Shown: piece by piece, positions 1 through 64,000 of the stretch
Layout: each line of letters starts with the position of its first letter
Numbering within the stretch: the first letter of the stretch is position 1
From: Thioalkalivibrio paradoxus ARh 1
GTDB lineage: Bacteria > Pseudomonadota > Gammaproteobacteria > Ectothiorhodospirales > Ectothiorhodospiraceae
Reading direction: 5' to 3'
Length of the DNA: 64,000 nt
Assembly (NCBI RefSeq): GCF_000227685.2
Contig: NZ_CP007029.1
Coordinates: forward strand, 2,206,501 to 2,270,500
Program-made: the position numbers and the translations under genes
The notes under the pieces: model-generated
Database searches by the model: none
What the model was told of the DNA's origin: nothing
What the model saw: the letters and a program-made list of their open reading frames with translations, nothing else

Positions 1-114
1 CGCGCCGGCACCGCCGAGACCATCAAGGATGCGATCATCGACGACGTCAAGCGGCACATCGGGACACAGAAACTCTACGACGACCTCACGCTGGTCATCC
101 TCAAACAGCAATAA
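1..114 (+). CDS. PP2C/SpoIIE-type serine phosphatase, C-terminal end (partial)
   Basis: Only the last 37 residues are in the window; the frame is open from the first base and ends in TAA. The terminal DDLTLVILK matches the closing strand of PP2C/SpoIIE phosphatases, where the first Asp of a DD[LIV]T[LIV][LIV] motif is a metal ligand. Such proteins usually dephosphorylate an anti-sigma-factor antagonist, often as the output domain of a response regulator; which architecture applies here cannot be seen. The downstream solute-binding gene starts 23 bases later on the same strand, so the two may be cotranscribed. Confidence 0.65.
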   Translation, partial: RAGTAETIKDAIIDDVKRHIGTQKLYDDLTLVILKQQ

Positions 115-137
115 CAGACGTAATCGGGAGCACCGCA

Positions 138-929
138 ATGCGCAGGATCCGTGATTGCAACAGGCAGATGGTGGGCGCAACACTGGGCCTGCTGCTGTTG
201 ATGCTGGCTGGCGGCCTCTTCCCCCAGTCAGCCGCCAAGGCCCTTGACGAGATCCAGTGGATCACCGAGGAGTTCGCGCCCTACAACTACACCGGCGCGG
301 ACGGAGTACCCACTGGGATCGCGGTGGATGTGCTGGTCGCGATGTGGGACCGCCTGGGGCACGAACGCGCACCCGGCGACATCGAGGTTCTGCCCTGGGC
401 ACGCGGGTACCGCATCGCCCAGGACCACCCCGGAACCTGCCTGTTCTCGACCACGATCACCGATGCGCGCCGGGAACTGTTCACTTTCATCGAGCCGCTG
501 GTCGCTGCGAGGAACGCAATCATCGGACCGGTGGAACGGGAGTTCGAAATCCGCTCCATCGATGATCTCGCCCCGTACAGCGTGGGCGTAGTCCGCGACG
601 ATATCGGCGACCAGTTGCTGCAACAGGCGGGTGCCAACAGCACCGTCGTGCGCACCGACTCGTGGCGCATCCTGCTGCGCATGTTGCAAGGCCAACGCTT
701 CGACCTGATTTCCTACAACATCGACACCGCCCGCTGGAACATGCGCCGGCTGGACATGGATCCCTACGCCTACGAACCTCTGCTCGTGCTTCAGCAAGGC
801 GTAATGGGCTATGCCTGCCACCCGGACACCAACCCAACTGCCCTCGCCCGACTGCAGACCGCGCTGGATGCCCTGCTCGCCGACGGCACAGTAGAACGCA
901 TTACGCGAAGCTACCTCGGACCCAGATGA
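138..929 (+). CDS. Periplasmic solute-binding protein, family 3 (orphan)
   Basis: 263 aa. The N-terminus has a positively charged start, a Leu-rich core and Ala-rich residues near 33-35, a typical Sec signal peptide, so the protein is probably periplasmic. The mature part (EEFAPYNY, then a DVL segment followed by W-x-R-G and a late YS/YN hinge region) has the layout of family-3 amino-acid-binding proteins (SBP_bac_3), about 225 aa after cleavage. GGGAG lies 8 bases upstream of the ATG. No permease or ATPase gene adjoins it, so it may serve as a sensor or scavenging protein rather than as part of a dedicated ABC importer. Its stop overlaps the next possible start in an ATGA junction. The ligand cannot be predicted from sequence alone. 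Confidence 0.8.
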   Translation: MRRIRDCNRQMVGATLGLLLLMLAGGLFPQSAAKALDEIQWITEEFAPYNYTGADGVPTGIAVDVLVAMWDRLGHERAPGDIEVLPWARGYRIAQDHPGTCLFSTTITDARRELFTFIEPLVAARNAIIGPVEREFEIRSIDDLAPYSVGVVRDDIGDQLLQQAGANSTVVRTDSWRILLRMLQGQRFDLISYNIDTARWNMRRLDMDPYAYEPLLVLQQGVMGYACHPDTNPTALARLQTALDALLADGTVERITRSYLGPR

Positions 930-1609
930 CCCTCTGGTGGGCCATGCGGAAAGTTCGGCACCAGATCGCTTTGCCAGAAGCGCCGGCTCTTCGTCCCACC
1001 GCACCCCCCGGCCCCAGCTGGCGCCGGCTCACAGGCCGTATTGCCTGCCATAGCCGTTGGGCCATCTCCCTTGCGCGCAACCTGCTGGCAAGCCGGCGGT
1101 TGCCCGTGATCCAACCTGCCACATTCCGAGAGTACCGGATCGGCGGCCTCGATCCCGATGATCTGCCGGGCATTCGGGTGCTCCACCGGAACCTGCGCGG
1201 CCGTGCCGACATGACACTTTGGCGGAGATGGCTCTACCGCCTGCGCGGACCTTCGCTATTGATCGTGGTCAAGAACCGCTCCGGCGAGGCGGTAGGGTTC
1301 GAGATGTTCTATTTCGAGACAAGCGGTGCGCGCGGTGGGGTAATCCACGCCGCCTTTATCGGTGTCGCACCGCAATACCGGAACGTCGGGATCGCCACCG
1401 CGATGCACCGGCTCTCCATCCGGCATTTCTCTGCCGCCGGGCTGAGCGCGATCACCGCCCGCGTGCGCGAAGATCATCCGGTCTCGCTGCGGTCCGCGAA
1501 GGCATGTAGTTTCCGTATCGCCAAGACGATCCCTGGGCGCGACGGCATCGCAACGCTGGAACTGATCCGGCAACTGGATTCCAGTTGCGATCGGACCCCT
1601 GGCCAGTAG
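926..1609 (+). CDS. GNAT-family N-acetyltransferase
   Basis: 227 aa from the ATG that overlaps the preceding stop (ATGA). The fold-defining part is residues 65-215. It contains the acetyl-CoA pyrophosphate loop (motif A, V-A-P-Q-Y-R-N-V-G-I-A at 147-157), preceded by the beta-4 strand AAFIGV and followed by an arginine/serine-rich helix and a strand ending in LELIRQL. The first 60 residues are basic and low in family similarity, and part of them is encoded by a sequence that recurs elsewhere in the window (around 24750), so translation may really begin further in. It lies just upstream of two ATP-grasp genes, which suggests it acylates a product or substrate of those ligases, or acts as an aminoacyl-transferring GNAT. 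The substrate is unknown. Confidence 0.75.
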   Translation: MTLWWAMRKVRHQIALPEAPALRPTAPPGPSWRRLTGRIACHSRWAISLARNLLASRRLPVIQPATFREYRIGGLDPDDLPGIRVLHRNLRGRADMTLWRRWLYRLRGPSLLIVVKNRSGEAVGFEMFYFETSGARGGVIHAAFIGVAPQYRNVGIATAMHRLSIRHFSAAGLSAITARVREDHPVSLRSAKACSFRIAKTIPGRDGIATLELIRQLDSSCDRTPGQ

Positions 1610-1685
1610 ACATGCTCCGACCACCGCCCTGCTGGCGACCGCCCAAGAGGTCGCATCCACGGCGCACCATTGGCAGAATGTCGTT

Positions 1686-2528
1686 GTGCAACGGCTCGTG
1701 CTACTCAATCGACTCCGCCCTGAAGTGTCGGCCGACCTCTTTGCGGATCTGGTCAGCCGAATTCGCGCGCAGGGCATCGATGCTTTCGCGCTGAACCTTG
1801 CGCGCGAACGGATCCGGGGAATCCGAGACACCGATCTCGTAGTCAGCAACGGGTCGTTGCCCCGCGGCTTCGTCCATCCGGGCGTGGCCTACACCGGACG
1901 CCCCGTGCCCCGCCCGGAATCGATGGCATGGATCGAAGCGGCCGGCATCCCGACCATGAATTGGACACTAGCCAGAACACGCCGGGACGTGCGCCGTCTG
2001 TTTACGTCCTGGAATGTCGACCGGCTGATTCTCAAACCCTCGTTCACCGGTGGCGGGCGCGGCGTCCGGGCGTTCTCACGTGGTGCACTGTGGCGAGTTC
2101 GCTGGCACGCCGAGCGCGACATCTTCTGCCGCGAGGTGAACACCGAGGATGGCACGGTTTACAAGGCAGAACTCTTCAACGGCCACGTGACGATCGCCTG
2201 GATCAGCCGGGCGCCGCCTCTCAGCGAGGTGTTCAACGGCGGCATCTACCGCGGCTTGAAGGGCGCCTACGGTGACCGCGAATGCATCAGCCTGCCCGCA
2301 GCGCTTTGCGACCGGCTGGGCACGCTGAGCCGACAGCTGATGGCGCGCGGCCTCGGCTATGTGAGCGTGGATCTGATGCGCCGGCCGGATGGCGAGTTGG
2401 TCGCGATCGAGCTGAACACCCGCGACGTGGCCACTTGGTGGACACGCCAGTTCCCCGACTTCCGGCACCGATACGCGACCGCACTGGTTCAACTCGCGAT
2501 CGACCCGCCTCCCGCAGCAGCGTTATGA
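1686..2528 (+). CDS. RimK-like ATP-grasp ligase
   Basis: 280 aa from a GTG codon; the frame is open upstream with no ATG, so the start is uncertain. The ATP-grasp fold is recognisable. The lysine of ILKP (K117) and the glycine-rich TGGGRGV loop (121-127) bind ATP. FCREVNTEDGTVYK (147-160) is the second lid strand. D229 and the pair E242/N244 (VDLMR..., IELN) provide the magnesium ligands at the end of the fold. Family members join a carboxylate to an amine through an acyl phosphate, as in RimK, glutathione synthetase and amidoligases. It is translationally coupled (ATGA) to the TupA-like gene. Substrate unknown; a peptide or envelope-modification role is inference from context. Confidence 0.8.
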   Translation: MQRLVLLNRLRPEVSADLFADLVSRIRAQGIDAFALNLARERIRGIRDTDLVVSNGSLPRGFVHPGVAYTGRPVPRPESMAWIEAAGIPTMNWTLARTRRDVRRLFTSWNVDRLILKPSFTGGGRGVRAFSRGALWRVRWHAERDIFCREVNTEDGTVYKAELFNGHVTIAWISRAPPLSEVFNGGIYRGLKGAYGDRECISLPAALCDRLGTLSRQLMARGLGYVSVDLMRRPDGELVAIELNTRDVATWWTRQFPDFRHRYATALVQLAIDPPPAAAL

Positions 2529-3562
2529 CCTTTGGGGGCCGCACCACGCTCCGCCCGCGATCTGTCGACGCGCTTCTGCGCCTGGCTGACTTCGTCGTAT
2601 ACGCGAGACACCCCGTGATGGTGTTCCGATTCGTCCGGGAACTGGGCCACCTCCCGCAGATTTTGATTCCCCGGACCTACAACGAGAAGATGCTCTGGCG
2701 AATGATCCTTGACCACAATCCGCTGTTCGTGACGTTCTCGGACAAGCTGGCGAGCAAGGCACTTTTCCAGCGCAGCTGCCCCGAACTGCGTCTCCCCGCA
2801 GTGCTTTGGCAGGGGGATGCTCCGCAGGACATGCCCACACGCTTTCTGTCGGAAGACGGCGTGGTGATCAAGGCCAACCATGGCTGCGGTTTCACCTGGT
2901 TTCCGACCCTTACGCCCCCTGATCCTCAGATCTTCCGGCAACAGGCGCACCGCTGGCTCCAAACCGACTACTCGCACCAACTCGGCGAATGGGCTTACCG
3001 CGGAATCCGACCGCAACTGTTCGTGGAAGAACGGATCCGGGCGACCCCACCCGACGAACTCGTCGAATTGAAAGTGCACGTCTTTCACGGGCGGGTCTTT
3101 TACACCGTGGTCTACCTTCGCGAAAAGACAGGCCAGTCGCTTTCCGCCATCTTCGACGCGGACGGTACGCGGCTACCGGTCACCAACTCGGTGGCGGCCA
3201 GCGACTCGGCGCGGGCATTGCCTAGCGACTTCGCCCTACCAGCCTGCTACGCACAAGCGATGGATGCGGCCGCTCGGGTCGCCGAGGGAACCGATTACCT
3301 TCGGGTCGATTTCTTCGCCGCAGACGACACCCTGTTCGGCGGCGAGCTCACCGTCTACCCGTCGGCCGGCCGGATGACCAACTCCCGCCCCGAGTGCATG
3401 CACGCGCTGGGGCTGGCATGGGATATCCGGTGCTCCTGGCTGCTGTCGGCCCCGCAGGCGGGATGGCGGGGCCGCTATGCCCGATGGCTGCGAATGGCGC
3501 TCGAGCGTTCACCCAGCTCCGGCCACGGCACGCGCGCCGATCCGCTCGACGGCTGCCGGTGA
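2525..3562 (+). CDS. TupA-like ATP-grasp protein
   Basis: 345 aa. It has the family signatures in order: TYNEKMLWR (51-59) and NPLFVTFSDK (65-74) near the N-terminus, the nucleotide loop IKANHGCGF (115-123), KVHVFHGR (183-190), and the closing DYLRVDFF followed by a GELTVYPSAG segment. These are typical of the TupA-like ATP-grasp family, named for a teichuronopeptide synthesis protein and often found in capsule or polysaccharide loci, where it is thought to attach amino acids to sugars. The start codon overlaps the previous stop by four bases. Its 3' end lies eight bases from the convergent end of nuoN. The partner trio (GNAT and two ATP-grasp proteins) suggests a short ligation pathway, but no glycosyltransferase is nearby. 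Confidence 0.82.
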   Translation: MTFGGRTTLRPRSVDALLRLADFVVYARHPVMVFRFVRELGHLPQILIPRTYNEKMLWRMILDHNPLFVTFSDKLASKALFQRSCPELRLPAVLWQGDAPQDMPTRFLSEDGVVIKANHGCGFTWFPTLTPPDPQIFRQQAHRWLQTDYSHQLGEWAYRGIRPQLFVEERIRATPPDELVELKVHVFHGRVFYTVVYLREKTGQSLSAIFDADGTRLPVTNSVAASDSARALPSDFALPACYAQAMDAAARVAEGTDYLRVDFFAADDTLFGGELTVYPSAGRMTNSRPECMHALGLAWDIRCSWLLSAPQAGWRGRYARWLRMALERSPSSGHGTRADPLDGCR

Positions 3563-3570
3563 CCTCCGCG

Positions 3571-4949
3571 TCATAGCCAGCCGAGCACCACGCCTGGGAA
3601 CACGCCGACCATCAGGACCGCTGCCAGCGTCGCCAGCGCGGCTGCCACGGCGAAACCGCCGGCGGGTTCGGTGCGCGGGTGCGAGGCCGCAGGATTCATG
3701 AACATGTAGCGGATCACTCGCAGGTACAGGTAGATGCCCAGATAGCTGGCGACGAGGCCGACGACCGCGACCGCGACCAGCCCCGATTCCATCACCGTGC
3801 GGAACACCAGGAACTTCGCGATGAATCCGGGGAACGGCGGGATCCCCGCGAGCGAGAGCATCGCCACCGCGATCAGAATGGCCGCGCGCGGGTCGCGGTG
3901 GTAGAGACCCTTCAGGCTGTTCAGCCGGTCGCGCAGCCAGTCGTCACCCCTCGGCAGGCAGGCCAGCGCGAGCACGGTGGTCAGCGCGTACACGATCACG
4001 TAGAAGGCCACCGCCTCGAAGCGCGCCTCCGCCGGGCCCAGCAGCGCGAGGAACAGGTAGCCGGCATGGGCGATCGACGAGTAGGCGATCAGCCGCCGGA
4101 AGCCCTGCTGGCGGATCGCGGCCAGGTTGCCCCAGACGATCGACAGCAGCGACAGCGCCACTATCACTGCGAGCAGTTCCGGGCCGGCGGATGCCTCGCC
4201 GAACAGGCGCACCAGCGCCAGCAGCACCGCGGCCTTCACGATCGCCGCCATGTAGGCGGTGACCGGCACGCTCGCACCCTCGTAGGCGTCGGGCGCCCAG
4301 GCGTGGAACGGAACGATGGCGGCCTTCAGCATGAACGCGGCCACCACCAGCACCACCGCGCCGCGTGCGAGCATGTCGTCGGCCGCCAGTGCGGCGCGGA
4401 AGTCCGGTGCCCCGAGCCCCCCGGTCGCGCCCAGGGTCAGCGACAGCCCCATCAGCAACACCGCGGTGCCGACACCTCCGAGCACGAGGTATTTCAACGC
4501 GGCCTCGGCGCTCTCGGGGCGGCGGTACGCGAGCACCACCAGCGCGTACAGCGGCAGCGACAGCAGTTCGAGCCCGAAGAACAGCATCAGCAGACTGTCC
4601 GCCGACAGCATCAGGCCGGCCCCGTACAGCGACGAAAGCAGCAGCATCGCGAAGCGGCTGTCGTGACGTTCACCGCGCGCGAGGACCAGCACCGGAACGG
4701 TGAGCAGGAACAGCAGCGTCTTCGCCGCGAGGGCGTCGGCGTCCACCGAGAAGTGGCCCGGGAACGGCGCCGCGGCGTGGCCGGTCCCGTGCAGCCAGAA
4801 GGCCGCGCCGGCGGCGGCCAGCACGGTCACCAGCGCCGGCAGGAACGGATCGCGCGGCCGGCTCGAGACCAGGTCGATGACCAGGATCAGCAGGATCCCG
4901 AGCAGCAGCAGATGCTCGGGCAGCGCGGCAAGCAGCAGGCCTTCCGGCG

Positions 4950-4953
<4 letters not shown>
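3571..4953 (-). CDS. nuoN: NADH-quinone oxidoreductase subunit N
   Basis: 460 aa, almost entirely hydrophobic with about 14 membrane helices. It is one of the three Mrp-antiporter-like proton-pumping subunits of complex I. The central run with ...YEGASVPVTAYMA and the Lys/His-bearing helices around IAYSSIAHAGY are the conserved antiporter core found in NuoL, M and N. It is the last gene of the operon. Its ATG overlaps the stop of nuoM (ATGA), so translation is coupled. The length is normal for the family (about 460-485). Confidence 0.97.
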
Positions 4954-6489
<1,536 letters not shown>

Positions 6490-6497
<8 letters not shown>

Positions 6498-8370
6498 GGC
6501 GCCACACCCAGATCAGCACCGCGACGAGGCCGAGCAGCGTCATCCACGCGTACCAGTGCAGGCTGCCGCTCTGCACACGGGTGAAGGCCGCCGCGCTCCA
6601 GCGCGCGAGCGCAGCCAGGCCGTGCAGCGAACCGTCGATCAGCACGCGGTCACCGAGGCGCAGGAACACCCGGTCGGAGACCCAGAACCACGGACGCTGC
6701 AGCAGCCGGTCGTACAGTTCGTCGACGTAGTACTTCCCGGCGAGCACACGGTGCAGGCGCTGGAAGCGCTGCCAGAGTGCCTCCGCGGGCCGGCCGCCGT
6801 CGCGGTAGAGCCAGGCCGCGGCCACCAGCCCGAGCAGCGCCAGCAGCACCGCGAAGATCACCTGCAGCACATGCCAACCGCCCCAGGCGAACCGGACTTC
6901 GGGCAGCCCGAGCAGCGGCTCGAGGTACTGCGGCAGCGCGAACCATCCGGCGATCACCGAGAAGAACGAGAGCACCACCAGCACGCCGGTCATCGTCACC
7001 GGCGACTCGTGCAGGTGGCGCTCGGCCTCGGGCTCGACCCTCGAGCGGCCAAAGAACACCAGCCAGAGCAGACGGAACATGTACAGCGCGGTCAGGAATG
7101 CGGTCAGAGATCCCAGCGCCCACAGCCAGAGCGTGCCCCCCTGCCCGCTCGCCAGCGCGAACCAGAGAATCTCGTCCTTGGAGAAGAAGCCGGCCAGCGG
7201 CGGCAGGCCCGCGATCGCGGCGGTCGCGACCGCGAAGGTGCCGAAGGTCCACGGGATGCGGCGCGCGAGCCCGCCCATCTTGCGGATGTCCTGCTCCCCG
7301 CCCATCGCGTGGATCACGCTGCCGGCGCCGAGAAACAGCGCCGCCTTGAAGAATGCGTGGGTGAACAGATGGAACACCGCGACGCCGTAGGCGCCGACGC
7401 CCAGCGCGAGGAACATGAACCCGAGTTGCGAGATGGTCGAGTACGCCAGCACCTTCTTGATATCGGTCTGCACCAGCGCGATCGTGGCGGCGAGGAACGC
7501 GGTCAGCACGCCGATCACCGCGATCAGCGTCGACGCGGCCGGCGCTTCCAGGTACACGCCCGAGAGCCGAGCGACCAGGTACACCCCCGCGGTGACCATC
7601 GTCGCCGCGTGGATCAGCGCCGAGACCGGTGTCGGGCCGGCCATCGCGTCCGGAAGCCAGACGTGCAGCGGGATCTGCGCGGACTTGCCGGTCGCGCCGA
7701 TGAACAGCAGGATCCCGGCCGCGGTCGCGATGCCCGCCGGGATCAGCCCGCTGCCGAAGGCCTCGTTGATCCGGTCCATTTCCAGCGTGCCCGCGAACGC
7801 GAACACCAGGAACATGCCGAGCAGGAAACCGGCGTCGCCGACCCGGTTGGTGATGAACGCCTTGCGCCCGGCGCGCGCCTTCGCCACGTCCTGGAACCAG
7901 AAGCCGATCAGCAGATAGGACGCGAGGCCCACCCCCTCCCAGCCGACGAACAGCACCAGCAAGGAGCGGCCGAGCACCAGCAGCAGCATGAAGAACAGGA
8001 ACAGATTCAGGTACGCGAAGTAGCGCGCGTAGCCCTCGTCGCCCTTCATGTAGCCGATCGAGTACAGGTGAATCAGCGCGCCGACGCCGGTCACGATCAG
8101 CGCCATCACCGCGCTCAGGCGGTCGAGGTAGAACGAGACCTCGAAGCTGTACTCGCCGATCACCGCCCAGGTGAACACCGTCTCGATGATCGGCGCGCCG
8201 CCGCCCGCCTCCAATGTGCGCCACGCCCAGAGCGCGACCAGGAACGCCAGGAACGGCAGGCCGACGCCGACCACGTTCACGAACCCGGTCCCGAGCCGGC
8301 CGCCGAGCAGACCGTTCAGCAGGAAGCCCGCGAGCGGCAGCAGCACGAGTAAAGTGAGCATCCCGTCCAT
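6490..8370 (-). CDS. nuoL: NADH-quinone oxidoreductase subunit L
   Basis: 626 aa, the distal proton-pumping subunit of complex I. It contains FVGWEGVGLASYLLIGFW (the conserved essential glutamate), IPLHVWLPDAMAGPTPVSALIHAATM, and KKVLAYSTISQLGFM. It ends with the long amphipathic and trailing helices expected of NuoL, near YYVDELYDRL. Length is normal (about 610-660). It follows nuoK after a six-base gap. Confidence 0.97.
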
Positions 8371-8376
8371 CGCGCG

Positions 8377-8679
8377 CTATCCCTTCAATCCCACGTAGCT
8401 GCCGGGATCGAGCGTGTGCCCGGCCCGCACCAGCAGCAGCACGATCGGCACTGCGATTGCGATCTCGGCGGCGGCGACGACGAAGACCAGGAACATCAGC
8501 ACCGCGCCGGCGTCCGCACCCAGCAGATGCGTGAACACCGCGAGACTCAGCAGCACGCCGTTCAGCATCAGCTCGAGGAACATCAGCATCACGAGCAGGT
8601 TGCGCCGCACCACGACCCCGACCAGGCCGAGGGTGAACAGCATCCCCGAGACCGCGAGCAGCAGGTGGGCGTCATCCAT
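8377..8679 (-). CDS. nuoK: NADH-quinone oxidoreductase subunit K
   Basis: 100 aa with three membrane helices. It has the conserved glutamate of helix 2 (LMFLELMLNGVLL) and that of helix 3 (AAAEIAIAVPIVL), which relay protons from the quinone site toward the antiporter subunits. I chose the ATG with GGGAG eight bases upstream; an in-frame GTG one codon earlier is the alternative. The start region overlaps the 3' end of nuoJ. Confidence 0.96.
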   Translation of the reverse strand: MDDAHLLLAVSGMLFTLGLVGVVVRRNLLVMLMFLELMLNGVLLSLAVFTHLLGADAGAVLMFLVFVVAAAEIAIAVPIVLLLVRAGHTLDPGSYVGLKG

Positions 8680-9214
8680 CACGGTTCTCCCTGCTGGCCC
8701 CGGGCAGCCCCTGGCTACGGCGGCGGATGTCGATCACCGCGCTGGCCGCGATTTCGGCGACCAGCAGCAGCACCGCGGCGAGCGCGAAGTACACCCAGAA
8801 CTGGTCCATGAACGCGGTGGCGAAGGCCCCGACGCTGAACGCGTCCTCCCGGACCACCGGCGCCACGACCGGCTCGCCGCGCAACAGCCCGTCGACGAGC
8901 ACCGCGACCAGCAGCAGCAGACCCGCGAGGCCCGCGACCAGCAGCGGCGAGAAGCGCTCGGTGAACGAACGGTCGCGCACGTCGAGCAGCATGATCGCGT
9001 AGATCATGAACACCATCACCGCGCCGACGTAGATCAATACCTGGAATACCGCGATCACGTGCAGCCCGAGCTGGGCGTAGATCGCGGCCAGTGACAGCAT
9101 CGTGCCGATCAGCGCCAGCGCGACCCGCATCGGGTGGCGCAGGAAGAACATCGCCACCGCCCCGGCCAGCGCGCCGAATGAAAAGATGCTCAGGAACAGC
9201 GTCTCGATGGTCAT
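8672..9214 (-). CDS. nuoJ: NADH-quinone oxidoreductase subunit J
   Basis: 180 aa with five predicted membrane helices. MTIETLFLSIFSFGALAGAV opens the protein, and the conserved helix around QVLIYVGAVMVFMIYAIMLLD is the one that undergoes the pi-bulge rearrangement during turnover in structurally studied complex I. The frame is open 132 bases further upstream, but that stretch contains the inverted repeat preceding the gene, so the internal ATG is the real start. It overlaps nuoK at its 3' end. Confidence 0.95.
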   Translation of the reverse strand: MTIETLFLSIFSFGALAGAVAMFFLRHPMRVALALIGTMLSLAAIYAQLGLHVIAVFQVLIYVGAVMVFMIYAIMLLDVRDRSFTERFSPLLVAGLAGLLLLVAVLVDGLLRGEPVVAPVVREDAFSVGAFATAFMDQFWVYFALAAVLLLVAEIAASAVIDIRRRSQGLPGASRENRDG

Positions 9215-9263
9215 TCCTGACCCCCGTTTATTGGTATGACGCCGGGAACGATCGGAACGCCGA

Positions 9264-9328
9264 TTCGCGTGCAGGGCACGCTCCTGCAGGTGTCCTGGTA
9301 GGCCGCAGGAGCGTGCCCTGCACGCGAA
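9264..9328. repeat. Perfect 24-bp inverted repeat in the nuoI-nuoJ gap
   Basis: Two 24-base arms (9264-9287 and 9305-9328) are exact reverse complements around a 17-base loop. The arm core reads GCAGGAGCGTGCCCTGC. It fills most of the 187-base gap between nuoI and nuoJ and encodes nothing visible. It can form a strong RNA hairpin in the operon transcript. There is no U tract, so it is not an ordinary intrinsic terminator; a REP-like or mobile palindromic element is likely. Confidence 0.85.
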
Positions 9329-9401
9329 CGTGCCGCAGGCGCGCATCCCAACCCAGAACGCCTCCCAGGATAACGGAACCCGCTACCAACGAACGCGATC
9401 G

Positions 9402-10025
9402 TCATCGCGAACCCCCGTTCCCGGACACCGGCTTCGGCGGATAGGGCTTCGCCGGGTCGCGCGCCGGCTGCCAGTTCAGTAGTTCCTGCTTACCCAGCCA
9501 CATCCCCTCCTGACGGTCCGGCACCGGCAAACCCGGGACCGTCGGCACCATCCGGATCGCGTCCTCGGGGCAGACCTCGACGCAGAAGCCGCAGAAAATG
9601 CAGCGCGAGTAATCGATCTCGAAGCGCTCCGGGTATTTCGGATGCGCGGGGTCGTCGGGGTCGAAGCCGGCTTCGATCTCGATCACCCGCGCCGGGCAAA
9701 CCGTCGCGCAGAGATTGCAGGCGATGCACTGCGGGCGTCCGTCCGGACGCTGCGTCAGCACGTGCTTGCCGCGGTTGTGCCGCGCGTAGTCGGTGCGGAT
9801 CTCCTCGGGGTAATACGCGGTCAAGGCCCCCTTCCTGCCTGTCATCCAGCGCCTCATGTTGCGCAGGAACACGCCGCCGGTGATCGAAAGCCCGCGCAAT
9901 ACCTCGAACAGATAGAAGCGCTCCCACCAGCCGAGCTTCGGCTCGTTCCAGTACTTGCGGCGCCGGTCGATCACCTTTGGCCGGGTCTCTCGGCCACCGG
10001 GCTGTCCGGGTTGCGGTGCGCTCAT
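9402..10025 (-). CDS. nuoI: NADH-quinone oxidoreductase subunit I
   Basis: 207 aa peripheral-arm subunit carrying two [4Fe-4S] clusters (N6a and N6b). The ligands form two CxxCxxCxxxCP motifs: C100, C103, C106, C110 and C142, C145, C148, C152. The N-terminal amphipathic region (WWERFYLFEVLRGL) anchors it to the membrane arm. The start is the ATG opening MSAPQPG; six extra codons upstream are in frame but lie at the edge of repeat sequence. It is separated from nuoH by almost 800 bases of repeats, which is unusual for this operon. Confidence 0.96.
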   Translation of the reverse strand: MSAPQPGQPGGRETRPKVIDRRRKYWNEPKLGWWERFYLFEVLRGLSITGGVFLRNMRRWMTGRKGALTAYYPEEIRTDYARHNRGKHVLTQRPDGRPQCIACNLCATVCPARVIEIEAGFDPDDPAHPKYPERFEIDYSRCIFCGFCVEVCPEDAIRMVPTVPGLPVPDRQEGMWLGKQELLNWQPARDPAKPYPPKPVSGNGGSR

Positions 10026-10047
10026 ACCCGCCCCCCACGCCACTGCG

Positions 10048-10432
10048 CAGGGCGGAAGAGCGCAGCGTCATCCGCCACAGCGCTGCGGGGGAAACCGCAT
10101 CCCGCAGTGCAGGCCCAGGCGCCGGAGCGGCGGATGACGGCCTTCGGCCTCGTCCGCCCTACATCCGTGCCGCGGCACCCTGTAGGGCGGAAGGGCGCAG
10201 CGTCATCCGCCATGCGGCGCACGACCTGGGCACCGCACGCTCCGGCACGCCCTGGCGCCCTGCGGCGGATGACGGCCTTCGGCCTCTTCCGCCCTACATC
10301 CGTGCCGCGGCACCCTGTAGGGCGGAAGAGCGCAGCGTCATCCGCCGTGCGGCGCACGACCTGGGCACCGCACGCTCCGGCACGCCCCGGCGCCCTGCGG
10401 CGGATGACGGCCTTTGGCCTCTTCCGCCCTAC
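10048..10432. repeat. Three tandem copies of a palindromic-ended 115-bp repeat
   Basis: Copies lie at about 10048-10162, 10182-10297 and 10317-10432, with a period of 134-135 bases and a 19-base spacer (ATCCGTGCCGCGGCACCCT) that is identical in the two gaps. Each copy starts with (GTA)GGGCGGAAG followed by a GCGCAGCGTCATCCGCC block and ends with its near complement (GGCGGATGACGGCC...TCCGCCCTAC). Copies 2 and 3 are almost identical; the middle of copy 1 has diverged. Two more copies occur elsewhere in the same operon. Confidence 0.9.
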
Positions 10433-10510
10433 GCATCCGCACACCCTTTCGGCCCTCCGGTCTTGTGGTCCTTTCCAAACCTTCGGGGGTGGGTCCGGGG
10501 TGGGGACAAC

Positions 10511-10687
10511 CGGACCGCAGGAGGTCATGGATGGCTGACTTCGAGCGCCCAGGGACGGCTTGAGCGGGTCCGGCTGTCCCCAGTCAGCCCCCGCCGCCAG
10601 AGACGGTCCCGGGGCGGCTGGGTGCGGACCGTAGGAGGCCATGGATGGCCGACTCCGAGCGCCCAGGGATGGCTTGAGCGCGTCCGG
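10511..10687. repeat. Two copies of a 63-bp repeat (GGAGG-CATGGATGG family)
   Basis: Copy 1 (10511-10573) and copy 2 (10625-10687) share the order CGGACCG, (A/T)AGGAGG, CATGGATGG, GAGCGCCCAGGGA and GGCTTGAGCG, differing at only a few positions. The 114-base period differs from that of the neighbouring repeat family. The motif contains a ribosome-binding-like AGGAGG and an ATG, but the following frame is not conserved, so it is treated as a non-coding repeat. Confidence 0.75.
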
Positions 10688-10818
10688 ACCCGACCACCCC
10701 GGGACCGTCCATCCCCCACCCCGCTGCGTCAGCGTCGATCCGCCAGCCGGAAGGCCTGCGCCCGGATCACGCCAGATCCGGGGACTCCAGACCCGTGCTC
10801 TCTGAACCGTGGCGATCA

Positions 10819-11973
10819 TCAGCCCATCCCCCCGAGCGCCCAGACGGCGATCGCGGTCACGGCCAGGTTGATCAGCGCGAGCGGCAGCAGGAAGCGCCAC
10901 GCGAAACGCAGCAGCTGGTCGTAGCGGAAGCGCGGCAACGACCAGCGCACCAGGATCAGGAACCCGCACATCAGGAAGACCTTCACCCAGAAGGTCGTGA
11001 TCTGCAGGATCACCACCAGCACGTGCGGCAGCGCGATCTCGATGCCGCCTGGCAGCAGGAGACCCGCGTCGTTCATGTACGGCAGGTTGTAGCCGCCAAG
11101 GAACAAGGTGGTGAACAGCGCGGCGATGATCGCGATGTGGATGAACTCCGCGAACATGAACAGGCCCATCTTCATCGCGCTGTATTCGGTGAAGTAGCCG
11201 GCGATCAGCTCCGACTCGGCCTCGGGCAGGTCGAACGGGATGCGCTGGTTCTCGGCCTGCGCCGCGACCAGGAACAGGATCGCCGCGAACGGCTGCAGGA
11301 AAATCCCCCAGGCGGGCAGGAACCCGAACAGCAGCTCCGACTGCTGCTCGACGATGCTGACCAGGTTCACCGTACCGTAGATCAGGATCAGGCCGATCAC
11401 CGTGAGCCCGATCACCACCTCGTAGGAGATCATCTGCGAGCCCGCGCGCACCGCGCCGAGCAGCGAGAACTTGTTGTTCGACGACCATCCGGCCAGCATC
11501 GCGCCGATCACCGCGATGCCTCCCAGCGCGAACACGATCAGCAGTCCGGCGTCGAGCGGCGCGACCTGCATCGCGTAGCTGCGCTCGCCGAACCACTCCG
11601 ACGGCCCCTCGAACCAGCCGAAGAAGGTGCCCGGAACGAATTCGCCGCCGAACGGGATCACCGCGAACACCGCGAGCACCGGCACGAACGCGAACCAGGG
11701 CGCGAGCGCATAGGCGACCCGGTCGTAGGAGTTCGGCCGCCAGTCCTCCTTCAGCAGCATCTTCAGGCCGTCGGCAAACCCGTGGAACAGACCCCACCAG
11801 ACCAGCTTCACCTGCGTGAACGGGATGCGCAGGTACGCGCGGTTCGCGCCGATCCGGTCCGACATGATTGCGGCCTGCTTGCGCTCGACCCAGGTCAGGA
11901 TCAGCCCGACGGTCATCAGCATCAACACCGCGTAGACGATGAACACGCCATGCACGACCAGGTCCTGGATCAT
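10819..11973 (-). CDS. nuoH: NADH-quinone oxidoreductase subunit H
   Basis: 384 aa membrane subunit that forms the quinone chamber with NuoB and NuoD. The conserved ERKQAAIMSDRIG loop, the acidic helix around EAESELIAGYFTEYS and AEFIHI are all present. It is longer than the E. coli protein (325 aa), partly through an insert around FVPGTFFGWFEGPSEWFGERS. Its ATG overlaps the stop of nuoG (ATGA). A block of repeats follows it instead of the usual immediate nuoI. Confidence 0.97.
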   Translation of the reverse strand: MIQDLVVHGVFIVYAVLMLMTVGLILTWVERKQAAIMSDRIGANRAYLRIPFTQVKLVWWGLFHGFADGLKMLLKEDWRPNSYDRVAYALAPWFAFVPVLAVFAVIPFGGEFVPGTFFGWFEGPSEWFGERSYAMQVAPLDAGLLIVFALGGIAVIGAMLAGWSSNNKFSLLGAVRAGSQMISYEVVIGLTVIGLILIYGTVNLVSIVEQQSELLFGFLPAWGIFLQPFAAILFLVAAQAENQRIPFDLPEAESELIAGYFTEYSAMKMGLFMFAEFIHIAIIAALFTTLFLGGYNLPYMNDAGLLLPGGIEIALPHVLVVILQITTFWVKVFLMCGFLILVRWSLPRFRYDQLLRFAWRFLLPLALINLAVTAIAVWALGGMG

Positions 11974-13400
11974 CGCGGCCCCCCGCCGGGAGCGGCGAGC
12001 AGCGGGAACAGCGTCTCGGCGTCGATCACGCCGTCGGGACGCGGTCGGCAGGGCTCGAAGGCGCTGACCACGCCGTCGAAGTTGGTGTAGTGGCCGCGCC
12101 GCTCGGTCTGGATACTGAGCGGAATGAACACGTCGGCATGCCCGTTTTCCGGCAGCAGCCAGGAACCGAGGAACAGGATCTTCGCGCCGCGCGGCAAACC
12201 CGCGAAGTCCACGCCTTCACCCCAGACCAGGATCAGGTCGGCATCGTCGGGAATCTCGGCCGGATCGGAGCCGAACAGCGCCTGCGCGGCGCGCGTGTTC
12301 GGGTTCTTGTCGGCACGGATCAGCAGCTCGTCCTCGACCACCTCGCCCTCGGCCGGGAGGTGGTCGGCCTTGGTGAAACTGGTGAAATTCGCGCCGAGCG
12401 CATTATGGAACGCGCGCAGTTCCTCGTTCGACGCCCAGGTCGAGACCAGCGCGATTTTTCGGTTCGCGCCCGCGATCAGCGCGCGCGCGGCCTCGATCGC
12501 CTGCATCATCGTCACCGGGGCGCCCTTCTGCAGCGCCTGCTCGGCGCGCGGACGTTCCAGCAATGCCGGGAGGTCGCGTCCCTTGTTGCAGATCCAGGGC
12601 CCGTTCACGCGCGGGTTTTCCAGCGGCGTGACCCGCAGGATCCGGGTGTTGTGCGTCGGGTCCAGCCCCTTCACCCGCCACTCGGGCTTGCGATGCCAGA
12701 GCTGTACGGTACAGCCGCGCGCGCAGCCGGGGCACACGGAGGGAGTGGGCTCCAGGTACCAGACCCGCGCCTGGTGCAGGAACGAGCGGGACAGCAATGC
12801 CCCGACCGGGCAGAGGTCGATCACGTTGTCCGAGTAGGGATCGTCGTCGAGCGTGCGGCCCTCGGCAGGGCGCACCAGCGACGAATCGCCGCGATACTCG
12901 ATCCCGAGCACGTTCGACTTCGACACCTCGCGGGTGAAGCGCACGCAGCGCGAGCAGAGGATGCAGCGCTCGTTGTCGAGGATGATCCGCTCCGACAGCG
13001 GGAAGAACTTGGTCGCGTGCAGCTTCGGGTCGTGCGACAGCGCCGGTTCGCCGTTGTACGCGTAGTGGTAGTCCTGCAACGTGCATTCGCCGGCCTTGTC
13101 GCAGATCCCGCAGTCCACCGGGTGGTTCAGCAGGATGAACTGCAGCATCGCCTTGCGCTGAGCCTGCACCGGCTCGGAATCGGTCAGCACGCGCATGCCG
13201 TCGACCACCGGCATGTTGCAGGCGATGTTCACGCCCCGCCCTTCCTGCTCGACCACGCAGACGCGGCAGCTGCCGACGATCGACAGCTTCGGGTGCCAGC
13301 AAAAATGCGGGATGTAGAAGCCGTTCGCGAGCGCCGCCTGCAGCACGGTGCGGTGCTCGCCGGCCTCGACCGCCTCGCCGTTGATGAAGATCACTGGCAT
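11970..13400 (-). CDS. nuoG: NADH-quinone oxidoreductase subunit G (short form)
   Basis: 476 aa. The N-terminal ferredoxin-like domain carries the [2Fe-2S] ligands C34, C45, C48, C61. The N5 cluster ligands are H93, C97, C100, C106, and the N4 ligands C146, C149, C152, C197. A further CxxCxxxC set (C223, C226, C230) plus C271 would hold the optional N7 cluster. The remaining 200 residues are a reduced molybdopterin-oxidoreductase-like domain, so the protein is far shorter than E. coli NuoG (908 aa). The ATG was chosen because it opens the conserved N-terminal strand MPVIFINGEAVEA; it overlaps the end of nuoF. The reading frame is intact and ends in an overlap with nuoH, so this is a natural short form, not a truncation. 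Confidence 0.96.
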   Translation of the reverse strand: MPVIFINGEAVEAGEHRTVLQAALANGFYIPHFCWHPKLSIVGSCRVCVVEQEGRGVNIACNMPVVDGMRVLTDSEPVQAQRKAMLQFILLNHPVDCGICDKAGECTLQDYHYAYNGEPALSHDPKLHATKFFPLSERIILDNERCILCSRCVRFTREVSKSNVLGIEYRGDSSLVRPAEGRTLDDDPYSDNVIDLCPVGALLSRSFLHQARVWYLEPTPSVCPGCARGCTVQLWHRKPEWRVKGLDPTHNTRILRVTPLENPRVNGPWICNKGRDLPALLERPRAEQALQKGAPVTMMQAIEAARALIAGANRKIALVSTWASNEELRAFHNALGANFTSFTKADHLPAEGEVVEDELLIRADKNPNTRAAQALFGSDPAEIPDDADLILVWGEGVDFAGLPRGAKILFLGSWLLPENGHADVFIPLSIQTERRGHYTNFDGVVSAFEPCRPRPDGVIDAETLFPLLAAPGGGPR

Positions 13401-14704
13401 TCGAGGTTCCCGCCGAACTTCGAGCGCTTGTGCTCGATGAAGTACTCGAACTCGTCGCGGAAGTTGTCGAGCATCGCGGTCGCCGCGTAGCCGGCGGCAT
13501 CGCCGAGGCCGCAGATCGTGGTGCCGTCGTTGAACCGGGCGACGTGGTAGAGCGTGTCGATGTCCTCGGGACGGCCCTCGCCCGCGACGATGCGGTCGAT
13601 CACGCGGTGCATCCAGCCGGTACCCTCGCGGCAGGGCGTGCACTGGCCGCAGGACTCGTGCCGGTAGAAGCGCAGCATGATCTGCAGCAGCCGCACCATG
13701 CAGGTGCCCTCGGCGATCACGATCATGCCGCCGGAGCCGAGCGACGAACCCGCCGCGCGCAGGATCTCGTGGTCGAGCGTGAGGCCCTCGACCTCGCCCG
13801 GAGTCAGCACCTTCGCGTCCTTCCCGGTCAGCACCTGCGACGAGATGCCGCCCGGGATCACCGCCTTCAGCGCCTTGTTGCAGAGCAGCCCGCCGCAGTC
13901 CTCGTGCAGGAACTTCGCCCACGAGTAGCCGAGTTCGACCTCGTACACGCCGGGGTTGCGGATGTGCCCGGAGACCGAGATCAGCCGGGTGCCCGGGCTC
14001 TTCTCGGTGCCGATCTTACGGAACGCCTGCGCGCCGTTGCGGATGATCCAGGCGACCGATGCCAGGGTCTCGACGTTGTTCACCACCGTCGGCGCCTGGT
14101 ACAGGCCGCGCACGGTCATCCGCGGCGGCCGGTTGCGCGGATACGCGCGGGTGCCTTCGATCGAACCGAGCAGCGACGAGGCCTCGCCACAGACGTAGGC
14201 GCCCGCGCCGCGGAACACGACGAGATCGCAGGAGAATCCGCTGCCGAGGATGTTCTCGCCGAACAACCCCTCCGCGTAGGCTTCCTCGACCGCTGCGGCC
14301 ACCCGACGCCACGGCCGGTCGTACTCGCCCCGGATGTACACGAACGCGTGCCGCACGCCGAGCGCGTAGCTCGCCAGCAGCATCGATTCCAGCAACGCGT
14401 GCGGGTCGTGCTCGAGCACCCAGCGGTCCTTGAAGGTCCCCGGCTCGCCCTCGTCGGCGTTCGCGATCAGGTAGTGCGGCTGGCCGTCGTGCGGGTCGAT
14501 TCCCTGCCACTTGCGCCCGGCCGGAAAGGCGGCACCGCCACGGCCCTGGATGCCCGAGTCGACGATCTCCTGCGTCACGTCCTCGGGCTGCATCGACTCG
14601 AGCGCCCTGGCCAATGCCTCGTAGCCGCCGCGCGCGCGGTACGCGGCCAGCGTGTGTGAATCCGCGGTCACGTCGAAGCCCATCAGCACCTTGCGCCCGG
14701 TCAT
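13391..14704 (-). CDS. nuoF: NADH-quinone oxidoreductase subunit F
   Basis: 437 aa NADH-oxidising subunit that binds NADH, FMN and cluster N3. GRGGAAFPAGRKW (54-66) is the glycine-rich nucleotide loop. A second segment, GAGAYVCGEASSLL, contributes to FMN binding. The N3 ligands are in ESCGQCTPCREG and the later TICGLGD. The start ATG (MTGRKVLMG) lies two bases from the nuoE stop; an earlier in-frame codon would overlap nuoE. The end overlaps nuoG by ten bases. Confidence 0.97.
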   Translation of the reverse strand: MTGRKVLMGFDVTADSHTLAAYRARGGYEALARALESMQPEDVTQEIVDSGIQGRGGAAFPAGRKWQGIDPHDGQPHYLIANADEGEPGTFKDRWVLEHDPHALLESMLLASYALGVRHAFVYIRGEYDRPWRRVAAAVEEAYAEGLFGENILGSGFSCDLVVFRGAGAYVCGEASSLLGSIEGTRAYPRNRPPRMTVRGLYQAPTVVNNVETLASVAWIIRNGAQAFRKIGTEKSPGTRLISVSGHIRNPGVYEVELGYSWAKFLHEDCGGLLCNKALKAVIPGGISSQVLTGKDAKVLTPGEVEGLTLDHEILRAAGSSLGSGGMIVIAEGTCMVRLLQIMLRFYRHESCGQCTPCREGTGWMHRVIDRIVAGEGRPEDIDTLYHVARFNDGTTICGLGDAAGYAATAMLDNFRDEFEYFIEHKRSKFGGNLECQ

Positions 14705-14705
14705 C

Positions 14706-15170
14706 TCAGTCGAGCCTCTCGAGCAGCACATCCAGACCCGCGGGGTCCAGGTTCTCGTGGTACGCCTCGTTCACCATCACCACCGGCGCGGTGCCGCAGG
14801 AGCCGAGGCACTCGACCCGAGACAGCGTGAAGCGCCCGTCCGGCGTGGTCTCGCCCGGCTGGATGCGCAGCCGCTCGGTCAGATGGTCGAGCAGGCGCTC
14901 GGCACCGCGCATCGAGCAGGACACGTTGTGGCAGACCTGCAGGTGCCAGCGCCCGATCGGCTTGCGCCGCAGCATCGAGTAGAACGACAGCACCTCCTCG
15001 ATCTGGATGCGCGGCATGCCGAGGTAGTCGACCAGCCCGTCGATGTCGCTGTCGGCGATGAAGCCCCGGTCCTCCTGGATCCGGCGCAGGCAGGGCAGCA
15101 GCAGCGTCGCGTCGTGGCCCGGCGGCAGGCGCGTCTTCAGGCGTTCGAACTCGGGGATCAGGTGCTTCAC
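14706..15170 (-). CDS. nuoE: NADH-quinone oxidoreductase subunit E
   Basis: 154 aa thioredoxin-fold subunit holding the [2Fe-2S] cluster N1a. The ligands are C80, C85, C121 and C125 (CxxxxC...CLGSC). It docks on NuoF in the NADH dehydrogenase module. Translation starts at GTG, overlapping the nuoD stop (GTGA), so the two are coupled; the frame runs open upstream only because it passes through nuoD. Confidence 0.96.
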   Translation of the reverse strand: MKHLIPEFERLKTRLPPGHDATLLLPCLRRIQEDRGFIADSDIDGLVDYLGMPRIQIEEVLSFYSMLRRKPIGRWHLQVCHNVSCSMRGAERLLDHLTERLRIQPGETTPDGRFTLSRVECLGSCGTAPVVMVNEAYHENLDPAGLDVLLERLD

Positions 15171-16399
15171 CGGTCGCACTCCCCGCCGATCATGTTCACC
15201 GTCCCGAAAGTCGAGACGACGTCCGCGAGCTGGTAGCCCTCGAGCAGCCGGTGCAGACCGCCCATGTGCACGAAGCTCGGCGCGCGCACGTGCACCCGGT
15301 GCGGGCTGCCGGTGCCGTCGCTGACGAGGTAGAACCCGAGTTCGCCGTTGGCCGCCTCGTGCGCGCGGTAGACCTCGCCGGCGGGCACCTGCGGGCCGTC
15401 GATCACCAGCTTGAAGTGGTTGATCAATGACTCGATTTCGCTGTACACGCGCTGCTTGTCCGGAAACGTGCAGCGGCGGTCGTCGACGTTGATCGGGCCG
15501 TCCGGGAGCCCCTGCATCAGCTGCCGGATCATGTGCACCGACTCGTCCATTTCGCGCATGCGCACGTAGTAGCGGTCGTAGTTGTCGCCGTTGATGCCGA
15601 CCGGGATCTCGAAGTCCAGCTCCGGATACGCGAGGTAGGGCGTGTCCCTGCGCAGGTCCCGGGGCACGCCGGTCGAGCGCAGGATCGGGCCGGTGAAGCC
15701 CCAGTGGATCGCCTCCTCGGTCGAGATCACGCCGACGTCCCGAGTACGCTCGATGAAGATGCGGTTGCGGTCCATCAGCCCGTGGATTCGACCGATGTAT
15801 TCCTCGTACTCGTCGAGGATCTCCTCGAGCCGTTCGAGCCAGCCTTCCGGCAGGTCGTGCGCGAGCCCGCCGATGCGCCCGTAGCTGTAGGTCACGCGCG
15901 CGCCGGTGAGATCCGCGAGATGCTCGTAGATCCAGTCGCGGATGGTCATCAGGTACAGGAACGCGGTCATCGCGCCGAGCTCCATCACCGACGCGGCGAT
16001 GCAGGTCATGTGATCGGCGATGCGCGAATACTCGGAGAGCAACGTCCGCAGGTAGCGCGTGCGCGGCGTGAGCTCGATCCCCATCAGCGTCTCGACCGCG
16101 TCGCAGTAGGCGAAGTTGTTGATCAGCGCCGAGCAGTAGTTCAGCCGGTCGACGTAGGGGATCAGCGTGTGCCAGGTATGCGCCTCGCACTCCTTCTCGA
16201 AACCGCGGTGCAGATAGCCGCAGTGCACGTCGGCGCGCACCACGCGTTCGCCGCTCAGCTCGGCGATGATCTGCAGCGTGCCGTGGGTCGCCGGGTGCGA
16301 CGGGCCGATGTTCACGATCACGCCGTCCTCGGTCGACGGCGTGTCGAACGCCGGCCGCACCGGGTTCCGCAGGGTCTCGTCGGTGTCGCGCGTCGTCAT
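15167..16399 (-). CDS. nuoD: NADH-quinone oxidoreductase subunit D
   Basis: About 410 aa, the 49-kDa-type subunit lining the quinone site. Landmarks include IGPSHPATHGTLQ, with the histidine that lies near the quinone headgroup in homologues, then GYLHRGFEK, and a C-terminal ...MGGLHRLLEGYQLADVV segment followed by GECDR. The ATG (MTTRDTDE) is preferred; a GTG four codons upstream is in frame and neither has a strong ribosome-binding site. It is not fused to nuoC, unlike in enterobacteria. A copy of the 115-bp repeat separates it from nuoC. Confidence 0.96.
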   Translation of the reverse strand: MTTRDTDETLRNPVRPAFDTPSTEDGVIVNIGPSHPATHGTLQIIAELSGERVVRADVHCGYLHRGFEKECEAHTWHTLIPYVDRLNYCSALINNFAYCDAVETLMGIELTPRTRYLRTLLSEYSRIADHMTCIAASVMELGAMTAFLYLMTIRDWIYEHLADLTGARVTYSYGRIGGLAHDLPEGWLERLEEILDEYEEYIGRIHGLMDRNRIFIERTRDVGVISTEEAIHWGFTGPILRSTGVPRDLRRDTPYLAYPELDFEIPVGINGDNYDRYYVRMREMDESVHMIRQLMQGLPDGPINVDDRRCTFPDKQRVYSEIESLINHFKLVIDGPQVPAGEVYRAHEAANGELGFYLVSDGTGSPHRVHVRAPSFVHMGGLHRLLEGYQLADVVSTFGTVNMIGGECDR

Positions 16400-16423
16400 C
16401 GGCCAAGACACCCACGATTCGCT

Positions 16424-16539
16424 GTAGGGCGGAAAAGCGCAGCGTCATCCGCCATGCGGCGCACGACCTGGGCACCGCACGCTCCGGCACGCCCCGGCGC
16501 CCTGCGGCGGATGACGGCCTTCGGCCTTTTCCGCCCTAC
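16424..16539. repeat. 115-bp palindromic-ended repeat, copy between nuoC and nuoD
   Basis: It begins GTAGGGCGGAAAAGCGCAGC and ends with the near-complement ...CGGCCTTTTCCGCCCTAC. The interior (GCACGACCTGGGCACCGCAC and so on) matches the two well-preserved tandem copies between nuoH and nuoI nearly base for base. It fills the gap between two normally adjacent genes. Confidence 0.9.
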
Positions 16540-16556
16540 GTTGGAGGCGGGCGGGG

Positions 16557-17030
16557 TCATTCGCGGTACCTCACCAGCGGCTGTTCGCGGCCCTTCGGGT
16601 AGTCCTTGCGCAGCGGATGCCCCTGGAATCCCTCGTACAGCAGGATCGGGCGCAGGTCGGCGTTCCCGCGAAAGCGGATCCCGAACATGTCGTGGCATTC
16701 GCGTTCCATGAACGCGGCCGAACCATAGAGCGGAACCAGCGAATCGACCACCGGATCCGCCGCGCTCACGGCGGTCTTCAGCCGCACGCGCACGTGGTCG
16801 CGCGTCGAGTAGAAATGCCACACCACGTCGAAGCGGGGCTCGCGGTCCGGCCAGTCGACCGCCGTCACGTCCAGAAACAGGTCGAACCCGAAACTCTCCT
16901 TCAGCAACTGCACGGTCTCGAGCAGCGCCTCGCGCGGCAGCCGCACCGCCAACAGCCCATGGGAGAAAGCGGCGTCGCGTCCGTCGCCGGACAGCCGCTC
17001 GCGCACGCGCTCCAGGAGTTCGCTGTTCAT
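16557..17030 (-). CDS. nuoC: NADH-quinone oxidoreductase subunit C
   Basis: 157 aa, the 30-kDa-type hydrophilic subunit that packs on NuoD. The segments FDVVWHFYST and ECHDMFGIRFRGNADLRPILL are the family signature (E-R-E-x-x-D-[ML]-[FY]-G), and HPLRKDYP is the conserved C-terminal motif. The length is shorter than many homologues (about 200 aa) but complete. Its start lies four bases after the nuoB end. Confidence 0.96.
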   Translation of the reverse strand: MNSELLERVRERLSGDGRDAAFSHGLLAVRLPREALLETVQLLKESFGFDLFLDVTAVDWPDREPRFDVVWHFYSTRDHVRVRLKTAVSAADPVVDSLVPLYGSAAFMERECHDMFGIRFRGNADLRPILLYEGFQGHPLRKDYPKGREQPLVRYRE

Positions 17031-17033
17031 CGG

Positions 17034-17528
17034 TTAGAACTTCTCGTTGACGATCGGATGGCGGGAATTCGCGATCTTGTCCTGCAGCTGCATGATGCCG
17101 TCGATCACCGATTCCGGCCGCGGCGGGCAGCCGGGGATGTACACGTCGACCGGGATGATCTTGTCGATGCCCTGCAATGCCGCGTAGTTCTGGTAGAAGC
17201 CGCCGCTGGATGCGCAGACACCGAACGCCATCACCCACTTGGGCTCGCACATCTGCTCGTAGACCCGCTTCAGGATCGGCGCCTGCTTGTGCGTGATCGT
17301 GCCGACCACCATCAGCAGGTCCGACTGGCGCGGCGAGAAGCGCGGCAATGCCGCCCCGAAGCGGTCGGTGTCGTACATCGTCGAGCTCACCGACATGAAC
17401 TCCATCGCGCAGCAGGCGGTGACGAAGGGGTACGGGAACAGCGAGAACTTGCGCGCCCAGCCGATCAGCTCGTCCTTGCGCGTGGTCAGGTACTCGAAGG
17501 CCCCCGTCTTTTCGTGCGCCGCGTTCAT
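17034..17528 (-). CDS. nuoB: NADH-quinone oxidoreductase subunit B
   Basis: 164 aa, carries terminal iron-sulfur cluster N2, which reduces quinone. The ligands C39, C40, C105 and C134 are present, including the tandem cysteine pair in TACCAMEFM and the IPGCPPRPE motif. The ATG is preceded by a repeat copy rather than by the nuoA end. It continues closely into nuoC. Confidence 0.97.
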   Translation of the reverse strand: MNAAHEKTGAFEYLTTRKDELIGWARKFSLFPYPFVTACCAMEFMSVSSTMYDTDRFGAALPRFSPRQSDLLMVVGTITHKQAPILKRVYEQMCEPKWVMAFGVCASSGGFYQNYAALQGIDKIIPVDVYIPGCPPRPESVIDGIMQLQDKIANSRHPIVNEKF

Positions 17529-17548
17529 CAGATCCCCGCTACCCAGGC

Positions 17549-17662
17549 GTAGGGCGGAAAAGGCCGAAGGCCGTCATCCGCCACTCGGCAATGGGCATGA
17601 CCCCGAACGCCGCAGACCGGGCCCGGTGCCGAAAGGTGGATGACGCTGCGCTTTTCCGCCCT
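17549..17662. repeat. 115-bp palindromic-ended repeat, inverted copy between nuoA and nuoB
   Basis: This copy lies in the opposite orientation to the other four: the GGCCGAAGGCCGTCATCCGCC arm comes first and GGATGACGCTGCGCTTTTCC last. Its interior is different from the others, so only the terminal arms are conserved. That is the behaviour of a family of palindromic elements whose ends, not centres, are maintained. Confidence 0.85.
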
Positions 17663-17676
17663 GCTCGGAAATCCGG

Positions 17677-18042
17677 TCATGCGCGTACGTCCTCCAAGAG
17701 CCCGGATTTCCACACGTAGAGCACCAGCAGCACCAGTAGCAGCAGAAAGAAGCCGAACACCAGCAGCAGCGTACCGGTCAGCGGCTGCGCGCCGAGCGCC
17801 CACAGGAACAGGAACACCGTCTCGAGCTCGAACAGAATGAACACCACCGCGATGCCGTAGTACTTCACCGGGACGGCCTTCACGTTCAGCCGGTCCACCG
17901 GCTCCGCACCGCACTCGAACGGCTCGAGCTTGGTCGCACTCGCGACCGGCTTCGGACCCAGCATCCGGTTCATCAGCAATGTGACCGCGACAAACCCGAG
18001 GATCGCGAGCAGGTACAGCAGGAAGATCGCGTACGGATTCAC
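17677..18042 (-). CDS. nuoA: NADH-quinone oxidoreductase subunit A
   Basis: 121 aa with three membrane helices, first gene of the complex I operon. KLEPFECGAEPV is the signature of the quinone-site loop containing the conserved cysteine seen in mitochondrial ND3. The second half contains FELETVFLFLWAL with conserved acidic residues. Translation begins at GTG with only a weak G-rich upstream site. Confidence 0.95.
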   Translation of the reverse strand: MNPYAIFLLYLLAILGFVAVTLLMNRMLGPKPVASATKLEPFECGAEPVDRLNVKAVPVKYYGIAVVFILFELETVFLFLWALGAQPLTGTLLLVFGFFLLLLVLLVLYVWKSGLLEDVRA

Positions 18043-18367
18043 GACGAATCACCGCCCCCCATTCCGTTCTTGTTGCGTTGGCTCCCGAGGCCCCCTGGCC
18101 CCGACCCTGCGGAACTCGCGGCAAGCATAGGGGATTCTCCGGCCACGATCCACCGCTGTTCACCCGGCCATCCCGCGCTCCAAGTCCCTACAGGGACCAA
18201 CCGATACGGAGTCCTGCACACTGCGCCGGGATCGGAGGACCACCAGGCGTGCCGCATCGGGACTACACTTTCGGACAGGCCGCGCCGGGGTTCTGGAGCA
18301 CGCAAACCGGCCTCGGGCGGCCTGGCCGCGATCCCTGTGCTGCAACCTCGCATCTGCTGGAGCCACC
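18043..18367. promoter_or_regulatory. Divergent nuoA/glgP intergenic region
   Basis: This 325-base gap must carry promoters for the leftward nuo operon and the rightward glgP. For nuo, a weak sigma-70-like pair is visible on the minus strand: TATGCT (18124-18129) 17 bases from TGGATC (18147-18152). For glgP only the GGAG ribosome-binding site just ahead of the ATG is clear. No small gene or RNA is recognisable. Confidence 0.4.
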
Positions 18368-20848
18368 ATGGATGAGACTGGACCCCTCACAGAGCACGAG
18401 CCCACCCGAACCGGGCTCAGCGTCGACGCGCTGCACCGGGCGCTGCTCGACAACCTGTTCTACGTGGTCGGCCGCTTCCCAGCCGTGGCCACGCGGCAGG
18501 ATTATTACCGCGCACTCGCGTTCACCGTTCGCGACCGCCTGCTGCACCGCTGGCTCCGGACCGTACAGACCTACAAGGAGGAACGCAGCCGCACCGTGTG
18601 CTACCTGTCGGCAGAGTACCTGCCCGGTCCGCAACTGGGACACAATCTCTTGGCCCTCGGCATTTTCGACAACACCCGCGAGGCCGTGCGCCGAGTCGGG
18701 CTTGAGCTGGACGATCTGATCGAGGAGGAGGCGGAACCGGGACTCGGCAACGGCGGACTCGGCCGCCTGGCCGCCTGCTATCTCGATTCGCTGGCGACGC
18801 TGCAAAGACCCGCAATCGGGTACGGCCTGCGCTACGAATTCGGCATTTTTCGGCAGCGCATCGACAACGGCTGGCAGGTCGAGGTTTCCGACAGCTGGCT
18901 GCGTGACGGCAATCCGTGGGAACTTCGCCGACCGCACATCGCGTTCGAGATCGGGCTTGGCGGGCACACCGAACGGTACTTGGACCATCACGGACATACG
19001 CGGGTGCGCTGGGTGCCGGGCGAGACGATCCGTGGCGTGGCCCACGACACGGCTATCCCCGGGTACGGCGTATTCAACAGCAACCTGCTGCGCCTCTGGG
19101 CGGCGGAAGCGACCGAATCGTTCGACTTCGGCAGCTTCAATGCCGGCGACTACCAAGGCGCGGTGCGCAGAAAGATCCGCTCCGAGACGATCAGCAGGGT
19201 TCTGTACCCCAACGACGAGCCAGAGACCGGAAAACGCCTGCGTCTGATCCAGGGCTACCTGTTCGTATCGTGTTCCCTGCAGGACATGCTCCGGATCCAT
19301 CTGGCCGGCGGTGAAGGCCTCGACCGCTTTCCCCAGCGTTTCGTGGTTCAGCTGAACGACACCCATCCCGCCATTGCGGTCGCGGAACTGATGCGCCTGC
19401 TGCTCGACAAGCATGGTATGGAATGGGAGTCGGCCTGGGATCTGACCCGCCGCACGTTCGCCTACACCAACCACACGCTGTTGCCCGAAGCACTGGAGAA
19501 GTGGTCGCTGACTCTTTTCGAGGAGACGCTGCCACGGCACCTCGAGATCATCCTGGAGATCAACCAGTACTTCCTGGATGAGGTGCGCATGCGCTTCCCG
19601 CATGACGAGGCACTGACCACGCGACTGTCGCTGATCGACGAAACCGGGCCCCGCTACGTGCGCATGGCGCATCTCGCCTGTGTCGGCAGTTTCTCGATCA
19701 ACGGGGTCGCGCGGCTGCATACCGCACTCCTGGCCGACACCGTCCTGCGCGACTTCCATACCCTGTGGCCCGAACGGTTCAACAACAAGACCAATGGCAT
19801 CTCGCCGCGCCGTTTCGGCAACCTGAGCAATCCCGATCTCTGTGCACTGCTGTCACGGGTGGCTGGTCCCGGCTGGGCCGCCGATGCCGAACGGTTGCGT
19901 CTGCTCGAGCCCCATGCCCATCGGCGCGAGATCTACCCCGAATGGCGACGGATCAAGCTCGAGCGCAAGCGTGCGCTGGCCCGGTACGTGGCCGATCAAA
20001 CGGGAATCGTGGTCGACCCCGAGTCGATGTTCGATATCCAGGTGAAACGGATTCACGAATACAAGCGCCAGCACCTGAACGTGCTCCACATCATCGCGCT
20101 TTACAGCCGGATCAAGATGGATCCGACACTGGACGCGGCACCCCGCACCTTCGTGTTCGGCGGCAAGGCGGCCCCCGGCTACAAGATGGCCAAACTGATC
20201 ATCAAGCTGATCCACTCGGTAGGCGAAGTGGTCAATCGCGATCCGGCGGTACGCGACCGGTTGCGGGTGGTGTTCGTTCCGGATTTCAACGTCAAAGTGG
20301 CCCAGCGAATCTACCCGGCCGCCGACCTCTCGGAACAGATTTCGCTGGCCGGCATGGAGGCATCGGGCACCGGCAACATGAAGTTCGCGCTGAACGGTGC
20401 ACTGACCATCGGCACCCTGGACGGTGCAAACGTCGAGATCCGGGAGGAAGTCGGTGCCGAGAACTTTTTCCTGTTCGGGCTGACCAGCGCCGAGGTACAG
20501 GCACGGAAGCGTTCGGGCTACTGCCCCTACGATTGCTACCGCGAGAATCCGGTACTGCGGGAGGCGATCGATCTACTGGCGGACGGCCTCTTCTCGCACG
20601 GCGACCGGGCTTTGTTCCGGCCACTCGTCGATCACCTGCTGCAACAGGACGACTACATGCTGCTGGCCGACTTCCAGTCCTATATCGACTGCCAGGACCG
20701 GGTCGATCGGGCATTCCGGGATGCCGACTCGTGGACGCGCATGTCGATGCTGAACGTGGCACGTATCGGCCGTTTCTCCTCCGACCGGGTGGTGCAGGAG
20801 TACTGCCGCGAGATCTGGAGGCTGGAGCCGGTCACGATCAGGCCGTAG
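18368..20848 (+). CDS. glgP: Glycogen phosphorylase
   Basis: 826 aa, the usual family length. It phosphorolyses alpha-1,4-glucans to glucose-1-phosphate using pyridoxal phosphate. The PLP-binding lysine is K672 in EASGTGNMKFALNG. GLGNGGLGRLAACYLDS near residue 130 and KRIHEYKRQ also belong to the family. No other glycogen genes are adjacent; the downstream neighbour is a thioredoxin-fold protein 36 bases away, possibly cotranscribed. The start ATG is preceded by CTGGAG. Confidence 0.96.
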   Translation: MDETGPLTEHEPTRTGLSVDALHRALLDNLFYVVGRFPAVATRQDYYRALAFTVRDRLLHRWLRTVQTYKEERSRTVCYLSAEYLPGPQLGHNLLALGIFDNTREAVRRVGLELDDLIEEEAEPGLGNGGLGRLAACYLDSLATLQRPAIGYGLRYEFGIFRQRIDNGWQVEVSDSWLRDGNPWELRRPHIAFEIGLGGHTERYLDHHGHTRVRWVPGETIRGVAHDTAIPGYGVFNSNLLRLWAAEATESFDFGSFNAGDYQGAVRRKIRSETISRVLYPNDEPETGKRLRLIQGYLFVSCSLQDMLRIHLAGGEGLDRFPQRFVVQLNDTHPAIAVAELMRLLLDKHGMEWESAWDLTRRTFAYTNHTLLPEALEKWSLTLFEETLPRHLEIILEINQYFLDEVRMRFPHDEALTTRLSLIDETGPRYVRMAHLACVGSFSINGVARLHTALLADTVLRDFHTLWPERFNNKTNGISPRRFGNLSNPDLCALLSRVAGPGWAADAERLRLLEPHAHRREIYPEWRRIKLERKRALARYVADQTGIVVDPESMFDIQVKRIHEYKRQHLNVLHIIALYSRIKMDPTLDAAPRTFVFGGKAAPGYKMAKLIIKLIHSVGEVVNRDPAVRDRLRVVFVPDFNVKVAQRIYPAADLSEQISLAGMEASGTGNMKFALNGALTIGTLDGANVEIREEVGAENFFLFGLTSAEVQARKRSGYCPYDCYRENPVLREAIDLLADGLFSHGDRALFRPLVDHLLQQDDYMLLADFQSYIDCQDRVDRAFRDADSWTRMSMLNVARIGRFSSDRVVQEYCREIWRLEPVTIRP

Positions 20849-20884
20849 GATGTGATTCTGTCCTCCGACTGCCGGGAACCATCG

Positions 20885-21547
20885 ATGGCCCAGAACGCCC
20901 CAACCGACGACGTCCCCTCGGTGCGAGCACTCCTGCTCGTGGCACCAGGCTGCCCGCACTGCGCCGGGATGCTCGAGGGGCTGGGAACCCTGGTGAAGGA
21001 AGGCACGCTGTCGCGCCTCGAGGTCGTGAACATCGCCACCGAGCCAGCGGTCGCGTCGGAACTCTCGGTACGCTCCGTTCCATGGGCGCGCGTCGGACCG
21101 TTCGAGCTTTCGGGGCTGCACACGCTGGACGAGCTCCGGCACTGGACACGGCTGGCGAGCGAGGAACACGGAATGACGGTCTACCTGGCCGACCTGCTCG
21201 CGACCGGACGCCGGTCCCAGGTGGCCGAGCGCGTTCGACAGGATCCCGCGTTGCTGCAACGGTTGGTGGATCTCCTCGGCGACGGGGACACCGGGCTCAG
21301 CGTCCGGATCGGGGTCATGGCAACCTTCGAGGAGCTGCAGGATTCGGGCATGCTGGCAGGGCTGGCGGAGTCGCTCGCCCCGCTCACCCAGCATCGGGAG
21401 CCCCGGGTACGCGCCGATGGCTGCCACGCGCTGGCCCTGACCGGCTCGACCGAGGCCATCGGGTGGGTCGAAGCCTGCACGGACGATCCGGATCCCGAGG
21501 TGCGCGAGACCGCGGTCGACGCGCTGGAGATGCTGACCAACGCATAA
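20885..21547 (+). CDS. Thioredoxin-fold protein with C-terminal HEAT-like repeats
   Basis: 220 aa from the ATG (a GTG eleven codons earlier is in frame). Residues 13-85 form a thioredoxin-like domain: LLLVAPGCPHCAGML has the CxxC pair C23/C26 at the expected helix start, and VRSVPWARV supplies the cis-proline loop. Residues 125-220 hold helical HEAT-type repeats ending in DPDPEVRETAVDALE. No signal peptide is present, so it is cytoplasmic. It may be a redox-active adaptor; a link to glgP is suggested only by adjacency. The exact function is unknown. Confidence 0.7.
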   Translation: MAQNAPTDDVPSVRALLLVAPGCPHCAGMLEGLGTLVKEGTLSRLEVVNIATEPAVASELSVRSVPWARVGPFELSGLHTLDELRHWTRLASEEHGMTVYLADLLATGRRSQVAERVRQDPALLQRLVDLLGDGDTGLSVRIGVMATFEELQDSGMLAGLAESLAPLTQHREPRVRADGCHALALTGSTEAIGWVEACTDDPDPEVRETAVDALEMLTNA

Positions 21548-21610
21548 CCGGCGCGGGAGACCCGCTGACGGTCAGGGGCGGCGGCCACTGTGCAACCGCA
21601 ATAGGGCGAG

Positions 21611-21686
21611 CCACGGAAAGCACAGAGAGACACGGAGAAAGGGTTTGATCCGTTTCATCTTCCGTGGTGTCCGTGTTCTTCCGTGG
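21611..21686. repeat. Imperfect inverted repeat (CCACGGAA...TTCCGTGG)
   Basis: Arms at 21611-21636 and 21661-21686 are imperfect complements built on CCACGGAA, CACGGA and TCCGTG blocks. It lies between two convergent genes, the thioredoxin-fold gene and lpxA, where it could act as a bidirectional transcription barrier. The CACGGA-type composition is common in dispersed bacterial intergenic repeats. Confidence 0.65.
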
Positions 21687-21727
21687 CCGATCTTCCTTGC
21701 TCGGGACGGCACGCAGCGCCCGGATCG

Positions 21728-22507
21728 TCAGCTACGTCCTGCGCGCAGAATGCCGCGCGCGCTGGTCTGGATGAACTCCAGCAGCCGCCTGACCTCGGCC
21801 ACGTCGGTCTCGGCCAGCAGGCTTGCGATGCGGGTCTTGCGATCGCTGCGTCCCCGCAGAACCTCGGTGAAGGCCCGGTGCAGCGCGTGAATGCTTTCCT
21901 CCGCAAAGCCCTTGCGGCGCAGCCCGACCTTGTTGATGCCGATCAGCCGGGCATAGTTGCCGCTGGCAAGGCAGTACGGGGGCAGATCGCGGTTCAGCGC
22001 GGCTCCCATGCTGGTGAATGCATGGGCTCCGACCCGGCAGAACTGGTGTACCAGCGTGAACCCGCCCAGGGTACAGCCATCCTGGACCTCGACATGGCCG
22101 GCGAGCGAGGCCGCATTCGAAAAGATCACGTCGTTGCCGATGATGCAGTCATGGGCGATGTGCACGTAGGCCATGATCAGATTGTCGTGCCCGATCACGG
22201 TCTCCCCCCGGCCTCTTTCGGTTCCGCGGCTCAGGGTCGCACATTCCCGGATCACGTTCCGGTCGCCGATCACCAGGCGCGTCGGCTCGCCGCGGTAGCT
22301 GCGATCCTGGGGCGCCTCGCCGATCGAGGCAAACTGGTAAATCCGGTTCTCGCGCCCGATCTCCGTCGGGCCCTGTATCACCACGTGCGGCCCAACCCAG
22401 GTGTCACTTCCAATCCGCACGTTCGCACCGATCACCGTGAAGGCCCCGACATGCGCCGTAGAGTCGATCTCGGCGCTCGGATGCACGTCGGCGCGGGGGT
22501 CGATCAT
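21728..22507 (-). CDS. lpxA: UDP-N-acetylglucosamine acyltransferase
   Basis: 259 aa, first enzyme of lipid A synthesis: transfers a 3-hydroxyacyl group from acyl-ACP to UDP-GlcNAc. The left-handed beta-helix hexapeptide repeats run from residue 1 to about 185. The histidine pair H116/H119 in HIAHDC matches the E. coli catalytic pair, and the helical C-terminus is intact. The ATG ([10 protein letters not shown]) overlaps the fabZ stop. lpxB, which usually follows lpxA, is not here; a convergent gene comes next instead. Confidence 0.96.
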
Positions 22508-22962
22508 GCGTCGATTTCCTTCCCTGCACACATCAGGTCGGCGGATGCACAAAGCTCCTCGCCCACATGCGCCTCGGCAGTAAAGCGCCATATGCCGCGA
22601 ACGGTACGCACGTGCTCGACCCGCAGCAGCAGCTGGTCGCCCGGCTCTACCTGGCGGCGGAACCGCGCCTGGTCGATTCCGACGAACAAGTACAGTTGCT
22701 GCTTGTCCTGATTGACGCCTCGGTGTTCCTCGGTCTTGAAGGCGAGCAGGCCGGTTGCCTGAGCCAGCGCCTCGAGGATCAGCACGCCGGGCATCACCGG
22801 CTTGACCGGGAAATGCCCCTGGAAATAGGGCTCGTTGAAGCTGACGTTCTTGATCGCCGCCAGATAGCGGCCCGGTTCGTAATCGGTCACCCGGTCCACG
22901 AGGAGAAAAGGATAGCGATGCGGAAGATAGCGCATCACCTCAAGAATGCTCAGACCGTCCAC
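22504..22962 (-). CDS. fabZ: 3-hydroxyacyl-[ACP] dehydratase
   Basis: 152 aa. A hot-dog-fold enzyme that removes water from 3-hydroxyacyl-ACP in fatty acid synthesis and so competes with LpxA and LpxD for their shared substrate. The catalytic pair is H50 (QGHFP) and E64 (LILEALAQ). [13 protein letters not shown] is the typical N-terminus. The start is GTG preceded by AAAAGGGA, which gives a protein of normal length; the frame is open further upstream but is not family-like there. Confidence 0.95.
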
Positions 22963-23029
22963 GTGATCGTTCCCTTTTTCTGGTTCTGGATTCCGGTGCC
23001 GGCGGCACCCCCTCCCCTGCAGGCCCAGA

Positions 23030-24067
23030 TCACTGCCGCTTGCGGCGACCCAGCCTCCGCAGTGCGGCCAGACTGAAATTCCAGGCCCGGGCCTCCTGAT
23101 GCGGCACACCCGAGGCGTAATGCCCAGGACGGGGGATCGACCGCGTCACCAGTGTCATGGCATGGATGGTCACGTGGTCGGCAATCTGGAGATGCCCGAG
23201 TATACCGGCTCCCCCACCGATTGCGCAGTGCTTCCCGATTTCCGCGCTTCCCGCGATCCCGGCACAACCCGCGATCGCGGTATGGTCCCCGACGCGAACG
23301 TTATGAGCGATGTGGACCAGATTATCAATCTTGACGCCGTTGCCGATCACGGTGTCGTCCAGCGCCCCGCGGTCGATGGTGGTGTTGGCCCCGATCTCGA
23401 CGCCGTTGCCGATAATCACACTGCCCAGCTGCTCGACCTTGACCCATTCGCCCTGATCCGCGGCAAACCCGAAGCCGTCGGCACCGATCACCGCACCGGG
23501 CTGGATGATCACGCCGGTTCCTATCCGGACGCCGTCCAGAATCGAGCAGTTGGCGTACACATAGCCATCGGCTCCCACCGCGACATCGTCGCCGACGACG
23601 GTACCCGCACCGATGTATACACGGGCGCCGATCCGGGAACCTGCGCCGATCCGGGCGCCGGAGCAGACACGAGCGGACGGGTCGACCACCGCGTCGGGGT
23701 GGATCCATGCGCCGGCCTCGACGCCGGGATCCACCGGGCGCCTTCGGTACAGCAGCGTGCTCAACCGGCCGAAGGCGGCATGCGGATTCGCGACCAGCAC
23801 GACGCTGCGGCAGGACGTATCGAGTTCCTCCGGCGCGACCAGGCCATCCCGCAGCAGTACGATCACGCCCGTCGCCGCATTCAGCGCCGCAAGGTGGTGC
23901 CGCGTGGTCACATAGGAGATGTCGCCGTCGCCCGCCCGAACCAGCGGCGCCAGGCGGAAACCGCGGCGTTCGGGCGATCCGAGGATCCGTCCGCCGAGAA
24001 ACTCGCCCAGTTCCCGTGCCGTGAGCCCGCGGTCACGGGAGACGCTGCATCGCGGCGATGATGTCAT
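23030..24067 (-). CDS. lpxD: UDP-3-O-(3-hydroxyacyl)glucosamine N-acyltransferase
   Basis: 345 aa, third enzyme of lipid A synthesis. An N-terminal uridine-binding domain (1-105) is followed by hexapeptide repeats forming the beta-helix. H252 and H255 in VHIAHN match the catalytic histidine region, and GFGFAAD is a family motif. Its only plausible ATG overlaps the end of the Skp-like gene by 35 bases, a longer overlap than elsewhere in this operon. Confidence 0.95.
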
Positions 24068-24545
24068 CGGTTATGTCGATCCGTTCGCTGGCATACAACA
24101 CGTTGCGTTCGGTAAGGATCAGGTCGATGTCGCGTTCCCGGGCCAGTTCGATGATCGCATCGTTGATCATTCGCTGGAGCTTCGCGAGTTCCTCGTTGCG
24201 CCGAACGTTCAGATCTTCGGTAAAGCTTTCCTGCGCCCTGCGGAATTCGCGCGAGCGCGCGGTGAACTCGCGCTCCAGGTCCGCCCGCTGGTTGGCGCTC
24301 ATCAGCTCACCCTCGCGCTCGAGCCGGTCCCGCAGCTTCTGCAGCTCCTCGCGTTCGGCCACCAGCTGCGAGTCCCGCGGGGAGAACTCGCGTTCGAGTT
24401 CGCGCATAGCCTGCGCTGCCTGAGGCGAGTCCTCCAGGATCCGGTTCATCGTGACGAAGGCTACATTCTGTGCCGCCACGATTCCCGGCCACAACACCGC
24501 ACCATAGACCAGTGCACTGGCGACGATGGCGGTCAATGTCTTCAT
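24033..24545 (-). CDS. skp: Skp/OmpH-family periplasmic chaperone
   Basis: 170 aa. Signal peptide with likely cleavage after IVAA (residue 25). The mature protein is a long charged coiled coil (about 50-125) flanked by short beta strands, as in the trimeric jellyfish-like chaperone that escorts unfolded outer-membrane proteins to BamA. The ATG has AGGAGG immediately upstream. Its place between bamA and lpxD is the conserved one. Confidence 0.92.
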
Positions 24546-24624
24546 GCCCCCTCCTGCCACATGGACGAAAAAACGGTCGTACCCGGCATTCGACCGCGCT
24601 TCTCTCGGAAAGCGCTGAGTACCT

Positions 24625-24742
24625 TGTCATCGCGAGGAGTGAGGCGTTGAGCCGCGAGTTCAGCGTGGCGGGACGTCGCGATCCACGAGGCACGGATTCG
24701 GCCGGCGCCGCTTGGCTCGCTGCGCTTCGCTCGCAATGACAG
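24625..24742. repeat. Dispersed inverted repeat (GTCATxGCGAG family)
   Basis: The left end TGTCATCGCGAGGAGTGAGG and the right end, whose complement is TGTCATTGCGAGCGAAGCGC, are imperfect inverted copies bounding a GC-rich centre. The GTCATTGCGAG...GAAGCG ends belong to a repeat type common between genes in many bacterial genomes. It lies in the 271-base gap between bamA and skp, so the operon transcript carries it. No gene is seen there. Confidence 0.75.
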
Positions 24743-24816
24743 GCTTCTTGCGGAAAGTTCGGCATCAGATCGCTTCTGGCTGTGCTCCATAGTCACCGAA
24801 CTGCCCGCATGGCCCA

Positions 24817-27102
24817 CTAGAACGCGGCGCCCAAGAGGAACTGCACGCTCTGCGTTTCATCGCCGTCTTTCTCTCGTAGCGGCACACCGTAACTCAGGCT
24901 CAGCGGGCCGACCGGAGACATCCAAGTCATGGCCAGACCGGCCGACACCCGCAGTTCGTCAGCCTCGAAATCGTCGACGCTTGCGAACACCTGTCCGGCA
25001 TCGACAAAGGAACTCATGCGCACCGCGTCGTTGTCCGCGGCAAACGGCAATGGGAAGAACAACTCTACGGAACCGGTGGTGCGGAAACTGCCGCCGTAGG
25101 GATCGTCATTGCTGTCACGTGGTCCGAGGCTATTGTCCTTGAACCCCCGCACGGTACGGATGCCGCCAGCGAAGTAGTGCTCGAAAAACGGCAGCTCGTC
25201 AGTACTGCCATAGCCGTCGCCATACCCAAGGCGGGCGGACAGGCTGAGCGAATAGCTATCGGAGAGTTTGAAGATCTCCTGACCCGAATAGCTCAGCCGA
25301 TAGTACTGCAGGTCACTGCCCGGGAGGACCAGTTCCGCACCGACCCGGTGCCGCCGGCCGGACGCCGCGAAGATGACGCTGTCCCGGGTATCGTAGGTAT
25401 AGGACACCTCGGTCGACAACAGATTGTATTGGTTGCCCTCGCGATCGATGAAATCAAGGATCTCCCCGGGAGTGTCCGCGACCGTGACGATCTCGACATT
25501 CTCGAAGCCGGGCTGGATCGTCAGGGTTCCGAATTCGGACAGTGGAATCCCGTAGGTCACATCGCCACCGAAGCGGTTTGCCGCGAACCGCGAGATATTG
25601 GCCTCCTCGGCGTCGATCTCCTGGTAGAACACCGAGAATCCCCGGCTTGCACCGTGGATCGTGTAATGCGGGTTCAGCACGCTGAAATTCACCATCTGCG
25701 AAACGTCGCTGCGGCTGAGCGAGATCGTGACCCGGTTGCCACTGCCGAGGAAATTGTCCTGACTGAGGCTCCCGGTGAGCAGAAGCCCCTGGTTCTGGGA
25801 GTACCCCGCGCCGAGGGACAAGGCCCCGGACATGCGCTCGGTCACCGCGATTTCGAGATCGACTTCGTCCTCGCTCCCGGCCACCCGGCGCGTCTCGATG
25901 TTCACGCTCTCGACGAACGGGAGCCGCTGCACGCGGACCCGGGACCGGTCGATCTGGTCGCCGTTGAACCAGGCCCCTTCCATTTGGCGCAGCTCACGGC
26001 GATACACCGACTCCAGCGTGCGGCTGTTGCCAGTGATGGTGATGCGGCGCACGTATACGCGCGGACCCGGGTCGACGAAGAACGTCAGCGCCACTTCGCG
26101 TGTCTCCTCGTCGACCTCCGGGACCGGATTCACGTTGGCAAACGCGAACCCTTCGGTGGTCAGCCGACGGGAGATACGCTCGGCCGATTCCACCACCTCG
26201 CGGCGGGAGAACACTTCACCGGGCTGCACCTCGATCAGTTCGCGCAGTTCCTCGGCCGGCAAAATCAGGTCGCCTGCGAGGTCCACCGCTCCGATTCGAT
26301 ACTGAGCGCCCTCGTCGACGTTGATCGTGATGTAGATATCCTTGCGGTCGGGGGTCAGCGTCACCTGGGTGGAATCGACGTCGAAATTCAGGAACCCCTC
26401 GTCCAGATAATGCGACCGCAGCTTCTCCAGGTCGCCCGAAAGTTTCTGCCGGGAATAGTGGTCGCGCCGGCTCAGAAAGGCCCACCAGCGCGGGACACCC
26501 GACTCGAAGCGCCGGGTCAGGCTGCGGTCGTCGAAGGCCTCGTTGCCCACGATGTTCACTTCGCGGATCCGGGCCACCTGGCCTTCCGCGATCGTGATGT
26601 CCACGTCGACCCGGTTGCGGGGCAGTTCGGTGATCTCGATGTCGATCTGCACGTTGTAGCGCCCGCGCGCGAGATACTGCTGCCGCAGCTCGTTTTCGAT
26701 CCGATCCAGGATCGTGCGGTTGAACACCCGCCCGCGCTGCAAACCGACCCCCTGCAGCGCGTCGGTCAGCGCATCGGTCGGGATATCGCGGTTACCCGAA
26801 AAGCGGATCTCGTTGATCGCCGGTCGCTCCTGCACGATCACGACCAGAACGTCGCCGCGGCGCGCCACTTCGACGTCGCTGAAAAAACCCGTCTGAAACA
26901 GTGCGCGGATCACCTCGGGGCTGCGCGCATCGTCGAATGTATCGCCGACCTGAACGGGCAGGTAGGTCAGCGTCGTTCCGGCGGTGATCCGCTCGAGTCC
27001 CTCGATCTCGATATCCTCGATCACGTAGGACTGTGCCCAAGCCATCCCGGACGCCAGCAGCAGTCCGCAAAGCGTCAAGGTCTGCAATAGGTATCGCGTC
27101 AT
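24817..27102 (-). CDS. bamA: Outer-membrane protein assembly factor BamA
   Basis: 761 aa. Signal peptide (to about residue 24), five POTRA domains over roughly residues 25-420, and a 16-stranded beta barrel ending in a terminal phenylalanine (FLLGAAF), as BAM substrates do. GGIRTVRGFKDNSLGPRD is the conserved strand-6 VRGF motif. It inserts outer-membrane proteins. I chose the ATG with the signal peptide; a TTG nine codons upstream is in frame but has no support. The ribosome-binding site is weak. Confidence 0.97.
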   Translation of the reverse strand: MTRYLLQTLTLCGLLLASGMAWAQSYVIEDIEIEGLERITAGTTLTYLPVQVGDTFDDARSPEVIRALFQTGFFSDVEVARRGDVLVVIVQERPAINEIRFSGNRDIPTDALTDALQGVGLQRGRVFNRTILDRIENELRQQYLARGRYNVQIDIEITELPRNRVDVDITIAEGQVARIREVNIVGNEAFDDRSLTRRFESGVPRWWAFLSRRDHYSRQKLSGDLEKLRSHYLDEGFLNFDVDSTQVTLTPDRKDIYITINVDEGAQYRIGAVDLAGDLILPAEELRELIEVQPGEVFSRREVVESAERISRRLTTEGFAFANVNPVPEVDEETREVALTFFVDPGPRVYVRRITITGNSRTLESVYRRELRQMEGAWFNGDQIDRSRVRVQRLPFVESVNIETRRVAGSEDEVDLEIAVTERMSGALSLGAGYSQNQGLLLTGSLSQDNFLGSGNRVTISLSRSDVSQMVNFSVLNPHYTIHGASRGFSVFYQEIDAEEANISRFAANRFGGDVTYGIPLSEFGTLTIQPGFENVEIVTVADTPGEILDFIDREGNQYNLLSTEVSYTYDTRDSVIFAASGRRHRVGAELVLPGSDLQYYRLSYSGQEIFKLSDSYSLSLSARLGYGDGYGSTDELPFFEHYFAGGIRTVRGFKDNSLGPRDSNDDPYGGSFRTTGSVELFFPLPFAADNDAVRMSSFVDAGQVFASVDDFEADELRVSAGLAMTWMSPVGPLSLSYGVPLREKDGDETQSVQFLLGAAF

Positions 27103-27141
27103 ATCTGTCGCCAGGTCGATGGAACCCAAGCGCCGCCCGGG

Positions 27142-28503
27142 CTAGCCGAACAGGCGCGTGATGTCGTTGTACAGCGCCAGCATCATCAGCGCAGCGATGG
27201 CCACCAACCCGAGCTGCTGGCCGATCAGCTGTGTCCGCTCGGAGACCGCACTGCCCTTGATCCACTCCGCCAGATTGAACATCAGGTGGCCGCCATCCAG
27301 CACCGGAATCGGCAGGAGGTTGATGATGCCGAGCGAGACACTGACCAGCGCAAGAAACCCGAGGAAGGCCGTGATGCCGATGATCGCGGTCATGCCCGCG
27401 AACTCGGCGATTGTAACCGGTCCTGCGATATTTTTGACCGACGCGTCGCCCACGATCATCCGTCCGAGTACCCGCAGGGTCAGGATGCTGACTTCCCAGG
27501 TCCGGGCCACGCCGGCCACCATCCCGTCCACCGGCCCCAGGCGCACCAGCGTCGAGATCTCCCGCAACTGCGGCTGGTCGGCATCGACCCCGGCCCCGAT
27601 CCGCCCGTGCCGCTCGCCGTCGGTCTCGACCTCGGCGGGAATCACGGTCAGTTCGACCATGTCGCCGTTCCGGATCACCCGCAGCTCGAGTGGCCTTCCT
27701 GGAGCCGCCTGGATGGCTCCAACCCAGGCGTCCCAGGTCTCGACGGCGTCGCCATCGACACTGACGACGCGATCCCCGGGTTGCAGCCCGCCCTCCGCGG
27801 CCGGACTGCCGCGCTCGACACTCCCGATCAGCGGCTCCAGCGCCGGCCGGAAGGGACTCAGGCCCAGGCGCGCAAGAAACTGGCCCTCACCGAGCAGTTC
27901 GCGGCGATTCTCCAGCACGATACTGCGCACCCGTTCGTGGCCGTCGCGGTCGATCACGACCACTGACACCTCGTCGGCGCGAACCGCGTGGTCGAGCAGC
28001 CGCAGATTGGCCTGATCCCAATCCTGGACCCGGTGTCGGCCGACCATCTGGATCTCGTCACCGAGCTGCAACCCGGCGGCGGCCGCCGCGCTTCCCGGTT
28101 CCACCTCCCCGACGACCGGCTTCAGCCCGGGGACGCCGATCATGAACATCAGCGCATAGGCGACCATCGCGAACAGGAAGTTCGCGGCCGGTCCGGCAAC
28201 GATCACGAAATTGCGCGCAGCCAGAGACTTGCGGTTGAACGCCCGCCCGGCTTCGCGCTCCGGAACCGGAGCCTCGCGCTCATCGAGCATCTTCACGTAG
28301 CCGCCGAGCGGGATGGCCGCCACCACGAACTCGGTGCGATCGCGGCCGAACAGGCGGCGATAGATGGGCTTGCCAAAGCCGACGGAAAAACGCAGCACCT
28401 TGACGCCCATCAGTCGGGCCGCCAGGTAATGGCCGTACTCGTGCACGGTCACGAGAACGCCGATGGCCACGATGAACGCGGCGAGACTGGTCAGGATCGT
28501 CAT
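27142..28503 (-). CDS. rseP: Site-2 intramembrane zinc protease RseP
   Basis: 453 aa. The zinc site HEYGH (H21, E22, H25) lies in the first membrane helix; the third ligand region is the late PIPVLDGGHL motif. Two PDZ domains lie between about residues 120 and 290 (VEPGSAAAAAG and VERGSPAAEGG carboxylate loops). It cleaves the anti-sigma factor RseA and remnant signal peptides at the inner membrane, so its position next to bamA links envelope stress sensing to outer-membrane assembly. Confidence 0.96.
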   Translation of the reverse strand: MTILTSLAAFIVAIGVLVTVHEYGHYLAARLMGVKVLRFSVGFGKPIYRRLFGRDRTEFVVAAIPLGGYVKMLDEREAPVPEREAGRAFNRKSLAARNFVIVAGPAANFLFAMVAYALMFMIGVPGLKPVVGEVEPGSAAAAAGLQLGDEIQMVGRHRVQDWDQANLRLLDHAVRADEVSVVVIDRDGHERVRSIVLENRRELLGEGQFLARLGLSPFRPALEPLIGSVERGSPAAEGGLQPGDRVVSVDGDAVETWDAWVGAIQAAPGRPLELRVIRNGDMVELTVIPAEVETDGERHGRIGAGVDADQPQLREISTLVRLGPVDGMVAGVARTWEVSILTLRVLGRMIVGDASVKNIAGPVTIAEFAGMTAIIGITAFLGFLALVSVSLGIINLLPIPVLDGGHLMFNLAEWIKGSAVSERTQLIGQQLGLVAIAALMMLALYNDITRLFG

Positions 28504-28515
28504 GGCTTCAGTCGG

Positions 28516-29715
28516 TCATGGCTCGGCGGCAGCACCCGCAACGGATTCCCAAGCATAGTCCCGCGCCCGGGCATCCAACGCAAGAATCCGCTCCAGCGAA
28601 TCCGCCGGCTCGACCGGGATTGCGGACAGGGCGTCGTCGATCACGCGGGCGATCGCGGTGAACGGGATTTTTCCTTCCAGGAAAGCCGCCACCGCCACCT
28701 CGTTCGCCGCATTCAGCACCGTCGTCGCGGTCCCACCCGCTGCCAGCGCCCGATAGGCCAGCCCCAGGCAAGGAAAGCGTTCGGGCGAAGGCTCGGCGAA
28801 ATCGAGCCGGCCGACACTCAACAGATCCAGCGCATCCACCCCGGACGCCATTCGCCCCGGCCAGGCGAGCGCGTGCGCAATCGGCGTACGCATATCCGGC
28901 TGGCCGAGTTGGGCCAGCACCGAGCCATCGGCATAGGCCACCATCGAGTGCACGATGCTTTGCGGATGCAACACCACCCGGATCGCATCCGCTTCCAGGG
29001 CAAAGAGCCAGCGCGCCTCGATCACTTCGAGACCCTTGTTCATCATCGTCGCCGAATCCACGGAAATCTTGCGGCCCATATCCCAGTTCGGGTGGGCACA
29101 GGCCTCGTCCGGCGTGATGGAGTGAAACGTCTCCAGCAGACGCTCCCGGAACGGGCCGCCGGACGCGGTCAGCCAGATCTGCTGCACGCCATGGGGATGC
29201 ACCGGGTCGGCACAGCGATAGCCGGCGGGCAGACATTGGAAGATCGCATTGTGCTCGCTGTCCACCGGCAACAGCCGAGCGCCGCTGCGCGCAACCGCAT
29301 CGATCAGCAACGCGCCGGACATCACCAGCGCTTCCTTGTTCGCCAGCAGCAGCCGCTTGCCTGCCTCGGCCGCGGCCAGCGTCGGCAACAATCCCGCGCC
29401 GCCGACGATCGCGGCCATTACGATCTCGACCTCCGGCGCCGCGGCGACAGCTGCCAGCGCGGGAGCACCCACCCGAACCTCGGTGCGGCTGCCGGCTCGC
29501 GCCAGCAGATCGCGCAGTGCCGCACCAGCCTCGGGATCGACCATCACCGCCACGGCCGGGCGGTGCTCGAGGCATTGTTCGGCAAGCCGCTCGACGTTCG
29601 ACCGCGCGGTCAGCGCGTGCACTTCGAAACGGTCGTGCTGGCGCGCCAGCACATCGAGCGTATTCACGCCGATGCTGCCCGTCGACCCGAGGATCGTCAC
29701 CCGTTCCCGCGGCAC
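28516..29715 (-). CDS. dxr: 1-deoxy-D-xylulose 5-phosphate reductoisomerase
   Basis: 399 aa, second step of the non-mevalonate isoprenoid pathway, making MEP. The NADPH loop GSTGSIG opens the protein. The substrate/metal segment [13 protein letters not shown] and the flexible lid ASGGPFRE are present. It supplies the isoprenoid precursors used by the neighbouring uppS. It starts at GTG one base after the cdsA stop; the upstream in-frame stretch overlaps cdsA. Confidence 0.96.
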
Positions 29716-29716
29716 G

Positions 29717-30553
29717 CTAGCCCCCCTGCGCAAACAGCGCGGTCCACAGCAACCCGGCGGCAAACACCGGCGCTGCCGCGGTCAGGCTGTCGACCCGATC
29801 GAGGATTCCGCCATGCCCGGGCAGCAGCATCCCGCTGTCCTTGGCGCCCGCCTCGCGCTTCAGCACGCTCTCCTGGAGATCGCCGGCCACCGAAACCAGT
29901 GCAACGACGATCCCCAGCAATACGAACACCAGCGCATCCATTGCCTGCAGCCCGAACGCCCAGGCACCGATCAGCGCGACCGGGAGCGTCGCGGCCAGCG
30001 CACCGAGCAGGCCCTCGCGCGTCTTGCCGGGACTGATGTCCGGTGCCAGCGGGCTGCGGCCGAAACGCCGACCGATGAAAAATGCCCCGGTATCCGCGGC
30101 CGCCACCAGCAGGATCAGATAGATCACCAGCATCGGTGCACTGTCGTGCAACCAGATCAGGGCCAGCGCCGCCGGTGCCAGCGTCGGAAAGGCCGCGCCA
30201 CGCAACAGCCAGCGGCCCCACCGTCGCGCACCGAGCCCGGGACGGTAGGCCGGCAGCCCAAGGAATACCAGGCCCCACCAGACCACTCCGAGCGCGAGCA
30301 CCCAGGCGTGGAACCCGGTCCAGCCGGCATCGCCCCAGATCAGCAGCAGCCCGGCCGGAACCGCCAGCACCAGCACGGCAAACGCGACCCGCGCCCCCTG
30401 CCCTTCGAAACTGCCGAGCCGCGCCCATTCGAAGGCACCCAGCGCGATCACCAGCAGCACGAAACCGGCGACCAGCCCGCTCGGCGCGAATGCGATCAGC
30501 AGGAATACGGGGACGATGATCGCCAGCGCCGTCAGGATCCGCTGCTTAAGCAT
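29717..30553 (-). CDS. cdsA: Phosphatidate cytidylyltransferase
   Basis: 278 aa with about eight membrane helices. Makes CDP-diacylglycerol, the precursor of all phospholipids. The CTP-transferase signature is present near the C-terminus: [20 protein letters not shown] followed by GILDRVDSL, with the magnesium-binding aspartates. Its ATG overlaps the uppS end by eight bases. Confidence 0.96.
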
Positions 30554-31301
30554 TTCCCGCCTCGGCTTGATGCGGGGTTCGGCCGAACCGGCGCTGGCGC
30601 TTCAGGTAGGTTTCCAGGGTTCCGCTCAGTTCCTGTTCCGTAACGTCGGGCCAGAGCGCATCCAGGAAAACGAGCTCGGCATAGGCGGACTGCCAAAGCA
30701 GGAAGTTGCTGATGCGCTGTTCGCCACCCGTGCGAATCAGCATATCCACCGGCGGCAGACCTGCCGTGCTCAGGTAGTCTTCGAAGCGTTCGGGATCGGG
30801 GGCATCGCCCGGACTGTCGCGCAGCCAGCGCTGGGCCGCCTGCAGGATATCCCAGCGTCCGCCGTAGCCTAGCGCCACCACCAGCGTCATCACCTCGTTC
30901 TCCGCGGTCGCGGCCTCGGCTTCGGCCATGCGCTGCTGCAGCGGCTGCGGGAAATCCGCGCGTTCGCCGATGAAGCGCAAACGGATTCCCTTCTCGGAAA
31001 GCTCCGGAAGTTCGGCCTCGATCGCAGTCACGAACAGGTCGAACAGGGCGTCCACTTCGCTTTGGGGCCGTTGCCAGTTTTCGCTGCTGAACGCAAAGAG
31101 CGTCAGTGCCCGGACCCCGCGATTCGCGAAGAACTCGACCGCGCGGCGGGTCGCCTTCAGCCCTTCCCGGTGCCCCTCGCTGCGCGAGAGCCCACGGGCA
31201 TGGGCCCAGCGGCCGTTGCCGTCCATGATGATGGCCACATGAGCCGGCGCCCGCCCGGCGGCCGGTGCAGCATCGGCGGACTGCGGGGCCGAGGCGCTCA
31301 A
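30546..31301 (-). CDS. uppS: Undecaprenyl diphosphate synthase
   Basis: 251 aa cis-prenyltransferase that makes the C55 carrier for peptidoglycan and O-antigen. [10 protein letters not shown] is the catalytic aspartate/pyrophosphate loop; AFSSENW and the late [15 protein letters not shown] motif are typical. The likely start is TTG, overlapping the frr stop (TTGA), with GGAGG almost touching it; a GTG 21 codons in is the only nearby alternative and would shorten the N-terminus too far. Confidence 0.94.
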
Positions 31302-31855
31302 ACCTCCATCAACTCCGCTTCCTTCTCGGCCAGCATCTCGTCGATGCGGGCCACGTGCTGGTCGGTCAGCTTCTGGATCCGCTCCTCGGCGCGCCGTTCC
31401 TCGTCCTCGGAGATTTCCTTGTCCTTGACCAGCTGCTTCAGCGAGTGGTTCGCATCGCGCCGGATGTTGCGGATCGCCACCCGCGCGTGCTCGGCCTCGC
31501 CGCGAACGACCTTCACCAGATCGCGCCGCCGCTCCTCGGTCAGCACCGGTAGCGGCACCCGGATCACCGTCCCGACCGTCGCCGGATTCAGGCCCAGGTC
31601 AGAGGTCATGATCGCCTTCTCGACCTTGCCCACCATATTCCGTTCCCACGGCGTCACGGTCAGCGTCCGGGCGTCTTCGACGTTGACGTTTGCGACCTGG
31701 TTGATCGGCACCTCCGATCCGTAATACTCGACCACCACGTGGTCGAGCAGGCTCGAGTGGGCACGCCCGGTGCGGATCTTGGTGAACTCCGAGCGCAGTG
31801 CCTCGAGCGACTTGTCCATGCGCTGACTGGCGTCGTTGAAGATGGCTTCCGTCAT
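31298..31855 (-). CDS. frr: Ribosome recycling factor
   Basis: 185 aa, the exact family size. It splits post-termination ribosomes together with EF-G. The helical tail region with [19 protein letters not shown] and [14 protein letters not shown] follows the family consensus. The ATG overlaps the pyrH stop by four bases and the 3' end overlaps uppS, so pyrH, frr and uppS are translationally chained. Confidence 0.97.
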
Positions 31856-32586
31856 TGAATGGTCCCCTCGACCAGAGTCCCCACCGGCTCGCCCATCACC
31901 AGGCGCCGCAGGTCACCCTTGGCAAACATGTTCATCACTCGCAGTGGCAGCCGGTTGTCCCGGCACATCACCAGAGCGGTGGTATCCATCACGCCCAGGC
32001 GGCGTTCCAGCGCCTCGTCGAAGCTCAGTCGCTCGAAACGCCGGGCGTCGCTGCGCTGCATCGGATCGGCGTCGTAGACGCCGTCGACCTTGGTCGCCTT
32101 GATCATCAGGTCCGCGTTGATCTCGATCGCGCGCAGCGCCGCGGCCGAATCGGTGGTGAAGAAGGGATTGCCCGTCCCGGCCGCAAACACCACGATACGC
32201 CCCTTCTCCAGATGCCGCACCGCGCGGCGCCGGATGTAGTCCTCGCAGACCTGGTTGATCCGGATCGCCGACATCACCCGGCAGAAGCGGCCGGTCCGCT
32301 CGATCGCATCCTGCAGCGCCAGCGCGTTGATCACCGTGGCCAGCATGCCCATGTGATCGCCAGTGACCCGGTCCATTCCGCCCTTGGCCAGACCGGCGCC
32401 GCGGAAGATATTGCCGCCGCCGATCACGATCCCGACCTCGACTCCGAGCGCCGAGAGTTCCGCCACTTCCTGCGCCACCTGGTCGAGCACGGCCGGGTCG
32501 ACGCCGTACTCCTGGGCTCCCATGAAGGCCTCACCGCTCAGCTTGAGAAGTATGCGCCTGTAAGCCGGCCGGCCTTCCTGATTCAT
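31852..32586 (-). CDS. pyrH: Uridylate kinase
   Basis: 244 aa. Hexameric bacterial UMP kinase of the amino-acid-kinase fold, making UDP. It has ILLKLSGEA at the N-terminus, [20 protein letters not shown] and the uridine-site [13 protein letters not shown] motif. It is separated from tsf by 85 bases that contain a GC-rich hairpin. Confidence 0.97.
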
Positions 32587-32632
32587 GGTGCTCCTCGATG
32601 GCGAACGGAAACTCTAGGGTAGCGTCGGAACG

Positions 32633-32650
32633 GGGCGGCGTGCGCCGCCC
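32633..32650. other. Hairpin between tsf and pyrH
   Basis: GGGCGGC and GCCGCCC form a seven-base-pair stem around a four-base loop in the 85-base gap downstream of tsf. No run of uridines follows on the transcribed strand, so it is not a canonical intrinsic terminator, but it could stall polymerase or protect the rpsB-tsf message end. Confidence 0.5.
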
Positions 32651-32671
32651 GTCGGGTGCCCGGGGGGAGCG

Positions 32672-33541
32672 TTACGCGCCCCGGGCCTGGGCCATGACCT
32701 CCTCGGCGAAGTTCTCGACTTTCTTCTCAATGCCTTCGCCGACTTCATAGCGCACGAAGCCCGCGGCCGTGGCGCCGCGGTCCTGCAGCAGCTGCCCGAC
32801 CGTCTGGTCCGGGTTCTTCACGAAAGGCTGACCGACCAGCGTGATCTCGGAGAGAAACTTGCGGATCCGGCCTTCCACCATCTTCTCGACGATTTCGGCC
32901 GGCTTGCCGGAATCCAGCGCCTGGGCCCGAAAGATGTCGCGTTCCTTCTCGACGGTTTCCGCCGGCACCTGGTCGGAATCGACACAGACCGGACGACTGG
33001 CCGCGATGTGCATCGCCACGTCCTTCGCCAGATCCTCGTCGCCGCCGGAGAGACTGACCAGCACGCCGATCCGGTTGCCGTGCAGGTAGGCGCCCAACGG
33101 CCCGGGGCTTTGCACGCGCTCGAAACGGCGCACTTGAATGTTCTCGCCGATCTTCGCGATCAGCGCCGCACGCCGCTCCTCGAGGCTCTGGCCGTCGACG
33201 TCGACCGCCATCAGCGACGCGACGTCGGATGCACCCGATGCCAGCGCCGCCTCTGCGCAGGCGGCCGCAAACGCGCGGAAGCTGTCGTCCTTGGCGACGA
33301 AGTCGGTCTCGGAATTGACCTCGATGATCACCGCATCGGACCCCTGCACCGCGATCTCGATGCGGCCCTCGGCGGCGATCCGCCCGGCTTTCTTGTCGGC
33401 CTTGGCCTGGCCGGACTTGCGCATCAGTTCGATCGCGCCCTCGATGTCGCCCTGGGTCTCCGTGAGGGCCTTCTTGCACTCCATCATGCCGGCGCCGGTG
33501 CGCTCGCGCAGTTCTTTGACTAAAGCAGCAGAAATCTGCAT
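32672..33541 (-). CDS. tsf: Elongation factor Ts
   Basis: 289 aa nucleotide-exchange factor for EF-Tu. The N-terminal UBA-like domain ([26 protein letters not shown]) is followed by VNSETDFVA, the conserved core loop that opens the EF-Tu nucleotide site. The ATG has AGGAG seven bases upstream; a codon seven residues earlier is in frame but unsupported. It follows rpsB, as in most bacteria. Confidence 0.97.
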
Positions 33542-33564
33542 GAAAAACTCCTGAATTGGCATGG

Positions 33565-33594
33565 GCCGGCCGCGCGCACCGCGCTGCGGCCGGC
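33565..33594. other. rpsB-tsf intercistronic hairpin
   Basis: GCCGGCCGC (33565-33573) pairs with GCGGCCGGC (33586-33594), a perfect nine-base GC stem with a 12-base loop in the 62-base rpsB-tsf gap. It has no U tract. In E. coli an attenuating structure in this gap lowers tsf expression relative to rpsB; a similar role here is inference from the position. Confidence 0.6.
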
Positions 33595-33603
33595 GGGACG
33601 GGG

Positions 33604-34344
33604 TCAGGCCTGGGCGCCGGACTCGGCGGTCGCGAATTCATCTTCCTTTACCGCGGTCGCGGTCGCACCCTTGGCTTCGATGATCGTGTCCGCAATGGCG
33701 GCAACGTAGAGCTGGATCGCGCGCATCGCGTCGTCGTTGCCGGGAACCACGTACTCAACCCCCTCCGGGCTGTTGTTCGAATCGACGATCGCGACCACCG
33801 GGATGCCGCGCTTCTTCGCCTCGGCAATCGCGATCTTCTCGTAGCCGACGTCGATCACGAACATCGCGTCGGGCATGCGGTTCATGTCCTTGATGCCGCC
33901 GAGGCTGCGCTCGAGCTTGTCCTGCTCGCGGACCAGCATCAGCCCTTCCTTCTTGTTCAGCCGCTCGATGCTGCCGTCGCCGCGCATCGCCTCGATGTCC
34001 TTCAGCCGCTTGATCGATTGCTTCACGGTGCTGAAGTTGGTCAGCATGCCGCCCAGCCAGCGGTGGTTCACGTAGGGCATGCCGCAGCGGCGGGCCTCTT
34101 CGCCGACCACCTCGCGCGCCGAGCGCTTGGTGCCGACGAACATGATCTTGCCGCCGTCCGCCGCGACCTTGCCGAGGAAGTTCATCGCGTCGTTGAACAA
34201 CGGCAGCGTCTTTTCCAGATTGATGATATGGATTTTATTGCGTTCCCCGAAAATGTACGGGGCCATCTTGGGGTGCCAGTAGCGGGTCTGGTGGCCGAAG
34301 TGCACGCCGGCCTCGAGCATCTGGCGCATCGTAACGAATGACAT
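33604..34344 (-). CDS. rpsB: 30S ribosomal protein S2
   Basis: 246 aa. [22 protein letters not shown] is the universal N-terminus, and the central coiled-coil insertion and the [26 protein letters not shown] segment are typical. GGAG lies a few bases before the ATG. S2 binds its own mRNA leader in E. coli to repress rpsB-tsf; the 100-base leader here could hold a similar site. First gene of the long leftward essential cluster. Confidence 0.97.
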
Positions 34345-34472
34345 TGGGGTCTCCTGACGGGTTGAGCCTCCACGTATCCCGGCCTGAAACCCGACCGCGA
34401 AGGGCGGGCACCCGACAGACCGTGCCGATACGTGTGTGGATTTAGGGTTTTCGTTGCCCCGAGGGCGCGCGC

Positions 34473-34502
34473 TTTATAGCATAGGAGCCCGGTTCAAACC
34501 AA
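34473..34502 (-). promoter_or_regulatory. Probable sigma-70 promoter of rpsB-tsf
   Basis: On the minus strand TATAAA (34473-34478) is preceded by TGC, giving an extended -10, and by TTGGTT (34497-34502) 18 bases upstream as the -35. Transcription would start near 34465, leaving a leader of about 120 bases before rpsB. It sits between the divergent genes rpsB and map, where a strong promoter is expected. Confidence 0.6.
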
Positions 34503-34543
34503 ACGCGCGGGCCCGATCCGGGGCCGCGGGACGGAAGCCCGAA

Positions 34544-35329
34544 ATGCCTGTAACCATCAAGACCCCGGAAGAAATCGAGCGCATGCGCGTTGCCGGCCGG
34601 CTGGCCGCGGAAGTGCTCGAGATGATCGCGCCCTACGTCGAGGCGGGGATCACCACCGACGAACTCGACCGCATCTGCCACGACTATATCGTGAACCACC
34701 AGAACGCGGTGCCGGCACCGCTGAACTACCGCGGTTTCCCGAAGTCGATCTGCACCTCGGTGAACCACCAGGTCTGCCATGGCATTCCCGGCGACCGGCA
34801 GCTGAAGAACGGCGACATCGTGAACATCGACATCACCGTGATCAAGGACGGCTTCCACGGCGATACCAGCCAGATGTTCTGCATCGGCAAGCCGGGCATC
34901 CAGGCGAAGCGGGTCGTGGACGTGTCCCGCGCCTGCATGTACCTCGGCATCGAGCAGGTTCGGCCCGGCGCGACGCTGGGCGACATCGGCCACGCGATCC
35001 AGCGTTACGCCGAGACCCACCGCTGCTCGGTGGTGCGCGAATACTGCGGCCACGGGATCGGCAAGTCGTTCCACGAGGATCCTCAGGTACTCCACTACGG
35101 CAAGCCGGGCACCGGAATGCGCCTCGAGCCCGGAATGTGCTTCACCATCGAACCCATGATCAACGCCGGCCGGCGGCACACCCGGCTGCTCGCCGACGGC
35201 TGGACCGCAGTCACCAAGGATCACAGCCCTTCGGCGCAGTGGGAGCACACGATCCTGGTCACCGAGGACGGCTACGACATCCTGACGCTGCGCGCGGGCG
35301 AGACGCCACCCCAGGCCCTGGCCGCATGA
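34544..35329 (+). CDS. map: Methionine aminopeptidase, type I
   Basis: 261 aa. It removes the initiator methionine from nascent proteins and uses two divalent metals. Metal-ligand regions are visible: NIDITVIKDGFHGDTSQMF (two Asp), GHGIG (His), FTIEPM (Glu) and SAQWEHT (Glu). The start ATG (MPVTIKTPEE) is preceded by GGAAG; the frame is open upstream into the rpsB promoter region and should not be included. Its stop overlaps glnD (ATGA). Confidence 0.97.
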   Translation: MPVTIKTPEEIERMRVAGRLAAEVLEMIAPYVEAGITTDELDRICHDYIVNHQNAVPAPLNYRGFPKSICTSVNHQVCHGIPGDRQLKNGDIVNIDITVIKDGFHGDTSQMFCIGKPGIQAKRVVDVSRACMYLGIEQVRPGATLGDIGHAIQRYAETHRCSVVREYCGHGIGKSFHEDPQVLHYGKPGTGMRLEPGMCFTIEPMINAGRRHTRLLADGWTAVTKDHSPSAQWEHTILVTEDGYDILTLRAGETPPQALAA

Positions 35330-37986
35330 GTTCTGCCGCGCTGGCCTGGACCGCTCAGGCGGCCAGCGCGCTCCCGGGCCTCGAGGAATTGCGCGCGCAT
35401 CCCCTGGATGCCGCACGCTTTCGCCAGTTCCGGCGCGACATCATCGACCGGCTGCACCAGGGCTTCCACGATGGGGCGGATATCGATGCGCTGATTCACG
35501 GTCACGCCGCGCAGATCGACTCGCTGCTGACGCTGATCTGGCGGCAGTTCGAACTCGCTGCGCCATCCGAACTCTGCCTGGTCGCGGTCGGCGGCTACGG
35601 GCGCGGCGAACTGCACCCCGGCTCCGACATCGATATCCTGGTGCTCGCCGAGCGCGACGCCGAGGCCCGGCACGGCGACACCATCAGCCGCTTCGTGACC
35701 TTCCTGTGGGACATCGGGCTCGAGGTCGGCCACAGCGTGCGCAGCATCGACGACTGCCTGCGCGAGGCCGGCGACGACATCACGATCGCGACCACGATGT
35801 TCGAGGCCCGCCACCTCTGCGGCGCGCGCGCATTGTTCGAGACTTTCCGCGAGGCGATGCAGCCCGAGCGCATCTGGGACTCGCGCTCGTTTTATGCCGC
35901 CAAGCTCGCGGAGCAGCAGGCGCGTCACCAGCGCTTCGGCGAAACCGCGTACCGCCTCGAGCCCAATGTAAAGGAAGGGCCTGGCGGGCTGCGCGACATC
36001 CAGATGATCGGCTGGGTCAGCAAGCGGCACTTCGCCGCCGAACGGCTCGAGCAGCTGGTCGCCCACGGCTTTCTACGCGAGGGGGAGCTGCGCGACCTGA
36101 TCGCGGGCCAGCGGTTCCTGTGGAAGGTGCGTTTCGCGCTGCACATGATCACCGGGCGCCGCGAGGACCGACTGCTGTTCGATCTGCAGCGTGCGCTGGC
36201 CAGCACCTTCGGCTTCGTCGACCAGCGCCAGAACCTCGGCGTCGAACAGTTCATGCAGCGCTATTTCCGCACCATCAGCGATCTGCAGCGCCTGAACGAA
36301 CTGCTGCTGCAGCATTTCAACGAAGCGATCCTCCAGGATCCCGGCTCGATGCGCGAGGTGCAGCGGATTCACCAGCGTTTCCAGATCCGGGGCGGCTACC
36401 TGGAACTGGTGCACGACCAGGTGTTCATGATCTACCCGCCGGCCCTGCTCGAGGCGTTCCTGCTGGTGCAGACCCACCCCGAAGTCCAGGGAATCCGCGC
36501 ATCGACGATCCGGCTGATCCGCGCCCACCGGCATATGATCGACGGTCAGTTTCGCCGCAACCCCGTCTGCCGCAACCTGTTCATGCAGATCCTGCGCGCT
36601 CCCCGCGGCGTGACCACCGAGCTGCGAAGAATGAACCGCTACGGCGTGCTCGGGGCCTACATTCCCGCTTTCGGCCGGATCATCGGGCGCATGCAGTACG
36701 ACCTGTTCCATGCCTACACCGTCGACGAGCACACCCTGCACGTGGTGCGCAACGCGCGCCGCTTCGCGCTGCGCGAGTTCGGCGACGAGCAACCGCTCGC
36801 CAGCGAAATCTATTCCCGGGTGCAACGGCCGGAGCGGCTGATCCTCGCAGCGCTGTTCCATGACATCGCGAAAGGCCGCGGCGGCGATCACTCCGAACTC
36901 GGAGCGCTCGACGCATTGCATTTCTGCCAGCACCACGGACTCGGCGACGACGACGCCGCCCTGGTCAGCTGGCTGGTCCGGTCCCACCTGCTGATGTCGC
37001 TGACCGCGCAGCGCAAGGACATCTCGGACCCCGAGGTCGTGCTCGGATTCGCGCGCGAGGTCCGCACCCGGGAGCGGCTGGACCTGCTGTACCTGCTCAC
37101 CATTGCCGATATCCGTGGAACCAACCCCGAGCTTTGGAACAACTGGAAGGCCTCGCTGCTGCAAACCCTCTACAAGGCGGCACTGCTGGTGCTCGAACGC
37201 GGCCTCGACACACCTCCCGACACCGACGAGCAGATCGGCCAGACCTGCCGCGAGGCGCTGCAGATCCTGGCGAGCCATGGCCTGGACGAGGAAACCGTCG
37301 AGGCCATCTGGGAAGAGTTCGAGGTCGAGTACTTCCTGCGTCATTCGGCCGATGAGATCGCCTGGCATACCCGGGCCATTGCCGGCATCCGGGACACGGA
37401 CCTGCCGCTGGTGCTGGTGCGCCACGAGACTCCGCGCGGCAGCACCGAGATCTTCGTCTACACCGACGATCACCCCAGGCTGTTCGCGCGGATCACGACC
37501 ACGCTGACCCAGCTGGGGCTGGACATCGTCGATGCGCGGATCATCACCACCCATGGTGGCCGCACCCTGGATACCTTCCTGGTACTCGAGGGAATGGGCC
37601 ACGCGGTGGAACCCGGGTTCCGGGTCGACGAGATCCGCGAGACCCTGCGTGAACGCCTGGTCGATCCCCGTTGCGACCACCATGCGGTCCAGCGCAGCCT
37701 GCCGCGCCGGCTGAAACACTTCGACGTCGTCACCCAGATCGAATTCAGCGCGGGCACACCGCCTGGCACGAGTACCCGGATGCGCGTGCGCGCGCTCGAC
37801 CGCCCGGGACTGCTATCGACCATCGGCTGCGTATTCGCCGAGCAGAACGTCAATGTGCGCACCGCCCGGATCAGCACGGCCGGCGAGCAGGTCGAGGACA
37901 TCTTCCTGCTGTTCAACGCCGACGGCCGGGAACTGACCCCGGAACAGCAGCATGCATTGCGCCGCCAGCTGATCGACGAGATCTGA
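35326..37986 (+). CDS. glnD: PII uridylyltransferase/uridylyl-removing enzyme
   Basis: 886 aa, full family length. In order: nucleotidyltransferase domain with GGYGRGELHPGSDIDIL (about 86-102), a linker, an HD hydrolase domain with LFHDIAKGRGGDHSELG, and two C-terminal ACT domains, the second beginning near LDRPGLLSTIG, that bind glutamine. It modifies and demodifies PII proteins and so sets the nitrogen response. Translationally coupled to map. The ACT pair is intact, so glutamine sensing should be normal. Confidence 0.97.
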   Translation: MSSAALAWTAQAASALPGLEELRAHPLDAARFRQFRRDIIDRLHQGFHDGADIDALIHGHAAQIDSLLTLIWRQFELAAPSELCLVAVGGYGRGELHPGSDIDILVLAERDAEARHGDTISRFVTFLWDIGLEVGHSVRSIDDCLREAGDDITIATTMFEARHLCGARALFETFREAMQPERIWDSRSFYAAKLAEQQARHQRFGETAYRLEPNVKEGPGGLRDIQMIGWVSKRHFAAERLEQLVAHGFLREGELRDLIAGQRFLWKVRFALHMITGRREDRLLFDLQRALASTFGFVDQRQNLGVEQFMQRYFRTISDLQRLNELLLQHFNEAILQDPGSMREVQRIHQRFQIRGGYLELVHDQVFMIYPPALLEAFLLVQTHPEVQGIRASTIRLIRAHRHMIDGQFRRNPVCRNLFMQILRAPRGVTTELRRMNRYGVLGAYIPAFGRIIGRMQYDLFHAYTVDEHTLHVVRNARRFALREFGDEQPLASEIYSRVQRPERLILAALFHDIAKGRGGDHSELGALDALHFCQHHGLGDDDAALVSWLVRSHLLMSLTAQRKDISDPEVVLGFAREVRTRERLDLLYLLTIADIRGTNPELWNNWKASLLQTLYKAALLVLERGLDTPPDTDEQIGQTCREALQILASHGLDEETVEAIWEEFEVEYFLRHSADEIAWHTRAIAGIRDTDLPLVLVRHETPRGSTEIFVYTDDHPRLFARITTTLTQLGLDIVDARIITTHGGRTLDTFLVLEGMGHAVEPGFRVDEIRETLRERLVDPRCDHHAVQRSLPRRLKHFDVVTQIEFSAGTPPGTSTRMRVRALDRPGLLSTIGCVFAEQNVNVRTARISTAGEQVEDIFLLFNADGRELTPEQQHALRRQLIDEI

Positions 37987-38119
37987 GCCCCCGCCCCGCG
38001 CCGCAGGTCTGTTCCCAGCGATCCGAGGCGACGCGCAAGGCCGCTCCCCGGGTCACGGCGGAGGCACCGCGGAAGGGACGACCACGCACGCCGCGGCGCG
38101 AAACCCGAGGCGACGAATG

Positions 38120-38941
38120 TCAGAGAGGCCAGGGGTGCAGCTTCGCTCCAAGGCTCTGAAACAGGCTCAGGTAACTGTGATCGGTGAGCAGCGGCGATGC
38201 CAGCACCGCGACGACGTTGAATCCAATCACGATCAGCGCGAACCAGGCCGCGCCGCCGAGCTTGCGTTGCCAAGGCAGGTAGTCGGGGATCTGCAGCAGT
38301 TCCGCGTCCTGCGCTTGCTCCTCGGCCGCACGCTCCCGGGCGGACGCTGCGCCGGGCGCCAGATGACCCTCGTCGCTCGCCGCCCGCGCCATGTCCGCCT
38401 TGCGAAACAGCACCACGCGCGCCGAAAAGAACACATCCACCGCCTTCACGCCCAATCCGCGGAAAACGCCGCCCACCCGCAGCAGCCGCCCCAGGCGCGC
38501 GAGCAGCGACGAAGCCCGCTCGGTGACCACGGCCAGCCGCCCCCCGAGCAGCCCGGCGCGCGTCGCACTCTGCGCCCCGGCCACACCGGCGTTCACGCCC
38601 GTGTAGCTGAGCAGGGTGAAGGCGAGAAACACCAGCGCCAGGTCGAACTTGGTATCCCACAACGTCCAGGCGGTGCGATGCAGCCCGGGCCGATAGCCCA
38701 GATACCCCTTCTTCAGCCACTCCAGCAGGATGTGAACGCCGACCACCGCCAGCAGCCAGAAATAGCTGACGAACACGCTGAGCACGACGGTCAGCGTCAC
38801 ATAGACCGTGGCAAACAGCAGGCTGCGGTCGTGCCGGACGATCCACGCGCGAACCGGACCCAGCCCGGCCAGCGGATCGGCAACCCGCTCGGCCAAGGGG
38901 TCGAGTTCCGGTGCTTCGGCTGCCGGCTTGCCGTCGTGCAT
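38120..38941 (-). CDS. Membrane protein of unknown function
   Basis: 273 aa. I do not recognise the family. Two or three hydrophobic segments lie near residues 40-75 (LLFATVYVTLTVVLSVFVSY and the following WLLAVVGVHILL) and 100-125. A last one lies at about 230-255 (AAWFALIVIGFNVVAVLASPLL). Between them is a charged, Arg/Ala-rich cytoplasmic stretch. The ATG with GAGGG upstream was chosen over a TTG six codons earlier. It converges with glnD and diverges from hrpB. Confidence 0.7.
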   Translation of the reverse strand: MHDGKPAAEAPELDPLAERVADPLAGLGPVRAWIVRHDRSLLFATVYVTLTVVLSVFVSYFWLLAVVGVHILLEWLKKGYLGYRPGLHRTAWTLWDTKFDLALVFLAFTLLSYTGVNAGVAGAQSATRAGLLGGRLAVVTERASSLLARLGRLLRVGGVFRGLGVKAVDVFFSARVVLFRKADMARAASDEGHLAPGAASARERAAEEQAQDAELLQIPDYLPWQRKLGGAAWFALIVIGFNVVAVLASPLLTDHSYLSLFQSLGAKLHPWPL

Positions 38942-39119
38942 GGATCGCCCTCGCTGCAATGAACGGGCGCAATTCTAGTGGACCCGGCGGCGGCCCACCA
39001 ACCGCCACGCGGCGCAGCACGCAGCGGTTGGCTCCGACCGGGCCCGGTGCCGCTGGCCAGTGGCTAGGCGCCGCCGCTATCATCCCGGCCATGACCCGCC
39101 GCTGCCGACCCGCATCCGC

Positions 39120-41600
39120 TTGAACACCGATCTGCCCGTTGCCTCGGTCCTGCCGGCCGTGGCCGCGGCCCTCGACGACCCGGGTATCGCGTTGCTGCAG
39201 GCCCCGCCCGGTGCCGGCAAGACCACGGTGGTACCGATTGCCCTGCTGCACGCACCGTGGCGCCGGGGCCGAATCCTGTTGCTCGAGCCCCGGCGCCTCG
39301 CGGCCCGGTCCGCGGCCCGCCACATGGCAGCGACGCTCGGTGAGCGCGTCGGATCCACAGTTGGCATCAGCACCCGTGTCGAGCGCCAGGTCGGACCGAA
39401 CACCCGAATCGAGGTCGTGACCGAGGGCATCCTGACCCGGCGCCTGCAGCGCGACCCAGCGCTGGAAGACGTCGACCTGGTGATCTTCGACGAGTTTCAC
39501 GAACGCAGCCTGCAGGCGGATCTCGGCCTGGCATTGTGCCTGCAGGTCCGGGATCTGCTGCGCCCCGACCTGCGCCTGCTGGTGATGTCGGCAACGTTGG
39601 ACACCGGGGACATCGCGCGCCTGCTGCCCACGGCCCCGGTGATTCGCAGCGAAGGCCGCAGCCATCCGGTCCGGATCGACTACCGCCCTCCGACCCCATC
39701 GCCGGAACGTGCGGCCGACGCGGTCGCAGGCGCCGTGGAGCGGGCACTCGCGACCCTCCCCGGCAGCATCCTGGTCTTCCTGCCGGGGCGGCGCGAGATC
39801 GATCGTGCGGCGCAGCGGCTCGAGGCCTCGACCGGCCCCGGGATCCGGGTGGCACCGCTGCACGGCCAACTGCCTGCCGAAGCTCAGGACCAGGCGATCC
39901 ACCCGGCGCCGGAGGGGTCGCGCAAAGTCGTGCTGGCGACCGACATCGCGGAGACCAGCCTGACCATCGAGGGGATCGCAGTGGTGATCGATTCGGGGCT
40001 GGCGCGCAGGCCACGGTTCGACCCGCGCCGCGGACTGAGCCGGCTCGAGACCGTGCGCATCAGCCGAGCCAGTGCAATCCAGCGCTGCGGCCGTGCGGGC
40101 CGGCTGGGCCCGGGAGTCTGCATCCGCCTCTGGGCGGAATCCGACGAGCAGCGACTGCACGCCCATACTCCGCCGGAAATCCTCGACGCCGACCTCGCCC
40201 CGCTGGCGCTGACCCTCGCCTGCTGGGGCGCCTGCGCCGACGAACTCACCTGGCTGGATCCCCCACCGGCACCCGCATTGGCCCAGGCACAGGAGCTGCT
40301 GCGCCAGCTCGGTGCGATCGATGCCTCCAACAGGCCGACGGCACATGGGCGCGCGATGGACGCGCTCGGCACTCATCCACGCCTGGCGCACATGTTGCTG
40401 GCCGCCCACGAACGCGGCCTGGGATACGAAGCAGCGCTGCTGGCCGCGTTACTGGAAGAACGCGACCCGCTGGAGCGGGCGTTGGCCGGCAGCGACATGC
40501 GAGCCCGCCTGAGCGCCCTGACCGCGCGTGATGCGTCGATGACACCGGCGGCGCGCCGCCGGCTTCGTGCCCAGGCCGCCCGCTGGGCGAGGCAACTGCG
40601 GTGCCAGGAGTCCGCACAGCCGGATCCCGAGGCCGCCGGGCCGCTGCTCGCACTCGCGTACCCGGACCGTGTCGCGCTGCGCCGCCCGGGGCCGGAGGGC
40701 CGCTTCCTGCTCGCCAGCGGTCGCGGCGCGTTTTTCCCGCGCGAGGACGACCTGGCGCAGGCACCCTGCATCGTCGCCGCGGTGCTGGATGCCGGCCAGC
40801 GCGAGGCGCTGATCCATCTGGCGGCACCGCTGGATCGCTCTACCCTGCCGTCCCTGCTTCCGGGGCTGGTGCGCAGCGAAGAGCGCGTGGACTGGGACGC
40901 CGGCGCCGGCGCAGTGAACGCCCGTATCGAACAGCGGCTGGGCGCGCTCGTGCTGGACACGCGGCCGCTGGACGGAATCCCTCCCGAGGTCGCGACCCGG
41001 ATGCTGCTCGACGCGGTCGCGGCCCGGGGCCTGGAATCGCTGCCCTGGACCCCGGACGCCCGCCGGTTGCGCGCGCGCATGGCGTTCGCCCGCGCGCAGC
41101 ACGGCGAGGCCTGGCCGGACGTCAGCGACGAAGGGCTGCACCGGATCCTGCACACGTGGCTCGCGCCCTGGGGCACCGGGATGAGCCGCCTGAGTCACCT
41201 GCGCACGCTGGACCTCGTCGCCGCGCTGCGCGGCCTGCTGGACTGGCCGCAGCAGCAGCGACTGGACCGGATCGCCCCCACCCACCTGACGGTTCCCAGC
41301 GGCTCACGCGTGGCCATCGACTATGGCGACCCGGACCACCCGGTCCTCGCGGTCCGGATCCAGGAGGTCTTCGGCTGGTCGGATACGCCCCGGATCGGAG
41401 ACGGCCGCGTCCCGCTGACCCTGCATCTGCTCTCGCCGGCACGACGGCCGGTTCAAGTCACCCGCGACCTCGCCGGGTTCTGGGCACGCACCTACGCCGA
41501 TGTGAAAAAGGATCTGAAGGGGCGCTACCCGAAGCACGCCTGGCCCGACGACCCGCTGAACGCCCAGGCGCTGCGCGGCACGAAGAGGGCAGCGCAGTGA
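39120..41600 (+). CDS. hrpB: ATP-dependent RNA helicase HrpB
   Basis: 826 aa DEAH/RHA helicase. Walker A GAGKTT (31-36), DEFH (123-126), SAT, and motif VI QRCGRAGR follow in order, then the HA2 and OB-like regions and the HrpB-specific C-terminal domain (TYADVKKDLKGRYPKHAWPDDP). The start is taken as TTG because MNTDLPVASVLP aligns with known HrpB starts; the open frame continues 20 codons upstream without a better start. Its cellular substrate is not established in E. coli. Confidence 0.93.
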   Translation: MNTDLPVASVLPAVAAALDDPGIALLQAPPGAGKTTVVPIALLHAPWRRGRILLLEPRRLAARSAARHMAATLGERVGSTVGISTRVERQVGPNTRIEVVTEGILTRRLQRDPALEDVDLVIFDEFHERSLQADLGLALCLQVRDLLRPDLRLLVMSATLDTGDIARLLPTAPVIRSEGRSHPVRIDYRPPTPSPERAADAVAGAVERALATLPGSILVFLPGRREIDRAAQRLEASTGPGIRVAPLHGQLPAEAQDQAIHPAPEGSRKVVLATDIAETSLTIEGIAVVIDSGLARRPRFDPRRGLSRLETVRISRASAIQRCGRAGRLGPGVCIRLWAESDEQRLHAHTPPEILDADLAPLALTLACWGACADELTWLDPPPAPALAQAQELLRQLGAIDASNRPTAHGRAMDALGTHPRLAHMLLAAHERGLGYEAALLAALLEERDPLERALAGSDMRARLSALTARDASMTPAARRRLRAQAARWARQLRCQESAQPDPEAAGPLLALAYPDRVALRRPGPEGRFLLASGRGAFFPREDDLAQAPCIVAAVLDAGQREALIHLAAPLDRSTLPSLLPGLVRSEERVDWDAGAGAVNARIEQRLGALVLDTRPLDGIPPEVATRMLLDAVAARGLESLPWTPDARRLRARMAFARAQHGEAWPDVSDEGLHRILHTWLAPWGTGMSRLSHLRTLDLVAALRGLLDWPQQQRLDRIAPTHLTVPSGSRVAIDYGDPDHPVLAVRIQEVFGWSDTPRIGDGRVPLTLHLLSPARRPVQVTRDLAGFWARTYADVKKDLKGRYPKHAWPDDPLNAQALRGTKRAAQ

Positions 41601-41619
41601 TCAGGGCACCCGCGGTGCA

Positions 41620-42216
41620 TCAGCGTCGGCGCTCAGGGGGCCAAGGCGATGTCGACCGGAACTCGGAAGCCCGACCGCGCTGAACGAACTCGGAGGCTCG
41701 ACGGTGCTGTACGAATTCAGGAGGCCTGCGGTGCTGCACGAAACCGGGTGCCGAACCGCGCAGGGTCGGGTCTTCGGGAGCCGGGTACCGGACATGGGGC
41801 GAGTGGTGCTTGGGCGGCCATCGGCCGCCCGGCCAATGGGGCCGATACACGGGCCAGGGGTAGTACCGGATCTCGACCGAGCGCTCCGGCAAAGGCGCGG
41901 CAACCGGCGGCTCCGGCCAGGATGGCGCGCGCGCCGCGGCGCGCTCGTCGCGCTGGCGCCGCTCCTCGGCCAATGCGTCCGCGAGCCGCCGCCATTCGCG
42001 AGCACGTTCCCGGGCGGCCTCTGCCTCGGCCTCCGACGGATCAAGGGCCCGACCGATTTCGCGGTACATCTGCTCCGGCGGCGGCCGGTCCGAGTAGATC
42101 ATCCGGCCGTGCTCATCGACCCACTGGAAGATGCCCTGCGCCGCCGCCTGCGGCCACGGGCCGACGGCGGCCATCAGCCACAACAGAAGCACGGGCGTGA
42201 ATCCTCGGACGCGCAT
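41620..42216 (-). CDS. DUF4124-domain exported protein with a 9-residue tandem repeat
   Basis: 198 aa. Signal peptide ending near AAAQ (26). Then a DUF4124 domain, recognised by IFQWVDEHGRMIYSDRPPP, a short beta domain found in many proteobacterial periplasmic proteins of unknown role. It is followed by an Ala/Glu/Arg-rich helix (60-97) and a Pro/Arg/His-rich tail. In the tail, residues 158-186 hold three copies of a unit close to (E)FVQHRRxS, so the end of the gene has a 27-bp tandem repeat. The ATG has GGAGAG upstream. Convergent with hrpB, 19 bases apart. Confidence 0.8.
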   Translation of the reverse strand: MRVRGFTPVLLLWLMAAVGPWPQAAAQGIFQWVDEHGRMIYSDRPPPEQMYREIGRALDPSEAEAEAARERAREWRRLADALAEERRQRDERAAARAPSWPEPPVAAPLPERSVEIRYYPWPVYRPHWPGGRWPPKHHSPHVRYPAPEDPTLRGSAPGFVQHRRPPEFVQHRRASEFVQRGRASEFRSTSPWPPERRR

Positions 42217-42274
42217 GGCATCTCTCCACACACCGGGAACGACCGCACCCTGGCGGCCGAGCGTACCCCGAATC

Positions 42275-42351
42275 TGGCGTCCCCGGCAGGGTTCGAACCT
42301 GCGACCTGCCCCTTAGGAGGGGGCCACTCTATCCAGCTGAGCTACGGGGAC
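42275..42351 (-). tRNA. tRNA-Arg (anticodon CCU)
   Basis: The minus strand folds as a cloverleaf: acceptor GTCCCCG/CGGGGAC with discriminator G and an encoded CCA, D arm GCTC...GAGT, anticodon stem GCCCC/GGGGC with loop CTCCTAA (anticodon CCT), and T arm GCAGG-TTCGAAC-CCTGC. It is 77 bases long and reads AGG codons. Confidence 0.97.
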
Positions 42352-42361
42352 CTGATAGCTG

Positions 42362-42367
42362 ATTATA
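42362..42367 (-). promoter_or_regulatory. -10 box upstream of tRNA-Arg
   Basis: A perfect TATAAT on the minus strand lies ten bases before the tRNA 5' end. No good -35 hexamer is visible 16-19 bases further up, so the promoter call rests on the -10 and the position. Confidence 0.5.
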
Positions 42368-42555
42368 ACGCCTTGGGCGTCGCTCGCGGGCCTCGATGTT
42401 GCCACGGTGTGAGCGGGGTAATGCAACCTGCGGCCCCCGCTGGGCGAAAATGACGCGAACCGCCGACCGCCCTTCCTGACCGCGGAGATCCGGAGCATAC
42501 CGATGAACATCGGCCTCGCGCTGAAGAACAGGTGCCCACGCATTGGGCCAAGCCC

Positions 42556-42885
42556 ATGACCGCGGCAACACCCCAGCCTCGCAATGCCGTCGCACTGCTG
42601 ACCCCGCTGATCGGCATACGCGGCCGCTTTCAGGGCCGCACCCTGGAACTGGTCGAGGTGCTCGCGGACGGACCGCAAGTGGCCCTGCTGGACCTCAGCT
42701 CAACTCCTGGAATCCAAGCGAACCAGTATGGCGATCCGCTCTCCCGCCAGCCGCGGACGCTGACCATCCCGGTGGTAAGCCCGATCGATGACGACATCCA
42801 TCCCGCGCTGCGGGAACTGCTGCCCGAAGCGATCCTCCAGCAGCTGCGCAGCCTGAACGATGCTCGCGGCCTGGCGGAAGACTGA
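42556..42885 (+). CDS. Small conserved-looking hypothetical protein
   Basis: 109 aa. Not assigned to a family. After a polar start comes a compact beta-rich segment (LIGIRGRFQGRTLELVEVLADGPQVALLDL), then QANQYGDPLSRQPRTLTIPVV, and a helical C-terminus (HPALRELLPEAILQQLRSL). The codon pattern and a mixed hydrophobic/polar periodicity look protein-like, which supports a real gene. The ATG has no good ribosome-binding site and a GTG eight codons earlier is possible. It is oriented away from the tRNA. Confidence 0.55.
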   Translation: MTAATPQPRNAVALLTPLIGIRGRFQGRTLELVEVLADGPQVALLDLSSTPGIQANQYGDPLSRQPRTLTIPVVSPIDDDIHPALRELLPEAILQQLRSLNDARGLAED

Positions 42886-43225
42886 GATTCGAGCTGCCCC
42901 TGCAACTTCGGCCACCGGTCGTAGACTGCCGTATCGGCGGGATCCATGGGGATCCCGACAGCCTGACGGGCTCATACGCGCACAGTGGCGGTGGCGTCGC
43001 TGCCCCCGGGATTCGGTCATACAAACGATGACTGCCGTGGACCCCGGCCGAAAAGGTACCGCCAGGCGTGCCGACTGAGTTTCAGCGCGCGGGTGGTGAT
43101 TTTTCCGTGCGTTCACGGCTTGATCGCCGGCGACTAACTGTCTGCAACGGATTCTCGCCGCGATGCGAGGCCGTTGAGATTGGCAGCGACAGTGGTGAAG
43201 CCGCGCGAATCGGGCGCCGGGGCTC
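42886..43225. other. Non-coding gap with no recognisable gene
   Basis: Between the small hypothetical gene and the helix-turn-helix remnant. Several open frames exist on both strands but none has a recognisable domain or a ribosome-binding site in a sensible place. It adjoins decayed genes and may be degenerate island sequence. Confidence 0.5.
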
Positions 43226-43327
43226 TCAACGGCTTTGCAGTCTCTTGGCCGTCGATTCTTGCCAGCGCTCCAGGGTGGCGTCGCCCACGTTCCAGCGGGT
43301 GGCCAGTTGTTTCTGGTTGAGGTGCAT
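43226..43327 (-). pseudogene. Truncated helix-turn-helix (excisionase/AlpA-like) gene
   Basis: 33 aa. MHLNQKQLATRWNVGDATLERW is the helix-turn-helix start shared by small AlpA/MerR-type DNA-binding proteins of mobile elements. These normally continue for another 40-60 residues after the ERW with a wing carrying conserved glycines; here the frame diverges and stops. AAGGAG lies six bases before the ATG, so it was once, and may still be, translated. An in-frame ATG six codons earlier exists. Confidence 0.5.
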
Positions 43328-43405
43328 CTTGGTCTCCTTACGCATGAGTTGGCAGGAGTCCATGAAAGCGCTGTTCCGCATGGGATCCAAGCGATATCGC
43401 GTCGC

Positions 43406-44089
43406 TTATATTCGCAGCAGTCTTTGCGGAGATTGGATGTCGGATTCGCCGCGCTCAGAAAGCAGCGTGCCGCTGCAGCTTTCCTCGATACGGCCGCGCA
43501 GGAAGTCGGCTTCCTCGAAGGTCAGACGGAACGGCCCCTTTTTGGGAAACCCCTCCGGCGCAGGGGGCAGGCGCGGATGCCAGGTGGGTTCCCGGGTCCA
43601 CGTGACGCCGGGATCATCGGCGCGGCCGACCTCGCTGCCACGGCGGGCGAGGCCCGCGAACTGGGTGTGATACCAGCCCTGACTCTGCCCCGGAACGAAG
43701 ATCCCCCAGCGCACCAGGGAGGCCCAATAGGCGGAACTGGCGGGACGCGAAAGGGAGGCACGCGCCTGGATGCCGATAATCCCGTCCGTGTCCTCGCTCG
43801 CGGCCAGGGCGTCGATCAGCCGCACTTCCATCCGCCGGGCCTCGGCCGCCACGTCGCCCCGAGAATCTGCGGCTTCGAGCCCCCGGTAGATCCATGGAAT
43901 AAACAGGAAGTACCGCAGCCGGGTAAGCAGCTCCTACGTGCCCGGAAACAGCGCGTTCGACAGAGCATGTCGGAGGCTGCCGAGCCCCAGCTCGTCGACC
44001 GTGCCCTGTTCGGCAAAGAGATCCAGGACCTGACGTACCCGCGTGCGATCGGCGGCGGTCAGGTCGATCCAGGTCAGTTGTGCCTGCAT
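43406..44089 (-). pseudogene. DUF6361-family gene with in-frame amber stop and lost 3' end
   Basis: Reading from the ATG (GGGAG eight bases upstream) gives MQAQLTWIDL..., then VDELGLGSLRHALSNALFPGT, then TAG at codon 52 (43934-43936), and the same frame continues LLTRLRYFLFIPWIYRGLE. This is the family N-terminus, where TxIxTRxRYFLF normally follows FPG. A single base change would explain the stop. The frame then runs for another 176 codons (GWYHTQFAGLARRG and so on) and ends at a stop, while DUF6361 proteins are about 400 aa, so the 3' half is missing. The family's role is unknown. The remaining 148-aa frame downstream of a GTG is unlikely to be functional. Confidence 0.75.
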
Positions 44090-44444
44090 GAAACATGCTC
44101 CCAACAACTTCCCCCCTAGGGGTATCGCGTTCCGCTACCTCGGGTGTCGTCCTTGACCGGGAAGCACCCATATCGCACGAGATGACCATAGGCGTTCCAC
44201 AGCAGTCCCGCATCCCTGATCACCGCATCCGTTGCCGGAACCGCGCTTCTTCGCCGCGTCCGACCGGGCGCACCGCCCGTTCCCGATGTACCTCCAAGAC
44301 TACCCTTCATTGGGCAGACAGACCGATCGGAACGTTCAATGCGCTCGTTCTGCCCTATATTCCTGTTGATCGGCCCGAAGAATGCCGTCCAGCAGGCGCG
44401 GCAGGAAACGCCGCCCGAAACGAAAGGATGGGGAGAGGTTCACG
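44090..44444. other. Gap with no supported gene
   Basis: Upstream of the DUF302 gene. A 64-codon minus-strand frame here (it reads ...RDAGLLWNAYGHLVRYGCFPVKDD) has no recognisable domain or ribosome-binding site. Promoters for the DUF302 gene must lie near the right end, but no convincing hexamer pair is visible. Confidence 0.4.
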
Positions 44445-45023
44445 ATGCGAGCAATCCGTAACGTTCTGGCCTTGATCGGCTTTCTGACCATTATTGTCGG
44501 TGCAACCGGCTATTTCGCCGTGAAGGACTTTCTCGGCAAGCTCGATCCGGAAGCACCGAGAATGTATGTCGAACTGGCCCAGCGCTACATGGAGCACCTC
44601 GACCCCGCGGTGGCCATGGTACGCAGGGTCCGAGTCGAGGATGGTCTGAGCGTGCAGGATGTCGTCGACTCCCTGCAGAGCCTCGCGACCACCCACGACA
44701 TGTTCTATGTGGGCGAGGCACCGTTTTACCGGCAGGTCGAGGCGGTCACCGGAAACCCCTACCGCTATGTGAATTTCTTCTCGTTCTGTGACATCGACGT
44801 GGGCGTGATGATGGCGGACCACCATAACGCGTACACCGCATTCATGCCCTGCAGTATCGCGCTGATCGAAGATGACGATGGCACCCTCTGGTTGATGATG
44901 ATGGACCTCGACCTGATGATCCATGGCGGCAAGCCGCTGCCCGCAGAGTTGCGGGAGGGTGCGCTACGGGTCAGCAACACGCTCGATGCGATCCTACAGG
45001 GAGCCGCGCGCGGCGAGTTCTGA
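44445..45023 (+). CDS. DUF302-family membrane-anchored protein
   Basis: 192 aa. An uncleaved-looking N-terminal hydrophobic segment (residues 6-24, LALIGFLTIIVGATGYFAV) probably anchors it in the inner membrane. The remainder matches the DUF302 fold: FYRQVEAVTGNPYRYVNFFSFCDIDVG, then NAYTAFMPCSIALIEDDDGTLWL and the Met-rich MMMDLDLMI. Related proteins in sulfur-oxidising bacteria are often found near sulfur-oxidation genes; none is nearby here. GGGAGAGG precedes the ATG, chosen over an in-frame start 21 codons earlier. Confidence 0.82.
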   Translation: MRAIRNVLALIGFLTIIVGATGYFAVKDFLGKLDPEAPRMYVELAQRYMEHLDPAVAMVRRVRVEDGLSVQDVVDSLQSLATTHDMFYVGEAPFYRQVEAVTGNPYRYVNFFSFCDIDVGVMMADHHNAYTAFMPCSIALIEDDDGTLWLMMMDLDLMIHGGKPLPAELREGALRVSNTLDAILQGAARGEF

Positions 45024-45229
45024 AGCCCCGGGATCCGGCCTCTATCGAGGCCCCTGTGGAAGGCCGCCCGCCTGCCGGCCGCGTGACCCACTAGACCGCG
45101 GTCCGGCCGACAGCGACCCGATCAACCGCCGGCCCGAGGACGAGGCGGTAGCCTGGCCACCGCCCGGTGAGCCCCTGTCCGGAAAGGGGGAAACGACGTG
45201 TTGGGGTCTTGGCGTGTCGGGTCCCGTTG

Positions 45230-45925
45230 TCACGATTGCGGAGCACATTCCCGCTCGATCCGGACGATCAGCGGTTCGAGCTCCGCCCAGACGTTTTCCA
45301 GGATCCGTGGCTGGGCGCCGGCAGCGGGGTGGATGCCGTCGTCGAGCATCAGATCGGCATCCAGCGCGACCCCGTCGAGCAGGAACGGCAATAGTGGCAG
45401 CGCGCGCGCCTCGGCCAGTTCGGCGAAGATCCCGGAAAATCGTTCCGTGTACCGCGGGCCGTAGTTGGGCGGGATCTCGATCCCGACCAGCAGCACCTGC
45501 GCGCCGGCCGCATCGATCGCGTCCAGCATCGCCTCGAGGTTCTCGCGCATCGCGCGCAGCGACAGCCCGCGCAGGCCGTCGTTGCCGCCGAGCTCGAGAA
45601 TCACGAGATCGGGACGAAAATCCTCCAGCACGGTGGGCAAGCGGGTTCGGCCGCCGGCGGTGGTCTCCCCTCCTACCGAGGCATTGTGAACCTTCCAGGC
45701 CGCATCCCGGTCCATCAGGCGTTGTTCCAGCAACGTCACCCAGCCGGCGTCTCCGGCGATCCCGTGGGCCGCGCTGAGCGAGTCTCCGAAGACCAGCAGC
45801 CGATGGGGCACCTCCGGATCCGAGACATTTCCGGCAGCGACGACAGTCCATGGCAACGCCGCCCCCGCGGCCACCGTCAGTGCCAGTACCATTGCTCTCG
45901 CGACAGCGATCAGGAAACCGAACAT
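45230..45925 (-). CDS. tesA: SGNH/GDSL esterase TesA (lysophospholipase/thioesterase I)
   Basis: 231 aa with a signal peptide (MFGFLIAVARAMVLALTVAA...). The four SGNH blocks are present: FGDSLSAAHG (nucleophile Ser), GGETTAGGR (Gly), LGGNDGLRG (Asn), and DGIHPAAG (Asp and His). It is a periplasmic esterase that hydrolyses acyl-CoA, lysophospholipids and esters. Its ATG overlaps the start codon of the divergent ABC ATPase by two bases. Confidence 0.94.
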   Translation of the reverse strand: MFGFLIAVARAMVLALTVAAGAALPWTVVAAGNVSDPEVPHRLLVFGDSLSAAHGIAGDAGWVTLLEQRLMDRDAAWKVHNASVGGETTAGGRTRLPTVLEDFRPDLVILELGGNDGLRGLSLRAMRENLEAMLDAIDAAGAQVLLVGIEIPPNYGPRYTERFSGIFAELAEARALPLLPFLLDGVALDADLMLDDGIHPAAGAQPRILENVWAELEPLIVRIERECAPQS

Positions 45926-46631
45926 GGATGCAACCTCGAACTCCATCGTGCAGGCACAGGGCCTGGAAAAGCGGATCGACGGACCCAGCGGCCCGCTGGA
46001 CATTCTGCGCGGAATCACGCTCGCGGTCGCGCCGGGCGAGAGCGTCGCGATCCTCGGCGCCTCCGGCTCGGGCAAGTCGACCTTGCTGGGACTCCTTGCC
46101 GGTCTGGACGCTCCGAGTGCCGGAGAAGTTCGCCTGCTCGGCGAGAACATCGGCAAACTCGACGAGGACGGTCGCGCGGCGCTGCGCGCAGGAAGCGTCG
46201 GCTTCGTGTTCCAGTCGTTCCAGTTGCTGCCGGCACTGACCGCTTTGGAGAACGTGGTACTGCCGCTCGAACTCAACCCCGCCCACGATGGCATGGCGTC
46301 GGCGGCAATCACCGCGCAGGCGCGAGAAGCGCTGGATCAGGTCGGGCTGACCGCGCGCGCAGCGCATTACCCGTATCAGCTCTCCGGCGGCGAACAACAG
46401 CGGGTGGCCATTGCTCGGGCGATCGTGGACCGCCCGGCAGTCCTGTTCGCCGACGAGCCCACCGGCAACCTCGATGCCGACACCGGCGCCCGCATCATCG
46501 ACCTGCTGTTCCGCCTGGCCGGCTCGGGCGATGCGGGCACCGGGGCCGCGATGGTGCTGGTCACCCATGACCCGGCGCTGGCCGGGCGCTGCGACCGCGT
46601 GATCCACCTCCAGGATGGGATCCTGGCATGA
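45924..46631 (+). CDS. ybbA: ABC transporter ATPase (YbbA/LolD type)
   Basis: 235 aa. Walker A GASGSGKST, Q-loop VFQSFQLLPALT, signature LSGGEQQR, Walker B VLFADEPTGNLD, and the H-loop VTHD are all present in normal order. The divergent tesA and the downstream FtsX-like permease match the E. coli tesA-ybbA-ybbP arrangement, so this is a mechanotransmission-type ABC system of the MacB/LolD class, whose substrate in E. coli is unknown. Promoter elements for this gene must lie inside tesA. Confidence 0.92.
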   Translation: MDATSNSIVQAQGLEKRIDGPSGPLDILRGITLAVAPGESVAILGASGSGKSTLLGLLAGLDAPSAGEVRLLGENIGKLDEDGRAALRAGSVGFVFQSFQLLPALTALENVVLPLELNPAHDGMASAAITAQAREALDQVGLTARAAHYPYQLSGGEQQRVAIARAIVDRPAVLFADEPTGNLDADTGARIIDLLFRLAGSGDAGTGAAMVLVTHDPALAGRCDRVIHLQDGILA

Positions 46632-49123
46632 ACGCCGGCCGCTCGCGCCTGTACGCGTTCCTGCGCGATACCTTACGCGAATGGCGCAGCCCGGAACTGC
46701 GGGTGCTCGCTGCGGCGCTGGTGGTTGCAGTCGCAGCAGTCGCCGCGGTGGGTTTCTTCACCGACCGCGTCGACCGCGGGATGGAACAGCAGGCCGCGAC
46801 CCTGCTGGGCGGGGATCTGGCGGTCGTCTCGGACGCGCCGATACCCGAACGCTGGCGCAGCGAGGCGCGGGCGCTGGGACTCGAGTCGATTCGCAGCGCG
46901 ACGCTGCCCAGCGTGCTGTTCACCCCGGACGACGACTCGCTGCTGGTCTCGGTGCGCGCGGTCGATCCGGCGTGGCCGCTGCACGGTACCGCGCAGGTCG
47001 CGGGCGACCCGCAGCCGGAGACACGTACGCAGGGTCCAGCGGCGGGGACCGCCTGGGCGGATGGAGCCCTGCTGCAAGCACTGGACATTGCGCCCGGTGC
47101 CGAGGTCGAACTGGGACGGCTGCCGCTCGAGATCGACGCGCATCTGCGGCTGGAGCCCGACCGCGGCAGCACTCTGTTCGACATCGCGCCGCGCCTGCTG
47201 ATCCACTTCGACGATCTCGACCGAACCGGGTTGATCGGGCCGGGCAGCCGCGTGCAGTATCAGCTGCTGGTCGCGGGCCCGCCCGGTGCGGTGCAGCAGT
47301 TTCGCGGCTGGCTGCAGGCCGAACTGGACGCCGGGCAGCGCTTGCTCGACCTCGAGGACGCCAACCCGGAACTTCGCGAAGCGGTAAACCGTGCGCGCCG
47401 CTTCCTCGGGCTCGCCTCGCTGATGGCGGTGCTGCTCGCCGGAGCCGCGATCGCGGTGGCCGCCCACCATTACGCCGAACAACGCGCCGATGCGGCCGCG
47501 GTGATGCGCGCGCTGGGCGCCAGCGGACGGCGCGTGCTGCGCCTGTTCTTCCTGCGCGTGCTGGCGATTGCGGCGCTCGCCAGCGGCATCGGGCTGGCAC
47601 TCGGTTTCGCGGCGCAGTTCGTGCTGAGCGCCTTGCTCGGCGAATGGCTCGCCACCGGGCTGCCGCCGCCGGGCCCGCGGCCGGTCGCCGCAGGGCTCGG
47701 GGTCGGGCTGGTGACCGCCGCCGGCTTCGCGCTGCCGGCGCTGCTGCGCATCGGCCGCGTCCCGCCGCTGCGCGTGCTGCGCCGCGATCTGGGCCTGCCG
47801 CCGGTGTCGGTATGGCTGTCCGGGTTGCTCGCGCTGCTGACCTTCGGCGCCCTGCTCTACTGGCAGGCCGCGGACCCGGCGCTCGCGCTCTGGGTGCTGC
47901 TGGGTACCGTGCTGGCGCTGCTGCTGCTCGGGGCGCTCGGCCTGGTGCTGATCGTGCTGCTCCGGCCATTGCGCGACCGCGGCACGATGGCGCTGCGCTT
48001 CGGACTCGCGAACCTGTCGCGCCGCGGCGGGCTGAGCGCGATCCAGATGGTTGCGTTCAGCATCGGGATCCTCGCGCTGCTCTTGCTCGCGATCGTGCGC
48101 GTGGACCTGCTCGCGGCCTGGGAACGGAACATCCCGCCCGACGCGCCGAATCTGTTTTTCATCAACATCCAGCCGGGCGAGGAACAGGCTTTCGCGGACC
48201 GCGTCGCGGCCTCCGGGCTGCCGCGCCCGGAAATGGAGCCGATGATCCGCGGACGACTGGTCGCGGTGAACGGGGAGCCCGTACGCGCCGAGGATTTCGC
48301 CGACGAACGCGCCCGTCGCCTGCTGGAACGCGAGTTCAACCTTTCCCATGCCGAAGCGATGCCGAGCCACAACCGCCTCGCCGCAGGGCGCTGGTTCGAC
48401 CCTGATGCGACCGGCGAATGGTCCGTGGAAAGCGGACTGATGGAGCGGTTCGGGCTGCGCCTCGGGGACGAGCTCACCTTCCGCGTTGCCGGAACCCCGG
48501 TGCAGGGCCGTATCACCAGTGTGCGCGAGGTGGACTGGGACAGTTTCCGGGTGAACTTCTTCGTGATCGGCCCGCCGGCGCTGCTCGCGAACCAGCCGCG
48601 CACCTACATCACCAGCCTCCATCTGCCTGCGGAACTCGAAGCGGACAAGAACCGCTGGCTGCGGGAGTTCCCGGCGGTCACCGCGATCGACGTCGCCGCG
48701 CTGCTGGCGCAGGTTCGGAGCGTGATCGACCAGGCCACGCGCGCGGTCGAGTACGTGTTCCTGTTCACGCTGTTCGCGGGGCTGACCGTGCTGTACGCGG
48801 CCGTGCAGGCGACCCGCGAGGTACGCCGGCGCGAGGCGGCGCTGCTCCGTACGCTGGGCGCGCGGCGGCCGCAGATCCGCAACGCGCTGCTGGCCGAATT
48901 CGGCTCGCTGGGGCTGCTCTCCGGCCTGCTCGCCGCGGTGATCGCGAGCGCAGTCGGGGCACTGCTGGCCTGGCAGGTGTTCGGCTTCGACTACGCGGTC
49001 AATCCGCTGACGTTCGTGTTCGGCATCGGTGGCGGCACGCTGGGAATCGCGCTGGCCGGCTGGCTGGGCACGCGCCAGGTGTTGAACCAGGCGCCGCTGA
49101 AGGTTCTGCGCGGCCCGGAGTGA
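46628..49123 (+). CDS. ybbP: ABC transporter permease (YbbP-like, FtsX domains)
   Basis: 831 aa. Topology: one N-terminal helix, a periplasmic domain, two groups of helices, a second periplasmic domain (about 500-680), then three terminal helices with an FtsX domain (VFLFTLFAGLTVLYAAVQATREVRRREAALLRTLGA). This ten-helix double-FtsX layout matches YbbP, the largest of the MacB-type permeases. The start ATG overlaps the ATPase stop (ATGA), as expected for a two-component transporter. The cargo is unknown. Confidence 0.93.
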   Translation: MNAGRSRLYAFLRDTLREWRSPELRVLAAALVVAVAAVAAVGFFTDRVDRGMEQQAATLLGGDLAVVSDAPIPERWRSEARALGLESIRSATLPSVLFTPDDDSLLVSVRAVDPAWPLHGTAQVAGDPQPETRTQGPAAGTAWADGALLQALDIAPGAEVELGRLPLEIDAHLRLEPDRGSTLFDIAPRLLIHFDDLDRTGLIGPGSRVQYQLLVAGPPGAVQQFRGWLQAELDAGQRLLDLEDANPELREAVNRARRFLGLASLMAVLLAGAAIAVAAHHYAEQRADAAAVMRALGASGRRVLRLFFLRVLAIAALASGIGLALGFAAQFVLSALLGEWLATGLPPPGPRPVAAGLGVGLVTAAGFALPALLRIGRVPPLRVLRRDLGLPPVSVWLSGLLALLTFGALLYWQAADPALALWVLLGTVLALLLLGALGLVLIVLLRPLRDRGTMALRFGLANLSRRGGLSAIQMVAFSIGILALLLLAIVRVDLLAAWERNIPPDAPNLFFINIQPGEEQAFADRVAASGLPRPEMEPMIRGRLVAVNGEPVRAEDFADERARRLLEREFNLSHAEAMPSHNRLAAGRWFDPDATGEWSVESGLMERFGLRLGDELTFRVAGTPVQGRITSVREVDWDSFRVNFFVIGPPALLANQPRTYITSLHLPAELEADKNRWLREFPAVTAIDVAALLAQVRSVIDQATRAVEYVFLFTLFAGLTVLYAAVQATREVRRREAALLRTLGARRPQIRNALLAEFGSLGLLSGLLAAVIASAVGALLAWQVFGFDYAVNPLTFVFGIGGGTLGIALAGWLGTRQVLNQAPLKVLRGPE

Positions 49124-49163
49124 ACCCGCGTGCGTTCGCGCCCGGCGTGGATATACTGAACCG

Positions 49164-51338
49164 ATGCGTCACTCACTGCTGACCGACCAACAGTTGCAGG
49201 GAATGGAGCGCGAGACCCTCGTGCGCCACTTCTCGGGCTCCGAGACGCCGGATGTGCAGATTTCCGCAGCCATCCGCTACGCGCTGGATTCGGTCGACGA
49301 ATGCGGGCTCCAGACCCATCCGCTGGACGTTGCGGAGATCCTGCGCCGGCTGAACGTCGACCGCCAGACGCTGATCGCGACGCTGTTGATTCCCGCGGTG
49401 TTTGCCCGGCGTCTGACGCACGAACAGATGAGCCAGCAGTTCGGCGAAGTGGTGGCGCGCCTGACCGAGAACGTCAGCGAGCTGGTGCGGCGCCGATTCG
49501 AGAGCCCGACCGGACGGCCCGAACAGGCCGAACGCCTGCGGCGCATGCTGCTGGCGATGGTCGACGACGTGCGCGCGTTGCTGATCAAGTTCGCGTTCCG
49601 CCTGCAGAATCTGCGCCTGGCGGTCAAGCAGATGGAACCCAACGCGAAGCTGCTCGCCCAGGAGACGCTGGATGTGATCGCCCCGCTGGCGAACCGCCTC
49701 GGGATCGGTTCGCTGAAATGGGAGATGGAAGACCTGTCGCTGCGCATCCTCGAGCCCGATGCGTACCGCGCGATTGCCAACGGGCTCGATGCGAACCGCC
49801 GCGCGCGGGAAGCGTATGTCGAGGCTTTCACGCGCAAACTGGAAACGGCGCTGAAGGCGGAAGGCGTGCAGGCCCGCGTGTACGGGCGCCCGAAACACAT
49901 CTACAGCATCTGGCGCAAGATGCAGAAGAAGCAACTGGCACTGGAGGAATTGACCGACCTGAGAGCGACGCGCGTGATCGTCGACGACCTCTCCGCCTGT
50001 TACACCGTGCTCGGGATCGTGCATAACCAGTGGCCGCACCTGCCGCGCGAGTTCGACGACTACATCGCCAACCCGAAGGACAACGGCTACCAGTCGTTGC
50101 ATACCGCGGTGATCGGCCCCGAGGGCAAGGTCGTCGAAGTGCAGATCCGGACCCGCGCGATGCACGAGTTCGCCGAACTCGGGGTCGCGGCGCACTGGCG
50201 CTACAAGGAAGGCGGCCGCGAGGATCTGGCGCTGGCCAGGGCCATCAATTCACTGCGCCAGCTGCTCGAGTCCGATGGCGACGACCAGAACCTGCTGGAG
50301 GAATTCCAGAGCGAGATGCTGCACCAGCGGGTGTTCGTGCTGACCCCGCGCGGCGAGGTACTCGACCTGCCGGCCGGCGCCACGCCGCTGGACTTCGCCT
50401 ACGGCGTGCACACCGAAGTCGGCCACCGCTGCCGGGGGGCCAAGGTCGACGGGCGCATCGTGCCGCTGACCTACCGCCTGCGTTCCGGCCAGCGCGTCGA
50501 GATCCTGACCACCCGCCAGGGCGGCCCAAGCCGCGACTGGCTCAACCCGGCGCTCGGCTACCTGCATACCACCCGCGCGCGCAACAAGGCGCGCAGCTGG
50601 TTCCGCCAGCAGAACCAGGAGGAACATCTGGCGAACGGGCGCAACCTGCTGGACCGCGAGTGCCAGCGTCTCGGGGTCAGCCAGGTGGACCACGACGAAC
50701 TCGCGACCAAGCTCGGCTACCGGCGTTCCGAGGACATGCTGGTCGCGCTCGGCGCCGGCGATCTGACCACCTCGCAGGTCGCGCAAAAGCTGCAAGTCGA
50801 CGCAGCGACGCCGATCCTGGCCCCACGCCCGCGCCGCCGGCCGATCAACGACGGCACGCCGGCCGGCGGCGGCGACATCCACATCCGCGGCGTTGGCGGG
50901 CTGCTGACCACGCTCGCGAACTGCTGCAAGCCCGTGCCCGGTGACGCGATCATCGGTTTCATCACCCGCGGCAAGGGCGTGTCGGTGCACCGGCGCGACT
51001 GCGTGAACGTCCTGCGCCTGCCGGACGAGAAGCGCTCGCGCCTGATCGCGGTGAGCTGGGGTCAGGAACCGCCGACCCAGGCGGTCGACCTGCTGGTCGA
51101 CGCACAGGACCGGCCCGGGCTGTTGCGCGACATCAGCAACGTGTTCGCGAACGCGAACGTGAACCTGCTCGCGGTCCAGACGCGCACCGACCCGATCGAC
51201 CGCTCGGTGCGCATGGAACTGACCGCCGAGGTCGAGAGCCTGAGCCAGCTCAGCGGGCTGTTCGACCGGATCCAGTCGCTAGCCAATGTCTACAGCGTTC
51301 ATCGGCGTTCCAGCGTCGCGAACAAGGCTGCCCACTGA
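49164..51338 (+). CDS. relA: GTP pyrophosphokinase RelA (hydrolase-dead)
   Basis: 724 aa, RelA/SpoT long-form. The N-terminal hydrolase domain has lost the HD dyad: at the usual HDxxED site it reads LLIPAVFARRL, so it should be synthetase-only. The synthetase domain keeps GRPKHIYSIWRKMQ, EFDDYIANPK (the EFDD variant typical of RelA, versus RFKD in SpoT), NGYQSLHT and EVQIRT. TGS, ZFD (GLLTTLANCCKP) and a C-terminal ACT domain follow. It makes (p)ppGpp when uncharged tRNA is on the ribosome. Confidence 0.95.
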   Translation: MRHSLLTDQQLQGMERETLVRHFSGSETPDVQISAAIRYALDSVDECGLQTHPLDVAEILRRLNVDRQTLIATLLIPAVFARRLTHEQMSQQFGEVVARLTENVSELVRRRFESPTGRPEQAERLRRMLLAMVDDVRALLIKFAFRLQNLRLAVKQMEPNAKLLAQETLDVIAPLANRLGIGSLKWEMEDLSLRILEPDAYRAIANGLDANRRAREAYVEAFTRKLETALKAEGVQARVYGRPKHIYSIWRKMQKKQLALEELTDLRATRVIVDDLSACYTVLGIVHNQWPHLPREFDDYIANPKDNGYQSLHTAVIGPEGKVVEVQIRTRAMHEFAELGVAAHWRYKEGGREDLALARAINSLRQLLESDGDDQNLLEEFQSEMLHQRVFVLTPRGEVLDLPAGATPLDFAYGVHTEVGHRCRGAKVDGRIVPLTYRLRSGQRVEILTTRQGGPSRDWLNPALGYLHTTRARNKARSWFRQQNQEEHLANGRNLLDRECQRLGVSQVDHDELATKLGYRRSEDMLVALGAGDLTTSQVAQKLQVDAATPILAPRPRRRPINDGTPAGGGDIHIRGVGGLLTTLANCCKPVPGDAIIGFITRGKGVSVHRRDCVNVLRLPDEKRSRLIAVSWGQEPPTQAVDLLVDAQDRPGLLRDISNVFANANVNLLAVQTRTDPIDRSVRMELTAEVESLSQLSGLFDRIQSLANVYSVHRRSSVANKAAH

Positions 51339-51551
51339 CCGGCGAACGCTTCGGACCCCCTCCCGCCCCGCCCGCGGACAACTGCCGGCGCAAAGGACAA
51401 GCCGGCCAGGCTGAACCGGGCTGGGGCGAACCACTCCGGCGACCGCGAAGCCTGGGCACGGTGCGCGAACCCCGGCCCAGCCACCCGGGCCGTCGATCGA
51501 AAAGCCGGCCGCGCAAACCCGGACAGACGGATCTCGTCCGACGCGGCAGGG
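51339..51551. other. Gap between convergent relA and the glycine-rich gene
   Basis: About 210 bases between two convergent genes. No terminator hairpin with a U run is obvious, and no gene is supported. Confidence 0.4.
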
Positions 51552-53579
51552 TCAGTTGTACTCGAGCACGGCCGCCGCCACTCCCGGCAGCCCGTCGTCA
51601 CCTCCGGCCGAGGAACAGAGCCCGGTTTTCGCACCGGTGCCGCCACGGCCGCCCTCGCCTGCGGCACCCGCCGCTCCCTGGTAGAAGGGCGTGTCGGTGG
51701 TGTTAACGACCGAGCCGTCGACCAGCGCCACGCCGGCCGACGGGCCGGAGTTGCCGCCGGCGCCGCCCCCTGCGGCACCGCCGGCACCGCCGTCTCCGCC
51801 ACGGCCGCCGTGACCGCCGGATTCATGGGTCGCCCCGGCCGCACCACTGCCGCCGGCGGCGCCGTTGCCGCCACGCCCCCCGTTGCCGCCATCGCCGCTG
51901 CGGCCGCCGACGATACGCGAATCGGTGAAGGCGACCGTAGAGCCCGCCAGGACCGCGGCGAACGCCGCCCCACCCTGCTGGCCGCCACCCCCGGCGTTGC
52001 CGGCGCAACCGCCTGCGCCACCGCCACCGCCTTCATTGCCAGGGTCCTCGGTCTTCACCCAGAAGCAGGCACCGGCCTTGTAGCCGCCGGCACCGCCTCC
52101 CCCGCCGCCGCCACCGGTGCCGCCCGAGGTGCCCGCCGTGCCGCTCGAGCCGTCCCAGGAGGTTCCGGTGAAACCGCCTGCGGTGTCTGTAGAGCGGCTG
52201 CCCTTGTGGCCGCAAGCGCCGTTGCTGCCGGTGGCACCCTCGTGCCCCGTCTTGCCGCGGCTGCGCGGGCATTCTGTGCAGTTACCGCTCCCCCACTTCC
52301 CGCCGGCCGCCCAGTTGCCCGTGCTGCCGGGTGCGCCAGCGTAGCCCCAGCAGCCGTTCTCACTGCACGAGGGCTTGCAGGTGAAGTCGACCGCACGGAC
52401 ATGGACGCTCACCTTCTGCTTTACTGCACCGGCGCCACCAGTGGTATTGGCACAGGCGGTGACACTGCCGCCGGTACGTCCGCTGCCGTCTCCGCCCCGG
52501 GTGCCGTCGCGCCCGTCGTCGCCCCCGGCCCCGGCACCGCCGGTGCCGGCGATTATCTCCGTGCTCACGATCGATAGGCCCCCGCTGCCGGACACCACGA
52601 GCGCAATACTCGGCGCGCCGTTGGCCTCGATCACCGCCGAACCCACCAGCTGGAAGCCCTGCATGCGTGTCGCGGCGTTGACACCGGAAGCGGTCACGGC
52701 AGGCTTCCCACCGGCCGGTGCCTGGATCACCGAGAAATAGTCCGGATGGGACTGGCTCTCGGGCAGGCAGCCACCATAGACATCCACGCCCTCGCGGAGC
52801 GCGACGCTCTCGGCTGGACTGTACTCGCCCCATTGCACCAGCACGCCGCAGCCGGAGGGCCCGCAGCGCTCCAGACCGCGGTCGATGGTCCTGCAAGCGC
52901 CCGCCGGCGTTGTGCCGCAGTCCGCGCCGTCGGTGCCGACCGTCGAAACGTAGATCCGGCTGGTGAGCTGCGACAAATCCGCCTTGCCACAGACCCATGG
53001 TTCCTCCATGGCAAGCAGGTCGCGTGCGCTCGCGCGCGGGCCGAGAAGTGCGCGTCCCAGATCGACGTCCGCGAACAGGGCCCCCTGGGTGTCGGCATAC
53101 TGGAGATCGGTGCGATCCATTGATGCGCCGGCGAGGCGCGCCCCCGCGAGATTGCTGCGCGAAAGGTCGGCCGGGCCCCTGTCCGACTCGTCGAGCCGTG
53201 CGTTGCTCAGGTCGACCCCGGCAAGATTGGCGCCGGTCAGCGAAGCCCCGTTCAGGTTACTGCCGCCCAGGTTCGCGCCGGTCAGGTCGGCCCCGGTCAG
53301 GTTGGCGTCGGACAGGTCACGACCGGACAGGTCGGCCCCCTTCAGGTCGCAGTAGGGGCAGATATAGGGCGCTTCACCCGCCAGCACCAGGCGGGTGTCC
53401 TCGCCCAGCGGCACGTCCCGCTCCTCCGGCGCGGTGCTCGGCAACGGCGCCGGGTCCGTGCCCTGATTCGATGCCGGCGTTGCGCCCAGTGGTGTGGTCG
53501 GGCCCGCCGCCAGCAGCAGCAACAGCAGAAGCGGCAGCATGCCGCGCCGGCCCTCCGCCTTCCTCAGTGTCCGTCTCAT
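51552..53579 (-). CDS. Secreted pentapeptide / beta-helix / glycine-rich protein
   Basis: 675 aa, last gene of a three-gene operon. Signal peptide (residues 1-26: basic start, a run of Leu, then AAG). Then a CxxC (YICPYC, 72-77) directly before about twenty pentapeptide repeats (GADLS, GANLT and so on, 80-180), which fold as a quadrilateral right-handed helix. Next comes a likely right-handed parallel beta-helix (208-345; IYVSTVGTDGADCG, then GGCLPESQSHPDYF). The C-terminal 310 residues are almost all Gly/Ala/Ser (GGAGG-type), resembling PGRS sequences but with no PE domain. Cysteine-rich spots (CSENGC, CTEC) may form disulfides. Ribosome-binding site GGAGG. Predicted to be exported; function unknown. 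Confidence 0.75.
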   Translation of the reverse strand: MRRTLRKAEGRRGMLPLLLLLLLAAGPTTPLGATPASNQGTDPAPLPSTAPEERDVPLGEDTRLVLAGEAPYICPYCDLKGADLSGRDLSDANLTGADLTGANLGGSNLNGASLTGANLAGVDLSNARLDESDRGPADLSRSNLAGARLAGASMDRTDLQYADTQGALFADVDLGRALLGPRASARDLLAMEEPWVCGKADLSQLTSRIYVSTVGTDGADCGTTPAGACRTIDRGLERCGPSGCGVLVQWGEYSPAESVALREGVDVYGGCLPESQSHPDYFSVIQAPAGGKPAVTASGVNAATRMQGFQLVGSAVIEANGAPSIALVVSGSGGLSIVSTEIIAGTGGAGAGGDDGRDGTRGGDGSGRTGGSVTACANTTGGAGAVKQKVSVHVRAVDFTCKPSCSENGCWGYAGAPGSTGNWAAGGKWGSGNCTECPRSRGKTGHEGATGSNGACGHKGSRSTDTAGGFTGTSWDGSSGTAGTSGGTGGGGGGGGAGGYKAGACFWVKTEDPGNEGGGGGAGGCAGNAGGGGQQGGAAFAAVLAGSTVAFTDSRIVGGRSGDGGNGGRGGNGAAGGSGAAGATHESGGHGGRGGDGGAGGAAGGGAGGNSGPSAGVALVDGSVVNTTDTPFYQGAAGAAGEGGRGGTGAKTGLCSSAGGDDGLPGVAAAVLEYN

Positions 53580-53665
53580 TCTCGTGGCCTCCGTGGCGCA
53601 TGGGTTGGATATATGCCCGCCCCGTCATCGCCGCCCGGGCGGGAAGGCACACCGGTCCGAAGGGA

Positions 53666-56600
53666 TCAGGTGCCCGGCAGCGGAGGGATCCACTCGCTGA
53701 CCGAGGGCACGGTCCGGCCCGCGGGGCCGGTCGAGGCGTTGCCGGGTCCCGCATGGTGGCCGGAACCGTCCGTGGTCATGTCGAAGTTGAGCGTGTAGAC
53801 GGTATGCCATAGGTCCACGACCAGCTTGGCCGCCGGGATATCGGGGGTGGTCACCAGCGGATTCACTTTCGGCGCCTCGGTGCCGTACTGGTAGACCGCC
53901 ATGCTGTAGTCTGTCGCGGCGGCCCCGTCGCCGGTGTAGTAGAGGACGTAGATGTAGGTCTGCTTCTCGTTGCCGACCGCGGCAATGTCGAGATAGCTGT
54001 GCTCGCCCGACTGGAACAATGGCAGAAACGGCGTCGGGTGGCCGTCCGCGTCGACGAAACGGTTGACCGGGTCACCGTGGAGATCGAACGCCTGGATGCG
54101 GGCGACGACATGGCTGCCCTGGCCTTCCGCCCGGGTGTCCTCCAGCACCAGGATGGTGCCGTCGTACGAGCAGGTCACCGCCACTGGGCGGAACAGCAGC
54201 CCCGCCCGGTCCGTTTCCAGCGCCTCGCCTGCGTAGGTGCGGGCCACCGGCAGGGCGTCGTCCGCCGCGCCATCGATGGAAAGCGGCGCGATCTGGAGCT
54301 TGTTGATCCGGTTGTGGGAGGTGACCGCGATCACGTAGCCCGCGGGGTGCAGCGCGAACGAGGTCGGGAAGAAGGGGAAGCGCCCGTGGCTCGGCAGCTT
54401 GGCGCCGGTATCGAAGGGTGTCCCGGTATCGAGCACCACCCTTCGCAGATGGTAGCCGCCGTCCTTGTCGAGACTGACATCCGACTTGCGCGGATCGATG
54501 TAGTAGGCACCGAGCGCCACGTCGTTCGGGTCGGGGCACGGCTTGCCGTCGGGGCCCAACACCCATTGTCCGTCCTTCATCTCGAACTTCGGCGGGTACG
54601 GGTCGTAGACGAGTTGCGTCGGCCCCTCGAAGCCGCACTGCGGAAACTTGGCGGCGGGAACCGACATCCCAGGGATCGCGATGTTCTGGAAGGCGTTCAG
54701 TTGCCCACCCTGGCCGCTGACGCACGAGTCGATGCCCATGCCGGCCGCCTTCCAGGCAAAACCGATCATTCCCTGCCGCTGGCTGAGCGTGAGACCGTAC
54801 CACTCGGAGATCGCGTTGCCGGTGCTGCTGGTGTTGCGGCTCGCGATCGTGGCGGTCGGTGCCTCGGCAGTGGGCTGCCACTGGTAGCGGCCTTCCCGGA
54901 AGGTGAGCAACGCCGAGTGCCGGTAGATGGATTTCTCCGTGAGCGGGATCGGGTACTGGACCAGATACATCGTCACCTGCGCGACATCGGACTCGTCGTT
55001 CTCCAGCCAGCCGGTGGTCGCCTTGCCGGCCAGCCATCGGTCCAGGTAGAAGTCCGCCTCGAACTTCACCTGGCCACCCAGCGTGTTGTTGGGGAAGCTG
55101 GCAGCCAGCGTGGCATCGGAAAAGCCCGCGGGCAGGTCGTGCTGCACCAGCCGCGCCGGACGGGCCTGGTCCTTGTAGATCATCTTCACGGTATACGACG
55201 CGCTGCTCCCGGCCGGTCCCTGGGGCCAGGTGCCATGCCTCGGGTCCGGGTGCAGCGTCACCTGCGTGGTGATCGCGGTGGAAATCCGGTTCTCGATGTT
55301 CCACGGCGAGGTGGCGACTTCGACGATGGTTTCGGCCATCTGCGCGATCCCGGTCGCGATGTTGATCGCGATCATGATCCAGCCCGCGTACGGGATCTCG
55401 TCGGCCGCCTCCTCCGTCGCCATCTCTGCCTCGACCCATAGCAACGCCTTGGTGGCCGCCTTGTTGAACAGCAGTTGGGCCAGCGTGGAAAAGGCGTGCC
55501 AGTTCATCTCCTTGTGCGCGGCGCTCACGCCGAACTGTGCACCGAAGAAGGCCACGCCACCACCCACCACCGCCGCCACGAACTTCTTGTTCCCGGAGAG
55601 TTCGTCGACGATGTCGTAGAGCGGCTTGTAGGACTGCGCGGCAGTGGCAGCCGCCAGCATGAATGCCGGTACGCCGAGGTTGAAGATGCCGGTCATCACA
55701 CCGCCGACGATCGGCGTCTTTGGCCAGTGGTCGGCGCCCGTGCCGAGACCGGACCCATAGATGCTGGCGCTGACCGCGTCTGGCGGAAAGGTCAGCGTCA
55801 CCTCCAGCTTGCCGGGATCCGCGACGATCGGAATCGCCATCACGTTGTTCACCGGCCCGATGTAGCCGATGAAACGGAGGTCGTCGTACTGGATGTCGAG
55901 CGCCTCGTTGATCACCTCGGTGATGATGCCGGCGTCCGCATTCCAGTCGGGCACCTTCATCGCGTTGCCGTCCGCGTCGTAGAAGCGGATGTAGGCGCCC
56001 AGGTAGCGGATGTACTCGTTGGTGAGGGTGAGCTTCACCTTGCGCTTGTCGCGATCGAGCACCTCCATCGCCGTTTTCATGCCGTGCACGACGCGACTGT
56101 TCTGCAGGGTGGCGTTCCAGTCGTCGCCCGCCAGCGCGCGGATGTCGGCGGCGAGCTGCAGGCTTTCGGATGCCGTCGCGATGTCGACGCTCTGCCCCGT
56201 CTGCTGCGTCCACTTGCCCTGCCACTGCCCGGTCCTCGGATCCTTCCTCACCTTCAGGCGCGGATCGTTCTTCGTGGCCTTCATCATCGAGGTCATCACC
56301 GCGCCCGCAGCGTCCATGCTCGCCGGCGTCGGCTGCGCGAAGTAGTAGGTCTTGTCTCCGTGGTATCCGGCGTCGGGGTTGTCCGGCGTGAACGGAACCA
56401 GGCGCGCCCAGCCGGAGTTCTCGGTCGGAGGGCCCATGCGGCGCATCTGGGCCGCGAGGTCGTTGAACTGCCCGCTGATCTGGACGTTGTTGTCCATGTA
56501 ATCGTGGATGATCCGGGTCGTCTCCGGATCCTTGTTGATGAGATCCGCGTGGTGAAAGACGAGGGATTTTGCGGTGGAGACGTAGTCGATGGTCTGGTGC

Positions 56601-56992
56601 ATTGCGCCGCCATTGGCCACCAGCGCGGCCAATCGCTCCGGCGGCGGCGGGCAGTGGATCGCGACATGGGAAACGCCGTGAACCGCCCTGGCATCGGGAA
56701 ACGACTTCAGCGTGTGCTTGAGATGAACGCGAACGACCGTACCGGCCGGAAGTTCCACCGGCCGTTCGGTGTAGTGCGTCAGCTGTCGGTGCGCCAGCTG
56801 CGGCGCCTGCTCGCGCAGCCGCGCGAGGCTCCGGGCCGTATGCGGCACCAGCGCATGTCGTGTCCCCACCGCATGCAGCCAGTACTCCTCGCCGGGATGG
56901 GCATCGGACAGATCCGCGTGAAACACCGTGGGCACCGGTCCCGAGACCCCGGCGGCCTTGCCGCCGTCATTCCTTTCGACAGCTCCGGTCAT
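53666..56992 (-). CDS. Large protein of unknown function with hydrophobic core and propeller-like C-terminus
   Basis: 1108 aa. I do not recognise the family. There is no signal peptide. Residues 1-420 look soluble and mixed alpha/beta. Three hydrophobic stretches follow: 427-452 (GGVMTGIFNLGVPAFMLAAA), 470-491 (glycine-rich FVAAVVGGGVAFFGAQF) and 534-560; they could insert into a membrane or act as a pore. The C-terminal 240 residues contain repeated strand-turn units (LHPAGYVIAVTSHNRINKLQI, then RPVAVTCSYDGTILVLED, then LDIAAVGNEKQTYIYVLYYT) like an NHL-type propeller. AAGGAG precedes the ATG. Middle gene of the operon, 86 bases upstream of the glycine-rich gene. No close comparison is possible here. 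Confidence 0.7.
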   Translation of the reverse strand: MTGAVERNDGGKAAGVSGPVPTVFHADLSDAHPGEEYWLHAVGTRHALVPHTARSLARLREQAPQLAHRQLTHYTERPVELPAGTVVRVHLKHTLKSFPDARAVHGVSHVAIHCPPPPERLAALVANGGAMHQTIDYVSTAKSLVFHHADLINKDPETTRIIHDYMDNNVQISGQFNDLAAQMRRMGPPTENSGWARLVPFTPDNPDAGYHGDKTYYFAQPTPASMDAAGAVMTSMMKATKNDPRLKVRKDPRTGQWQGKWTQQTGQSVDIATASESLQLAADIRALAGDDWNATLQNSRVVHGMKTAMEVLDRDKRKVKLTLTNEYIRYLGAYIRFYDADGNAMKVPDWNADAGIITEVINEALDIQYDDLRFIGYIGPVNNVMAIPIVADPGKLEVTLTFPPDAVSASIYGSGLGTGADHWPKTPIVGGVMTGIFNLGVPAFMLAAATAAQSYKPLYDIVDELSGNKKFVAAVVGGGVAFFGAQFGVSAAHKEMNWHAFSTLAQLLFNKAATKALLWVEAEMATEEAADEIPYAGWIMIAINIATGIAQMAETIVEVATSPWNIENRISTAITTQVTLHPDPRHGTWPQGPAGSSASYTVKMIYKDQARPARLVQHDLPAGFSDATLAASFPNNTLGGQVKFEADFYLDRWLAGKATTGWLENDESDVAQVTMYLVQYPIPLTEKSIYRHSALLTFREGRYQWQPTAEAPTATIASRNTSSTGNAISEWYGLTLSQRQGMIGFAWKAAGMGIDSCVSGQGGQLNAFQNIAIPGMSVPAAKFPQCGFEGPTQLVYDPYPPKFEMKDGQWVLGPDGKPCPDPNDVALGAYYIDPRKSDVSLDKDGGYHLRRVVLDTGTPFDTGAKLPSHGRFPFFPTSFALHPAGYVIAVTSHNRINKLQIAPLSIDGAADDALPVARTYAGEALETDRAGLLFRPVAVTCSYDGTILVLEDTRAEGQGSHVVARIQAFDLHGDPVNRFVDADGHPTPFLPLFQSGEHSYLDIAAVGNEKQTYIYVLYYTGDGAAATDYSMAVYQYGTEAPKVNPLVTTPDIPAAKLVVDLWHTVYTLNFDMTTDGSGHHAGPGNASTGPAGRTVPSVSEWIPPLPGT

Positions 56993-57116
56993 GACATCTC
57001 CTTGCACAATGCTTGATGGATGAATCCAGCCCGGCGGTCTCTCCCGCGTGGCAGCGTGCGTGGAACGCCCGTAGGCGATGCGACACCGTCCGGGAAGCCG
57101 GCTGCCACGATGGCGC

Positions 57117-59528
57117 CTAACGCGTCGGGCACTTCGGGGTCTTGAGCACGACCCATTGGTTGTTCGCGGAGTTGAACTCCGCGCACTGGCTGGTCTGCAG
57201 CGCCCGATAGCTCCCGTCCAGCTGCAACGCCGCGCAGTCGAAGCCGGCATTGCATCCGACCTCGAGGAAGGCGAGCCGGCCATCGGGGTTTTGCTTGGCG
57301 CTGTTGGCGATTGCCGACAGCGCGCCGACGCTCGACAGCGAATTCCCCGAAAGATCCAGGTAGCTGAGCGAGGTGAGACGATCGAGGCTCGGGTTGTAAG
57401 CGTCGAGCACCGAGGCGAGCTGGTTGTCCGAGGCATCGGCGTAGATCAGCGTGTCCTGGATGGCCAGGTCGAGCGCGGTGAGCGCATTGCCCGATACATC
57501 CAGCACCTCCAGCGCCTGCAGGATATCGAGGTGCTGAATCGACTTGAGCCGGTTGTTCGAGGCATCGAGCCGCACCAGGCCGGTGGTGTTCGACAGGTCG
57601 AGCAGCGTGAGCGCGTTGTTGGCAATCTTCAGGCTCTGCAGGTTCGGAAGCGGCAGCGCGTACTGCTCGATCCGGTTGGCGCTCAGGTCCAGGCTCAGCA
57701 GCGAAGTGAAGTGCTCGAGCCCGGTGAGATCCTCGATCTGCCGTCCAGGACAGCGGACCTCGGGCAGCGCCTGGGCAGTCTGTACCGTCACCTCTGACGG
57801 GTGCCCCGGCAGCATCTCCAGAATGCAGGACTTCAGATTGTCATCCTTGAAGTGGACGATGTCGCCGGGAGGCGCATCACAGGGCGGTTTCGACCACACC
57901 GTCCGCAACGCGTGGTCGGGGGGCGGCGAACAGTCGCGCGTCTGCCAGCCGGGGATAATCCACTGCCGGCCGGTGCAGGGGGCGACCTCGCCGTTCGGAC
58001 AGTACACGCTCGCGTTCAGCACCGGAAACGTAACGGGCCCGTACGCCTCCTGGGTGATGTCGATGGTGCCACACCAGTTGAATCCCGCCTTGGGCGGGCA
58101 GCACTCGCCGGCCGGCGGCATCACTGCGGCCTGGAAGTCGGCGGCGGTGATCGTGGCGTTGCTGAAATCGCTGCCACCCAGCTGCGTACAGGTGAAATCG
58201 ACACCCGTGCCGCCGCTGTCCGGGGTGGTCTTCATGGTCGTGCCGGTGAAGCGGGCCTGTTGCAGCACCGAGCCGTGAAAGCTGACGTTCTCCAGGATGG
58301 AACCATCGAAACTGACGTCCGGCATGATCACGCCGTTGAAGCTCGTTCCCTGCAGGGTCGCGTCGTTGAATCGGGCCCGGGTCAGGATGACGCTGTTGAA
58401 CTGGACGAAGTTGACGGCTGCGCCGGAAAAGTAGGTGTCGGTCAGGTCGGCTCCGAGCACGGAAGCGGCCGGCAGCGTACCGCTGGGCGTGAGGTCCGCA
58501 TGGATGAAGCTGGCGTTCCTGAGGGTCGCTCCCGACAGGTTCGCGCCATGCAGCACCGCGAAATTCAGCGTGGCGTGCGAGAGATTGGCTCCCCTGAACA
58601 CCGCCTGTGTGAGATCCGCTGCCTTGCGTGGATCCCGCGAATCCGGGGTGTCCGGGCAGGCCTTGCCGTTGGGATTGTCCTTGTCGTCGCCCTTGGCTCC
58701 ATAAAACCGCGCGCAGGAGAGCCCGGCGCCGGTCAGGTCGGCGTGCACCAGGCGGACGCCGTTCAGGGCGGCGTCGTCGAGCTTCGCCGCGATCAGATTC
58801 GCTCCGCTGAAGTCCACGCCGGTGAGATTGGCGCCGGTCATGTCGATGCTGCTGAAGTTCGCGCCCACCAGGATCGCGCCCGTGATGTCCTTCCCCTTCA
58901 GGGAAAAGGTGCTGGGGCTCACGTTCTGGAAGTTGGTGCGGGTGAAGTCGATCTGCCCCCAGTGGTCGGTGGTGATCGCGTTCACGTCCAGCGTGGCATG
59001 GCTGAAATCGGTGCGACAGCCGTCGCCGGCGGCGATCTGCTGCCGCGGCCCGAACTCCGCGTGCATCAGCGACGTGCCCGAGAAGTCGGTGCAGCGGAAC
59101 TCGGCGAAGGTGAAGCGGGTGGCGTTCAGGATGGCGTCAATGAAACAGGTCTCGTGAAGCACCGCGCCGGAGAAATTCACAGGCCCGAAACCGGAGGGGC
59201 CCAGGTCGGCTCCCCTGAAGCTCGCACCGGTCAGGTCCTGGCCGTCGAAGCGGGCCCCCTTCAGGATCGCGTTCTCGAAGTTGGCGCCCCGCAACGAGCC
59301 GGCCGGGCGGTCATGGAAGTTGCGGTTGGTGAGGTCCTGCCCCGAGTAGTCCGGCCCCGAGGGCGCAACAGGACAGGCCGAGCGATGCTCGAGACTGGGC
59401 GGCTGGTGTGCGTCTCGTAACGGGGCGTCGGCTGCGAACGCCGCCGATCCACCTGTCAGTAAGAGCACGAACCCAGCAGCGCGTACACTCGATCCGGGCC
59501 CGGCAACGGTCTGCAATGCTGTGAACAT
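57117..59528 (-). CDS. Secreted pentapeptide-repeat and leucine-rich-repeat protein
   Basis: 803 aa, first gene of the operon. Signal peptide (1-32, ending AAFA). A very long pentapeptide-repeat section (about 60-470; A(D/N)LxG units, interrupted near 275-305 by a Cys-bearing acidic loop), a Cys-rich linker (475-560), and four to six leucine-rich repeats (597-735; LLSLDLSANRI, LVRLDASNNRL and LEVLDVSGNAL types), then a Cys-bearing tail. The combination of pentapeptide coil and LRR in one exported protein is not one I recognise; both folds bind other proteins. The ATG was chosen for the signal peptide; a GTG three codons earlier is possible. Confidence 0.75.
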   Translation of the reverse strand: MFTALQTVAGPGSSVRAAGFVLLLTGGSAAFAADAPLRDAHQPPSLEHRSACPVAPSGPDYSGQDLTNRNFHDRPAGSLRGANFENAILKGARFDGQDLTGASFRGADLGPSGFGPVNFSGAVLHETCFIDAILNATRFTFAEFRCTDFSGTSLMHAEFGPRQQIAAGDGCRTDFSHATLDVNAITTDHWGQIDFTRTNFQNVSPSTFSLKGKDITGAILVGANFSSIDMTGANLTGVDFSGANLIAAKLDDAALNGVRLVHADLTGAGLSCARFYGAKGDDKDNPNGKACPDTPDSRDPRKAADLTQAVFRGANLSHATLNFAVLHGANLSGATLRNASFIHADLTPSGTLPAASVLGADLTDTYFSGAAVNFVQFNSVILTRARFNDATLQGTSFNGVIMPDVSFDGSILENVSFHGSVLQQARFTGTTMKTTPDSGGTGVDFTCTQLGGSDFSNATITAADFQAAVMPPAGECCPPKAGFNWCGTIDITQEAYGPVTFPVLNASVYCPNGEVAPCTGRQWIIPGWQTRDCSPPPDHALRTVWSKPPCDAPPGDIVHFKDDNLKSCILEMLPGHPSEVTVQTAQALPEVRCPGRQIEDLTGLEHFTSLLSLDLSANRIEQYALPLPNLQSLKIANNALTLLDLSNTTGLVRLDASNNRLKSIQHLDILQALEVLDVSGNALTALDLAIQDTLIYADASDNQLASVLDAYNPSLDRLTSLSYLDLSGNSLSSVGALSAIANSAKQNPDGRLAFLEVGCNAGFDCAALQLDGSYRALQTSQCAEFNSANNQWVVLKTPKCPTR

Positions 59529-60007
59529 CCCTGTCACCCCGCGTACGGTTGGTTGGCAGGCACTCGGCTCCGATGGCCGGAACCAGCCGCAGAATCGTTG
59601 CCAGCAACTCGCGCCGCCCGAGCACCTCGCCTACTTAGAACGCACGATCTACGACTTTCCGACTAGTGTAGTCAGCATCCGGCGTTTTTTCACCGGCAAG
59701 TCCCCAACGCGGAGCATGGGCGGATTCCCAGGCCACGAGCGTGTGCCGTTCCCAGCGTCTGGACCGCGGCAAGGCCGTCGCCGGCAATGGCGTTCCCGAA
59801 CGCAGCAGAGCTATCGCGGGCGACATCGATTTCCCCACGTCGAAACCGTGCCCAGTCGTGCGCACCCAGCGGGCCGTGCCGCTGCCGATTTGTGGAACGA
59901 ACCTTGCGGTCCAGCAGGCCCAGCGCAACCCTCTGGGGTCACGTCGGTGCGGGGCCGTCGCGCTCGACCTGCACAAGCCTCGGCGCGAGGTAGTCTCCCT
60001 ATGCCGG
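59529..60007. other. Intergenic region upstream of the three-gene operon
   Basis: 479 bases with no supported gene. Both flanking genes point left, so this gap holds the promoter of the pentapeptide/LRR operon at its left end and the 3' side of carbonic anhydrase at its right. I see no convincing -35/-10 pair and no terminator. A 113-codon minus-strand frame in it has no domain. Confidence 0.5.
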
Positions 60008-60667
60008 TCAGCCGATCGATCCCATGGGTCCGGGGTAACTCACCTCCTCCAGCTCGCCGGTATCAACGTCGTAGATGAACCCACGCACCGTCACCGCGTC
60101 GGGCCCGCTGGCAGGAAGCCACGGGTGATTCTTGATCGCCGAAATGCCCCGCCGAACGTCCCACGCCAGACGCTCCATGTTCTTGTCGTCGCGCGGCGAG
60201 TCCAGTGGCTCGATCGGGCCGCGGAAGGCATGGAAGGCAACCGGACTGCTCGAGGCCTTGCCGGTACTGACGAAGGTACGGCCAGTTGCCTGACCGAGCA
60301 GCTTCTCCGCGGCCGCATCGCCCTCGAGGCCGGCCTTGAGCAGATCGTCGGTGAATGCCAGCATGCCGCAGCGGGTGTGGTGGATGAGGATGATCTCGTT
60401 GGTGTTCAACAGGTGATGCGAGATAATCAGGCAGCGGATCGCATCCTCGGTGACGACGCCGCCGGCGTTGCGGATGATATGCGCCTCGCCGGTCTGCAGT
60501 CCCAGCAGGTCTTCGACGTCCAGGCGTGCATCCATGCAGGCGACGACCGCCACGCGCCGCGACGGCTGGATCGGCTGTTTGCCGGGGTAGCCCGGCATGT
60601 GTACCGGTTCGCCACTGGCATATTGCTGGTTGTTTCGGAGAAGTTCGTCTGTGTTCGAGGTCGCCAT
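60008..60667 (-). CDS. Beta-class carbonic anhydrase
   Basis: 219 aa. It interconverts CO2 and bicarbonate. The zinc ligands C44, H97 and C100 are in place, with the D46/R48 dyad in CMDARLD and a GGVVTEDA loop nearby. It is of the compact cytoplasmic kind; no signal peptide. AGGGG just upstream of the ATG supports the start. A possible TATAAG -10 lies about 85 bases upstream but without a good -35. It may supply bicarbonate for carbon fixation, but no carboxysome or RuBisCO gene is in the window. Confidence 0.93.
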
Positions 60668-60809
60668 GGTATCCCCTCCAAGCCTGTCGTCTGATGGATG
60701 ACGCGCATACTCTCCCGGTCGGCACGTTGCAGCGCGTTCGCGTAACCTCTCTTATAGTTGGCCGGAGCGGACAATCACAGGCAGGCGCGCATCGTGCTGC
60801 AGCCGTCGC

Positions 60810-61235
60810 ACCATCGAACGCATTCAGCCGCAGCAGTATCCGCGCTTCGACAGCCTGCGGGATGTCCCCCTGGGGATCTGGAAAAATCCGAAGCTGATTG
60901 TCGAACGATTCCTTCCCGAGCGTGAGGACGACGTCTTCTTCGTCCGGTACTGGACGTTTTTCGGATCCCGCCAGATGAGCGGCCGGTACGGGTCTTACGA
61001 CCCGATTGTGAAATTCGGCAACCGGGTCACCCCGGACACTGCCGTGGAGATTCCACCGGCGCTTCGACGCACGAGGAACGAACTGGGGATGGACTACGGC
61101 CGCTTCGACTATGTCATGCATGACGGAAACCCCGTGCTGCTGGACGTCAACAAGACGATGGGCGGGGGGGCACCCCTGCGCGGCTATCGGCAGGCGCTGG
61201 CCGAATTGGCGGCGGGAATCGAGGATTTCGTGTAA
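60810..61235 (+). pseudogene. 5'-truncated ATP-grasp ligase remnant
   Basis: The reading frame gives family-like sequence from TIERIQPQQYPRFD onward, with LIVERFLPE (lid strand), ELGMDYGRFDYV and LLDVNKTMGG, the Asp and Asn magnesium ligands that close the ATP-grasp fold. The N-terminal two-thirds, including the ATP-binding lysine, is absent, and the first ATG is 55 codons in. It ends one base into the methyltransferase start (TAATG). A deletion or recombination that brought in the divergent carbonic anhydrase gene probably removed the 5' part. An 86-aa product from the internal ATG cannot be an active ligase. Confidence 0.65.
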
Positions 61236-62200
61236 TGAAATGCCATGATCATTCGGCGCTACGCGGCCACATTCCACCCGAGACGTTCGATGTCCAGGAA
61301 CGTGAGCGCTGGCGCCAGACTCGTTATCTGGAAGCGCTCGCGGAACATCACCGTCACAGCACCGATCGGAGCGACCTCTTGCACGCGATTGGGGCACTGT
61401 TCGAAGCGCTGGAGCAACTCGGGCGTGGATTCCGGCAATCGGCGCCCACGGCGATCCTGGACGTAGGGTGCGGCAATGGTGAGGTCGCATCGCGCCTCCT
61501 GCGAATGCTTTCGGCTCGCTGTGCGATCGACTATCTCGGCATGGACATCGACGCACGGATGCTGAAGGAGGCGCGATCGCACCTAATGGCCCAAACTCCA
61601 ACGGGAAGCCGGGCGGTGCTTCGGCTGGCCGACTACCGCGACCGGACATGCTGGGATGCACTGGCCGATCATGCGTTCGATTTCGTCTGGATGGTCCACA
61701 GTGGCTACTATCTGAGTCACGGGCACACCGCCTTTCTTCAACGGCTCAGCAGCTTGCTTACTCCGGACGGGCTCGCCGTCCTCATTCACAATCCGGAAGG
61801 CAATGCGCCGTTCCTGGCTGCGGCACGGACGGTCGATCTGCAGTGCGACGCGTTGCGATTCCGCCGCGAGATCGTTGTGCCAACCATATCGCCCGCCGTG
61901 TACGAGGCGATGGCAACGGATCCAGAGGATCTGGATGCCTTCAGCCGGACATTCCAAGCCACCCCGGCTGCCCGGGCACTGCGCCTGATGCTCGAGTTCT
62001 ACCTCCCCGAATACCCGCTCGAGGCCCTGCCGGCCGACGCCCGGTCGACTTACGTGAGGCAGTGGCAACATCACTTGGCGTCCGAGCAGAATCGCTTTTC
62101 CAACCAACACGAGATGGTGCTGCTGTGGGCACGCGGGTATCCCCACGAGACCCGCAAGCAGCTTGTCACGACTTTGCGGGGAGTCCTTGCACATGAGTGA
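61235..62200 (+). CDS. SAM-dependent methyltransferase (class I)
   Basis: 321 aa. Motif I is ILDVGCGNGE (74-83); the acidic end of strand 2 is YLGMDID. The central region DFVWMVHSGYYL followed by LLTPDGLAVLIHNPEG has the layout of class I methyltransferases, with some resemblance to histamine N-methyltransferase-like enzymes. The last third (LRLMLEFYLPEYPL) is helical and probably binds substrate. It is coupled to the truncated ATP-grasp gene (TAATG) and to the next methyltransferase (eight-base overlap), suggesting a formerly intact biosynthetic operon. Confidence 0.85.
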   Translation: MKCHDHSALRGHIPPETFDVQERERWRQTRYLEALAEHHRHSTDRSDLLHAIGALFEALEQLGRGFRQSAPTAILDVGCGNGEVASRLLRMLSARCAIDYLGMDIDARMLKEARSHLMAQTPTGSRAVLRLADYRDRTCWDALADHAFDFVWMVHSGYYLSHGHTAFLQRLSSLLTPDGLAVLIHNPEGNAPFLAAARTVDLQCDALRFRREIVVPTISPAVYEAMATDPEDLDAFSRTFQATPAARALRLMLEFYLPEYPLEALPADARSTYVRQWQHHLASEQNRFSNQHEMVLLWARGYPHETRKQLVTTLRGVLAHE

Positions 62201-62987
62201 GCAGCAGTACTTCGATACGATCGCCGACGGATACGGGACGCTGGACACGGGATCCACGCCGGTCCGGCGCTACGCAGAAACCCATACACTTTCGAGATTG
62301 CTACCGCCCTTGCAGGGGCGGACAGTACTCGAACTTGCCTGTAGTGATGGATTCTTCTCCCGCATCATTCGTCGGCATGGCGCCGCGTCGGTGCTGGCCG
62401 TCGACCTATCTCCGCAGATGATCGCACTGGCACGCCTGCATGAAGAACGGGATCCGCTCGGGATCGAATACCGAACGGGCAGCGTCCTCGATATCGGGAT
62501 ATTGGGTGCGTTCGACCTCGTTTTCTCCCCGTTCGTGATGAGCTATGCGAAAGATCGGGCCGAACTCCTGCAGATGTGCCGCATCCTCTACGACAATCTC
62601 AAGCCGGGAGGAACACTCCTGAGCATGAACGACAATCCCGACCTGCTTCCAGACTCCGAAACGGGCTTTGAGAAATATGGGAAGACCAAGCGCATCGCCG
62701 AACTGGCCAAGGACGCAGCAAAGCTGACGGTCACCTGGCTCGTGCCCGATGCCGAGGGCGGAATCCAACAGCTGGCGTTCGACTGCCGCTACTTCACCCG
62801 CGACGCGCTGGAATGGGCACTCTCAGAGGCCGGCTTCGTCGACGTTCGGATCCATCGTCCGGGCATATCGCCGGAGGGGATGGAACGCTACGGAACGGAT
62901 TACTGGACACTCTTCCTGGAACACCCGCTGTTGGTGTTCGTGAAAGCACGCAAACCGGGGGACCGGACGCCGACACCCGAGGCATAG
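62193..62987 (+). CDS. SAM-dependent methyltransferase (class I)
   Basis: 264 aa. Motif I VLELACSDGFFS (45-56), the acidic strand AVDLSPQMI, motif DLVFSPFVMSYA, then LKPGGTLLSMNDN. Residues 180-264 form a helical substrate cap with a late YWTLFLEHPLLVFVKAR strand typical of small-molecule methyltransferases. The ATG (MSEQQYF) was chosen; an earlier in-frame start would lie within the upstream gene. Last gene of this small operon. Confidence 0.85.
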   Translation: MSEQQYFDTIADGYGTLDTGSTPVRRYAETHTLSRLLPPLQGRTVLELACSDGFFSRIIRRHGAASVLAVDLSPQMIALARLHEERDPLGIEYRTGSVLDIGILGAFDLVFSPFVMSYAKDRAELLQMCRILYDNLKPGGTLLSMNDNPDLLPDSETGFEKYGKTKRIAELAKDAAKLTVTWLVPDAEGGIQQLAFDCRYFTRDALEWALSEAGFVDVRIHRPGISPEGMERYGTDYWTLFLEHPLLVFVKARKPGDRTPTPEA

Positions 62988-63258
62988 GAATCCAGAGGGC
63001 GTTCAGGCGTGCAGACCGCAGGCAGGCGGCGATGCGATCGGATCTGCCCAGCGCTCACCAGGCATCGTGGAAAACCGTCCGCATGCCTCCGGTGCAGTGG
63101 TCGGCCGCGCTGCACCATTCTCGATCCGAACGCGATGGTGCCCTCGTCACCAGCCGCTGCAGGAACCTGGACTCTGCACCGCAGCCGCGGGTCCGCAAAC
63201 GCCAGTGTGTCGAAGCCATTGCGGCTGGAGGCGGACTCGCAACGTCCGACGACTGCGG
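62988..63258. other. Gap with no supported gene
   Basis: Between the second methyltransferase and the convergent dehydrogenase. No domain, hairpin or promoter that I can defend. Confidence 0.4.
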
Positions 63259-64000
63259 TCACCCGCCTGCGTCTGCCCGCGTAACCCGAAGCACGCGTCC
63301 GTCCGGCTTGTCGGTCAGCAGGTACAGCGCGCCATCCGGGCCCTCTCGCACGTCGCGCAGGCGCTCGCCGACTTCCGCGAACAGCACCTCCTCGCCGATC
63401 ACCCGGGTACCGTCGAGCGACAGCCGGCGCACTTGGCGCTGCACCAGCGAACTGATCAGCAGGCTTCCGTGCCACTCGGGAAACAGATCGCCGCGGTACA
63501 GCGCCATTCCCGACGGCGCGATTGCCGGGGTCCAGTGCCGCACCGGCTCGCGCATGCCCGGCAGCGAGGTATAGGGCGTGATCCGGGCCCCGGAATAATC
63601 GATGCCGTGACTGGCCATCGGCCATCCATAGTTCACACCGGGTTCGATCAGGTTGAGTTCGTCGCCGCCACGCGGCCCGTGCTCGTGCGCCCAGAGCACC
63701 GCGTTCTGCGCATCGAAGACGATCCCTTGCACGTTCCGGTGCCCATAGCTGTAGATTTCCGGGAGTGCATCGGCCCTGCCGACAAACGGGTTGTCTGCCG
63801 GTACCCGCCCATCGCGATGCACGCGAACGATGCTGCCAGTGTGGCTGTCCAGGCGCTGCGCGTCCTCGCGATTGTCAAAGGCATCGCCCAAACCCAGCAC
63901 GAGCGTGCCGTCCGGAAGCAGTGCCAAACGTCCGCCGAAGTGCACGGGAGTCGCGCGCTTCGGACGTGCCTCGAACAGCACCTCGACATCCGCCAGCCGG
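63259..64000 (-). CDS. PQQ-dependent sugar dehydrogenase (YliI-like), C-terminal part
   Basis: The frame is open to the window edge, so the N-terminus is outside. About 247 residues of a six-bladed propeller are visible: FGGRLALLPDGTLVLGLGD, then YSYGHRNVQGIVFD, HEHGPRGGDELNLI and NYGWPMASHGIDYSG, which are the signature loops of soluble aldose sugar dehydrogenases that bind PQQ and calcium. It ends near DGALYLLTDKPDGRVLRV. The enzyme probably oxidises aldose sugars in the periplasm; signal peptide not visible here. Confidence 0.9.
   Translation of the reverse strand, partial: RLADVEVLFEARPKRATPVHFGGRLALLPDGTLVLGLGDAFDNREDAQRLDSHTGSIVRVHRDGRVPADNPFVGRADALPEIYSYGHRNVQGIVFDAQNAVLWAHEHGPRGGDELNLIEPGVNYGWPMASHGIDYSGARITPYTSLPGMREPVRHWTPAIAPSGMALYRGDLFPEWHGSLLISSLVQRQVRRLSLDGTRVIGEEVLFAEVGERLRDVREGPDGALYLLTDKPDGRVLRVTRADAGG

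Follow-up and report, generated by a model that had tools for sequence, protein, structure and literature searches.

A protein family paired with long pentapeptide-repeat proteins, possible core of a membrane- or lipid-engaging assembly in Thioalkalivibrio paradoxus and scattered bacteria

The three-gene locus and its products

The window, a 64,000-nucleotide stretch of the Thioalkalivibrio paradoxus ARh 1 genome (contig NZ_CP007029.1, positions 2,206,501 to 2,270,500), carries three neighbouring open frames on the minus strand, as a preliminary description had stated. The operon's first gene, P0001 (59528-57117), encodes 803 residues with pentapeptide repeats, leucine-rich repeats (LRR) and a Sec-type N-terminus; the second, P0002 (56992-53666), encodes a protein of 1,108 residues that we call M and regard as the core of the system; and the third, P0003 (53579-51552), encodes 675 residues with pentapeptide repeats, a glycine-rich region and, again, a Sec-type N-terminus. 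The shared strand and the gaps of 124 bases between P0001 and M and 86 bases between M and P0003 suggest that the three are co-transcribed. A consensus scan returned no promoter-like sites and six terminator-like sites against 4.2 expected, overall no better than chance; the sole one on the minus strand (51419-51402) lies just beyond P0003, the operon's last gene. Compared with the sister species G010, which we take to be T. nitratireducens, dN/dS is 0.17 for P0001, 0.11 for M and 0.28 for P0003, low values that indicate purifying selection on all three proteins. PMC5328954 places T. paradoxus and T. nitratireducens in a separate cluster within the genus.

Upstream of the operon by 479 bases, on the same strand, lies a carbonic-anhydrase-like gene (recognised by eye; 60008-60667), which is present in G010 too (stretch L006) and, by eye, not in the more distant stretch L005. 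T. paradoxus and G010 share a 9.2-kb block at 96% identity (51545-60765 against L006); no alignment was found on either side of it in the stretches compared, and in G010 transposase-like genes (by eye) are present beyond its limits. Elsewhere in the window there is an Rfam t44 RNA (34361-34456, minus strand, 75.3 bits).

Both outer proteins begin with hydrophobic, Sec-type N-termini, judged from hydrophobic stretches, which agrees with the signal peptides first proposed for them. In P0001 the probable signal peptide spans about residues 1-32 (59433..59528; this and all following window coordinates are on the minus strand) and contains the hydrophobic stretch GFVLLLTGGSAAFAA, the cleavage site being placed by eye. 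The pentapeptide repeats that had been noticed in both proteins exceed the Pfam PF00805 gathering score of 20.2 comfortably, with 173.1 bits over eight stretches in P0001 (about residues 60-470; 58119..59351) and 82.4 bits in P0003 (about residues 75-180; 53040..53357). P0001 also bears the leucine-rich repeats ascribed to it, at about residues 595-745 (57294..57746; LRR_4, 49.4 bits, cut-off 27). The glycine-rich tail proposed for P0003 was found at about residues 345-675 (51555..52547), and glycine makes up 27% of 495 residues of this protein, but the beta-helix assigned to its middle gave no Pfam match above cut-off and no convincing PDB match.

Several candidate identities for the outer proteins were rejected. 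Gyrase protection of the Qnr/MfpA kind is disfavoured by the Sec-type N-termini and by NCBIfam scores far below the cut-offs (for P0001, 66.1 bits against 240 for Qnr and 50.1 against 360 for MfpA; lower for P0003). The NCBIfam matches of P0001 to the effectors PipB2 and SlrP and to internalins likewise fell below cut-off and reflect generic repeats. A pentapeptide protein on a Runella plasmid, retrieved with P0001, was also set aside: its pentapeptide stretch is similar, and no M was found in the two stretches examined.

M matched no model in Pfam or NCBIfam at E 1 or better, known unrelated families among them, and none in PHROGs or PADLOC at E 0.01. Its N-terminal domain (56513..56935) contains near-invariant histidines at positions 25, 51, 73, 113 and 148. 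Across nine diverse M sequences that have the domain, reference residues 20-160 hold ten near-invariant columns, five of which are histidine (His 25, 73, 113 and 148 in 9/9, His 51 in 8/9), compared with one histidine among the 80 such columns in the remainder of the protein; this count omits five of the 14 rows, which are near-duplicates or, in the case of G828b, lack the domain. The enrichment is modest (binomial test, 5.5e-4), and no acid is found among the domain's near-invariant columns. Lipocone lipid enzymes, whose ancestral His, Glu and Asp lie on helices H2-H4 according to PMC12419801, were rejected as relatives, as this set was not seen in the M alignment, judged by eye only.

The hydrophobic central segments and the lack of a signal that had been reported for M both held. 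Three stretches (residues 428-446, 471-489 and 539-557; 55322..55711 for the whole of residues 428-557) were found, and none is N-terminal in the T. paradoxus protein. They are moderate (Kyte-Doolittle 1.4-2.1) and may form a buried core. At a cut-off of 1.4, the first is present in 10, the second in 9 and the third in 13 of 14 M sequences; 13 have at least two and six have all three, with none in G828b.

Towards the C-terminus, where a propeller-like end had been suggested, one NHL-type repeat could be substantiated (about residues 917-980; 54053..54244, mapped by eye from the profile). The M family profile aligns this segment to successive NHL blades of TRIM71 (E 1.9e-11), and a profile of the 14 members matches the same blades at E 2.2e-15. 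Because all five alignments use one region of the profile (about 894-947), they establish a single NHL-type repeat, from which a whole C-terminal propeller may be extrapolated. Single-sequence matches to Pfam NHL are weak (three of 14 members, best E 0.0012), as are those to the ScyF model NF035926 (eight of 14, best E 0.0069), and the rest of M matched no family in Pfam, NCBIfam or profile-against-PDB searches.

Distribution and genomic context

In the samples searched, M turned up rarely and with a patchy spread; the searches of whole genomes covered the window's phylum only. Homologues were found in 12 further genomes or records, one of them a mere fragment. With the window's own genome counted wherever it was sampled, and with genomes overlapping between searches, M occurs in 3 of 58 relatives (one a fragment), 2 of 369 genomes of the class (one a weak fragment; first search, with a single sequence) and 5 of 398 of the phylum. 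It was further found in 4 of 198 genomes in the family of G716, 3 of 289 in the class of G479 (two fragments), 2 of 48 in the class of G553 (one a fragment) and 4 of 201 in the order of G780 (one, G1265, cut by a contig end). The class searched with the deepest profile gave 20 of 303, of which 19 match the NHL region only; these 19 were dropped as weak, together with G015, G069, G1045, G1067 and G412.

When GTDB contigs were scanned for patterns of M alone, a method that reaches only close relatives, the scan retrieved L005, a stretch of a Methylococcales MAG (G780), and a plasmid search retrieved an M at 28% identity from Xenorhabdus bovienii CS03; plasmid searches with the CS03 and G479 proteins added no new record. 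The remoter members (24-29% identity) belong to Xenorhabdus-like bacteria, to further genomes in the Methylococcales sample and to two additional classes. A phage or anti-phage origin was considered and rejected: tblastn against 50,697 phage records found no M, the 37 stretches from a pattern scan of IMG/VR included no relative, and none of the three window proteins matched PADLOC at E 0.01.

In all 11 loci with readable flanks, M adjoins a long pentapeptide-repeat protein, here termed P, or is separated from it only by genes for glycine-rich or BPI-like proteins; occurrence of M independently of P was not encountered in these searches. By our grouping the 11 loci represent about seven lineages, spread over distantly related Proteobacteria, and include close kin (G000 with G010; CS03 with G678, G908 and G716). 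G553 and G1265 stand outside the count, as a contig end hides a flank. No P is visible beside M in either; a different G1265 contig has at its end what is, by eye, a homologue of the G1290 P. The genomic conservation envisaged in the preliminary description thus applies to the M-P pair, whereas the trio in its exact form was encountered in just three genomes, T. paradoxus (G000), G010 and G780. Both other copies keep the window's order, with identities of 98% for P0001, 96% for M and 93% for P0003 in G010, and 53%, 54% and 42%, respectively, in G780. Across the 58 relatives, full-length M and the LRR half of P0001 are present in the same two genomes and neither is present in the other 56; the third match of each search is weak and partial and falls in another genome.

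Outside these three genomes, P0003 gives way to individual glycine-rich proteins, to a BPI-like protein or to no protein at all, and no LRR was detected in the six further pentapeptide partners that were scanned. The accessories that vary are the LRR, the glycine-rich proteins, the BPI/LBP-like protein and a polyketide synthase. CS03, G678, G716 and G908 share an arrangement of M, two or three glycine-rich genes, P and then a type I polyketide synthase of about 1,710 residues, a single module to judge from its length (annotated in CS03, recognised by eye in the other three), with two more glycine-rich genes between P and the synthase in G908. G828 has glycine-rich genes, P, two tandem M genes, a further glycine-rich gene and then a synthase cluster (by eye). 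In G479 a gene of the BPI/LBP type stands between M and P, its product matching BPI/LBP/CETP_C at 31.6 bits (cut-off 23) and LBP structure 4m4d at E 9e-4. G1319 has M followed by P, and G1290 has two M genes flanking a P with a Teneurin-type NHL region. The genes for M and P share a strand, with gaps of -8 to 140 bases; one gene pair in G828 overlaps by 68 bases, its start being uncertain. Neighbouring genes were for the most part named by eye, as were the Tat and lipobox readings and the resemblance of some P N-termini to a beta-trefoil.

Some of these loci have additional neighbours. In the stretches L031 and L032, two tandem M genes, one without the histidine domain, lie inside a polyketide synthase cluster that includes genes recognised by eye as FkbH-like and acyl-CoA dehydrogenase genes. 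ABC exporter and HlyD-like genes (by eye) follow the M-P-M cluster of G1290 (L042:145-3584). In two unrelated genomes a histidine kinase and a LuxR-type response regulator adjoin the M locus (L005:3997-6449 and L018:3626-6496), the Pfam check having covered the L005 kinase only.

Pentapeptide genes are found in nine of 14 control genomes. Genomes with M have between one and six of them, and in G010, G716, G479 and G1290 the only ones found are those at M. Away from M, 14 pentapeptide loci were located in 12 genomes; seven were examined and none has an M, although one of these (L061, G1265) ends its contig inside the pentapeptide gene, leaving six true controls. The pentapeptide proteins associated with type VI secretion (T6SS) were rejected as counterparts: loci L055 and L056, T6SS-like by eye, carry a different kind of pentapeptide protein and no M.

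A 60-residue domain occurs in both M and P of the Xenorhabdus-like, G828 and G479 loci and is absent from the window's three proteins. A joint profile, built from seven copies from CS03 and G479 and applied to a test set of 25 proteins, recovers the non-seed M and P of G716 and G828 at 38-110 bits. An M-only profile gives 30.8 bits for the G828 P and only 6-9 bits for the P of G479, CS03 and G716, and a P-only profile gives M at most 11.5 bits.

These observations support the view that M and the long pentapeptide protein form a functional group, and the two very probably work together. A search of open-access full text found no description of the pair, which counts as weak evidence; the M family, which has no Pfam or NCBIfam model, and its pentapeptide partnership appear to be undescribed.

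Possible roles of the assembly

We tentatively favour, with a probability of roughly 0.37, a membrane- or lipid-engaging assembly with M as its active subunit and M plus P as its conserved core. Our confidence in this reading is lowered by the fact that one NHL repeat was matched and that all three hydrophobic stretches occur in only six of the 14 M sequences. M and the long P would together form the conserved core of one multi-protein assembly, in which P would be a rigid rod, serving as scaffold and, through its variable extra domain, directing the assembly to its target; this domain is LRR, NHL, a borderline FG-GAP match or, by eye, of beta-trefoil look. We infer that M, after folding in the cytoplasm, would use a C-terminal propeller to contact P or a ligand at the surface, its central segment to touch a membrane or a lipid-like ligand, and its N-terminal histidines to bind metal. 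The glycine-rich proteins, the BPI-like lipid-binding protein and the polyketide synthase would be lineage-specific accessories. In T. paradoxus the assembly may be located in the periplasm or at the cell surface, and the site in the cell may differ by lineage. In favour of the assembly are the M-P linkage in every readable locus, the domain common to M and P in several of them, the BPI-like gene in G479, the central stretches of M, at least two of which occur in 13 of 14 sequences, and the N-termini of M in G553 and G1290, which look Tat-like by eye. The preliminary description had proposed a surface or secreted assembly in which the two repeat proteins would bind or present M. The main fact against a secreted assembly is that export signals are absent from M in most loci (T. 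paradoxus, G780, G479, G1319 and the Xenorhabdus-like loci) and from P in several (the Xenorhabdus-like loci, G828 and G1319). The P of G479 has only a moderate N-terminal hydrophobic stretch (1.52), and the hydrophobicity scan does not flag the Tat-like N-termini of M in G553 and G1290.

The same features can be read in other ways. The concentration of conserved histidines at the N-terminus of M, together with the polyketide synthase beside the Xenorhabdus-like genes, would suit a metal-dependent enzyme whose five-histidine domain is the active site, the rest of M and P serving as scaffold or display, and whose substrate is lineage-specific, for example the polyketide product in Xenorhabdus-like bacteria. 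We consider this unlikely, as M matched no enzyme family, the near-invariant columns of the domain include no acid and conserved histidines can be structural. A shade less probable is a matrix for storage, carriage or export, in which M, P and the glycine-rich and BPI-like proteins together hold a lipid or polyketide; the BPI-like partner in G479, the type I synthase following P in CS03, G678, G716 and G908 and the large synthase cluster around the G828 genes fit such a role, yet inspection by eye of the gene surroundings in T. paradoxus, G780, G1319 and G1290 revealed no recognisable synthase or lipid gene.

Less likely again is a membrane-active, toxin-like complex in which the hydrophobic segment of M would enter the membranes of target cells, recognition being left to P, LRR or glycine-rich parts. 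Its attractions are the multi-domain build, with a hydrophobic middle and binding domains, the presence of the genes in the insect-associated species X. bovienii and the exporter-like genes further downstream in G1290. Weighing against it, no NCBIfam model scored above cut-off (the PipB2, SlrP and internalin matches being generic), PADLOC gave nothing for the window's proteins, most loci show no evident way for M to be secreted and T. paradoxus is a free-living soda-lake bacterium (PMC4653848). That the locus merely joins an ordinary leucine-rich and pentapeptide operon to an unrelated hypothetical gene is very improbable: pentapeptide genes are indeed common, as the control genomes attest, but chance would have to account for the linkage in every readable locus of about seven lineages whose genomes have few pentapeptide genes, for a trio retained at 42-54% identity in a genome assigned to a different order and for the agreement between M and P0001 in where they occur and where they are missing among the 58 relatives.

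To return to the lipid-engaging assembly, a bolder form of it, which we regard as doubtful, is that M founds an undescribed metal-binding, lipid-engaging family obligately paired with a pentapeptide rod, and that the pair represents a new kind of assembly in sulfur oxidisers, methanotroph relatives and insect symbionts that handles a polyketide or lipid. What was a hypothetical operon has become a testable system, comprising a family without a Pfam or NCBIfam model and a fixed partner. In our judgement the roles of exported pentapeptide-repeat proteins are mostly unknown; should the lipid or metal proposal prove true, they could be assigned a function and a partner, and sense could be made of the structural proteins encoded next to the Xenorhabdus-like polyketide synthase.

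Relation to known systems

Tc/ABC toxins, found in Xenorhabdus, are multi-component secreted complexes of large multi-domain proteins; M differs in that Pfam, NCBIfam and profile-against-PDB searches revealed no homology. The BPI/LBP/CETP lipid-binding proteins are represented by the gene between M and P in one locus, G479, but are absent from the three window proteins; the genes of other loci were scanned in part. With the NHL-repeat proteins (Pfam NHL; NF035926, the ScyF protein of scytonemin synthesis) M shares an NHL-type repeat near the C-terminus, and it differs from them in its remaining regions, which matched no family. For the pentapeptide partner, the nearest likeness is YjbI of Caulobacter, which PMC12864828 describes as an exported pentapeptide beta-helix protein at the envelope surface. 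We rate the recognisable parts of these proteins as known folds, and the broad kind to which they belong as a multi-component repeat-protein assembly.
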